From Cytophagaceae bacterium (GTDB lineage: Bacteria > Bacteroidota > Bacteroidia > Cytophagales > Cytophagaceae): 36,636 nucleotides of DNA. Under the pieces are notes generated by a model that was not told the origin of the DNA, did no database searches, and saw only the letters and a list, made by a program, of their open reading frames with translations. The DNA lies in NCBI GenBank assembly GCA_029237685.1, contig JAQZBV010000024.1, positions 1-36,636 on the forward strand, given 5' to 3'. Shown one piece after another: positions 1 through 36,636 of this stretch; position 1 is the first letter of the stretch, and every line of letters begins with the position of its first letter. A program made the translations under genes and the position numbers.

Positions 1-33
1 AAAAAACATTTATTTGTAGCTAAATTTCTACTG

Positions 34-3000
34 ATGACGCAGGCTGATCCACATAATGAAGAAAAGCGCTTAAAAGCGCTTAATGAATACCATGTGATGG
101 ACAGCATGCCTGAGCAAGAATTAGATGCGCTTACGAAACTGGCATCTACGATCTGTGATACGCCTATCGCGCTCATCAGTTTAATTGACGAGCGCCGCCA
201 ATGGTTCAAATCAAAAGTTGGTATAGAAGGAACAGAAACGGCCAGGGAACATGCCTTCTGCAACTTTGCCATTCAGGGCGATGACGTCTACGAAGTTCCC
301 AATGCCTTAGAAAATAAATTATTCGCAGATAATCCTTTTGTAACAGGTGATCCCCATGTAAGGTTCTATGCCGGAGCTCCACTGATCAGCCCCGAAGGAT
401 ATAAATTGGGAACCTTGTGTGTCATTGATACCGTTCCCAAACACCTCAACGAAAAGCAAAAAGAAACCCTTCGCATTTTATCCGGATTCATCATTAATCA
501 TTTTGAACTGCGCCGAAAAAGTGAGCAACTCAAAGAAAGTGAAGAAAAATACCATCAGATTGTTGATGACATTGCCGACATCATTTACACTTCAGACATC
601 CAGGGGAATTTTACTTATGTCAACCGCAATGCAAAACGCATCCTGGGTTATAAGCCGGAAGAATTGATCGGTAAAAATTTCAGAGATCTCATAGAACCGC
701 AATACAAGGAAAAAATCAGTCGCTTTTATTTTGAACAATTTAAAAGCAGGCAAAAAGAAAGTACCCTCGAGTTTCCCGTCATCATGCGCAACGGACAGGC
801 CAAATGGGTAGAACAAAAAGTGATGCTCAACCTGGAAGGCGATCGCATCACGGGTTTCCAGAGTGTGGTAAGAGATATCGACCCCAGGTGGCATGCTGAA
901 CAAACGTTAAAGAGAGCACGGAAAGAAATGGAAGAAGCGCGCAATATGCTTCAATCTATTCTGGATAATGTACCTTCCATCATTTTTATCAAAGACAAAG
1001 AAGGCCGCTACCTGTTGATCAATAATCAATACGAAAAGATCAACGGTGTTTCGCTGAAGGACATTTACCTGAAAACAGATTATGACTTCCGGCCGAAAGA
1101 ACTAGCGGATGAAATGTGCCGCACAGATAAAAAGCTGTTTGACACAAAGGAACCGATCACCTATGAACAACAACTCATCAATAACGGCAAAACGCTGACT
1201 TTGCTCACGACTAAAGTTCCCTTACGCAATGAACAAGGAGAGATTTATGCGCTTTGCGGAATGGCCACTGATATTTCCAGTCAAAAAGAAATTCAGAGTA
1301 TGTTGGAAGAACGCGATGAGCGCTTTACTAAACTTTTTCATTCCAGTCCGGTAGCCATGAGCCTGGCTTCTTTGGATCCGAGTAAAATTGTAGAAGTAAA
1401 CCAATCCTTTGAGCTGCTTACTGAATTCAACCAGGATGAAGTGATTCAAAAAAACTCTGTTGAAATCGGCATACTCACCGAAGAAGACAGAGAAAAGCTT
1501 TCCAAAGCTTTTCGTGAGGATGGTTCTTTAAGAAATCAGGAAGTAGCGCTGATCACTAAAAGCCGGAATAAAAAACATGTTTTAATTTCAGCCAGTATTA
1601 TAGAAATTGAGAAGAAGCCCTTCGCGCTCAATGTTTATATAGATATTTCCATTCGAAAAAAATTCGAACAAGAGCTTTTGAAAACCAAAACCTTGTTGAC
1701 AGAAGCGATGACAATTGGTCATTTGGGCAGTTTTGAGCACAACATCATCGATCAAACGGTAACCTGGTCAAAAGAAATTTTTACCATGATGGAAATGGAT
1801 GCAAACAGCGATCCATTGGATTATCCTTCCTACATCAGGGCCATTCATCCTGAGGATCTGACCATGGTTTTGGCGAACATGGAAAGAACCTATGCGACTA
1901 AAACGCGTGATTTAACCGTCAACCGTTTTATCACCGCCAAAGGCAATACCAAGTGGATCGAAACCCGAACCGTTCCGCAATTCGACAAAAATGGCAACAT
2001 CTGTCTTTTCCGAGGCACCATGCAAGACATCACAGAAAGAAAAATACTGGAGCAGGAATTGCGTGCGGCGAAAGAAACGGCTGAAAAGTCTGTGGTTGCC
2101 AAAGAACATTTCTTGTCTAACATGAGTCATGAAATCCGTACGCCGATGAATGCAGTATTGGGCTTCACCGATTTATTGATCGATACTCCCCTTAATCCGG
2201 AACAAAAAGATTTTGTGGAAGCCATACAAACCTCCGGCAAGAACCTGATGTCCATCATCAATGACATCCTCGATTACTCTAAGATCGAGGCAGGCATGAT
2301 GACCATCGAACAAGCACCGATGAGTGTGCGTAGTATTTTCAGTTCTTTATCGGTATTGTTTAATCAAAGAAATACAGCCCTTGCGTTGTCGTTTACTACA
2401 GATCCCGCGATTCCGGATCATTTATCCGGTGATCCGACGCGCTTGACACAAATTATCATCAACCTGGTAAGCAATGCCATCAAGTTTACCGAAAAAGGCA
2501 GTGTGAAGGTAGCGGCTGTGCTTGAGAAGAAGATAGACCAAGTAGCGCATGTGAGATTTACTGTGGCCGATACCGGCATAGGCATCGCGGAAGACAAAAT
2601 AGACGCGGTGTTTGAGCGTTTCAATCAAGCGACCAATGATACGACGCGCAAGTACGGCGGCACAGGACTTGGCTTAAGCATTGTGAAACGATTGGTAGAA
2701 CTTCAAGGCGGTAGTATCCACCTCAAAAGCTCTTTAGGTATAGGATCTGTTTTTGAATTTACACTTCCTTTTACTGAACAAAGCGGTGAAGCAATAAAAG
2801 ACCTGCAAGCCAATACCCTGCATATCACAACTTATGAAAAAAAGAAGTGGCACATTTTGTTGGTAGAAGACAATGTGATCAATCAGAAGCTGGCTGAAAA
2901 ACACCTGACTAACTTTGGTTTTACGTTGGACATTGCAGGCAATGGCAAAATTGCACTTGAAAAATTGCAACAAGGCGCCTACGATTTGATATTGATGGAC

Positions 3001-3612
3001 ATGCAAATGCCCGAAATGGATGGCTACGAAACAGCAACTGCGATACGAAAGCAATTGAAGTTAACAGTTCCTATCATTGCCATGACTGCTCATGCGATGA
3101 GCGGAGAGAAAGAAAAATGTCTGGCTATTGGCATGAACGATTATATTTCCAAACCGTTTAAGGCGGCGGATTTGTATCAAAAAATAAGTGATCAAATGTC
3201 AACTGTAGCAGCACCTCTTGCGTCATCAGATCAAACTCTTTCTACACAAACGATTGATTTGACAGAGTTGCGAGAAATGTCTGACAACAATGTAGCGTTT
3301 ATTCAGGAAATGCTGGAACTTTTTGTATCTGAAATGACTGCCCATTTGCAGCAATTGGAAGCCTCTATTGAAGCCAATGAAGAGGAGACCACAGAATACC
3401 TTTCGCATAAAATCAAATCTTCCATCACCATGATCGGCATGGACCTCAGGCTACTGGACCTGCTTACAGATATGGAGAAATTGGCTAAATTGGGAAATCA
3501 ACAAGCGTTGCTGCGCACTCATTTCTTGAAATTTGAAACAGCAAGCCGGTTGGCTCTCGCTGAAGCGGTTGCAGTACTCCATAGGCTTCGTTCGGAAAAC
3601 GGCCCAATGTAA
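34..3612 (+). CDS. GAF-PAS hybrid sensor histidine kinase with receiver and Hpt domains
   Basis: This 1192-residue cytoplasmic protein should sense a signal, autophosphorylate, and pass phosphate through its own receiver to its own Hpt domain. A GAF domain (about residues 20-160) is followed by four PAS-like segments (about 166-285, 305-420, 430-550, 560-675). A HisKA domain has phospho-acceptor H699 in the motif MSHEIRTP. The ATPase carries an N box with NLVSNAIKF, a G1 box DTGIGI and a G2 box GGTGLGLS. The receiver has D989 in MDMQMP, and the Hpt has H1125 in HKIKSS. No membrane segments are evident. No output regulator lies next to it, so the phosphate acceptor is unknown. The ATG lies only 33 bases into the window, so its promoter is not visible. 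The domain order is intact and no frameshift is seen. Confidence 0.95.
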
Positions 3613-3702
3613 AAAATCAAATTGATCGTTTATTTTATCGTTCAAAAAACTTTACCTTAAGCCCTGCGTTTAAGTAGTAAACACGCAATTTACAATTGCT
3701 CC

Positions 3703-5046
3703 ATGATCCAACGATTAAAAGCCCTCTTCATCGCTTTAAGCATAGACGACTCGACCATTCTGCGAGAGGTTAGAAAATCCAATCTGACACGTACCTTAAT
3801 AGGGACTTCTGGTGCCATTATATTTAGTGCCGCTGTCATGAGTGTCTTTTCACAAAGCAATACAGGTATCACCGCTTTAGAATCAGCATGGAGGGCACAT
3901 GTTCTTCAACTGAATGTGATCACCCTTACCTTCAATACCCTTATTGCTTGCTTAGCATTTTTTGCGCTGCGTTATAAAAACACAAACCATATCCTCTATG
4001 CCTGTCTGCCCTATGCCTTCATGGTCGTAGTAGGGGCATGGGGCATTGCGGGAACAGCCATTCACCAATTGATTTCCTGGAACATCGTTCCCTTTATACT
4101 TGCTTCATTTGTGCTTGTGATGCTTTTGATAAGACCTCTCGTTTTGTTTTACTATTTCATTATTCTGTACTTTGTATTTTATTTAGTCATACCCATTCAT
4201 CAAACCAATCCCAATTATATTTTATTGAACCGTGTCCTGGGACTGGCAACTTTATTTATCAGTTATTGTTTTTCTTTGTTCACCTGGAACAATAACCTCG
4301 TGCGCTTTCGTCAAATTCGCCTGATTGAACTACAAGCAGAAGAACTAAAGGAGTCCAATGCCAGTAAAGACAAGTTTTTTTCTATTCTGTCACATGACCT
4401 GAAAGGTCCCGTGGCTACATCTCTTCTCTTGACCGAATTATTGCAGGAAGAAAATATAGGCGAACAAGAACGTCAAGAGATTCAGCAGTTGTTTCGTACC
4501 AGTCTTGAAAACATTTCACGCTTGCTTAACAATGTGTTGTTATGGGCCAATAACCAAACCGGTAAAATCAATTTTACTCCTACACGCCTTGAACTGAGAG
4601 CACTGGTGAATGAAGACCTTCAACTGCTCAGTGCCATGGCCCAGCAAAAAAACATTACCATGGTCAATGAAGTAGCATCCGATTTTTTTCTGTTTGCCGA
4701 TGAACACATGATGCATACCATCATTCGCAACCTGTTGACGAATGCGATAAAATTTACCCCATCAGGTGGAAAAGTAAATGTTATCGCGGAGCAAGTAAAA
4801 TCATCTGATGGTTCCGATTGCATTAAACTCTCCATCGTAGACAATGGCATCGGTATTTCTCCTGCACTTTTAGGTGATTTATTTAAGCTGGACAAAAAAG
4901 TAATGACTCCCGGCACAGACAATGAAATAGGGACCGGGCTAGGACTTATACTTTGCAAAGATTTTGTAGAAAAACACAAGGGTCAGTTGCTCGTGGAAAG
5001 TGAAGAAGAAGCCGGCAGCCGCTTTACTATTCTATTGCCAGTGTAG
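3703..5046 (+). CDS. Membrane sensor histidine kinase, six predicted helices
   Basis: This is a 447-residue sensor kinase. The N-terminal part has six hydrophobic segments (about residues 32-50, 70-90, 98-120, 124-143, 146-165, 175-194) and no large extracytoplasmic loop, so the signal is probably sensed in or near the membrane. A short linker leads to HisKA with H231 in the motif LSHDLKGP. The ATPase has NLLTNAIKF, DNGIGI and GTGLGL boxes. It follows the hybrid kinase after 90 bases on the same strand, and no response regulator is adjacent, so it is an orphan kinase. Whether it works with the upstream hybrid kinase is not shown by the sequence. Confidence 0.93.
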   Translation: MIQRLKALFIALSIDDSTILREVRKSNLTRTLIGTSGAIIFSAAVMSVFSQSNTGITALESAWRAHVLQLNVITLTFNTLIACLAFFALRYKNTNHILYACLPYAFMVVVGAWGIAGTAIHQLISWNIVPFILASFVLVMLLIRPLVLFYYFIILYFVFYLVIPIHQTNPNYILLNRVLGLATLFISYCFSLFTWNNNLVRFRQIRLIELQAEELKESNASKDKFFSILSHDLKGPVATSLLLTELLQEENIGEQERQEIQQLFRTSLENISRLLNNVLLWANNQTGKINFTPTRLELRALVNEDLQLLSAMAQQKNITMVNEVASDFFLFADEHMMHTIIRNLLTNAIKFTPSGGKVNVIAEQVKSSDGSDCIKLSIVDNGIGISPALLGDLFKLDKKVMTPGTDNEIGTGLGLILCKDFVEKHKGQLLVESEEEAGSRFTILLPV

Positions 5047-5132
5047 CCCTTCACTTTTTGCACCATTTTTACCAATCAGGATGCGTCATGATTATTTAGC
5101 CATCCCTTGTACATCCCTCATCTTTTTTTATA

Positions 5133-5159
5133 TTGTACTCTTACAGTTCGCTGCATTTG
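5133..5159 (+). promoter_or_regulatory. Possible Bacteroidota-type promoter for the HhH/Crp pair
   Basis: TTG at 5133-5135 is followed after 16 bases by TGCATTTG at 5152-5159, which matches 7 of 8 positions of the Bacteroidota -7 element TAnnTTTG. The ATG at 5190 would then have a leader of roughly 25 bases. The spacing is a little shorter than usual, so this is tentative. Confidence 0.3.
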
Positions 5160-5189
5160 TTAAGTATAACACAACTAAAGAATTAGCCT

Positions 5190-5522
5190 ATGGACGATTC
5201 TCTAAAAGACCTCTTGCGTATACCCGGAGTGGGTAAAGTCATTGCGAAAGATTTATACCGACTGGGTTTTAAATCTGTGGCGGACTTAAAAGCACAAGAT
5301 CCGGAAATACTTTATGTCCTTCACAATGACCTGAAAGGGGAAGTCCAAGACATTTGCCTATTGTATACCTTTCGCTGTGCCGTTTACTTTGCGGAGACAC
5401 CGATTCAAAAACAGGAAGTGGAAAAACTGAAATGGTGGCACTGGATGGACAAAGTAAAACTGGACAGCAAATCTAAAGATGCTGAAATCAGGAAGAATAA
5501 AACAGACAAACTAGTAATGTAG
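5190..5522 (+). CDS. Helix-hairpin-helix protein, Cdd1 (pathogenicity locus) family
   Basis: This 110-residue protein has a helix-hairpin-helix at its start (LLRIPGVGKVIAKDL, about residues 8-22), a fold that usually binds DNA non-specifically. The rest, including RCAVYFAETP and the motif KWWHW, matches the short proteins called Cdd1 or pathogenicity locus, whose biochemical role is not established. Length is normal for the family. It is followed after 10 bases by a Crp/Fnr regulator and is likely co-transcribed with it. The family call rests on the HhH and the conserved tryptophan motif; a DNA-binding role is inferred. Confidence 0.8.
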   Translation: MDDSLKDLLRIPGVGKVIAKDLYRLGFKSVADLKAQDPEILYVLHNDLKGEVQDICLLYTFRCAVYFAETPIQKQEVEKLKWWHWMDKVKLDSKSKDAEIRKNKTDKLVM

Positions 5523-5532
5523 TTGAATAGTC

Positions 5533-6126
5533 ATGATAGAAAATTACCAATTATTTTTAAAAGAAAAAGTCGGTTTGTCTAACCTCGACATCCAAACACT
5601 GACCGCCTCTTTGTCTTCCAAAACATACCGCAAAGGTGATTTCTTATTGCATGCAGGAGAAGTTTGTGCCTACGCTTTTTTTGTAGAGAAGGGATTGCTT
5701 CGTTCTTTCACAACCGATGAAACAGGGAAAGAACACATCATACAATTTGGACCGGAAAACTGGTTTGTCACTGATCGAAGCAGTTCCTACTTTAATGAAC
5801 CTTCTGACTTCGCTATTGAAGCCGTGGAAGACACTACCGTTGTGCTGATTGATGCGGCCTTTATCAGTCGGGCTTCTGCCAACTATCCAAGCTTCATGAG
5901 CTTCAATGAGAAAGCTTTGCAGAATCATATCCGTCAATTGCAAAAAAGAATCAACCTCTTGTTGAGCGCCACGGCAGAAAAACGTTACCTGGAGTTCGTA
6001 CGCCTCTACCCTGATCTTACACTACGCGTTCCGCAATGGATGATTGCTTCTTATCTGGGCATTACACCGGAAAGTTTGAGCAGGGTTAGAAAAGAGTTGG
6101 CGAAGAATAATTTTAAACCTCACTGA
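5533..6126 (+). CDS. Crp/Fnr family transcriptional regulator
   Basis: This 197-residue protein has an N-terminal cyclic-nucleotide-binding-like beta barrel (about residues 25-115, with YRKGDFLLHAGEVCAYAFF and EHIIQFG) and a C-terminal winged helix-turn-helix (about 150-190, with WMIASYLGITPESLSRVRKE). The effector is unknown; many Bacteroidota members of this group lack clear cAMP ligands. It starts 10 bases after the HhH gene. The stop is followed by a long gene-free stretch. Confidence 0.9.
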   Translation: MIENYQLFLKEKVGLSNLDIQTLTASLSSKTYRKGDFLLHAGEVCAYAFFVEKGLLRSFTTDETGKEHIIQFGPENWFVTDRSSSYFNEPSDFAIEAVEDTTVVLIDAAFISRASANYPSFMSFNEKALQNHIRQLQKRINLLLSATAEKRYLEFVRLYPDLTLRVPQWMIASYLGITPESLSRVRKELAKNNFKPH

Positions 6127-6445
6127 TTTTAACTGATTTTATAGGTAGCTACAAGCCACGTGAGGGATAGCAGCGGAAAGCCCACAGCGAGCTTTTCGGT
6201 TTGTGAATGATGCTTCTTTGATCCGAGTGAGGACTTGCAGCACAATAGAGCACGAGAGTGCGAAGATTGCGCACGCAGTGCTGCCCGACCCGAAGGGACA
6301 CGCCCAAATTTCCAGCAGTCATTTTATTCCCATCCAAAACAGTCTGCTTAAAACAACTTCTCCTCTTTAATCTATTACTTACCATACATCAATGCATAAG
6401 CATAAGCTATACCCTACTTTTATACCATAATAAAACGCAACTAGT
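6127..6445. other. Gene-free stretch with a degenerate GC-rich repeat-like block
   Basis: No credible gene lies here. About 6147-6315 is richer in G and C than its surroundings and holds phrases such as GAGGGATAGCAGCGGAAAG and CCCGACCCGAAGGGACA, of a kind that recurs between genes in many bacterial genomes from memory. AGCAC at about 6250 is matched by GTGCT at about 6280, giving a weak stem. The final 130 bases are AT-rich and probably hold the pirin promoter, but I found no good TAnnTTTG match. Confidence 0.4.
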
Positions 6446-7321
6446 ATGAAAACAAGATCGATAGAAGTGATCGTACCGCCACCGGCACCGCATTATGTGG
6501 GTGATGGTTTCCGAGTACATAATTTTATACCCAGCGGCTACCACCTGGACATGCAGCGCATGACACCCTTCATCATGATGGATTATAATGCTAAATTTAT
6601 CTTCCCTCCTTCTGAACACCCTAAGGGTGTGGGCGTGCATCCTCACCGGGGATTTGAAACGGTGACGCTGGCTTACAAAGGCAAAGTGGCTCACCATGAC
6701 AGTGCAGGCAACAGCGGTATCATAGGCGAAGGAGAAGTGCAATGGATGACTGCTGCTTCAGGGATTCTGCACAAAGAATACCACGAAGAAGCATTCAGTA
6801 AAACGGGTGGAGAATTTCAAATGGTACAGTTGTGGGTGAATTTGCCGGCGAAAGACAAAATGTCCAAACCCAAATACCAGGGCTTGACACGCGAGTCGAT
6901 CAGCAAGTTTAACCTGCCCGATAACGCCGGTGTCGTTGAAGTCATTGCGGGACAATATAAAGAAGTCAAAGGAGCTGCTTCTACTTTCTCTCCTGTGCAT
7001 TTGCAAAACGCGAAATTAAATAAAGGAGGTAAAGCTGATTTCCATTTCCCTTCCCATTACAATACCGCTTTATTGGTCATTGAAGGAAGTATAAAAGTCA
7101 ATGAAAATGAAGCAGTGGAAACGGACCATTTCGTTTTATTTGAAAACGACGGAGAATCCTTTACCATAGAAGCGTTGGAGAATGCCGTTGTATTGGTATT
7201 AAGTGGTGAACCATTGAATGAACCCATAGCTGCTCAAGGTCCCTTTGTCATGAATACCAGACAGGAAATCGTGCAAGCGATAGACGACTACAATCAAGGC
7301 AAATTCGGATACCTCGACTAA
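6446..7321 (+). CDS. Pirin family protein
   Basis: This 291-residue bicupin has the pirin metal site: H65 and H67 in the motif HPHRGFETVT, H109 and E111 in ILHKEYHEE. These match the three histidines and one glutamate that hold iron in characterised pirins. The second cupin (about residues 175-285) lacks an obvious metal set, as usual. Some pirins are quercetin 2,3-dioxygenases; the natural substrate here cannot be inferred. It appears monocistronic, ending at a hairpin terminator just downstream. Confidence 0.92.
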   Translation: MKTRSIEVIVPPPAPHYVGDGFRVHNFIPSGYHLDMQRMTPFIMMDYNAKFIFPPSEHPKGVGVHPHRGFETVTLAYKGKVAHHDSAGNSGIIGEGEVQWMTAASGILHKEYHEEAFSKTGGEFQMVQLWVNLPAKDKMSKPKYQGLTRESISKFNLPDNAGVVEVIAGQYKEVKGAASTFSPVHLQNAKLNKGGKADFHFPSHYNTALLVIEGSIKVNENEAVETDHFVLFENDGESFTIEALENAVVLVLSGEPLNEPIAAQGPFVMNTRQEIVQAIDDYNQGKFGYLD

Positions 7322-7346
7322 GAAAATGAAGATTTCATAAACAGAT

Positions 7347-7385
7347 AGCAGAACGATTGCATAACATCTTCGTTCTGCTATTTTT
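7347..7385 (+). terminator. Hairpin terminator after the pirin gene
   Basis: AGCAGAACGA at 7347-7356 pairs perfectly with TCGTTCTGCT at 7370-7379 across a 13-base loop, and a run of five T follows at 7381-7385. This is a classic intrinsic terminator. It overlaps the promoter of the next gene. Confidence 0.75.
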
Positions 7386-7386
7386 G
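7357..7386 (+). promoter_or_regulatory. Bacteroidota-type promoter for the membrane protein pair
   Basis: TTG at 7357-7359, exactly 19 bases, then TATTTTTG at 7379-7386, a full match to TAnnTTTG with textbook spacing. The ATG at 7391 follows only four bases after the element, so the transcript should be leaderless or nearly so. The -33 element lies in the loop of the pirin terminator. Confidence 0.6.
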
Positions 7387-7390
7387 CTTT

Positions 7391-8062
7391 ATGGAACAGC
7401 TCCCCATATTCACCGGCATTTTTTTTGGATTGACAACCCTCATGACGGTCCTGCTTTTCTACAGAGCAGCACGCTATTCTAAAACAGTACTGCGCATCTC
7501 CACGGGATGGCTCCTGCTGCAAGGGATCATTGCCTTGACGGGATTTTACACCGTTACAGATTCTATACCACCCAGATTCTTGCTATTGGCAGGACCTCCT
7601 TTACTATTCATCCTGCTGCTTTTTTGCACTCCACAAGGTCGTGCCTTCGTTGACCGGTTGGATCTACAAACACTCACCATGCTGCATATCATCCGAATCC
7701 CGGTGGAGCTGGTTTTATTCTGGTTGTTCTTCTTTGGTGTCGTTCCGGAGGTCATGACCTATGAAGGACGCAACTTCGATATTCTTTCCGGTCTGACAGC
7801 ACCTCTCGTTTTTTATTTTGTATTTATCAAAAACAAAATCGGTAGAAAAGCATTTTTGATCTGGAACTTCATTTGTTTGGGTTTGCTTTTCAATATTGTG
7901 ATTCATGCTGTTCTGTCTGCTCCCTCTCCTTTTCAGAAAATGGCTTTTGATCAACCCAATGTTGCCGTTTTACATTTTCCATTTATTTGGTTGCCTTGCT
8001 GTGTAGTACCCCTGGTATTGCTTTCACACCTGGCGGCCATTCGTCAGCTTATTAAAAAATAA
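7391..8062 (+). CDS. Integral membrane protein of unknown function (first of a tandem pair)
   Basis: This 223-residue protein is almost entirely hydrophobic, with about seven candidate helices. I do not recognise a named family. It is clearly a paralogue of the next gene: both share the motif LHIIRIPVELVLFWLF, the phrase LLSGLTAP or ILSGLTAP, IWNF, a QPNVAVL stretch and a C-terminal VPLVLLSHLAAIR. The most conserved polar residues are the H and R of LHxIRIP and the H of LLSHLAA, which could line a functional site in the membrane. The next gene starts two bases after its stop, so they form one operon. Confidence 0.8.
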   Translation: MEQLPIFTGIFFGLTTLMTVLLFYRAARYSKTVLRISTGWLLLQGIIALTGFYTVTDSIPPRFLLLAGPPLLFILLLFCTPQGRAFVDRLDLQTLTMLHIIRIPVELVLFWLFFFGVVPEVMTYEGRNFDILSGLTAPLVFYFVFIKNKIGRKAFLIWNFICLGLLFNIVIHAVLSAPSPFQKMAFDQPNVAVLHFPFIWLPCCVVPLVLLSHLAAIRQLIKK

Positions 8063-8064
8063 AA

Positions 8065-8760
8065 ATGGATCAGCTACCCGCGTTAACCGGCATATTTTTC
8101 GTACTCACTACAGCCCTCACCATTTTGATTTTTCATGGTGCCAGCTATTTCTCTAAAACCGTTCTTCGGGTACTTTTGATATGGCTTGGCCTTCAAGCCG
8201 TATTGGCCATTGCCGGATTTTATATCCTAAGTGATTTTATACCCTTGCGGTTTTTAATACAGCTTTTACCGATCGTCTTGTTTATTTTCGGTGTATTCAA
8301 CACGCTCAAAGGAAAACTATTCATCGATAGTTTAGATCTTCCTGCTCTCACGCTTTTACATGTCATTAGAATACCTTTGGAATTGGTTTTGTTCTGGTTG
8401 TTTTTTTACCAAGACCAACCCGCCATCAGTATTTTTGAACTGCGTAATCTCGACCTTCTATCCGGTCTTACGGCGCCGGTCATGTTGTATCGCGTGTTTA
8501 TCAAAAACAACCTGAGCAAAAAAGCACTGTTGATATGGAATTTTACAAGCATGACGTTGCTTCTAACTACTGTCGTATATGCCGTCTTAGCTGCGCCTTT
8601 ACCCTATGCTTATATAGACAGTCAACAGCCGAATGTCGCCGTATTATATTTCCCCTTTCTTTGGATGTCTTGCTGTATAGTACCTTTGGTCTTGCTCTCA
8701 CACCTGGCTGCCATCAGACTGATTTTGCGTAGCCAACCTGCCTATCCTTCTTTTGCATGA
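8065..8760 (+). CDS. Integral membrane protein of unknown function (second of a tandem pair)
   Basis: This 231-residue protein has the same seven-helix-like hydrophobic pattern as its upstream neighbour and aligns with it along the whole length, with closest agreement in LHVIRIPLELVLFWLFF, LLSGLTAP, QPNVAVL and VPLVLLSHLAAIR. The middle loops differ (YQDQPAISIFELR against FGVVPEVMTYEGR), so the two copies are well diverged and not a recent duplication. No catalytic signature is visible. Joint expression could mean a heterodimer, but that is inference only. Confidence 0.8.
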   Translation: MDQLPALTGIFFVLTTALTILIFHGASYFSKTVLRVLLIWLGLQAVLAIAGFYILSDFIPLRFLIQLLPIVLFIFGVFNTLKGKLFIDSLDLPALTLLHVIRIPLELVLFWLFFYQDQPAISIFELRNLDLLSGLTAPVMLYRVFIKNNLSKKALLIWNFTSMTLLLTTVVYAVLAAPLPYAYIDSQQPNVAVLYFPFLWMSCCIVPLVLLSHLAAIRLILRSQPAYPSFA

Positions 8761-8820
8761 ATGCTTATTTATACGAACGCCGGCATTTAAAAAATATCGC
8801 TGACATGATGCTGTGGAAAT

Positions 8821-8857
8821 AAAAACAGGAGAAACCGAATGGCTCTCTCCTGTTTTT
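8821..8857. terminator. Bidirectional intrinsic terminator between convergent genes
   Basis: AAAAACAGGAGA at 8821-8832 pairs perfectly with TCTCCTGTTTTT at 8846-8857 across a 13-base loop. The arms end in an A run and a T run, so it can stop transcription from both the membrane protein pair and the VWA gene. Confidence 0.85.
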
Positions 8858-8864
8858 AATAAAG

Positions 8865-10064
8865 CTAGAACGTGAAATTTTTCTTTTGGGCCTGAACCCT
8901 GATTGCATGGATCATAGACTTGTCCAGCATATTTTCTTTGTCGTTTTTCTTCTGCGCCAATAAAAACTCTGTGCGTTTCTTATTTAATTCCTGAATCTCT
9001 GTTTTGATTTTCTCCCGCTCCACCGTTTTTTGTTTGACGTAGTTCTTCTTTTGATCATCCGTCATGTTTTTCATGGCATCAGGAAGTTCGTCTTTGGAGA
9101 CCTTGGTGACATCAAACGACTTGTCTTCCGCTGCATCTACCATGTCCCAGGATTTGTTTTTATACACGTGTGTTGATTTGGAAACGGCGCGGTTCACTTT
9201 ATTCTCTGCTCCGTAGCTTTCAGACTCCGCGTCTTGTCTGGATTGCATTTCTTTTTTCTTCAAGCCTTCGCTTCCATACTCAATGTAAGTGCCATTCAAT
9301 TGCGTATTCAATTGATCGATCTTGTCGTCATAAGGAGAAGGAATAAAAACTGTTTTAGAATTTTGCTCGATGCTGGCATAAGTGCCGGAAGCCAGGTCCG
9401 CACCGGATTTCCAGGAGGTGTTGATGCCTTCCTGAAAGTCTCCGCAGAAAATGGTATTCACCACAATATTTTTGCGCTTTGCTTCCGCACAGGCTAATTG
9501 GTAATTGATAGAGCCTTGAGTAAACGTTTCGTTTCCTGCGATGAAAATGATTTGCAAATCACCACCGTCAGCGGACCAATCCAATTGCCGACAAGCGGTT
9601 TGAATGACGTGTCCGCAAAACTCACTTCCGCCGTTTGTTTTTAATCCGAATAAATCCTGTGACAATTTATCCAGGTCATTGGTCAATGGAGTAACCAAGC
9701 GAATGTAACCTTCGCTTGCCGGTAATGCGTCGTTGCCGTATTCGTACAAAGCGATTTGCACTTCGGGTTTCGCACCGTCGCATTTAGCCGTTGCCAACTC
9801 GTTGACAATCGTCCAAAGTTGTGACTTGGCCTGATCGATCAGCCCGTCCATGCTTCCGCTGGTATCTAGTAAGAGCGCCAGCTTAATCTTTTTTGCCGCC
9901 TGTGTTTCTGTGCGATCTACAGGCATGCCTGTTTGTGATCTTACTTCTTTGGGATTGACTTTATAGGTATAGGTGCGGGCATGACTGCTATACACAACCA
10001 CCATTCCGATCAGAAAGGCGAAAGGCAGCAACAGGTAAAGGGAATTATTCACTATCTTTTTCAT
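8865..10064 (-). CDS. Membrane-anchored VWA domain protein
   Basis: This 399-residue protein has one N-terminal hydrophobic helix (about residues 8-26), probably an uncleaved anchor, so the rest lies outside the inner membrane. A von Willebrand factor A domain follows (about 60-260). The metal-site signature DTSGS is at residues 67-71, and a TNGGSE loop lies further on. At the position of the usual TDG strand end the sequence reads IAGNE, so the third metal ligand is altered. The C-terminal 120 residues are lysine and glutamate rich and look coiled-coil. It is divergent from the TPR-LytS/LytTR pair and may be one of its targets; this is inferred from position only. Confidence 0.88.
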   Translation of the reverse strand: MKKIVNNSLYLLLPFAFLIGMVVVYSSHARTYTYKVNPKEVRSQTGMPVDRTETQAAKKIKLALLLDTSGSMDGLIDQAKSQLWTIVNELATAKCDGAKPEVQIALYEYGNDALPASEGYIRLVTPLTNDLDKLSQDLFGLKTNGGSEFCGHVIQTACRQLDWSADGGDLQIIFIAGNETFTQGSINYQLACAEAKRKNIVVNTIFCGDFQEGINTSWKSGADLASGTYASIEQNSKTVFIPSPYDDKIDQLNTQLNGTYIEYGSEGLKKKEMQSRQDAESESYGAENKVNRAVSKSTHVYKNKSWDMVDAAEDKSFDVTKVSKDELPDAMKNMTDDQKKNYVKQKTVEREKIKTEIQELNKKRTEFLLAQKKNDKENMLDKSMIHAIRVQAQKKNFTF

Positions 10065-10104
10065 GTTCCTTTGTTTTGGTTTATGAAGGGAACCTACGTC
10101 GATC

Positions 10105-10177
10105 TTTCACAAAGGCAAATGCAGACTTAGGCAACCGACACTTTCACTGAGTGAAACAAGCCTTTCACCGAGGGAAA
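10105..10177. promoter_or_regulatory. Candidate operator: repeated TTTCAC dyads in a divergent promoter region
   Basis: TTTCACTGAGTGAAA at 10142-10156 is a perfect palindrome with 7-base arms. A near copy, TTTCACCGAGGGAAA, lies at 10163-10177, exactly 21 bp away, which puts both on the same DNA face. A weaker third copy, TTTCACAAAGGCAAA, is at 10105-10119. The site lies between the VWA gene start at 10064 and the kinase start at 10248. Confidence 0.55.
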
Positions 10178-10189
10178 TTTTTATGCTGT

Positions 10190-10226
10190 TTGGAGTACCT
10201 AAATAGCTGATTATCCAGTACATTTG
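10190..10226 (+). promoter_or_regulatory. Possible promoter of the TPR-LytS/LytTR operon
   Basis: TACATTTG at 10219-10226 matches TAnnTTTG in full and lies 21 bases before the ATG at 10248. The nearest clear upstream TTG (10190-10192) is 26 bases away, longer than the usual spacing. The dyad pair at 10142-10177 lies just upstream, a position suited to an activator. Confidence 0.45.
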
Positions 10227-10247
10227 TTGTATTCCATAAGTTTTAGC

Positions 10248-12203
10248 ATGATCTATAAACAGCTGTTTCTTGTTTCATTCCTGTTACTTTCATTTCTCTC
10301 CGGCTACAGCCAGGAGATAAAATCGAAGAAGTTTTCTTCGGTAAGCTCTGCCAGCAGGCAAGGAAACAGTGTAGCGCTCTTGCTGCAGAAAGCCGAAAGC
10401 CTTTCCGACAAAGACCCGAAGGCGGCACTGGATTACCTGGAACAAGCCTTGAGCATTAGTTTACAGGAAGGCGATAAAATCGGTGAAGCAAATACTTATG
10501 TGGTGTTGGGAAATTTGAATTCCAAACAAAAGCTTTATGCTCAAGCCATCAATTTTTATGGTAAAGCGCTTCCTCTCTTTGAAAAAGAAAAACAAACTGC
10601 TCTGGTATTAAAAACAAGAAAACACTTGGGCGCTGTCTACGAAAAAAATTCCGCCTACGACAATGCCTTGGATCAATACAAAAAAGGATTGAAAGAAGCG
10701 GAAGAAGCTAAGAATAGCACAGAAGTCCTGGCCTTTAAAAATGCCATGGCAAACATCTACAAATTGCAAGGCAAAAACGAAGAGGCGCTTACGCTGTACA
10801 AAGAGGTGTTGCAAAAGGAAAAAAGGAAACAGAATAAATCCGGTGAACGTGAAGCCTATGACAACATGGGTGATGTATACATTCAGCAAAATAAAGTAGA
10901 AGAAGCCAAAGAGGTTTACCAAAGTGCGCAGGAAAGCGCGCTGCAGGATAAAGACCAAAAAGACCTGAGCAAGTCCTACGACAAAATGGCCAATACCTAT
11001 AAGCTGGAAGGAAAAACAGAAGATGAGTTAGTACTGCGTAAAAAGAAAGCGGAAGTCAGCGATAAAAGAAACGACGAGGAAGCTTTAGCAAAAGACTATT
11101 TAGAAATCGGTCAACTTTATCTCACACAAAAAAAACCGGAACAAGCGTTGGACTACCTCAACAGGAGTGTAAACCTTTCTAAAAATAAAGGCCTGTTAGA
11201 AGTGGAAGCAAAATCGCAAGAAGCCATTTCAGATGTATACAAACAACAACAAAACTATTCCAAAGCACTGGAGCATTATCAGTTGTACGTGGAGGCGAAA
11301 GACTCTTTGCTTTCTTCCAGAGAAAGCAGAGTCAATACGATGATCAGTTTCAACGATGAATTGTCCTTAAAGCAAAAACAAATAGACTTGTTGGAGAAAG
11401 ACATGCAATTGAATGAAAAAACCATTCAATTGTTAAACGAAGAAAAAAGTTTTTCCAAACTGGTCATCTATGCGTTGATCATGGGCTTGCTGATTGTTTT
11501 GGTCAGTTCCTGGATGGTTTACATCAATGCCAAGAAGCGCCGTGCCGCTAATCAGTCACTGGTTTTGCGTTCCTTAAGAAGTCAGATGAATCCACACTTC
11601 ATCTTCAATGCCTTAAACTCCGTGAATAATTTCATTTCTAAAAATGACGAGCGGTCCGCCAATAAATACCTGTCCGACTTTTCTAAATTGATGCGAACCG
11701 TCATGGAAAATTCCCGTTACGAGTTCATCAGTTTAGCCACCGAACAAAGCATTTTGCAATTGTACCTTTCGCTGGAACATGCACGCTTCAAAGACAAGTT
11801 TGATTATACACTCACCGTATCGGAAGAACTCTCTCAGGAGCAAACACAGATTCCACCCATGTTGATCCAGCCTTACATAGAAAATGCCATCTGGCATGGC
11901 TTGCGTTACAAGGAAGAAAAAGGATTGTTGACCGTCAGCATCCTCCCGCATGGCGAAGAAGTAGTGGTCACGATTGAAGACAACGGCATCGGCAGAAAAA
12001 AATCCGCGGAACTGAAAACACACAATCAGAAAGACAAAGATTCAATCGGATTAAAAAATACAGAGGCACGCATTGGCATTATCAATGAATTGTATAAAAC
12101 CCACCTGCGCGTGAACATCGAAGACCTTGATCCGGTCACCGGAAGCGGTACAAAAGTAACCTTATACATCACACAAACACCCACTGCACACCATGAAGCT
12201 TAA
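10248..12203 (+). CDS. TPR-containing LytS-type sensor histidine kinase
   Basis: This 651-residue kinase has a signal peptide (IYKQLFLVSFLLLSFLSGYSQ), about eight TPR repeats (about residues 30-370) placed in the periplasm, a short coiled coil, one transmembrane helix (about 405-425), and a His_kinase domain of the LytS/YehU class. The phospho-acceptor is H450 in MNPHFIFN; the ATPase has IENAIWHGL and IEDNGIG. I chose the ATG at 10248 rather than the TTG at 10224 because it begins a clean signal peptide and the TTG sits inside a promoter-like element. The 3' end overlaps the LytTR gene by 11 bases, so they form a two-component pair. Confidence 0.92.
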   Translation: MIYKQLFLVSFLLLSFLSGYSQEIKSKKFSSVSSASRQGNSVALLLQKAESLSDKDPKAALDYLEQALSISLQEGDKIGEANTYVVLGNLNSKQKLYAQAINFYGKALPLFEKEKQTALVLKTRKHLGAVYEKNSAYDNALDQYKKGLKEAEEAKNSTEVLAFKNAMANIYKLQGKNEEALTLYKEVLQKEKRKQNKSGEREAYDNMGDVYIQQNKVEEAKEVYQSAQESALQDKDQKDLSKSYDKMANTYKLEGKTEDELVLRKKKAEVSDKRNDEEALAKDYLEIGQLYLTQKKPEQALDYLNRSVNLSKNKGLLEVEAKSQEAISDVYKQQQNYSKALEHYQLYVEAKDSLLSSRESRVNTMISFNDELSLKQKQIDLLEKDMQLNEKTIQLLNEEKSFSKLVIYALIMGLLIVLVSSWMVYINAKKRRAANQSLVLRSLRSQMNPHFIFNALNSVNNFISKNDERSANKYLSDFSKLMRTVMENSRYEFISLATEQSILQLYLSLEHARFKDKFDYTLTVSEELSQEQTQIPPMLIQPYIENAIWHGLRYKEEKGLLTVSILPHGEEVVVTIEDNGIGRKKSAELKTHNQKDKDSIGLKNTEARIGIINELYKTHLRVNIEDLDPVTGSGTKVTLYITQTPTAHHEA

Positions 12204-12942
12204 AGCCATCATTGTCGACGACGAAGAAGCCAGCCGGGACACACTGAAAAATTATTTGGGACGCTATTGCCCGGATGTGGAGTTGATGGCGCAAGCCGAT
12301 TCGGTAAAAAAAGGGATTGAGGCCATTCGTCAACACCAGCCGGATATTGTTTTTCTGGATGTAGAAATGCCTTATGGCAATGCCTTCGATTTATTGGAGC
12401 AAGTGCAGGATGTTTCTTTTGAAACCGTATTTGTGACTGCCTTCAGCAATTACGCCCTGAAAGCCCTTAACCTCAGCGCTTCTTATTACATTTTGAAACC
12501 GATTGAAATCGACGAGTTGATTTCTGCGGTTGAAAAAATAAGGAAACAAAAAGAAGAACACAAAGAGTTGTTGCACACCAAAATTTTGGTAGAGAACATC
12601 CACACTGAAAACAAACAGGCGCAAAAAATTGTGTTGCCTTTGTTGGACGGTTTTGAAGTCATACAAGTGAAAAACATCATTCGTTGTGAAGCCAATGATA
12701 ATTTCACCGATTTTATTTTAACCGGCAACCGAAAAGTCATGATCTGCCGTACCCTCAAGCATTATGAAACGATGCTGGAAGATTATAATTTTGTGCGTGT
12801 ACACAAGTCGCACCTCATCAATGTGCAGCACGTGACCAAATACCTGAAAGGCAAAGGAGGGCAGCTGATCATGAGCGATCAGTCCTATGTGGATGTGTCG
12901 CCGAATAAAAAAGAGGTATTGATGCAGCGGTTTATCGGATAA
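12193..12942 (+). CDS. LytTR family response regulator
   Basis: This 249-residue regulator has a receiver domain (about residues 3-120) with phospho-acceptor D56 in FLDVEMP, switch threonine in VTAFSNYA and the lysine in LKPI. A C-terminal LytTR DNA-binding domain (about 145-247) includes ANDNFTDF and FVRVHKSHLINVQHV. Proteins of this type usually bind pairs of short repeats spaced about two helical turns apart. The gene overlaps the kinase gene, which is its obvious partner. A candidate operator with 21-bp spacing lies upstream of the kinase, suggesting autoregulation and control of the VWA gene. Confidence 0.93.
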   Translation: MKLKAIIVDDEEASRDTLKNYLGRYCPDVELMAQADSVKKGIEAIRQHQPDIVFLDVEMPYGNAFDLLEQVQDVSFETVFVTAFSNYALKALNLSASYYILKPIEIDELISAVEKIRKQKEEHKELLHTKILVENIHTENKQAQKIVLPLLDGFEVIQVKNIIRCEANDNFTDFILTGNRKVMICRTLKHYETMLEDYNFVRVHKSHLINVQHVTKYLKGKGGQLIMSDQSYVDVSPNKKEVLMQRFIG

Positions 12943-12946
12943 TAGA

Positions 12947-13015
12947 GAGAACTGAAAACAGAAAACTGAGAACTGATTTCGGTTCTCAGTTTTCTGTTTT
13001 CTGTTTTCTGTTCTA
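12947..13015. repeat. Heptanucleotide repeat arranged as a long hairpin, likely terminator
   Basis: The stretch divides into 7-base units: GAGAACT, GAAAACA and GAAAACT types on the left, GTTCTCA and GTTTTCT types on the right. The left arm 12954-12973 and right arm 12982-13001 are perfectly complementary over 20 bases with an 8-base loop. It begins five bases after the LytTR stop and probably ends that transcript. Confidence 0.75.
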
Positions 13016-13152
13016 AGCTTGCTATAAAACTAAAAGACATAAGTTCCGTCCGCCTCAGTCAACAACAACTGGCCGGCACTTCCTTCAAAAAAACAGGCGC
13101 TGTCTGAACAAGTGACAGGCAATAGCTGTTGTTTAATCAAACGGATCCTGCT

Positions 13153-14256
13153 ATGAAATTAATACCATCCCTCTCCTTCTGCCTTTTGCTCTTGTACCAT
13201 GCATCTGCTTTAGGCCAAAGTACAACGCTCAAACCCGGCTTTGATAAACAAGAATGCCTGGAACTCCTTATATTAAGTGCGCACCATGCGGACACTTCTT
13301 TCCACCGCAAATTACCGAAGCAAGAGAATTTTCACTCCGTTTACCGCTCTAAAGAAACAGGCTTACAATTTTGCTGGGATCTATGGACGAATGAAAAGCA
13401 TCAGGCTGTGATCAATGTAAGAGGAAGCACAAGAGATCGGGCCAGTTGGATGGCGAATTTTTATTCGGCCATGGTCGCAGCGAAAGGAGAATTGAAACTT
13501 TCCAAAACAGAAACGTTTACCTACGAATTGTCCTCCGATCCAAAAGCGGCTGTGCATGCCGGTTATTTGCTCAGTGTTGCCTTCTTATCCAAAGACATCT
13601 TACCAAAAATAGATTCTATTTATAAGACAGGTATAAAAAACATCTTCATCGCCGGTCACAGTCAAGGCGGAGGGGTTTCGTATTTGTTGACGGCGCACTT
13701 GTACAGTTTGCAAAAACAAGGGAAGCTTCCGGCAGACCTTCGTTTTAAAACATATTGCACCGCCGCGCCAAAACCAGGTAACTTGTATTTTGCTTACTCC
13801 TACGAAGCCTTGACTCAGGAAGGTTGGGCCTACACCGTCGTGAACACAGCAGATTGGGTGCCGGAAGTTCCTTTCAGTGTACAAACCGTTTACGATTTCA
13901 ATACGGTGAATCCATTCAGCGGCGCTAAAAAATTAGTTAAAAAACAAAAAGGTGGTAAAAAATTATTATTGAAGCATGTTTACAAACAACTCAGCAAACA
14001 CCCTTTGAAAGCACAAAAAAAATACGAGAAGTTCCTGGGGCATTACCTTTACAAAGGAATCAAAAAACAATTGCCCGATCTGGAAGAACCTGTTTACGTG
14101 CATACGAGCAACTATGTAAGGACGGGCCATACCATTGTACTGCAAGTGGATGAAGCTTACTACGAAAAGTTTCCGAATAAGCAGGATAAGGTTTTCAGCC
14201 ATCATTTCTTTTATCAGTATTATTATTTAATCGAGAAACTAAAGCCGGTTAATTAA
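13153..14256 (+). CDS. Exported lipase, class 3-like alpha/beta hydrolase
   Basis: This 367-residue protein has a signal peptide (LIPSLSFCLLLLYHASALGQ region, cleavage near residue 22) and a lipase class 3 fold. The nucleophile S170 sits in FIAGHSQGGG; an upstream VRGSTRD resembles the oxyanion region of the family, and TADWVPEVPF probably carries the acid. A late H in the region around KFLGHYLYKG may complete the triad. Substrate is unknown. The ATG at 13153 is preferred over an in-frame TTG at 13129 because it starts the signal peptide. A DUF418 membrane protein gene follows after 48 bases. Confidence 0.85.
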   Translation: MKLIPSLSFCLLLLYHASALGQSTTLKPGFDKQECLELLILSAHHADTSFHRKLPKQENFHSVYRSKETGLQFCWDLWTNEKHQAVINVRGSTRDRASWMANFYSAMVAAKGELKLSKTETFTYELSSDPKAAVHAGYLLSVAFLSKDILPKIDSIYKTGIKNIFIAGHSQGGGVSYLLTAHLYSLQKQGKLPADLRFKTYCTAAPKPGNLYFAYSYEALTQEGWAYTVVNTADWVPEVPFSVQTVYDFNTVNPFSGAKKLVKKQKGGKKLLLKHVYKQLSKHPLKAQKKYEKFLGHYLYKGIKKQLPDLEEPVYVHTSNYVRTGHTIVLQVDEAYYEKFPNKQDKVFSHHFFYQYYYLIEKLKPVN

Positions 14257-14304
14257 ATTACAGCATTAAAAAGATAACTTGCCATTCTTTCCAAAACTGA
14301 AACA

Positions 14305-15480
14305 ATGTCCTTTACACTTTCTTCCAGAATTTTTGTTGTCGATGCGTTAAGAGGATTTGCCCTGACGGGCATTTTGCTGCTGCATGCCATAGAACACTTT
14401 GATTTGCTTTTATACCCTCACTCTGAAACAGGATGGCTTGCGATTCTTAATCCCATTGTTTCAACTATTTTATTCTTCATTTTCGCCGGCAAAGCCTACT
14501 CCATTTTCTCCATTCTATTTGGTTTGAGTTTTTATTTGCAAATGAAAAAGCAAGCGGATCGTGGCATTGATTTTCAGGGACGTTTCATTTGGCGCCTTGT
14601 GTTGCTGTTTGCCTTTGGTTATTTGCTTTCGCTGGTCTATATCGGAGAAATACTGACCGCCTTTGCACTGCTTGGACTCTTATTGATTCTGTTGCATCGT
14701 TTGTCAAACCGATGGTTGGTTATTCTGGCCGTATTATTTCTATTGCAGGTTCCTACACTGTTCTTACTCAGGTTGTCTTTCTCGCAACCTGATTTCTACT
14801 ATGAACTCAATTGGAGCGCCTGGGAAAACGTCTACTCTACTTTTTCCAAAGGTTCTTTTCTGGATGTGATGCAGTTCAACGCGTACCAGGGACATTTAGC
14901 CAAATGGCAATTCTTTTTGAACACCGGCCGCTACCTGCAACTGATCGGCCTGTTCATCATCGGCCTATTGATCGGACGGATTAATTATTTTGAAAATTTA
15001 AAACAACACCTTCCTGCTACTAGAATCATAGCTTTAGTCAGCGGTCTTTTATTTGCATCCGTATATACTGCTTCTTTCTTCATTGAAAATCATTTCAGCC
15101 CAGCGCAAACTTTATTGATCCGTACTTTGCTGGACTCTTACGGTAACCTTTTTTTCACCTCGTTGCTCTTTGCTCTTTTTATTCTGCTGGCTATGGAGTG
15201 GAACATCGAAAATAAAAAAACGGTCCTGGCCTCTTATGGCAAAATGAGCCTGACCAATTACTTCCTGCAACCCCTGATAGGCGTGCCCTTCTTTTATGGT
15301 TTCGGACTCAGCATGTACCAACTTTGTGGTGTGACCTTAAGTCTGCTATTTGGTATTGTTTTACTTATTTTGCAGATGCTCTTCTCCTCTTACTGGATGA
15401 AGCGCTATCACTACGGACCATTGGAATGGTTGTGGAGAGCGTTGACGTTTTGGGATTTTAGCATCCCAATGAAAAAATAG
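14305..15480 (+). CDS. DUF418 domain membrane protein
   Basis: This 391-residue protein begins with RIFVVDALRGFALTGILLLH, the signature start of DUF418/YeiB-like membrane proteins, and has about ten hydrophobic segments. The C-terminal part (about residues 215-385) is the DUF418 region with SYGKMSLTNYFLQP and YHYGPLEWLWR, both typical of the family. These proteins are distantly related to membrane acyltransferases, but no activity has been agreed. It may share a transcript with the upstream lipase. Confidence 0.9.
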   Translation: MSFTLSSRIFVVDALRGFALTGILLLHAIEHFDLLLYPHSETGWLAILNPIVSTILFFIFAGKAYSIFSILFGLSFYLQMKKQADRGIDFQGRFIWRLVLLFAFGYLLSLVYIGEILTAFALLGLLLILLHRLSNRWLVILAVLFLLQVPTLFLLRLSFSQPDFYYELNWSAWENVYSTFSKGSFLDVMQFNAYQGHLAKWQFFLNTGRYLQLIGLFIIGLLIGRINYFENLKQHLPATRIIALVSGLLFASVYTASFFIENHFSPAQTLLIRTLLDSYGNLFFTSLLFALFILLAMEWNIENKKTVLASYGKMSLTNYFLQPLIGVPFFYGFGLSMYQLCGVTLSLLFGIVLLILQMLFSSYWMKRYHYGPLEWLWRALTFWDFSIPMKK

Positions 15481-15481
15481 A

Positions 15482-15510
15482 GCGGAGAGCGAAAGTGCGG
15501 AGAGCGGAGT
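15482..15510 (+). repeat. GCGGAGA-type heptanucleotide repeat directly after a stop codon
   Basis: Four 7-base units (GCGGAGA, GCGAAAG, GCGGAGA, GCGGAGT) with one extra T at 15496, starting one base after the DUF418 stop codon. A related block on the other strand lies at 30097-30123. Confidence 0.6.
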
Positions 15511-15562
15511 TGGTGCTAGATCAAATTTGTTTTGAAATAATAAAGCCTGGTGCGGCAGGTGT

Positions 15563-15655
15563 CCACGAAAAGAGCGAATTAAAGAAGACATGGGTAGGAA
15601 TTAACTTCGTGTCGTTTAAAGGAGCCATCATGTCTTCTTTAATTGGTTTTCGTGG
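15563..15655. repeat. Inverted-repeat element between convergent genes
   Basis: Left arm 15563-15592 and right arm 15629-15655 match as inverted repeats: 9 bases (CCACGAAAA) and 16 bases (AATTAAAGAAGACATG), separated by a mismatched step of 5 against 2 bases. The 36-base loop shows no gene. It has the size and form of a small palindromic mobile-type repeat; no second copy was seen here. Confidence 0.5.
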
Positions 15656-15670
15656 CGCCCTTTTCTTTTG

Positions 15671-15704
15671 TTTCTTTTCTTTTGGGCGATCAAAAGAAAA
15701 GAAA
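15671..15704. repeat. Polypyrimidine/polypurine hairpin
   Basis: TTTCTTTTCTTTTG at 15671-15684 pairs perfectly with CAAAAGAAAAGAAA at 15691-15704 across a 6-base loop. It lies between the convergent DUF418 and glycosidase genes and may help end transcription, though no clean T run follows on either strand. Confidence 0.45.
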
Positions 15705-15766
15705 AAGGATGGCACGAGAATATAGCTATCATTTACAAAACCGCTGACACAATAATTATTGTATTT

Positions 15767-18049
15767 TTATTTTACCTTCACGATCTTAAACGTCGCCAGC
15801 TGATTGCCGTGAACAGCTGTCACGATGTATACTCCGGCAGGTAATGAACTGCCAATGGTAATCGTTTCATCCACGTTCTGTTGATCGTTGGCATACACGA
15901 CTGTTCCCTGTAGGTTTGAAATTTTAAGGGAAACTTTTTCTCCCTTCCAGGCTTGTAAATTCAACCTGGTTTCTTCTGCAAAAGGATTGGGAGAAATGCG
16001 ATAGGCGTGACTTTCTGCTGTTTCTATATCCGTCACTACAGGTGCTGAACAGCCATTGCCGATGCCGATCCAATCGATGTCTATTGTACCCGGGAAACTA
16101 GCGTTATACGTAGCATTGTTGCCAGTGATCGGATAGGTGTAATACCCTGGGTTTACATAGAACTGTAACTTCGTAATGTTAGTGCTGTCTAGCAGACCGG
16201 GACTGCCGCTGTTGTAATTTCTGAACTTTCCTGCAAAATTAATCGTGAAGGTTTGATACGTAGAAGTCAGTTCCAGATCGATCGCAGAGGTATTGTCTAC
16301 CGATCTTCCATTCACATCCACGAGTGTTAAACGCAGCAGGCAATTACCGGAAGCTTTGGCTCTGATCTTAACCACCGGTTTATTGACTGCGCATTGAAAA
16401 TTAAGGGGTGAAGCAGTAGTGCCGTTATTCAAACTATAGGTGAAATTGGACCATTCTCCATACCCATTGTTGGAGATCGTCCAATCTGTGCCTGCCTCTG
16501 TATGCGTGAACGCATGAGGTATAGGATCGATCCAGCTCACGGTGTTGTTGTCAAAGTCATCTGATTGCAAACAGCCTGTAGGAGGCGGAGCGATGGTGAG
16601 GTAATTGGTTTTTGTTTCGGTGTCTGTACCGTTTGTATTGGTCACTTGCAAACTGATTGTTTTCTGTCCGGCTGTAGAGTAAGTCACTGTATGAGGACCA
16701 ACGGTATTTGCTGTAGCGGGACTCGCACCGGAGCCGAAGTTCCAGGCGTAGGTTTCTGCACCTAAAAGATGATCGGAGGCATTGGTGAAGACCACCTGAT
16801 TGCCTGTACACGAAGCTACGTTAGAGGCCTTGAAGTCAGCGATGGGTGGGACGGTTCCTTCGTAGATCGTCGTGAAATAATTCATGTTGGTACCGGTTTC
16901 CGTAAAGTCAAATTTAATCAGGTGCTGACCGCTGGTAAGTACTACACCCGTCACATCGTAATCCGTCCAGGTCTGCCAGCCTCCTGTGGATGCGATACTG
17001 ACATTGCTTTTGAGCAACTGGTCATCGAGTTTGATGTTGAACTTTCCTGTAGACACATTCGATGCCACACGAAAACGGAAGGTATAAGAACCTGTTGCGC
17101 TGATGTTGACCAGGTATTCGTTCCACGTACCGGCATCGGTATAACCGACATTCTGTCCGCCGCCGGCATCCGTGGTAACTTGGAATCCCGTGCCTTTGCG
17201 ACGGTATATGTCTTCGACTTCTATTTTTCCGGGAACAGCATGTGTTGGATAGTCGGCATTGATGTAAGCCGTTCCTAAAGGTTTTAACAAACCATCCGCA
17301 CCCAAAAGAGATACCGAAGGATTCGGGGTACTCCTTCCTGTAAACCAGGAATAGCGGAAGATGTCGGGATCGTTTTCAAAAGCAGCGACGGCATTTTGCA
17401 GGTAAGTGATTTTGTTGGTTTCGGTGGCATTGTCCCAGTAAGCAAACTCTGTAACCCAAATCGGACGGTTGTATTTTTTCATATTGCCCACCAAGGCTGT
17501 CAATCCACCGACAGTAGGTTCGTAATTATGAAAAGCGATGTAATCCACTTTGCAATCCGGACAAGCCGCGAAGAACTCGTCGTGCCAGGTGATGGGACTT
17601 TCGTAACCGGGAATACAAACACCGCCGCCGCAATAAGCTGCTGCCGCGCTGACGATTTCCAAATTTCTCGCTGCGGCAACTTCTTCCAGTTTATACCAGG
17701 CCGCAGCCGCCTGAGCCGGCGTGATGTTGGCTTCCACGGTGAAATTGGGTTCATTGTAAGCCAGCAAATATTTAGCACCAGCAGGTATTTGTTCGATCAT
17801 ACCGGCAACAGTAAAATTGTTGTTCCAGGCCATCGGAACAAACTCCACCCCTAGCGAACTGTAATAGGTTTTAACGGCATCATCAGGAACAGCACTCCAG
17901 TTGTACCACCAGGATACGCCTTCTGCTACTTTATCCAAATCAGCCTGAGAATGGTAGCCATAAGCCATTCCTCTTTTGGGACTGACCTGAGCATTCAGGA
18001 GTGAGGAATAACTGCATAGGAGAACTAAAAGCAAGATTATTTTTTTCAT
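15767..18049 (-). CDS. Secreted GH128-like glycosidase with CBM, PKD and type IX sorting domains
   Basis: This 760-residue secreted enzyme has a signal peptide (residues 1-20, ending LLNA). A catalytic domain of the Glyco_hydro_cc/GH128 type (about 25-270) has likely catalytic glutamates E100 in AYNEPN and E201 in VTEFAYWD; GH128 enzymes cut beta-1,3-glucan. A CBM6-like module (about 275-400, IEVEDIYRRKG and GYTDAGTWNEY), a PKD domain (about 405-490, YAWNFGSG) and a second jelly-roll-like module (about 495-670) follow. A C-terminal type IX sorting domain begins near YRISPNPF and ends in FKIVKVK. The ATG at 18049 is preferred over a GTG two codons earlier because it opens the signal peptide. 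Glucan specificity is inferred from the family. Confidence 0.87.
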   Translation of the reverse strand: MKKIILLLVLLCSYSSLLNAQVSPKRGMAYGYHSQADLDKVAEGVSWWYNWSAVPDDAVKTYYSSLGVEFVPMAWNNNFTVAGMIEQIPAGAKYLLAYNEPNFTVEANITPAQAAAAWYKLEEVAAARNLEIVSAAAAYCGGGVCIPGYESPITWHDEFFAACPDCKVDYIAFHNYEPTVGGLTALVGNMKKYNRPIWVTEFAYWDNATETNKITYLQNAVAAFENDPDIFRYSWFTGRSTPNPSVSLLGADGLLKPLGTAYINADYPTHAVPGKIEVEDIYRRKGTGFQVTTDAGGGQNVGYTDAGTWNEYLVNISATGSYTFRFRVASNVSTGKFNIKLDDQLLKSNVSIASTGGWQTWTDYDVTGVVLTSGQHLIKFDFTETGTNMNYFTTIYEGTVPPIADFKASNVASCTGNQVVFTNASDHLLGAETYAWNFGSGASPATANTVGPHTVTYSTAGQKTISLQVTNTNGTDTETKTNYLTIAPPPTGCLQSDDFDNNTVSWIDPIPHAFTHTEAGTDWTISNNGYGEWSNFTYSLNNGTTASPLNFQCAVNKPVVKIRAKASGNCLLRLTLVDVNGRSVDNTSAIDLELTSTYQTFTINFAGKFRNYNSGSPGLLDSTNITKLQFYVNPGYYTYPITGNNATYNASFPGTIDIDWIGIGNGCSAPVVTDIETAESHAYRISPNPFAEETRLNLQAWKGEKVSLKISNLQGTVVYANDQQNVDETITIGSSLPAGVYIVTAVHGNQLATFKIVKVK

Positions 18050-18429
18050 GAGCACAACCGTTAATCGTTCATTCGCGAGATCTTAGAATAGATACTGATT
18101 ATCTTTAAAAAATGATGCGAAAGTGCCATCATATAGGCCGCCAACCGTGGTTTTGCTGGCTCTCAACAAGGTGTTTGGTTGTTTTTAAACACATTGATTG
18201 TACTGCCTTTCAACGTCTTAACGCTAAATCAGCAGGGAATGTACCTCTTAAGTACCAAGATTGTTTTTTATTAAAAAAAATACCTGACTTTTGTGCGAAC
18301 ACCCTAGTTTATAGCGGAGATTGATTTGTCTTTTTCTTTTAAACAACAATTGTGTGCACAAACCGTCTAACCCGTAAATCAGCTTAGAGCAAGAGTATAG
18401 ATCAACAGAAAGATACTCGCTGGCGCAAC

Positions 18430-18490
18430 TAGGAGACCAGGTAGTTAATTAAACTTCTATTGTTTACTATTACATAGTTGCTTCCTATTC
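18430..18490 (-). pseudogene. Truncated duplicate of the VOC gene 3' end
   Basis: On the plus strand, AAACTTCTATTGTTTA at about 18450 is identical to the plus-strand sequence over the stop codon and last codons of the VOC gene at 18699-18714. Similarity continues inward (ACATAGTTGC, TTCC) after a gap of roughly a dozen bases and outward (AGGAGACC) past the stop. Read on the minus strand it keeps the ending asparagine-serine-lysine-glutamine-stop against asparagine-asparagine-lysine-glutamine-stop in the gene. It is cut off by the REPIN-like element at 18485. Confidence 0.55.
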
Positions 18491-18587
18491 CCTCGGCCTG
18501 TCCCCTGACAGGCCGAAACGTTTGTTAAAGTAAACAGTAGAGGTTCACATCGAACGATGGCCTGTCAGGGGACAGGCCATGGAGTAG
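18485..18587. repeat. REPIN-like element, family C (single copy here)
   Basis: Two small perfect hairpins face each other: GGCCTGTC/GACAGGCC with loop CCCT at 18495-18514 and the inverse with loop AGGG at 18559-18578. Imperfect outer arms (CTATTCC and GGAGTAG) extend the inverted repeat. The 44-base spacer shows no gene. Confidence 0.6.
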
Positions 18588-18605
18588 GATTAACTTAACG
18601 ACATT

Positions 18606-18622
18606 GCCCCTGAAGGGGACTT
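18606..18622 (+). repeat. CCCCTGAAGGGGACTT short palindromic repeat
   Basis: Short copy of a family also found at 20843-20870, 29763-29788 and 36551-36575. Core is CCCCTRAAGGGG followed by ACTT. Confidence 0.55.
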
Positions 18623-18704
18623 GTCTGCTTAGAAGCAAGAGAGCAACAGATGAGTTGCCAATAGATATTGGTACCAGCAGGAGACCTAGTTGTTCATTAA
18701 ACTT

Positions 18705-19598
18705 CTATTGTTTATTATTTTGAAACAGTTCAACATAGTTGCCTTCCGTATCTTTAATCAACACAAAAATGCCATTCAGTGATTTCATTACTGTCTTTTC
18801 AGAAGCAAGTTTGCCCCCTGCTGTCTTTACCTTTGCAATGGCACTATCCAAATCATCTACTTCCACCAAAACAGCAGGTGTGGGCAAACCGATTTCACGT
18901 TTTACAATACAACCGTTAATGGCACCTTTTGTCTCCGAAATATAGTTGCTGTCACTTTTGCTATTTATGGCTACATAAAAAGAATACCGGTCATTCTCTT
19001 CCTTTGTTTCAGGCTCTATTGTCCAATTAAAAGCTTCTTTATAAAATTTAATTGCCCTTTGTACATTGTCAGCAGGCATGCTGAACCACGTTACTTTGTT
19101 GGCCTGAATTTCGGCTTGCTCTGTTATTTTCTCCTGTGGTGTATAGTTTACAAAATCAATGCCTATACCGTTTGGATCTTGTATAGCAAAATGCCTGTCC
19201 CCCCAAGACTCGTTGCGTATATCAATTTTGATTTCGACTCCTTGTTTTTTCAACTGGAGGTAAATGCTGTCCACATCGTCTACTTCAATGGTTAAATAAA
19301 CGCCCTGATTTTGGAAGGGCGCTTGAAAAAGTGCTTGCTGACTGGGGTGTTTCGGAAGCAAGAAACTGATTTCTGATTCACCATTAGGCGTGTGTAACAA
19401 AAGATAAAATTCATTTTCAAACGTTACTCCAAAACCTAACTTCTCCGTGTAAAAAGCCTTGGTTTCTGCCAACTTAGGTGTTATGATACCAGCATTTAGT
19501 TTCATATGGAATGAGTTTTTACTTGTTGAACTTGATTGTGCACATACACTTGCTGTAAAGCATATTGTGGAAATGAATACCAGTAACCGTTTCATCAT
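18705..19598 (-). CDS. Exported double-VOC (glyoxalase-like) protein
   Basis: This 297-residue protein has a signal peptide (LLVFISTICFTASVCAQ, cleavage near residue 21) and two VOC domains. The first (about 33-152) begins MKLNAGIITPKLAETKAFYTEKLGFGV and the second (about 165-293) begins VTWFSMPADNVQRAIKFYKEAFNW. Tandem VOC domains often form one complete ligand or metal site. Export is unusual for this fold, which is mostly cytoplasmic. It follows an AraC regulator gene by 66 bases on the same strand, so they are probably co-transcribed. Codon use looks more AT-rich than in neighbouring genes. The substrate is unknown. Confidence 0.85.
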   Translation of the reverse strand: MMKRLLVFISTICFTASVCAQSSSTSKNSFHMKLNAGIITPKLAETKAFYTEKLGFGVTFENEFYLLLHTPNGESEISFLLPKHPSQQALFQAPFQNQGVYLTIEVDDVDSIYLQLKKQGVEIKIDIRNESWGDRHFAIQDPNGIGIDFVNYTPQEKITEQAEIQANKVTWFSMPADNVQRAIKFYKEAFNWTIEPETKEENDRYSFYVAINSKSDSNYISETKGAINGCIVKREIGLPTPAVLVEVDDLDSAIAKVKTAGGKLASEKTVMKSLNGIFVLIKDTEGNYVELFQNNKQ

Positions 19599-19664
19599 GG
19601 ATTATTTTTGATCATCACAAAGTTGATGGAAATGAACTTATTGAAATAGTAAAAAACGGACATC

Positions 19665-20480
19665 TTACTTCCCAAAGGCTTGATTAGGGGTGACGCCATG
19701 AAATTTTTTAAACTCTTTAATAAAATGTGACTGATCGTAGTATCCGAGGTCAAAAAATAAATCTTGGTGTTTTGGGTTTTGGTTTGACGGTTTTGCTTTA
19801 AGAATATTTTGAAAACGAACCACTTGACTGAACGTTTTAGGCGTGTCTCCGATGTAAAATTCAAAAAGTCTTCGAAGTTGTCGTTGACTGATGCCTGGGT
19901 TCAAGTCCTTCTGAATGTCAACCGCACCATGGTTTTTAAAAATAATGTCTAAGCTTTCATAAACCCTGCCATCCCAATCAAAATTGGATTCATCAATGAG
20001 TTGAAGGAAGTAATTGTCAAAAATATGTTTTATCTCCGCCAGATTATTACCAGGTTCAATATGTTCTCTTATAAAAAATGAGGTGGAAGGAACCACGTTT
20101 GCTAAATGTTCAAACCTGTTGGCCAGTTCTTTTGAACTGACATTAAATATCTGAGAAAACATGGTCGGTAAAAAACGCACGCCAACGTAGTTAAAGGATG
20201 AACTCAGTAAAAAATCAGTGGCCTTTTCACAGAAGCCCATGACAAAATTATCCTGCGGGTTTTGCATTTCAAAAAAAATGTCGATGCAACCGTCCGCCAC
20301 GATGATGTGATGGAGTTCTTCTGCAAGCGGTTCGGTGGTTTTAAATTGCCAGTAGCAATAAATGTACTTTTGAAGTTTTAGAGCAGGACTCAATTCCTGA
20401 TAAATGAAATTCTCCGCCCGCTCACTGGCATTGGGCTGTATGGGTGTAAAGTATTTTCTTATGTCAATGGAGTTGTTCAT
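19665..20480 (-). CDS. AraC family transcriptional regulator
   Basis: This 271-residue regulator has an N-terminal ligand-binding-type domain (about residues 20-150, with LQKYIYCYWQFKT, seen in a large Bacteroidota AraC subgroup) and a C-terminal AraC DNA-binding domain with two helix-turn-helix units (about 185-268, ISQRQLRRLFEFYIG and LGYYDQSHFIKEFKKFHGVTPNQ). It precedes the exported VOC gene and may control it. A TATATTTA, 7 of 8 to TAnnTTTG, lies on the minus strand at 20503-20510, suitably placed for a promoter. Confidence 0.9.
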   Translation of the reverse strand: MNNSIDIRKYFTPIQPNASERAENFIYQELSPALKLQKYIYCYWQFKTTEPLAEELHHIIVADGCIDIFFEMQNPQDNFVMGFCEKATDFLLSSSFNYVGVRFLPTMFSQIFNVSSKELANRFEHLANVVPSTSFFIREHIEPGNNLAEIKHIFDNYFLQLIDESNFDWDGRVYESLDIIFKNHGAVDIQKDLNPGISQRQLRRLFEFYIGDTPKTFSQVVRFQNILKAKPSNQNPKHQDLFFDLGYYDQSHFIKEFKKFHGVTPNQAFGK

Positions 20481-20596
20481 GTTAAGCTGACATCACGCTG
20501 AATAAATATACTAAACAGATCCTTCTTCTTAAAAAGCTTTCCACTAAAAATATGACTGCACACCCGCTGTGCTTGGGCTGGCGCATTCTATACGCT

Positions 20597-20618
20597 GGCG
20601 CCAATATCTATTGGTGCC
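20597..20618. repeat. GGCGCCAATA palindrome
   Basis: GGCGCCAATA at 20597-20606 and TATTGGTGCC at 20609-20618 form a 10-base inverted repeat with one wobble pair. Related palindromes lie at 20783-20804 and, more degenerate, 18656-18675. Confidence 0.55.
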
Positions 20619-20723
20619 CCTTCCACATAGGGCTTCTGCCCGGGAATAGACTAACAACTAAAGTAAAGATATAAAACTACTCTGTTATCATTCAGTTTAA
20701 TTAAAATCTGTTTCTAACAATAA

Positions 20724-20758
20724 GGGTTATTAAATTAGCATGATTAATTTAATAACCC
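20724..20758. terminator. AT-rich 14-bp hairpin, possible terminator
   Basis: GGGTTATTAAATTA at 20724-20737 pairs perfectly with TAATTTAATAACCC at 20745-20758 across a 7-base loop. No T run follows on either strand, and no gene ends close by in the right direction except the penicillin-binding protein on the minus strand, so its role is uncertain. Confidence 0.35.
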
Positions 20759-20782
20759 CGGACAGATGTCCTATGTCAAAAA

Positions 20783-20804
20783 GGCACCAATAAAAATTGG
20801 CGCC
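20783..20804. repeat. GGCACCAAT/ATTGGCGCC palindrome
   Basis: GGCACCAAT at 20783-20791 pairs with ATTGGCGCC at 20796-20804, with one wobble and a 4-base loop. Same family as 20597-20618. Confidence 0.55.
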
Positions 20805-20842
20805 AGCAGCGAGAAAGAATGTCATCTCTTTCTCTTTCTTTA

Positions 20843-20870
20843 AAGTCCCCTTCAGGGGATTTAGGGGTTA
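20843..20870 (-). repeat. CCCCTAAAT-family repeat, reverse orientation
   Basis: Plus-strand AAGTCCCCTTCAGGGGAT followed by TTAGGGG is the reverse complement of the copies at 29763-29788 and 36551-36575. It lies downstream of the penicillin-binding protein gene. Confidence 0.6.
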
Positions 20871-20919
20871 AGACAGCTTGGTGTTCGAACGAAAGTACAA
20901 TTACCTATCCTTATTCTAC

Positions 20920-23244
20920 TCATTCTTTCTTCCGAAACGGCCACCATCCTTTTTTCGGTTTGTCTTTTTTATCTTTCTCTTCTGCATCCCCTTCTTTGTC
21001 TTCTTTCTTTTTCTTGCCGAATATTTTTTGCCACATCGTTTGTTTCGCCTCTTCATAAGCCATGCAATCCAATCGCTCCAAAGCCGCCGCTGATAAAGGT
21101 GCAAAATGCTGCGTTCTGTTTTTCTTAAACGCAGGATCGCGATCTACTTTCGCCATGAATTTGGCCCATATAGGCAGAGCCGTAGCCGCACCTTTCCCTA
21201 AAGCCAACGAACGGAAATGCACCCTCCGGTCTTCCGCACCTACCCAAACGCCTGCCACCAGGTCAGGAGTAAAACCGATAAACCAGCCGTCAGCCTGTGA
21301 TTGTGTGGTTCCGGTCTTGCCGGCGATGTCACGGCGAAAGCCATAGACAGAGCGCAAAGAAGAACCGGTACCTTCGTTCACGGCATTCTGTAACATGTGC
21401 GTCAACATCGCGGCATCGTCTGTTGACAATACGCGTTTTGGTTTTTGCTGCTTGTGTAGAAAAATGTCTTTGCCCTGTTTATCCGTGATTCGAATCAGAT
21501 AGACCGGTTTGCTCACCAAACCCTCATTGGCAAAGGTACCGTAGGCTGTTACCATTTCCGTGAGTGAAACATCCCCTGAGCCTAAAGCAATGGAAGGAAT
21601 CGGTTCCAACTCGCTGTTGATGCCCATCTTCCGCGCTAATTGAATGGTGTTATTAATGCCTGAACGCACAATTAATTCTGCAGAAACAGTATTGACAGAT
21701 TTCGTCAAGGCGCCTTCCATGGAATAGGTCCCGCCGTATTCGTTCTCCGCGTTTCCCGGGGACCAACCGTCGAACTCTTCGTATATTTTCTTCTCATCAG
21801 AAAAACGCTCACAAGGTTGTATACCTTGCTTCAAAGCAGATGCATACACAATCGGTTTGAAGGTAGAACCTACCTGGCGTTTTGTGTTGGGATTGACATG
21901 GTCATATTGAAAATATTCGTGGTCGATACCGCCAACCCAGGCTTTCACATAACCGCTTTCCGGAGCCATCGCCAATAAGCCTGCCTGTAAAAAGTATTGG
22001 TAATACTTCAGCGAATCCATCGGACTCATGGTCACTTCTTTGTCACCTGCCCAGGTGAAGAGTTTCATCGGCACCGGTTTATTGAAAATGATGTTGATCT
22101 CTTTCTCTGACAAACCTTGTTCTTTCAAGGCTTTGTAATGATCGCAGCGTTTCATCGCATCCTGGATCACAGCCGCATTTTTGCCCCAGGGTCTTTGTCC
22201 TTTCCAATGCGCAAAAAAAGTACGCTGAACAACAGCCATGTGTTCACGCACCGCTTCTTCCGCGTGTTGCTGCATTCTTGAATCCAGCGTGGTATATATT
22301 TTTAGTCCGTCGGTGTACAAATTGTATTCAGAGCCGTCCGGTTTGGGATGCGCTGTACACCAGGTAATCAGTTCTTGCCGCAGCTGTTCTCTGAAATACG
22401 GGGCCAATCCTTCGTGATGATTCTCTACTGTATAGCGCACCACCAAAGGAAGAGCTTTGAGGGAGTCAACACTTGCTCTGGATAAATAGTCGTTTTTATA
22501 TAACTGCTCTAGCACCACATTGCGCCTGTCTTTGGAACGTCCGGGGTTTTTGCGCGGGTTGTAAGAAGTGTTGGCTTTCAACATACCCACCAACACGGCA
22601 GATTCCTGAATGCTTAACTCGGATGGTGCTTTATCGAAGAAACGTTTTGCTGCTACTTTGATTCCATACGCATTGTCGCCAAAAGGCACCGTATTCAGGT
22701 AAAGGGTAAGGATCTCTTCTTTGTTGAATACCTTTTCCAGTTTACGCGCCGTAATGGCTTCACGCAGTTTATTCAAAGGCAAAGAAAGAAAAGGGTATTG
22801 TTTTCTGGGAAAAACATTTTTAGCCAATTGCTGACTCAGTGTACTCCCTCCGCCGGAATTTTCCTTTCTCAGCAAAACACTTTTGACCAATACACGCAGC
22901 ATACCAATGCCATCTACTCCGGTATGCTCATAAAAGCGCGCGTCTTCCGTAGCTACGAGCGCCTGAATCAAATCCTGGGAAATTTCGGAATAGGCTACAT
23001 TGCTGCGTTCGTAAATGAAATACTTACCCAGCAGCACCCCATCGGCAGAATAAACTTCTGAAGCCGTATGGTTCTGAATGTTTCGTAACTCCGTTTCAGA
23101 AGGTACTTTGCCTGCCACATAATTGTACAAGAAAACAAGAGAAACGATGAAAAGCAGCAGTAAGCCGGCGAATGCAATGGCTGCGCGTTTGAGCCAGCGG
23201 TTTTTCAAAAATTTACGGATGTTCTCTTTCAAAGATAAGGGCAT
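20920..23244 (-). CDS. Class A penicillin-binding protein (PBP1A type)
   Basis: This 774-residue enzyme joins and crosslinks peptidoglycan strands. It has an N-terminal cytoplasmic tail, one transmembrane anchor (about residues 20-44), a glycosyltransferase family 51 domain (about 60-235; catalytic E100 in ATEDARFYEH, plus GGGSTLSQQLAKN), and a transpeptidase domain (about 420-700; nucleophile S460 in GSTFKP, SVN in TKSVNTVSAE, and KTG in AGKTGTTQ). The C-terminus is a strongly lysine- and glutamate-rich tail ending in WWPFRKKE. Length is usual. It is alone on its strand between repeat-rich gaps. Confidence 0.96.
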   Translation of the reverse strand: MPLSLKENIRKFLKNRWLKRAAIAFAGLLLLFIVSLVFLYNYVAGKVPSETELRNIQNHTASEVYSADGVLLGKYFIYERSNVAYSEISQDLIQALVATEDARFYEHTGVDGIGMLRVLVKSVLLRKENSGGGSTLSQQLAKNVFPRKQYPFLSLPLNKLREAITARKLEKVFNKEEILTLYLNTVPFGDNAYGIKVAAKRFFDKAPSELSIQESAVLVGMLKANTSYNPRKNPGRSKDRRNVVLEQLYKNDYLSRASVDSLKALPLVVRYTVENHHEGLAPYFREQLRQELITWCTAHPKPDGSEYNLYTDGLKIYTTLDSRMQQHAEEAVREHMAVVQRTFFAHWKGQRPWGKNAAVIQDAMKRCDHYKALKEQGLSEKEINIIFNKPVPMKLFTWAGDKEVTMSPMDSLKYYQYFLQAGLLAMAPESGYVKAWVGGIDHEYFQYDHVNPNTKRQVGSTFKPIVYASALKQGIQPCERFSDEKKIYEEFDGWSPGNAENEYGGTYSMEGALTKSVNTVSAELIVRSGINNTIQLARKMGINSELEPIPSIALGSGDVSLTEMVTAYGTFANEGLVSKPVYLIRITDKQGKDIFLHKQQKPKRVLSTDDAAMLTHMLQNAVNEGTGSSLRSVYGFRRDIAGKTGTTQSQADGWFIGFTPDLVAGVWVGAEDRRVHFRSLALGKGAATALPIWAKFMAKVDRDPAFKKNRTQHFAPLSAAALERLDCMAYEEAKQTMWQKIFGKKKKEDKEGDAEEKDKKDKPKKGWWPFRKKE

Positions 23245-23674
23245 GCTTTAGCTGGTAGATTTGTGTGATAACGCTTAAAAGTATCAATCCATTGCGACAG
23301 TTACAACTGTGTAGATTTTCCTCAGGCCGTTAGTGGTTTATGAATAAGGGATTTTGCTTTTGTGAAGAAGATCAAGCATTGGTTTGTTAGGGCGTTACCG
23401 CCAATCAATCTTTAGTCGTCTTATCTATCTTTTGTGTTCCCGCAGGGCTTCCTGATAAGGGAACCTGCGTTCTTGAATGCAACGAAGATTGCATTACTCG
23501 AGCAGCGCGTAGGGTCCTCTCCGAGAGACCCTGCGGGGACTAACGATCAAACTCACGATGCATAAAGATTATCTTAGAGTTCAAACATCAATTACTCTCA
23601 ATAAAAAAATAAATTTCATTTTTTTTAACCAAAACGAACGACTACTTTAAGATAAATTTCTCGTACACTTTTTA
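23245..23674. other. Gene-free stretch holding a REPIN-like element
   Basis: No credible gene. It separates the divergent penicillin-binding protein and PAS kinase genes, so it should hold both promoters, though I found no full TAnnTTTG match on either strand. A family B hairpin element lies at 23436-23540. The 90 bases before the kinase gene are very AT-rich. Confidence 0.45.
23436..23540. repeat. REPIN-like element, family B, copy 1
   Basis: Ends GTTCCCGCAGGG (23436-23447) and CCCTGCGGGGAC (23529-23540) form an inverted repeat with one wobble. Inside, AGGGTCCTCT and AGAGACCCT make a smaller hairpin next to the right end. Copy 2 at 29860-29965 has the same right end and the same overall plan with a diverged spacer. 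Confidence 0.65.
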
Positions 23675-25144
23675 ATGAACACCATTGATTTTCAGCAATT
23701 TTTCGAAGCCATTCCGGGACTGCATCTTGTGCTATCGACAGACTTTAGAATTTTAGCCGTCAGTGACGCTTACGCGAGCGCGGCTAAAATGAAAAGAGAA
23801 GCACTTATGGGTCGTGTCTTTTTTGACGTCTTTCCGGATAACCCTGAGGATGTAAAGAACAATGCCGGTTATAACCTTCGGGATATATTGAAAAAAGTAT
23901 TGGAGGAGAAAAAGACGCTAAGCACTCCCCTCCGAATATACAATACTCAGAGACCGGATGGCACATTCGAAACCAAATACTGGAGTTCGGAAGACAAACC
24001 TTTGTTCAATGAAAAAAATGAGGTGAGCTATATTCTTCATAGCGTGACGGAAATCACTGACCTTATCCGATCAGAACAATTATTCAGCAACATCTTCGAA
24101 CACAATCCGGCCAGCATCGCTTTGTCCCGCATGAGTGACGGTAAAATCATGAACGTTAACCAGTCGCTGCTTAAGCTTTTCGGTTTTCCTTCCAAAGAAG
24201 AAATCATTGGCAAAAAGTCGGCGGATCTTAATGTAACCATGGACAGCACCGGAAGAGAAAGAATTGTAGCCGCGCTGTCGAAGGATGAAAAGGTAGTGGG
24301 CGTTGAAGGACAAATTCTTCAGACCAATGGCAACGCCCGTTGGATTTCCTGTTCGATACAAATCGTAGAAATCAACAACGAAAAATGCATGTTGTCTACC
24401 ATGCTCGACATCACACAGAAGAAAGAAGACGAAGCACTCCAACAACTGCAAGCCTCGCAACTGAAACAAGCCAACGAAGAACTGGAAACCTTCAGTTATT
24501 CCGTTTCTCATGATCTAAAGGCACCTCTTCGTTCCTTAGAGGGATTTTCTAAGTTGCTAATGGAAAACTACCAGGGCAAATTTGATGAAGACGCGGACCG
24601 CTGGCTTCGCTTCATATCTGAAAACGCCAACCGCATGGGCGTGCTCATCAATGACATCCTCAACTTCTCCCGCATCAGCCGGACTGAGGTCAATAAAGTA
24701 CCGGTGCGTATGCAACCCTTAGTAGAACAATTATTCGAAGCGGAAAAAAATAATTATGCTCATAAAAAGATTCAGCTTCAGCTCGGTAAATTAGAAGATG
24801 CAGAAGGTGACCGCGCGATGCTTGCTCAGGTATGGCAAAACCTGAGCTCCAATGCCTTAAAATATTCTTCTAAAAACGAACACATCAGCAGCTCTATTGA
24901 TTCCAAGGCAGAAGGAAACTTTGTAGTCTACTCTATTAAAGACAACGGTGTGGGATTTGACGAAAAATACAAGGATAAACTTTTTGGCGTTTTCCAACGT
25001 TTACACCGCAGCGACGAATTTGAAGGCACCGGTGTAGGACTTGCCATCGTTAACCGCATCATACAAAAGCACGACGGTTGGATAAAAGTCAGCAGCACCC
25101 TCGGTAAAGGAACTGAATTTATAGTTGCGCTTCCCATCATTTAA
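23675..25144 (+). CDS. PAS-domain sensor histidine kinase (phytochrome-like class)
   Basis: This 489-residue soluble kinase has two PAS domains (about residues 8-128 and 135-250), a short coiled coil, and HisKA with H279 in SVSHDLKAPLRSL, the form typical of phytochrome-like and Bacteroidota light or redox kinases. The ATPase has NLSSNALKYSS, DNGVGFD and GTGVGLAIV. No bilin-binding GAF is present, so it is not itself a phytochrome. The ligand in the PAS domains is unknown. A single-domain response regulator starts 13 bases after its stop and is the likely partner. Confidence 0.94.
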   Translation: MNTIDFQQFFEAIPGLHLVLSTDFRILAVSDAYASAAKMKREALMGRVFFDVFPDNPEDVKNNAGYNLRDILKKVLEEKKTLSTPLRIYNTQRPDGTFETKYWSSEDKPLFNEKNEVSYILHSVTEITDLIRSEQLFSNIFEHNPASIALSRMSDGKIMNVNQSLLKLFGFPSKEEIIGKKSADLNVTMDSTGRERIVAALSKDEKVVGVEGQILQTNGNARWISCSIQIVEINNEKCMLSTMLDITQKKEDEALQQLQASQLKQANEELETFSYSVSHDLKAPLRSLEGFSKLLMENYQGKFDEDADRWLRFISENANRMGVLINDILNFSRISRTEVNKVPVRMQPLVEQLFEAEKNNYAHKKIQLQLGKLEDAEGDRAMLAQVWQNLSSNALKYSSKNEHISSSIDSKAEGNFVVYSIKDNGVGFDEKYKDKLFGVFQRLHRSDEFEGTGVGLAIVNRIIQKHDGWIKVSSTLGKGTEFIVALPII

Positions 25145-25157
25145 ACCACTATACATC

Positions 25158-25598
25158 ATGACCGAACATATAGTTGACATACTCTTAGTCGAAGACCGCC
25201 CTGAAGATGCGGAACTCGCACTCATGGGCTTGAAAAAATATAACCTCATCAATAAAATCGATTGGGTGAAAGACGGTGAAGAAGCATTGGAATATATTTT
25301 CGCAGAAGGGCGATACAGCCATCGCGACATTAAAAGCAAACCAAAAATGATTTTGCTCGATATTCAAATGCCAAAAGTGGATGGATTGGAAGTATTGAAA
25401 AGATTGCGCAACGATGAACAAACGAAAGACATTCCTGTGATCATGCTTACGACTTCTAAAGAGCAACAAGATATCATTGACGCTTACAAGCTGAACGTAA
25501 ATGCCTATATCCTCAAACCGGTTGACTTCGGAGGCTTTACGGAAGCCATGAAGACGATGGGGATGTTTTGGATTTTATTGAATCAAAGACCGTATTAG
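25158..25598 (+). CDS. Single-domain response regulator (Rcp1-like)
   Basis: This 146-residue protein is a lone receiver domain: acidic pocket in LLVEDRPEDAEL, phospho-acceptor D68 in LLDIQMPKVDG, switch threonine in MLTTSK, lysine in LKPVDF. It has no output domain and resembles the small regulators paired with phytochrome-type kinases. The ATG at 25158 is chosen because the upstream in-frame extension overlaps the kinase gene and is not receiver-like. The last codons run into a heptanucleotide repeat, and the stop codon TAG is part of its first unit. Confidence 0.92.
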   Translation: MTEHIVDILLVEDRPEDAELALMGLKKYNLINKIDWVKDGEEALEYIFAEGRYSHRDIKSKPKMILLDIQMPKVDGLEVLKRLRNDEQTKDIPVIMLTTSKEQQDIIDAYKLNVNAYILKPVDFGGFTEAMKTMGMFWILLNQRPY

Positions 25599-25622
25599 TT
25601 GTTAGTTGTTAGTTGTTAGTTG
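25595..25622 (+). repeat. TTAGTTG heptanucleotide repeat, four units
   Basis: Four perfect TTAGTTG units. The TAG at 25596-25598 inside the first unit is the stop codon of the response regulator gene. Confidence 0.9.
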
Positions 25623-25638
25623 TTTTTACAAAATAATT

Positions 25639-26580
25639 ATGAAGGCGATTGTATTGAAAGATTTTGGTGGTGTAGAACACTTGGTGAAACAGGAATTGCC
25701 AATTCCAGCTGTTGCTGCGGATGAGGTTTTGATACAAGTAAAAGCAATCAGCATTAATCCGGTGGATGTAAAGACGCGTGCGGGCAAAGGCATGGCGGGT
25801 AGATTGAAAGAAATAAAACCTTTGATTCTTGGATGGGACATTTCCGGTATTGTGACAGAAGTAGGGGATGCCGTACTGGGATTAAAAAAAGGCGATGAAG
25901 TATTCGGCATGGTCAACTTCCCCGGTCACGGACAAGCCTATGCGGAATACGTGGCGGCACCTGCTGCGCATGTGGCGTTAAAACCTTCCAACATTTCGCA
26001 CGAAGAAGCGGCGGCTGCTACCCTGGCGGCATTGACAGCCTGGCAAGCATTGGTCACACATGCCAACTTACAGCCAGGAGCTTATGTATTGATTCATGCG
26101 GCTTCCGGGGGCGTGGGACATTACGCGGTACAACTGGCGAAACATTTAGGCGCCAACGTCACCGGAACTTCTTCCGGAAGCAACAAAGACTTTGTACTGA
26201 ACTTGGGTGCGGACCTGCACATCAATTATAAAAGAGAGCTATTAGAAGATGTAGCGCCACACATGGACTTTGTGTTGGATACCATCGGCGGTGAATCCAT
26301 CGACCATTCCATCAACGTAACCAAGCAAGGCGGCACGGTCATCAGCATTCCCAGTGGTTTGAATGAAACCGTAGTGGAGAAAGCAAAAGCAAAAGGGGTG
26401 AACGGTTATTTCTTTCTCGTGCAATCCAACGGGCAGGACATGCAACATATTGCTGCGTTACTAGAAAAAGGAATTTTGAAGTCCACCGTTTCCAAAACCT
26501 TTTCGCTCGATCAAATCGCTGAGGCACACTTAGCGGTGGAGAGCGGGAGAACGGTTGGAAAAGTGGTAGTTGTTCTATAA
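25639..26580 (+). CDS. NADP-dependent quinone oxidoreductase-like MDR protein
   Basis: This 313-residue medium-chain dehydrogenase/reductase has an N-terminal GroES-like domain (about residues 1-125) and a Rossmann domain with AASGGVGHYAVQLAK (about 150-165), the NADPH-binding pattern of zinc-free quinone oxidoreductases. The zinc-binding cysteines of alcohol dehydrogenases are absent. The C-terminus AHLAVESGRTVGKVVV is typical. It probably reduces quinones or reactive enones. The ATG at 25639 is used; upstream in-frame sequence lies in the heptanucleotide repeat. The DUF6157 gene follows after 15 bases. Confidence 0.92.
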   Translation: MKAIVLKDFGGVEHLVKQELPIPAVAADEVLIQVKAISINPVDVKTRAGKGMAGRLKEIKPLILGWDISGIVTEVGDAVLGLKKGDEVFGMVNFPGHGQAYAEYVAAPAAHVALKPSNISHEEAAAATLAALTAWQALVTHANLQPGAYVLIHAASGGVGHYAVQLAKHLGANVTGTSSGSNKDFVLNLGADLHINYKRELLEDVAPHMDFVLDTIGGESIDHSINVTKQGGTVISIPSGLNETVVEKAKAKGVNGYFFLVQSNGQDMQHIAALLEKGILKSTVSKTFSLDQIAEAHLAVESGRTVGKVVVVL

Positions 26581-26595
26581 ATATCCTTGCACACC

Positions 26596-27009
26596 ATGAA
26601 GACACACACCACCAACTACGAAAATACGTTCATAACCATCGCCGAAGATAGCCCTACTTCCACCGGAGAAATCCCACCGTTAAAAGCAGATAAAAAAACG
26701 GCAGCGAACATTCAGTTTGAAATGATCAGTAAACACCCCTATAAATACACGTCTGATGATGTGCTGTTTCAGGTCTTTGCAGAAAAAAACGATCTGACGA
26801 AAAGCGAATACAAAGAAGCCAGAGAACAATTTTTTTCTAAAGGCCAACCTTGTTTTCGCGCTTCTCCTCTTACCAAGCGCTACGGCTGGGGCATTCATAA
26901 CGACAAAAACGGGAAAATAGCCCTTTACAGTGCAGGCAGTGCGGAGTACAAAAAACTTTCTAAAGACACCACATTGAAAGTGGTGAAAGCGATGAAGTCG
27001 GCAAAATAA
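26596..27009 (+). CDS. DUF6157 family protein
   Basis: This 137-residue soluble protein begins MKTHTTNYENTFITIAEDSP and carries NIQFEMISKHPYKYTSDDVLF, FFSKGQPCFRASPLTKRYGWGIH and a closing lysine-rich helix, all hallmarks of the DUF6157 family, whose role is unknown. Length is normal. I chose the ATG at 26596 over a TTG at 26587. It is probably co-transcribed with the quinone oxidoreductase gene. A seven-unit TTAGTTG repeat starts two bases after its stop. Confidence 0.8.
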   Translation: MKTHTTNYENTFITIAEDSPTSTGEIPPLKADKKTAANIQFEMISKHPYKYTSDDVLFQVFAEKNDLTKSEYKEAREQFFSKGQPCFRASPLTKRYGWGIHNDKNGKIALYSAGSAEYKKLSKDTTLKVVKAMKSAK

Positions 27010-27010
27010 T

Positions 27011-27059
27011 TTAGTTGTTAGTTGTTAGTTGTTAGTTGTTAGTTGTTAGTTGTTAGTTG
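27011..27059 (+). repeat. TTAGTTG heptanucleotide repeat, seven units
   Basis: Seven perfect tandem TTAGTTG units, starting just after the DUF6157 stop codon and lying between convergent genes. Confidence 0.95.
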
Positions 27060-27085
27060 TTTATTATTTCTAACAACATCTACTC

Positions 27086-27454
27086 TTATTCCTGCAAGGC
27101 TAACTGATTTCCCTCGCTGTCTTCAAAAACCATGAAGTAGCCAAAGCCGGGAGCTATTTCCTTTTTCTCTTGAATAATTTTTCCACCCAAGACTTCAATC
27201 TTGGAAATCATTACATCCATTTGGCCGTAAGCATTTAAGTAAACCAACGGACCATTTTTACCAGGTTTTGTAAAATCATATTGTACGAGCGCGCCACTAA
27301 ATCCCTCATCATTCTTATTAGGAAAACAGGGATACATTTCTTCTCCTACCGCCATGTCAACAAGTTGACAGTCAAACAGCGTTTCATAAAAATGCTTTGC
27401 TCGTTTAAGATTTACATAGGGTATTTCAAGCCAGTTTACAATTTCAATTGCCAT
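27086..27454 (-). CDS. VOC family protein (glyoxalase/bleomycin-resistance fold)
   Basis: This 122-residue protein is a single VOC domain: VNWLEIPYVNLKRAKHFYETLFDCQL at the start, then GPLVYLNAYGQMDVMISKIEVLGGKII and GYFMVFEDSEGNQLALQE. It probably forms a dimer to bind a small ligand or metal. The ATG at 27454 gives the usual start a few residues before the first strand. The acyl-CoA dehydrogenase gene ends 38 bases upstream on the same strand, so they may share a transcript. The substrate is unknown. Confidence 0.87.
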   Translation of the reverse strand: MAIEIVNWLEIPYVNLKRAKHFYETLFDCQLVDMAVGEEMYPCFPNKNDEGFSGALVQYDFTKPGKNGPLVYLNAYGQMDVMISKIEVLGGKIIQEKKEIAPGFGYFMVFEDSEGNQLALQE

Positions 27455-27492
27455 AAACTCAATTTTTTCAACAACCAACAACTCCTTAACTA

Positions 27493-28848
27493 TTACACAA
27501 ATGCGCTATACCCTGTAATCGCTCTTCCCACGATCAAGGTATTCACTTCCTTCGTTCCTTCATATGAATAAATCGCTTCGGCATCGGCTACGAAACGCGC
27601 CACGTTGTATTGCATCAAAATACCATTGCCTCCCATCACTTCTCTCGCACGGCTTACAATGTCTCGGGTACGCAAACTGCAAAATACCTTCGCCAGTGAA
27701 GCATGTTCGTCTGTGAGTAATCCTTCGTCTTGTAATTGCGACAAACGGAAAACCAGGGTTTGTGTCGCGGTGAGGTTCGATAACATTTCCACCAAATGGT
27801 TTTGGATCAACTGAAAAGCAGCAATGGGTTTACCAAATTGTTTTCTTTCTCTGGTATAAGCCAAGGCGTTTTCATAGGCTCCTCTCGCACAGCCTACCGC
27901 CAGCCAGGCCACACCGGCTCTGGTCATGCGCAAGACTTCCGCGGTATCTTTAAAGGAATTGGCCCTTTGTAACCGGTCTTCTTCCAGTACTTCACAATTG
28001 GTCAACGTGATCACACCATTTTGTACGATACGAAGAGCCATTTTATCTTCCATTTTTTCCACGGCCAATCCGGGAGTTCCTTTCTTCACCAAAAATCCTT
28101 TTACCTGATCGTCGTCCACATCTCTTGCCCAAATGATGATGACATCGGCGAAGGTCGCGTTGCCGATCCATTTTTTCTGTCCGTTCAATACCCATATATC
28201 TCCTACTCGCTTTGCTTCCATGGTCAAACCACCGGCTACGGCCGAACCGACTTCGGGTTCTGTCAAACCGAATGCCCCGATTTTTTTGAACTGTTGCAAA
28301 TCCGGTAACCATTTTTGTTTTTGTTCTTCCGATCCCAACAAATAAATGCTGCCCATCACTAAGCCGCTTTGCACACCGAAGAAGGTAGCGATAGAGGTAT
28401 CCACGCGTGCCATCTCCATGGCCAGTATGCCTTCCAGCAAACTGGATCTTCCGGAACATCCATATCCTTTATAGGTAACTCCACAAATATTTAATGCGGC
28501 AAGCTTCGAAATGATTTCAAAAGGAAATTCGGCCTTCAGCCAATATTCGTTTGCTATGGGTTTTACTTCACGCTCCATGAACTCACGCACTTTCAATTGC
28601 GTGGCACGGTCTTCATCTGTCAGTGTTTGCGCCAGATGATAAAAATCCGCTTCAATGGGTGGTAGTTCTTTTTTCTTGCCGGAGTGACTCAGCATTTTCA
28701 TCAAGCCGTTCAATTGCTTGTCGTCCATCTTGCTCACGGTCTGCATGACCTGGCCGAGGTCTACTTTTGCAGACAACTTGCTGAGTGCTGCAAGGTCTAC
28801 CTGTCTAAAAAGTTTATAGGCTTGTTTGATGTTGGAGAAAATACCCAT
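27493..28848 (-). CDS. Acyl-CoA dehydrogenase, glutaryl-CoA dehydrogenase-like
   Basis: This 451-residue flavoenzyme has an N-terminal extension of about 70 residues, then the acyl-CoA dehydrogenase fold: FAD and substrate contacts in FGLTEPEVGSAVAGG and KKWIGNA, MTRAGVAWLAVGCARGAYENALAYTRERKQFGKPI, and a C-terminal SYEGTKEVNTLIVGRAITG that holds the likely catalytic glutamate (in YEGT), as in glutaryl-CoA-type dehydrogenases. It oxidises an acyl-CoA at the alpha-beta bond, passing electrons to electron-transfer flavoprotein. The exact acyl group cannot be read from sequence. An eight-unit TTAGTTG repeat lies just upstream of its start. Confidence 0.93.
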   Translation of the reverse strand: MGIFSNIKQAYKLFRQVDLAALSKLSAKVDLGQVMQTVSKMDDKQLNGLMKMLSHSGKKKELPPIEADFYHLAQTLTDEDRATQLKVREFMEREVKPIANEYWLKAEFPFEIISKLAALNICGVTYKGYGCSGRSSLLEGILAMEMARVDTSIATFFGVQSGLVMGSIYLLGSEEQKQKWLPDLQQFKKIGAFGLTEPEVGSAVAGGLTMEAKRVGDIWVLNGQKKWIGNATFADVIIIWARDVDDDQVKGFLVKKGTPGLAVEKMEDKMALRIVQNGVITLTNCEVLEEDRLQRANSFKDTAEVLRMTRAGVAWLAVGCARGAYENALAYTRERKQFGKPIAAFQLIQNHLVEMLSNLTATQTLVFRLSQLQDEGLLTDEHASLAKVFCSLRTRDIVSRAREVMGGNGILMQYNVARFVADAEAIYSYEGTKEVNTLIVGRAITGYSAFV

Positions 28849-28856
28849 AGCTGATA

Positions 28857-28911
28857 TAGTTGTTAGTTGTTAGTTGTTAGTTGTTAGTTGTTAGTTGTTA
28901 GTTGTTAGTTG
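28857..28911. repeat. TTAGTTG heptanucleotide repeat, about eight units
   Basis: 55 bases of uninterrupted 7-base repeat, the longest in the window. Here it lies between divergent genes, eight bases upstream of the acyl-CoA dehydrogenase ATG, unlike the other copies, which follow genes. Confidence 0.95.
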
Positions 28912-29055
28912 AAAAATATTTTATTGTTTCTTCAACTCTGATGCCTCAATATATTGATTTTAACGACAAACAAAAGCATCGTTTGACTTTCATACTGTTC
29001 GTCTTTCCTCTGGATGAATTTTTATTATCTTTATAGTCTGACTCAACACTTTATA

Positions 29056-29745
29056 ATGAACCGCATCGACAGACTCTTTGGTATACTTACTCTGCTGCAA
29101 TCCAAAAAATATGTGACAGCGGAACGCATCGCTGAAAAGTTTGATATCAGTGTACGCACGGTATACCGTGATGTGAAAGCATTGGGTGAACAAGGTGTGC
29201 CGGTCAGTTTTGAGCAGCATAAAGGATATTTCATTGTACAAGGTTATTTTCTTCCACCGGTAGCCTTCAATTCTGATGAAGCCAATGCCTTGCTGCTCAT
29301 GGAAACCATGGTCGCAGGATTTGCGGACCAATCCATCGCTACACATTATTCTTCTGCTTTGAATAAAGTAAAGGCGGTGTTGAAATCCAGTCAAAAAGAA
29401 AAACTGGAACTGATGAGCAGTAAGATCAAGCTGCAATTGCCGGATCGCTTACGCCCTAATTTTTCTTACTTGTCCATTTTACAAGAAGCCATTACATCCA
29501 GCCTCATTATCGAAATAGAATATACCAACAACAAAGGCGAATCGAGCTTGCGCAAAGCCGAACCCATCGGTCTTATTTTTTATGCCTTCGGCTGGCACGT
29601 GATCGGCTGGTGTCACCTGAGAAAAGAATACCGTGATTTTAAAGTGGCACGTATTATGAATATTCGGTTGACGGATTTGCCCTTTACAAAATCATCGCAT
29701 ATGTCTTTGGATGAGTATATGGAACAATTGCCTGTTCACTTTTGA
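29056..29745 (+). CDS. YafY-type transcriptional regulator (HTH and WYL domains)
   Basis: This 229-residue regulator has an N-terminal winged helix (about residues 1-60, RIDRLFGILTLLQSKKYVTAERIAEKFDISVRTVYRDVKAL) and a C-terminal WYL domain (about 140-220, IEIEYTNNKGESSLRKAEPIGLIFYAFGWHVIGWCHLR). WYL domains bind nucleotides or other ligands. It is divergent from the acyl-CoA dehydrogenase gene. The ATG at 29056 is used because it opens the HTH directly. Confidence 0.92.
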   Translation: MNRIDRLFGILTLLQSKKYVTAERIAEKFDISVRTVYRDVKALGEQGVPVSFEQHKGYFIVQGYFLPPVAFNSDEANALLLMETMVAGFADQSIATHYSSALNKVKAVLKSSQKEKLELMSSKIKLQLPDRLRPNFSYLSILQEAITSSLIIEIEYTNNKGESSLRKAEPIGLIFYAFGWHVIGWCHLRKEYRDFKVARIMNIRLTDLPFTKSSHMSLDEYMEQLPVHF

Positions 29746-29762
29746 TCTAACTGGCTGCCTGA

Positions 29763-29788
29763 GCCCCTAATCCCCTAAAGGGGACTTT
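29763..29788 (+). repeat. CCCCTAAT-family short palindromic repeat
   Basis: Contains CCCCTAATCCCCTAAAGGGG followed by ACTTT; near-identical to 36551-36575 and to the reverse complement of 20843-20870. Confidence 0.65.
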
Positions 29789-29859
29789 GCATTCAAGTGT
29801 GCTTCAATAATATGAATGACTTCATGGATGTTATTTTGCACTTGCTGATTTGTAAATTG

Positions 29860-29965
29860 TTAGTCCCCGCAGGGTCTCCTGAAAGGCACTCTGCGTCTTG
29901 AGTGACGCGCAGCTTGCATTCAAGCATCGCGCAGGGTCCTCTTCGAGAGACCCTGCGGGGACTAA
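29860..29965. repeat. REPIN-like element, family B, copy 2
   Basis: Perfect 19-base terminal inverted repeats: TTAGTCCCCGCAGGGTCTC at 29860-29878 and its complement at 29947-29965. An internal AGGGTCCTCT/AGAGACCCT hairpin sits at the right end. Spacer differs from copy 1 at 23436-23540. Confidence 0.75.
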
Positions 29966-29984
29966 GGGGAATTTACCTCTTGTT

Positions 29985-30078
29985 TGGGTGCCAGGTCTTT
30001 CGACCTGACACTGCGGGACCCTAGTAATAATGTTTCGTTTTCATACAAACAGTGTCAGGTCGAAAGACCTGACACCCA
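29985..30078. repeat. REPIN-like element, family A, copy 1
   Basis: 94-base element with 29-base terminal inverted repeats (one mismatch). Each arm contains its own mini-hairpin (CAGGTC/GACCTG). It differs from copy 2 at 34020-34113 at only three positions, spacer included. Confidence 0.85.
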
Positions 30079-30096
30079 GTCTACCAGAAAGGACTA

Positions 30097-30123
30097 TTTC
30101 GCTCTCCGCTCTGTTTCTCCGCT
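30097..30123 (-). repeat. CTCCGCT (GCGGAGA-type) heptanucleotide repeat
   Basis: TTTCGCT, CTCCGCT, a 6-base CTGTTT unit and CTCCGCT in tandem. It is the reverse complement of the block at 15482-15510. Confidence 0.5.
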
Positions 30124-30226
30124 CTTGATTTAATCTCCTAAAAAATTTTACTCCCCTTTTTTACACTGCCATAGGGTTGTCAGTGCCCTGCGTTTTCTTT
30201 GTGTCATCACTAAACCGAAAAAGCTT

Positions 30227-30748
30227 ATGTCAGCCACTGAAACCAAATCCCTTGCTATTATTGATCTGTTATTGAAAGAATTAGATCAGGAAGCCATCAC
30301 GACACGCAAAATGCTGGCTGTCGTACCGAACGATAAATACGATTGGCGACCGCATCCTAAAAGCATGAGCATTCAACAACTCGCTACGCACATCGGAGAG
30401 CTTCCAGGTTGGGTATCAATGACCCTTTATACCGAAGAACTGGACTTTGCAGCCAATCCTTACCAACAAGAAAAAATCGGGAATACCACAGACCTGCTCG
30501 CCTATTTTGAGCGCTCTTATGCAGCAGGAAAAGCAGCCTTGGAACAGGCAACGGAAGAACAATTGTTAGAAAACTGGACCCTGAGAAACGGTGAGGAAAT
30601 TTACAGTGTCTCTTCTAAAGCAGAAGTGATCCGCATGGCTTATTCTCAACTAGTGCATCACCGTGCGCAACTGGGTGTGTTCCTGCGTTTGCTGGATGTT
30701 CCGATTCCGGGGAGTTACGGACCAAGTGCCGATGACATGAACTTTTAA
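30227..30748 (+). CDS. DinB family protein
   Basis: This 173-residue protein is a four-helix DinB-fold protein. It shows the family pattern of spaced histidines: ATHIGELPGW in the first half and LVHHRAQLGVFLR near the end, likely metal ligands. The helix YDWRPHPKSMSIQQLATHI is typical. DinB-like proteins include thiol-dependent transferases, but many are uncharacterised; the role here is unknown. A GyrI-like gene follows on the same strand after a hairpin terminator, so the two are probably separate units. Confidence 0.88.
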   Translation: MSATETKSLAIIDLLLKELDQEAITTRKMLAVVPNDKYDWRPHPKSMSIQQLATHIGELPGWVSMTLYTEELDFAANPYQQEKIGNTTDLLAYFERSYAAGKAALEQATEEQLLENWTLRNGEEIYSVSSKAEVIRMAYSQLVHHRAQLGVFLRLLDVPIPGSYGPSADDMNF

Positions 30749-30760
30749 ATCAGCAACGGT

Positions 30761-30797
30761 ATGGAGCAAGTGCAACACCTCTTGCTCCATCATTTTT
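30761..30797 (+). terminator. Intrinsic terminator after the DinB gene
   Basis: ATGGAGCAAG at 30761-30770 pairs perfectly with CTTGCTCCAT at 30781-30790 across a 10-base loop, followed by a T run at 30793-30797. Confidence 0.75.
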
Positions 30798-30809
30798 AAT
30801 GCTTACGAT

Positions 30810-31388
30810 ATGAAAAAAATAGACCTTTCTAAAAAACACAAAGCCTATTATAGTGCATTGGATCGACCTGAGTTGGTGGAGGTAGAAGCTGCTGCCTTTT
30901 TATGCATACAAGGCAAAGGCGATCCTTCTTCGGAAGAATTTAGACAATGCAAACTTCGTGAAAAAGATTTTGTCGTAGCAAAGCTGGAAGGACTTTGGTC
31001 TTACGATAAAACAAAATACGCGAGCATCAGCATGGAAGAAGCGCCGACTCGTATTCCCCGTGCTGACTGGACCTATACGCTTATGATCCGCATACCGGAA
31101 TTCGTCACCAGACAAGACCTGCACCAGGCTTTGGAAGTGGCGCGCATGAAAAAGAAAATTGCATTCGAACAGGAAATAAAACGGGTGGAAATTCCTGCCC
31201 ATAGAGCGGTACAGATCCTGCACAAGGGCTCGTTTGACAAAGAACCGGAATCGCTTCAGGAAATTTCTTCTTTCATGAAAGAACACGCGTTTCAACAAGG
31301 AGGACAACACCATGAAATTTATTTATCGGACTTTAGAAAAACGGTTCCAGACAAATTAAGAACCATTTTACGAGAACCTATAAAATAA
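30810..31388 (+). CDS. GyrI-like small-molecule-binding protein
   Basis: This 192-residue protein has the GyrI-like (SOUL/BmrR effector-type) fold: KAYYSALDRPELVEVEAAAFLCIQGKGDP at the start, DFVVAKLEGLWSYD, PRADWTYTLMIRIPEFV, VEIPAHRAVQILHKGSFDKEPESLQEISSFM, and a closing HHEIYLSDFRKTVPDKLRTILREPI that fits the common ending of the stand-alone family. It lacks a DNA-binding domain. Such proteins bind or hydrolyse small hydrophobic molecules. A bidirectional terminator follows its stop. Confidence 0.88.
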   Translation: MKKIDLSKKHKAYYSALDRPELVEVEAAAFLCIQGKGDPSSEEFRQCKLREKDFVVAKLEGLWSYDKTKYASISMEEAPTRIPRADWTYTLMIRIPEFVTRQDLHQALEVARMKKKIAFEQEIKRVEIPAHRAVQILHKGSFDKEPESLQEISSFMKEHAFQQGGQHHEIYLSDFRKTVPDKLRTILREPIK

Positions 31389-31389
31389 G

Positions 31390-31431
31390 ACAAAGCAAAG
31401 CCGGTGTTAACACGCACCGGCCTTGCTTTGT
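31390..31431. terminator. Bidirectional terminator between GyrI-like and DUF4142 genes
   Basis: A 17-base stem (31390-31406 with 31415-31431) with one wobble or mismatch and an 8-base loop. The GC-rich inner part is GCCGGTG/CACCGGC, and the outer parts are ACAAAG and CTTTGT. Confidence 0.75.
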
Positions 31432-31459
31432 TGTTCAGTTTAAACTCTCGTTTTGGAAA

Positions 31460-32044
31460 TTAGCTTTTGATGTCTTTATCAATAGACTCCAATTTTTCCA
31501 AGTGCGCTTTCAAAGAAGGCAATGTTTTGTTTGCCCATTCTTTTTCTATGCCATGGATTTTGTCGCTGTTCAAAGCGTCTTCCAAATCAGAAATGGCTTT
31601 CTTGTGTTTGTCGATCAATTTGTTGACCACTTTTTTGTCGAATTTATCCGCGTCTTTTTCAGCTAGGTCTTCTACTTTATCTTCTGCTTTGTCACTAGGA
31701 CCAGAAGCTACAGAGATACCTTCGGTTTCAGCGACTGCTTTCAACTCAGCCAAAATCGATTCGTGGTCTTTTTTGATTTCTGCCACTTCTTTTTTCACAT
31801 CTGCACGCAACGCTTTTTGTTCCGCTAATTTTGAAATTTCGATGACAGCATAGCTGCATTCTACAGCTTTAGCCACAAAGTCAGCGTTCTTTTCGCTTTC
31901 GTTGGTTTCAAATTTTCTGTCGTTTTCTGCTTCAGCAACTTCTGCTGAATCTTGGTTTTCTTTTTTCTCTTCGCAAGATTGAATAGTCAAAGAGCAGGCA
32001 ATAGCGATCATAGATGCGCTCAGGAAGGATACTAGATTTTTCAT
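31460..32044 (-). CDS. DUF4142 family lipoprotein
   Basis: This 194-residue protein has a lipoprotein signal with the likely lipid cysteine at residue 24 in TIQSCEEKKENQ (C17 is an alternative). The acidic/lysine stretch right after the cysteine fits surface or outer-membrane lipoproteins of Bacteroidota. The rest is a helical DUF4142 domain (about residues 50-190) with FVAKAVECSYAVIEISKLAEQKA and a charged loop VEDLAEKDADKFDK. DUF4142 is a ferritin-like helical bundle of unknown function. It follows the DUF2383 gene on the same strand after 112 bases. Confidence 0.85.
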   Translation of the reverse strand: MKNLVSFLSASMIAIACSLTIQSCEEKKENQDSAEVAEAENDRKFETNESEKNADFVAKAVECSYAVIEISKLAEQKALRADVKKEVAEIKKDHESILAELKAVAETEGISVASGPSDKAEDKVEDLAEKDADKFDKKVVNKLIDKHKKAISDLEDALNSDKIHGIEKEWANKTLPSLKAHLEKLESIDKDIKS

Positions 32045-32156
32045 AGATTAAAATGATAGGGTTGAATAAATAAAATAAAAGAGGGAAGAAATGCTGCACC
32101 AGCGAGAGGTTGCCGGCACAGCATTATATGTAGAGTTGTATTGGTACGAACTAAAA

Positions 32157-32624
32157 TTATTTTGTTACTTTAACAGAGTCTCTGTATTCTCTTACTGCAT
32201 CGTGTTCTTTTTTCAAAGAAGCTTTTTGATCTCTGATCAGTTCAAGCACTTCAGAAGAAACTTCTTCACTGTCTTCGATGGCAGTTTTATAAGAACGCTG
32301 TGCGGCATCTTCGCCGTATTCGCAAGCATTCAAGATCGATAACAAGTCATTCCCTGTAAACGTAGCTTTCACATCCATCCAAGCGTGGTAGATTTTACCT
32401 GCCGCTGTGCTGTCGTGTGCCGGCTCTCCGCCATTTTTCAATACTAATTCTGTCAATTCAGAAATGTGTCTTTTGCTGCTTAGAATAAAAGACTGGAACA
32501 CTACACGCAAGTCGTTGTCTTCGTCTTTCAATTCTTCTGTTGCTTTAGTATAACCGACTACACGGTCGTTGTTGATACGGATCAGGTCGTTCAGGACTTC
32601 GATATTATTTTCTTTAGTAGCCAT
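32157..32624 (-). CDS. DUF2383 (PA2169-type) four-helix-bundle protein
   Basis: This 155-residue protein begins MATKENNIEVLNDLIRINNDRVVGY and carries RVVFQSFILSSKRHISELTELV, HAWMDVKATFTGNDLLSILNACEYGEDAAQRSY and DQKASLKKEHDAVREYRD, the expected pattern of DUF2383 ferritin-like proteins. Its acids and histidines could bind metal, but this family often lacks a full ferroxidase site. It and the DUF4142 lipoprotein have similar helical-bundle folds and sit on one strand, which suggests a joint role, perhaps in stress; this is inference. Confidence 0.87.
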   Translation of the reverse strand: MATKENNIEVLNDLIRINNDRVVGYTKATEELKDEDNDLRVVFQSFILSSKRHISELTELVLKNGGEPAHDSTAAGKIYHAWMDVKATFTGNDLLSILNACEYGEDAAQRSYKTAIEDSEEVSSEVLELIRDQKASLKKEHDAVREYRDSVKVTK

Positions 32625-32796
32625 AGTGGTAGTATTTTAGAGTTTGAAAATTCATTGTTCGGATAAGCATGATTACAGAATCGTACCATTCCAGAAAAAA
32701 TGCTAACTGCTTGAAAAACAAGTATTGTTGATTTTGCCACTATTTTGTTCGCGTGCATTTTTTTCCCAACTTAGGGTAGCAGACACAACATTCTAT

Positions 32797-33360
32797 ATGT
32801 CAGAAACCACAGTTCTCCGCATCCTAGCCATTTCCGGCAGTCTTCGTAGCCACTCTGTTAATCGAATGATCTTAAAAGTCATGTCTAACATGGTACCGCA
32901 GCTTACTGGTTTTATATTTTATGAAGGATTAGAAGACTTGCCGCCATTTAATCCCGACAAGCCGCAAGATGTGGCCCCCGTGCTTCATTTCCGTAAACTG
33001 CTGCAAGACGCTGATGCCGTCATTATCTGCACCCCGGAATATGCTTTTGGCATACCCGGTGTTTTAAAAAATGCCTTCGACTGGGTGGTGTCTACCGGTG
33101 AATTCAATGAAAAACCCGTGGCGGTCATCAGTGCTTCTCCTTTAGCATCCGGCGGAGAAAAGGCATTGGAATCTTTGCTGCATACGCTAACCGCATTGGG
33201 CACCATTAAAGACGAGCATTCTGCATTAATCATTCCTGCTGTCAAGAAAAAAATAAATGAAACCGGAGAAATTACCGATGCGGATACTTTTAAGCAACTG
33301 CAATTGTTGTTGGACTATCTATTGCTAGCCACACAACAAAAAATGGATGAGAAAGTATAG
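32797..33360 (+). CDS. NADPH-dependent FMN reductase
   Basis: This 187-residue flavodoxin-fold protein has the FMN phosphate loop ISGSLRSHSVNRMIL (about residues 12-26), FNPDKP and the pattern TPEYAFGIPGVLKNAFDWVV (about 80-99), typical of NAD(P)H-dependent FMN reductases such as azo- and quinone reductases. The ATG at 32797 is chosen because it lies a few residues before the first strand. A Crp/Fnr gene starts on the very next base after its stop, so the two are translationally linked. Confidence 0.92.
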   Translation: MSETTVLRILAISGSLRSHSVNRMILKVMSNMVPQLTGFIFYEGLEDLPPFNPDKPQDVAPVLHFRKLLQDADAVIICTPEYAFGIPGVLKNAFDWVVSTGEFNEKPVAVISASPLASGGEKALESLLHTLTALGTIKDEHSALIIPAVKKKINETGEITDADTFKQLQLLLDYLLLATQQKMDEKV

Positions 33361-33945
33361 ATGTCCGAAGACCTTCTTGCATTAGAAAAATTAGTGAAGG
33401 CCATTTCTCCATTGACCGAGGAAGAATGGCAGGACTTCGCCAGCCTATGGAAACCACACGCTGCCAAGCGAAAAGAAATCATCACAGCAGCAGGTGAAGC
33501 GGAAGCTCATTTATATTTCGTAACAGAAGGCGTGCAACGCGTTTATTATTTCGATGAACAGGAACGCGAAGCTACGCTCGTATTTACTTACGCGCCTTCT
33601 TTTGGTGGAGTATTGGATGCTTTGACGTTGAAACAACCTTCCCGCTATTATTACGAAACGCTCACTCCTTCCGCTTTCCTCAAAGCTTCTTACGCCGATT
33701 TGGAAGCTCTTATGCTCCGCAGACCCGCCATCGAACGCATGGTGCGGCAAGGCCTTAGTCAAAGTCTTTCCGGTGTACTCGAGCGACTCGTCGAATTGCA
33801 ATGTTATACTTCGGAAGAACGTTTCAAAAAATTATTACAACGCAGTCCCCATATTTTGCAATTGGTGCCGCATAAATATTTAGCCAATTACCTCGGTATT
33901 GATCCGACTAATTTTAGTAAGCTGATGAATAGGGTTAGGATTTAG
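33361..33945 (+). CDS. Crp/Fnr family transcriptional regulator
   Basis: This 194-residue protein has a cyclic-nucleotide-binding-like domain (about residues 25-115, AAGEAEAHLYFVTEGVQRVYYFDEQ) and a C-terminal helix-turn-helix (about 160-190, HKYLANYLGIDPTNFSKLMN). It abuts the FMN reductase gene with no spacer. The stop codon TAG at 33943-33945 lies inside the first unit of a TTAGTTG repeat, so the protein's end coincides with the repeat. The signal it senses is unknown; the flavin enzyme next door suggests redox or xenobiotic sensing, which is inference. Confidence 0.9.
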   Translation: MSEDLLALEKLVKAISPLTEEEWQDFASLWKPHAAKRKEIITAAGEAEAHLYFVTEGVQRVYYFDEQEREATLVFTYAPSFGGVLDALTLKQPSRYYYETLTPSAFLKASYADLEALMLRRPAIERMVRQGLSQSLSGVLERLVELQCYTSEERFKKLLQRSPHILQLVPHKYLANYLGIDPTNFSKLMNRVRI

Positions 33946-33969
33946 TTGTTAGTTGTTAGTTGTTAGTTG
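33942..33969 (+). repeat. TTAGTTG heptanucleotide repeat, four units
   Basis: Four perfect units. The first contains the stop codon of the Crp/Fnr gene at 33943-33945, as at 25595-25622. Confidence 0.9.
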
Positions 33970-34258
33970 TTTTAATAATTGTTTTAATAATTGTTTTTTT
34001 GGTTTTATACAAGCTTTTTTGGGTGTCAGGTCTTTCGACCTGACACTGCCGGACCCTAGTAATAATGTTTCGTTTTCATACAAGCAGTGTCAGGTCGAAA
34101 GACCTGACACCCAAATCAGACCTGACACAAAAAATATGGTGCGCCCCCAAAGAAACAAAAGATGAAGTACGAGCGCGAGTATGGAATAGATCCGATTAAT
34201 TTTTCAGTATTCGTGAACTTTCCTTCATGCAACACCGTTGCACTATAAAAACCACCAC
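33946..34258. other. Gene-free stretch with three repeat types
   Basis: After the heptanucleotide repeat comes a tandem 12-mer (GTTTTAATAATT twice, 33969-33992), then a family A REPIN-like element at 34020-34113 and an extra half-motif GACCTGACAC at 34119-34128. The last 130 bases show no gene and no clear promoter motif. Confidence 0.5.
34020..34113. repeat. REPIN-like element, family A, copy 2
   Basis: 94-base element with perfect 30-base terminal inverted repeats (34020-34049 and 34084-34113), each arm holding a CAGGTC/GACCTG mini-hairpin. Three differences from copy 1 at 29985-30078. Both copies have the same orientation. Confidence 0.88.
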
Positions 34259-35161
34259 ATGAAAGACAAAATTTTTGACGCCATTATTGTTGGCGGAAGT
34301 TATGCGGGATTGTCCGCAGCCATGGCCTTAGGGCGTTCCATGAGGGATGTATTAATTATAGACAGCGGCAAGCCTTGTAACCGGCAGACGCCTCATGCGC
34401 ACAATTTCATCACACACGACGGGGAAACACCTGCGGCTATTGCCGCGAAAGCAAAACAACAGGTGCTTGCTTATCCTACTGTAAAACTTCAAGAAGATTT
34501 TGTCACGGCTATTCACAAGTCGTCAGAGCATTTCAGTCTTCTTACAAAATCGGGCACTGCTTACCAGGCCAAGAAAGTTTTGCTCGCTACAGGTGTAAAG
34601 GATCTGATGCCCAACATCAAAGGTTTTGCCGACTGTTGGGGTATCTCTGTCTTGCACTGCCCTTATTGCCACGGCTACGAAGTGAGAGAAACCAACCTGG
34701 GTGTTTTAGGCAATGGAGATCTGGCTTTTGAAATGAGCAAACTCATTCAGCACTGGAGCAAGGATTTGACCTTGTTTACAAACGGAGCATCCACACTGAC
34801 TGTCACACAACGTGAAGCCCTTGAAAACAAAGGCATCCGTGTGATTGAAAAAGAAATCGCAGAGCTTGTGCACAAGCAAGGTTATCTGCAGCAGCTGATC
34901 TTTCAGGATGGTTCTTCTGAAAGTCTTACGGCTCTGTTTGCGAAAATTCCTTTCGAGCACTACTCAGAAACTATTCCTTCGGATTGCAAGCTTACGGAAA
35001 TGGGTTACATACAAGTGGATCCCATGCAAAAAACCAGTCTGCCCGGCTTGTATGCAGCGGGTGATTGTACGTATCCTTTCCGGACACTGACGATGGCTGT
35101 TTCTTCCGGCACGATGGCCGGCGCGGCGATGAATAAGGAATTGATTGACGAATCGTTTTAA
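34259..35161 (+). CDS. NAD(P)/FAD-dependent oxidoreductase, thioredoxin reductase-like
   Basis: This 300-residue flavoprotein has an FAD-binding Rossmann motif IIVGGSYAGLSAAMALGRS at the start, a redox-type pair C134/C137 in LHCPYCHGYEV, an NAD(P)-type segment LGVLGNGDLAFEMSKLI, and a C-terminal FAD motif LPGLYAAGDC. This is the layout of low-molecular-weight thioredoxin reductases and related small-molecule disulfide reductases. No thioredoxin gene is adjacent, so the disulfide partner is unknown. I chose the ATG at 34259 over an upstream TTG because it starts just before the FAD motif. Confidence 0.92.
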   Translation: MKDKIFDAIIVGGSYAGLSAAMALGRSMRDVLIIDSGKPCNRQTPHAHNFITHDGETPAAIAAKAKQQVLAYPTVKLQEDFVTAIHKSSEHFSLLTKSGTAYQAKKVLLATGVKDLMPNIKGFADCWGISVLHCPYCHGYEVRETNLGVLGNGDLAFEMSKLIQHWSKDLTLFTNGASTLTVTQREALENKGIRVIEKEIAELVHKQGYLQQLIFQDGSSESLTALFAKIPFEHYSETIPSDCKLTEMGYIQVDPMQKTSLPGLYAAGDCTYPFRTLTMAVSSGTMAGAAMNKELIDESF

Positions 35162-35247
35162 TTCTGCTTATAATCTTGGTAAATACCAAGATTCATGAAG
35201 GGCAGGCATTGCAATTTTGTTTCATAACTCATATACTTAAATGTCTT

Positions 35248-35811
35248 ATGGAACCGATCGATAAAAATACCCTACTGGAACAACTCGAAGAAAAAACAGA
35301 GGCGCATGTACAAGAAGTCATTGCTTTGTTTCAAAACCTTCCTGCTGAAGTCTTGCTTCGCCCTTCTGCTACAGGGGGCTGGAGCATGGCGCAGTGCCTG
35401 GAACATTTAAACAGTTACGGACATTATTATTTGCCGCGCATTTCAAAAGGAATAGAACACTACAGCGGTGCTCCAAATGAAAACTTTAAAAGCAGTTGGT
35501 TGGGTGCTTATTTCATTCGCATCATGGATCCTAAAACAAGCAAAAGTAAATACAAAGCCTTTAAGGATCATCAGCCTTCACCGTCCTTGGACGCGCATGC
35601 TGTGGTGGCAGAGTTTATCCGGCAACAGGAAACATTATTGCTGCAACTCCGTCGGGCAAAAACAGTGGACCTGAATAAAATCCGTATTCCCATTTCGATC
35701 ATGAAATGGCTGCGCTTAAAATTGGGGGATGTGTTTCAATTCATCATTGCACATAATGAAAGGCATTTGCAGCAAGCGAAAAAGAATAGAGAACAGAAAG
35801 CTGAAAACTGA
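35248..35811 (+). CDS. DinB family protein
   Basis: This 187-residue protein is a DinB-like four-helix protein: LRPSATGGWSMAQCLEHLNSYGHYYLPRI includes the first likely metal histidine, and FQFIIAHNERHLQQAKK near the end has the HxxxH-type pair. It is a DinB_2-like relative and only distantly similar to the DinB gene at 30227. The last residues (EQKAEN) are encoded by a heptanucleotide repeat, and the stop codon is inside it. The ATG at 35248 is preferred over upstream in-frame starts that lack DinB similarity. Confidence 0.87.
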   Translation: MEPIDKNTLLEQLEEKTEAHVQEVIALFQNLPAEVLLRPSATGGWSMAQCLEHLNSYGHYYLPRISKGIEHYSGAPNENFKSSWLGAYFIRIMDPKTSKSKYKAFKDHQPSPSLDAHAVVAEFIRQQETLLLQLRRAKTVDLNKIRIPISIMKWLRLKLGDVFQFIIAHNERHLQQAKKNREQKAEN

Positions 35812-35857
35812 GAACAGAAAACGGATTCAGTTTTCTGTTCTCAGTTTTATGTTTTCA
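35789..35857. repeat. Heptanucleotide repeat arranged as a hairpin, bidirectional terminator
   Basis: Units of GAGAACA, GAAAGCT, GAAAACT and GAAAACG type on the left and GTTTTCT, GTTCTCA, GTTTTAT on the right, all seven bases except one six-base unit in the loop. Arms 35804-35822 and 35830-35848 are perfectly complementary over 19 bases. It covers the DinB stop codon (35809-35811) and touches the stop of the minus-strand PhnB-like gene. Confidence 0.75.
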
Positions 35858-36352
35858 TCCTTTATAGGCTTTCTGCAAAGTCGCGATATCCAGTTTCTTC
35901 ATCTTCAGCATGGCGGCCATTACACGGTCTGCTTTTTCCTGATCGGGATCAGCGATCATTTCATCCAGTAAGACTGGAACAACCTGCCAGGATAAGCCAT
36001 ACTTGTCTTTCAGCCAACCGCATTCCTGTGCTTTCTGATCTCCTCCAGCTTTCAATTTCTCCCAGTAATAATCTACCTCTTCTTGCGTGTCGCAACTGAT
36101 AATGAAAGAGACAGCTTCACTGAATTTAAATACAGGTCCGCCATTCAATGCCATGAAGGGATGACCATTGAGGGTGAACTCTACACACATCACAGAATTT
36201 GCCGGTCTTTTGTGGATTTCCTGACCAACGTTCCCATAACGGGTAATTCTTCCTATGCTGGAGTTTTTAAAGATGGAAGTATAATACTTGGCGGCTTCTT
36301 CCGCTTCGCTATCAAACCAAAGGTTGGAGGTAATTTTTTGTACAGTTGCCAT
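35855..36352 (-). CDS. PhnB-like VOC protein (3-demethylubiquinone methyltransferase-like fold)
   Basis: This 165-residue protein has the PF06983-type VOC fold: TSNLWFDSEAEEAAKYYTSIFKNSSIGRITRYG at the start, CVEFTLNGHPFMALNGGPVFKFSEAVSF, then CDTQEEVDYYWEKLKAGGDQKAQECGWLKDKYGLSWQVVP, the standard PhnB-like ending. Despite the historic family name, no methyltransferase motif is seen. The ATG at 36352 is chosen over an upstream one because it opens the first strand. A consensus promoter element lies 37 bases upstream. Confidence 0.9.
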   Translation of the reverse strand: MATVQKITSNLWFDSEAEEAAKYYTSIFKNSSIGRITRYGNVGQEIHKRPANSVMCVEFTLNGHPFMALNGGPVFKFSEAVSFIISCDTQEEVDYYWEKLKAGGDQKAQECGWLKDKYGLSWQVVPVLLDEMIADPDQEKADRVMAAMLKMKKLDIATLQKAYKG

Positions 36353-36388
36353 AGTCTTATTTTTTTGATTGAAGATAGGAATGTCATA

Positions 36389-36396
36389 CAAAAATA
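36389..36396 (-). promoter_or_regulatory. Bacteroidota -7 promoter element for the PhnB-like gene
   Basis: On the minus strand the sequence reads TATTTTTG, a full match to TAnnTTTG, 37 bases before the ATG. No clear TTG was seen at the usual upstream distance. Confidence 0.45.
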
Positions 36397-36468
36397 TTGC
36401 CGCATCAGATTCTTCGGGCATTTAATTACGACTATCTCAGGGGGGTAATGCAACAATTGAAGGCTCTT

Positions 36469-36494
36469 GTCCCGCTGGGACGCAACGTATTTAT
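36469..36494 (+). repeat. GTCCCGCTGGGAC direct repeat, copy 1
   Basis: GTCCC/GGGAC mini-hairpin with loop GCT, followed by GCAACGTATTTAT. The same 26 bases recur at 36611-36636, where the window ends. Confidence 0.7.
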
Positions 36495-36511
36495 TGGCTT
36501 CCTGCTATTCC

Positions 36512-36540
36512 TATTTTCTGTTTTCTGTTTTCTGTTTTCA
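36512..36540 (+). repeat. GTTTTCT heptanucleotide repeat
   Basis: Three tandem units GTTTTCT, GTTTTCT, GTTTTCA preceded by a related TATTTTCT. Same unit as in the hairpins at 12947-13015 and 35789-35857, but here without the complementary arm. Confidence 0.7.
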
Positions 36541-36550
36541 ATCCATCCGG

Positions 36551-36575
36551 CCCCTAAATCCCCTAAAGGGGACTT
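36551..36575 (+). repeat. CCCCTAAAT-family short palindromic repeat
   Basis: CCCCTAAATCCCCTAAAGGG then GACTT; the fullest match to the family consensus. It lies between the two GTCCCGCTGGGAC copies. Confidence 0.65.
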
Positions 36576-36610
36576 GCGGTTATAATTGTTTTCGGGGCTA
36601 GAGACATGGC

Positions 36611-36636
36611 GTCCCGCTGGGACGCAACGTATTTAT
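36611..36636 (+). repeat. GTCCCGCTGGGAC direct repeat, copy 2 (cut by window end)
   Basis: 26 bases identical to 36469-36494; continuation lies outside the window. Confidence 0.7.

Follow-up and report, generated by a model that had tools for sequence, protein, structure and literature searches.

The locus examined herein raises the question of what function is served by the repeats between a VWA protein gene and a divergently transcribed sensor kinase gene. We analyzed a 36,636-nt contig of a Cytophagaceae bacterium (the window, i.e., the whole stretch of DNA at its full length). We conclude that positions 10125-10176 are very probably the DNA landing site of the neighboring two-component regulator. 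The evidence throughout is comparative sequence, in which the repeats, their conservation, their placement with the operon, and the promoter register are direct observations. The features of the locus are as follows.

8865-10064, minus strand: VWA protein gene (399 aa, N-terminal hydrophobic stretch), the predicted target
10089-10096, minus strand: predicted -7 element of the VWA promoter, TAGGTTCC, 19 bp after TTTG
10116-10119, minus strand: predicted -33 element of the VWA promoter, TTTG, 5 bp beyond box 1
10125-10134, plus strand: box 1, ACTTAGGCAA, VWA-proximal, 21 bp before box 2
10146-10155, plus strand: box 2, ACTGAGTGAA, within the first dyad of the initial annotation
10167-10176, plus strand: box 3, ACCGAGGGAA, within the second dyad of the initial annotation
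10219-10226, plus strand: predicted -7 element of the kinase-regulator operon, TACATTTG
10248-12203, plus strand: sensor kinase gene (TPR repeats followed by a His_kinase domain of the LytS type and a weak HATPase_c match)
12193-12942, plus strand: LytTR response regulator gene, encoding the presumed binder

The VWA protein matched Pfam VWA_2 with an E value of 7.9e-06 and 26.9 bits, slightly below the cut-off of 27, and its start codon lies 60 bp from the array of three boxes. The kinase matched PF13424 (E 4.9e-29) and PF06580 (E 7.4e-21), and the regulator matched Response_reg (E 1.7e-18) and LytTR (E 1.3e-14). The reading frames of the two genes overlap by 11 bases. A LytS-type kinase (His_kinase, PF06580) shares an operon with a receiver-LytTR regulator, as expected of a LytS/LytTR two-component system. 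In a structure search with the regulator, the best 60 of 125 matches covered the receiver domain only, and none bore on DNA contacts.

The initial annotation described two dyads 21 bp apart between the VWA and kinase genes and a weaker third copy at 10105. The two dyads, TTTCACTGAGTGAAA (10142-10156) and TTTCACCGAGGGAAA (10163-10177), are present as described and equal their own reverse complements at 14 and 10 of 15 positions, respectively. The copy at 10105 (TTTCACAAAGGCAAA) was discarded: it starts 37 bp before the first dyad, outside the 21-bp register, shares 8 of 15 positions with its own reverse complement, and is not preserved in three same-genus relatives. The predicted -33 element of the VWA promoter overlaps this copy. 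An in-register repeat, ACTTAGGCAA, had been overlooked, and its inclusion gives three direct repeats at 21-bp steps. Their geometry is one of 10-nt boxes and 11-nt spacers (period of 21 bp), with the consensus A[AC]T[GT]AGT[GA]AA. When the four same-genus sequences were excluded from matrix training, the triple at 10124 scored 29.7, whereas the best score on either strand of 100 first-order Markov sequences of the window's size was 20.5 (mean of maxima, 6.7). Other spacings of 15-29 bp at the array position scored at most -2.2. Single-box scores with a matrix lacking same-genus training were 9.2, 13.7, and 6.8 for boxes 1, 2, and 3, respectively; boxes 1 and 3 of the window are imperfect.

The regulator search yielded 412 confirmed relatives, the best 80 of which were kept. 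The window and 78 of the 80 loci supplied kinase upstream regions, L027 being too short and L069 having no kinase match. An opposite-strand VWA match lies in the same stretch in 55 of the 79 regions. Three loci belong to the same genus as the window (L021, L022, and L023; regulator identities of 98, 92, and 97%, respectively). When their intergenic DNA was aligned with that of the window, the three repeats were kept. Box 1 is retained in all four same-genus sequences and box 2 is degenerate in L022 (ACTCCGCGAA), while the left dyad arms vary. Two further blocks are conserved in this genus, TAAAT[AC][GA]CTGATTATCCAGTACATTTGTT before the kinase gene and GAAC[CT]TACG before the VWA gene. L021 (from 2600) and L023 (from 2601) carry an extra gene for a 142-aa secreted-looking protein between the array and kinase, which is absent from the window.

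With no motif assumed, 10-mers were compared at lags of 12 to 44 (33 lags) in the 79 upstream regions. Lag 21 gave pairs (at least 9 of 10) in 25 regions and triples (at least 15 of 20) in 37. The double lag of 42 gave 13 pairs and 11 triples, and the remaining lags 0-7 and 0-6, respectively. A Gibbs search, in which three boxes and the 21-bp step were preset, was started once from the lag-21 identity and 29 times at random. None of the random starts was better than the lag-21 start, and the resulting matrix placed 61 of the 79 regions above 20. The final matrix was trained without 14 regions that had no array within their 400 bp, which were removed by hand. In a scan of whole loci with this matrix, which apart from the 14 held-out loci was tested on its own training loci, 67 of the 80 loci had an array above 20, each at a single place and on the same strand as the kinase; the other 13 had none above 20. 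Seven of the 14 held-out loci are among the 67, with arrays located beyond the 400-bp training regions. Loci from Cytophagales, Bacteroidales, and Flavobacteriales are represented among those with arrays; however, the locus counts are not independent because many of the 80 are closely related Flavobacteriaceae. The checks independent of training are the held-out loci, the same-genus exclusion, the lag test, and the promoter register. Over 80 arrays, a single box scored above 5 at offset 0 in 80, at offset 21 in 77, and at offset 42 in only 62, which makes box 3 the weakest of the three. The same score was exceeded at offset -42 in 4 arrays, and at -21 or +63, where a fourth box would lie, in none of the 80. 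By eye, many of the flavobacterial kinases (L043-L100) have an extra N-terminal CarboxypepD_reg-like stretch.

The array lies between two promoters. It may be a LytTR-type operator for the kinase-regulator operon only (autoregulation), with the VWA gene as a bystander; however, we regard this explanation as unlikely. The kinase-side -7 element does lie at a fixed distance within each lineage, which is consistent with autoregulation: TAnnTTT occurs at offset 68 after box 3 in 51 of 69 kinase-linked arrays and at offset 41 in 7 of 69, including the window, where TACATTTG sits in a block identical in all four same-genus sequences. The array also accompanies the kinase at loci that gave no VWA gene in the vicinity, such as L052, L057, L060, and L074. 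However, the array is contiguous with the divergent promoter and not with the kinase promoter, and the placement before the kinase operon in the initial annotation needs to be changed accordingly. On the divergent side, counted from the 12-bp box, 45 of 69 kinase-linked arrays carry TAnnTTT at offset 27 (next best linked offset, 8). Of 14 unlinked arrays, 7 have it at offset 27 and one at offset 26. None of the three arrays in the window's own genome has the exact TAnnTTT at offset 27; TA is present with one mismatch further on, and the window reads TAGGTTC. TAGGTTCC shows one or two departures from TAnnTTTG, given as the -7 box of a flavobacterium in the available text of PMC9723704. Bacteroides promoters with a 19-bp spacer are included in Table 3 of PMC6193735. 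Of the columns next to box 1 in 81 arrays, the most conserved include the upstream A-run, which reads as a T-run on the VWA strand. As in LytTR operators, the repeats closely precede the -35 element (here -33) of the predicted target promoter. Based on the fixed offset and contiguity on the VWA side, the array resembles a site from which the divergent gene is activated, and it may also feed back on the kinase operon.

The identity of the divergent genes also bears on autoregulation. For the 68 kinase-linked arrays scoring above 20, the closest divergent frame, sought within 110 bp, encodes a VWA protein in 32 (30 close and 2 distant), a SIMPL protein in 20, and another protein in 2, and no frame was called in 14. 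VWA or SIMPL is the nearest in 52 of the 68, which argues against the divergent gene being a bystander. L023 is one of the 14 without a called frame, yet its VWA match starts 60 bp from the array; therefore, the frame caller missed some divergent genes. In 14 of the 20 SIMPL cases, a same-strand VWA match comes next; the gap is estimated at -30 to 63 bp for 10 of them and at 419 to 576 bp for the other 4. The remaining 6 loci yielded no VWA gene.

When up to 3 mismatches are allowed, the array pattern matches at three places in the window's own genome and the reversed pattern at none. A two-box search at 3 mismatches gave 6 matches, 5 in the same three arrays and one weak match at C80, against 3 in the control. 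The loose triple pattern at 2 mismatches (45 matches versus 51 in the reversed control) was uninformative alone. The second array precedes an ARPP-1 lipoprotein gene (Pfam E 1.3e-52) by 58 bp, and the third precedes a gene for a 114-aa secreted-looking protein with no Pfam match by 57 bp. Since the opposite flanking gene reads towards the array in both cases, each has one candidate target. A gene starts solely on the VWA-like side of these two arrays, which is not expected of an operator for autoregulation only.

Similar arrangements were found in other genomes. In G007, an array lies 58 bp before an ARPP-1-like gene (by eye). Arrays of two family genomes (G015 and G017) precede SIMPL genes. 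SIMPL genes adjoin the array divergently at flavobacterial kinase loci, and also at places unlinked to the kinase in genomes of the Sporocytophaga group and Eudoraea. In G015, G016, and G017, arrays precede a gene for a 231-aa secreted protein with no Pfam family above the cut-off, and these arrays lack the -7 element at offset 27. An array of G018 has no gene called beside it. A search of 20 genomes of the flavobacterial loci at up to 2 mismatches gave 20 matches in 16 genomes. Since the reversed control gave 5 matches, single flavobacterial matches may be due to chance. Five of the 20 matches are unlinked to the kinase. Two of them, in Lacinutrix, adjoin genes for a CarbopepD-plug protein (Pfam) and a 214-aa secreted protein that has no Pfam match and is VWA-like by eye. 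The others are in Hanstruepera (a CarbopepD-plug-like gene by eye, start 103 bp away), Psychroserpens (no gene called), and Eudoraea (a SIMPL gene by Pfam). TAnnTTT occurs at offset 27 in four of the five and at offset 26 in the fifth, an agreement that chance would not be expected to produce.

We regard it as unlikely that the array serves a different regulator, either another LytTR protein or a member of another family using 21-bp direct repeats. The genome has seven LytTR genes, which leaves room for this explanation; however, only the gene at 12193 is near an array, and the other six have none within 5 kb. At the family level, 6 of the 9 genomes that encode the regulator have an array (up to 3 mismatches), as do 2 of the 10 others. 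The latter two are G013, with one weak match, and G018, in which the VWA and kinase genes are present and the regulator was not found at the threshold used. The VWA gene of G018 (C4:438869-439919) was matched as two overlapping pieces, which may reflect either decay or an assembly error. In G006, the regulator is present and the array is recognizable but more degenerate. Relatives of the regulator (E up to 1e-70) occur in 26 of 198 genomes of the class sample. A match was found in 10 of these 26 and in 29 of the 172 without the regulator, while the reversed control matched in 24 of the 198; several class-sample matches are long 21-bp tandem repeats, and the class-wide pattern was used only for arrays near a regulator gene. 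The co-occurrence of the array and regulator at the genome level is only moderate, which favors a different regulator to some extent. Against this, 7 of the 26 class genomes with the regulator have, among the matches listed, an array approximately 2 kb upstream of it on the same strand. One of the seven has a second array at 2.8 kb, and two (G131 and G195) repeat the arrays of L028 and L030.

The dyads may instead be palindromic operators, namely, two adjoining dimers of a helix-turn-helix regulator encoded elsewhere. We consider this very unlikely, even though the first dyad is nearly palindromic and the mean score of reverse-orientation boxes, which are weak, is the best at the dyad position (offset 18). 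This score is -4.4 at best, whereas direct boxes score 8.9 to 11.7. Arm complementarity over 81 arrays approximates that given by column composition (largest excess, 58 versus 50.0; 18 pairs). Moreover, the same-genus relatives preserve the direct repeats but not the dyad arms. When orthologous loci were compared as the initial annotation had suggested, the dyads as such were not conserved and the direct repeats inside them were. The absence of the dyads looked like a refutation until the direct repeats were aligned. The palindromy is incidental, with the direct repeat being the conserved unit. Among 15 loci scanned, a search with the dyad as the unit found it at the right place only in L008, which is the window's own copy; L011 and L022, from the same genome, have one degenerate copy. 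A looser dyad pattern at up to 2 mismatches has 14 matches in the window versus 6.88 expected, and 14 was reached in 1 of 100 shuffles. Across the genome, the exact dyad-like pattern shows hardly any enrichment, with 4 matches forward and 5 in reverse versus 2 and 2 in the reversed control (palindromes being counted twice).

Chance or a simple tandem repeat, such as 21-bp satellite units or heptad-coding DNA, is scarcely credible because, although 21-bp periodic DNA occurs elsewhere, with long arrays in two family and several class genomes, the present array is intergenic with three boxes and no fourth, its spacers are not conserved whereas distances to start codons and -7 elements are fixed, and its boxes are conserved with diverged spacers in other orders. 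Tandem arrays of 21 bp were observed at L155 1504-1802 (G015; 14.2 copies) and L153 1485-1717 (G016; 11.1 copies); their unit resembles TAGGAAAAGAGAATTCCTACA and was also caught by the array pattern.

We therefore favor a three-box LytTR operator, at which the regulator encoded at 12193 probably activates the VWA promoter, with the two further arrays belonging to its regulon. Judging from its family, the TPR sensor kinase would detect a signal and phosphorylate the LytTR regulator, in which Asp56 is the likely phosphorylation site given its position in the sequence. The regulator may then bind the three direct repeats, which would be on one face of the DNA because they are two helical turns apart. 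The bound protein is predicted to help RNA polymerase start at the VWA promoter, which begins 5 bp beyond box 1; activation rather than repression is presumed from the family. On the same basis, the array may feed back on the kinase-regulator operon through the -7 element at a lineage-fixed distance. The two additional arrays would place the ARPP-1 lipoprotein gene and the small secreted-protein gene in the same regulon. The initial suggestion that the repeats are the operator of this regulator and link the VWA gene to its regulon is strengthened by their conservation with the operon across Bacteroidota, 21-bp geometry, two more arrays in the genome, and fixed promoter register. It is revised in that the unit is a direct repeat rather than a dyad, three boxes are in register without the copy at 10105, and the adjoining promoter is on the VWA side.

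According to the available text of PMC4847170, LytTR proteins bind two direct (or inverse) repeats of 9-11 nt, which are 11-13 nt apart and have no common sequence. The length and spacing of the present boxes are within these ranges, and the idea that repeats approximately two helical turns apart are LytTR-like held up. The number of repeats differs, with three boxes and no fourth. Since two repeats are described in that text as usual for almost all members of the family, the three-box array is a variant of the LytTR operator and is not excluded from the class. The YpdA/YpdB system of Escherichia coli, as described in the same text, also comprises a LytS-type kinase and a LytTR response regulator with 10-nt direct repeats. 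However, it has two boxes (sites A and B) and the single direct target yhjX, the operator box of which, GGCATTTCAT, differs from the array box. The present system has three boxes, a divergent gene pair, and several predicted targets.

Promoters of LRS systems, in the portion of PMC6193735 available, have direct repeats with 11-13-bp spacers just before the -35 element, and LRS-like operons of Bacteroides show 11-bp spacing and a TGTA-19 bp-TATCTTTG promoter. An LRS repeat such as ACCACTTAT shares 6 of 9 positions in the same orientation with the flavobacterial target-strand box TTCACTCAT. However, LRS promoters have two repeats, and an inhibitory membrane protein is the partner of the regulator, whereas the present system has three repeats and a receiver-domain regulator, the partner of which is a TPR histidine kinase; therefore, it is not an LRS. 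AgrA of Staphylococcus aureus is, similar to the present case, a LytTR activator on direct repeats between divergent promoters (agr P2-P3), but has separate binding sites per promoter centered near -60, according to the available text of PMC4227749. The present array is a single shared triple that abuts one of two promoters. The array differs from these published LytTR sites in its constant third box, its position shared by two divergent genes, and its set of targets.

TPR-LytS/LytTR systems are common in Bacteroidota. No operator or regulon was described for them among the literature matches listed, which were open-licence papers and constitute weak evidence. The three-box signature with its fixed promoter register may make targets readable from the genome sequence. 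It would also tie secreted VWA, SIMPL/DUF541, and ARPP-1 proteins, families of unclear role, to one signaling system. We tentatively speculate, with more doubt than confidence, that the array marks an undescribed envelope regulon across Bacteroidota, in which a TPR kinase and LytTR regulator control VWA, SIMPL, ARPP-1, and CarbopepD-plug genes; the open-licence papers among the literature matches listed gave no earlier description of it. If so, the constant third box and shared divergent layout may represent a cooperative switch that is distinct from known two-site LytTR promoters, and the TPR domain of the sensor may receive feedback from a secreted product, such as the VWA protein.

Two minor observations were made elsewhere in the window. 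The adjoining membrane-protein genes at 7391-8062 and 8065-8760 resemble a tandem duplication by eye. A strong hairpin at 12946-13009 (-42.6 kcal/mol, z -8.6), built from CTGTTTTCTG-type sequence, directly follows the 3' end of the LytTR gene. An 18-base piece of this hairpin has 24 genomic matches at up to 1 mismatch and the reversed control has none; therefore, the hairpin may be a dispersed repeat serving as a terminator.
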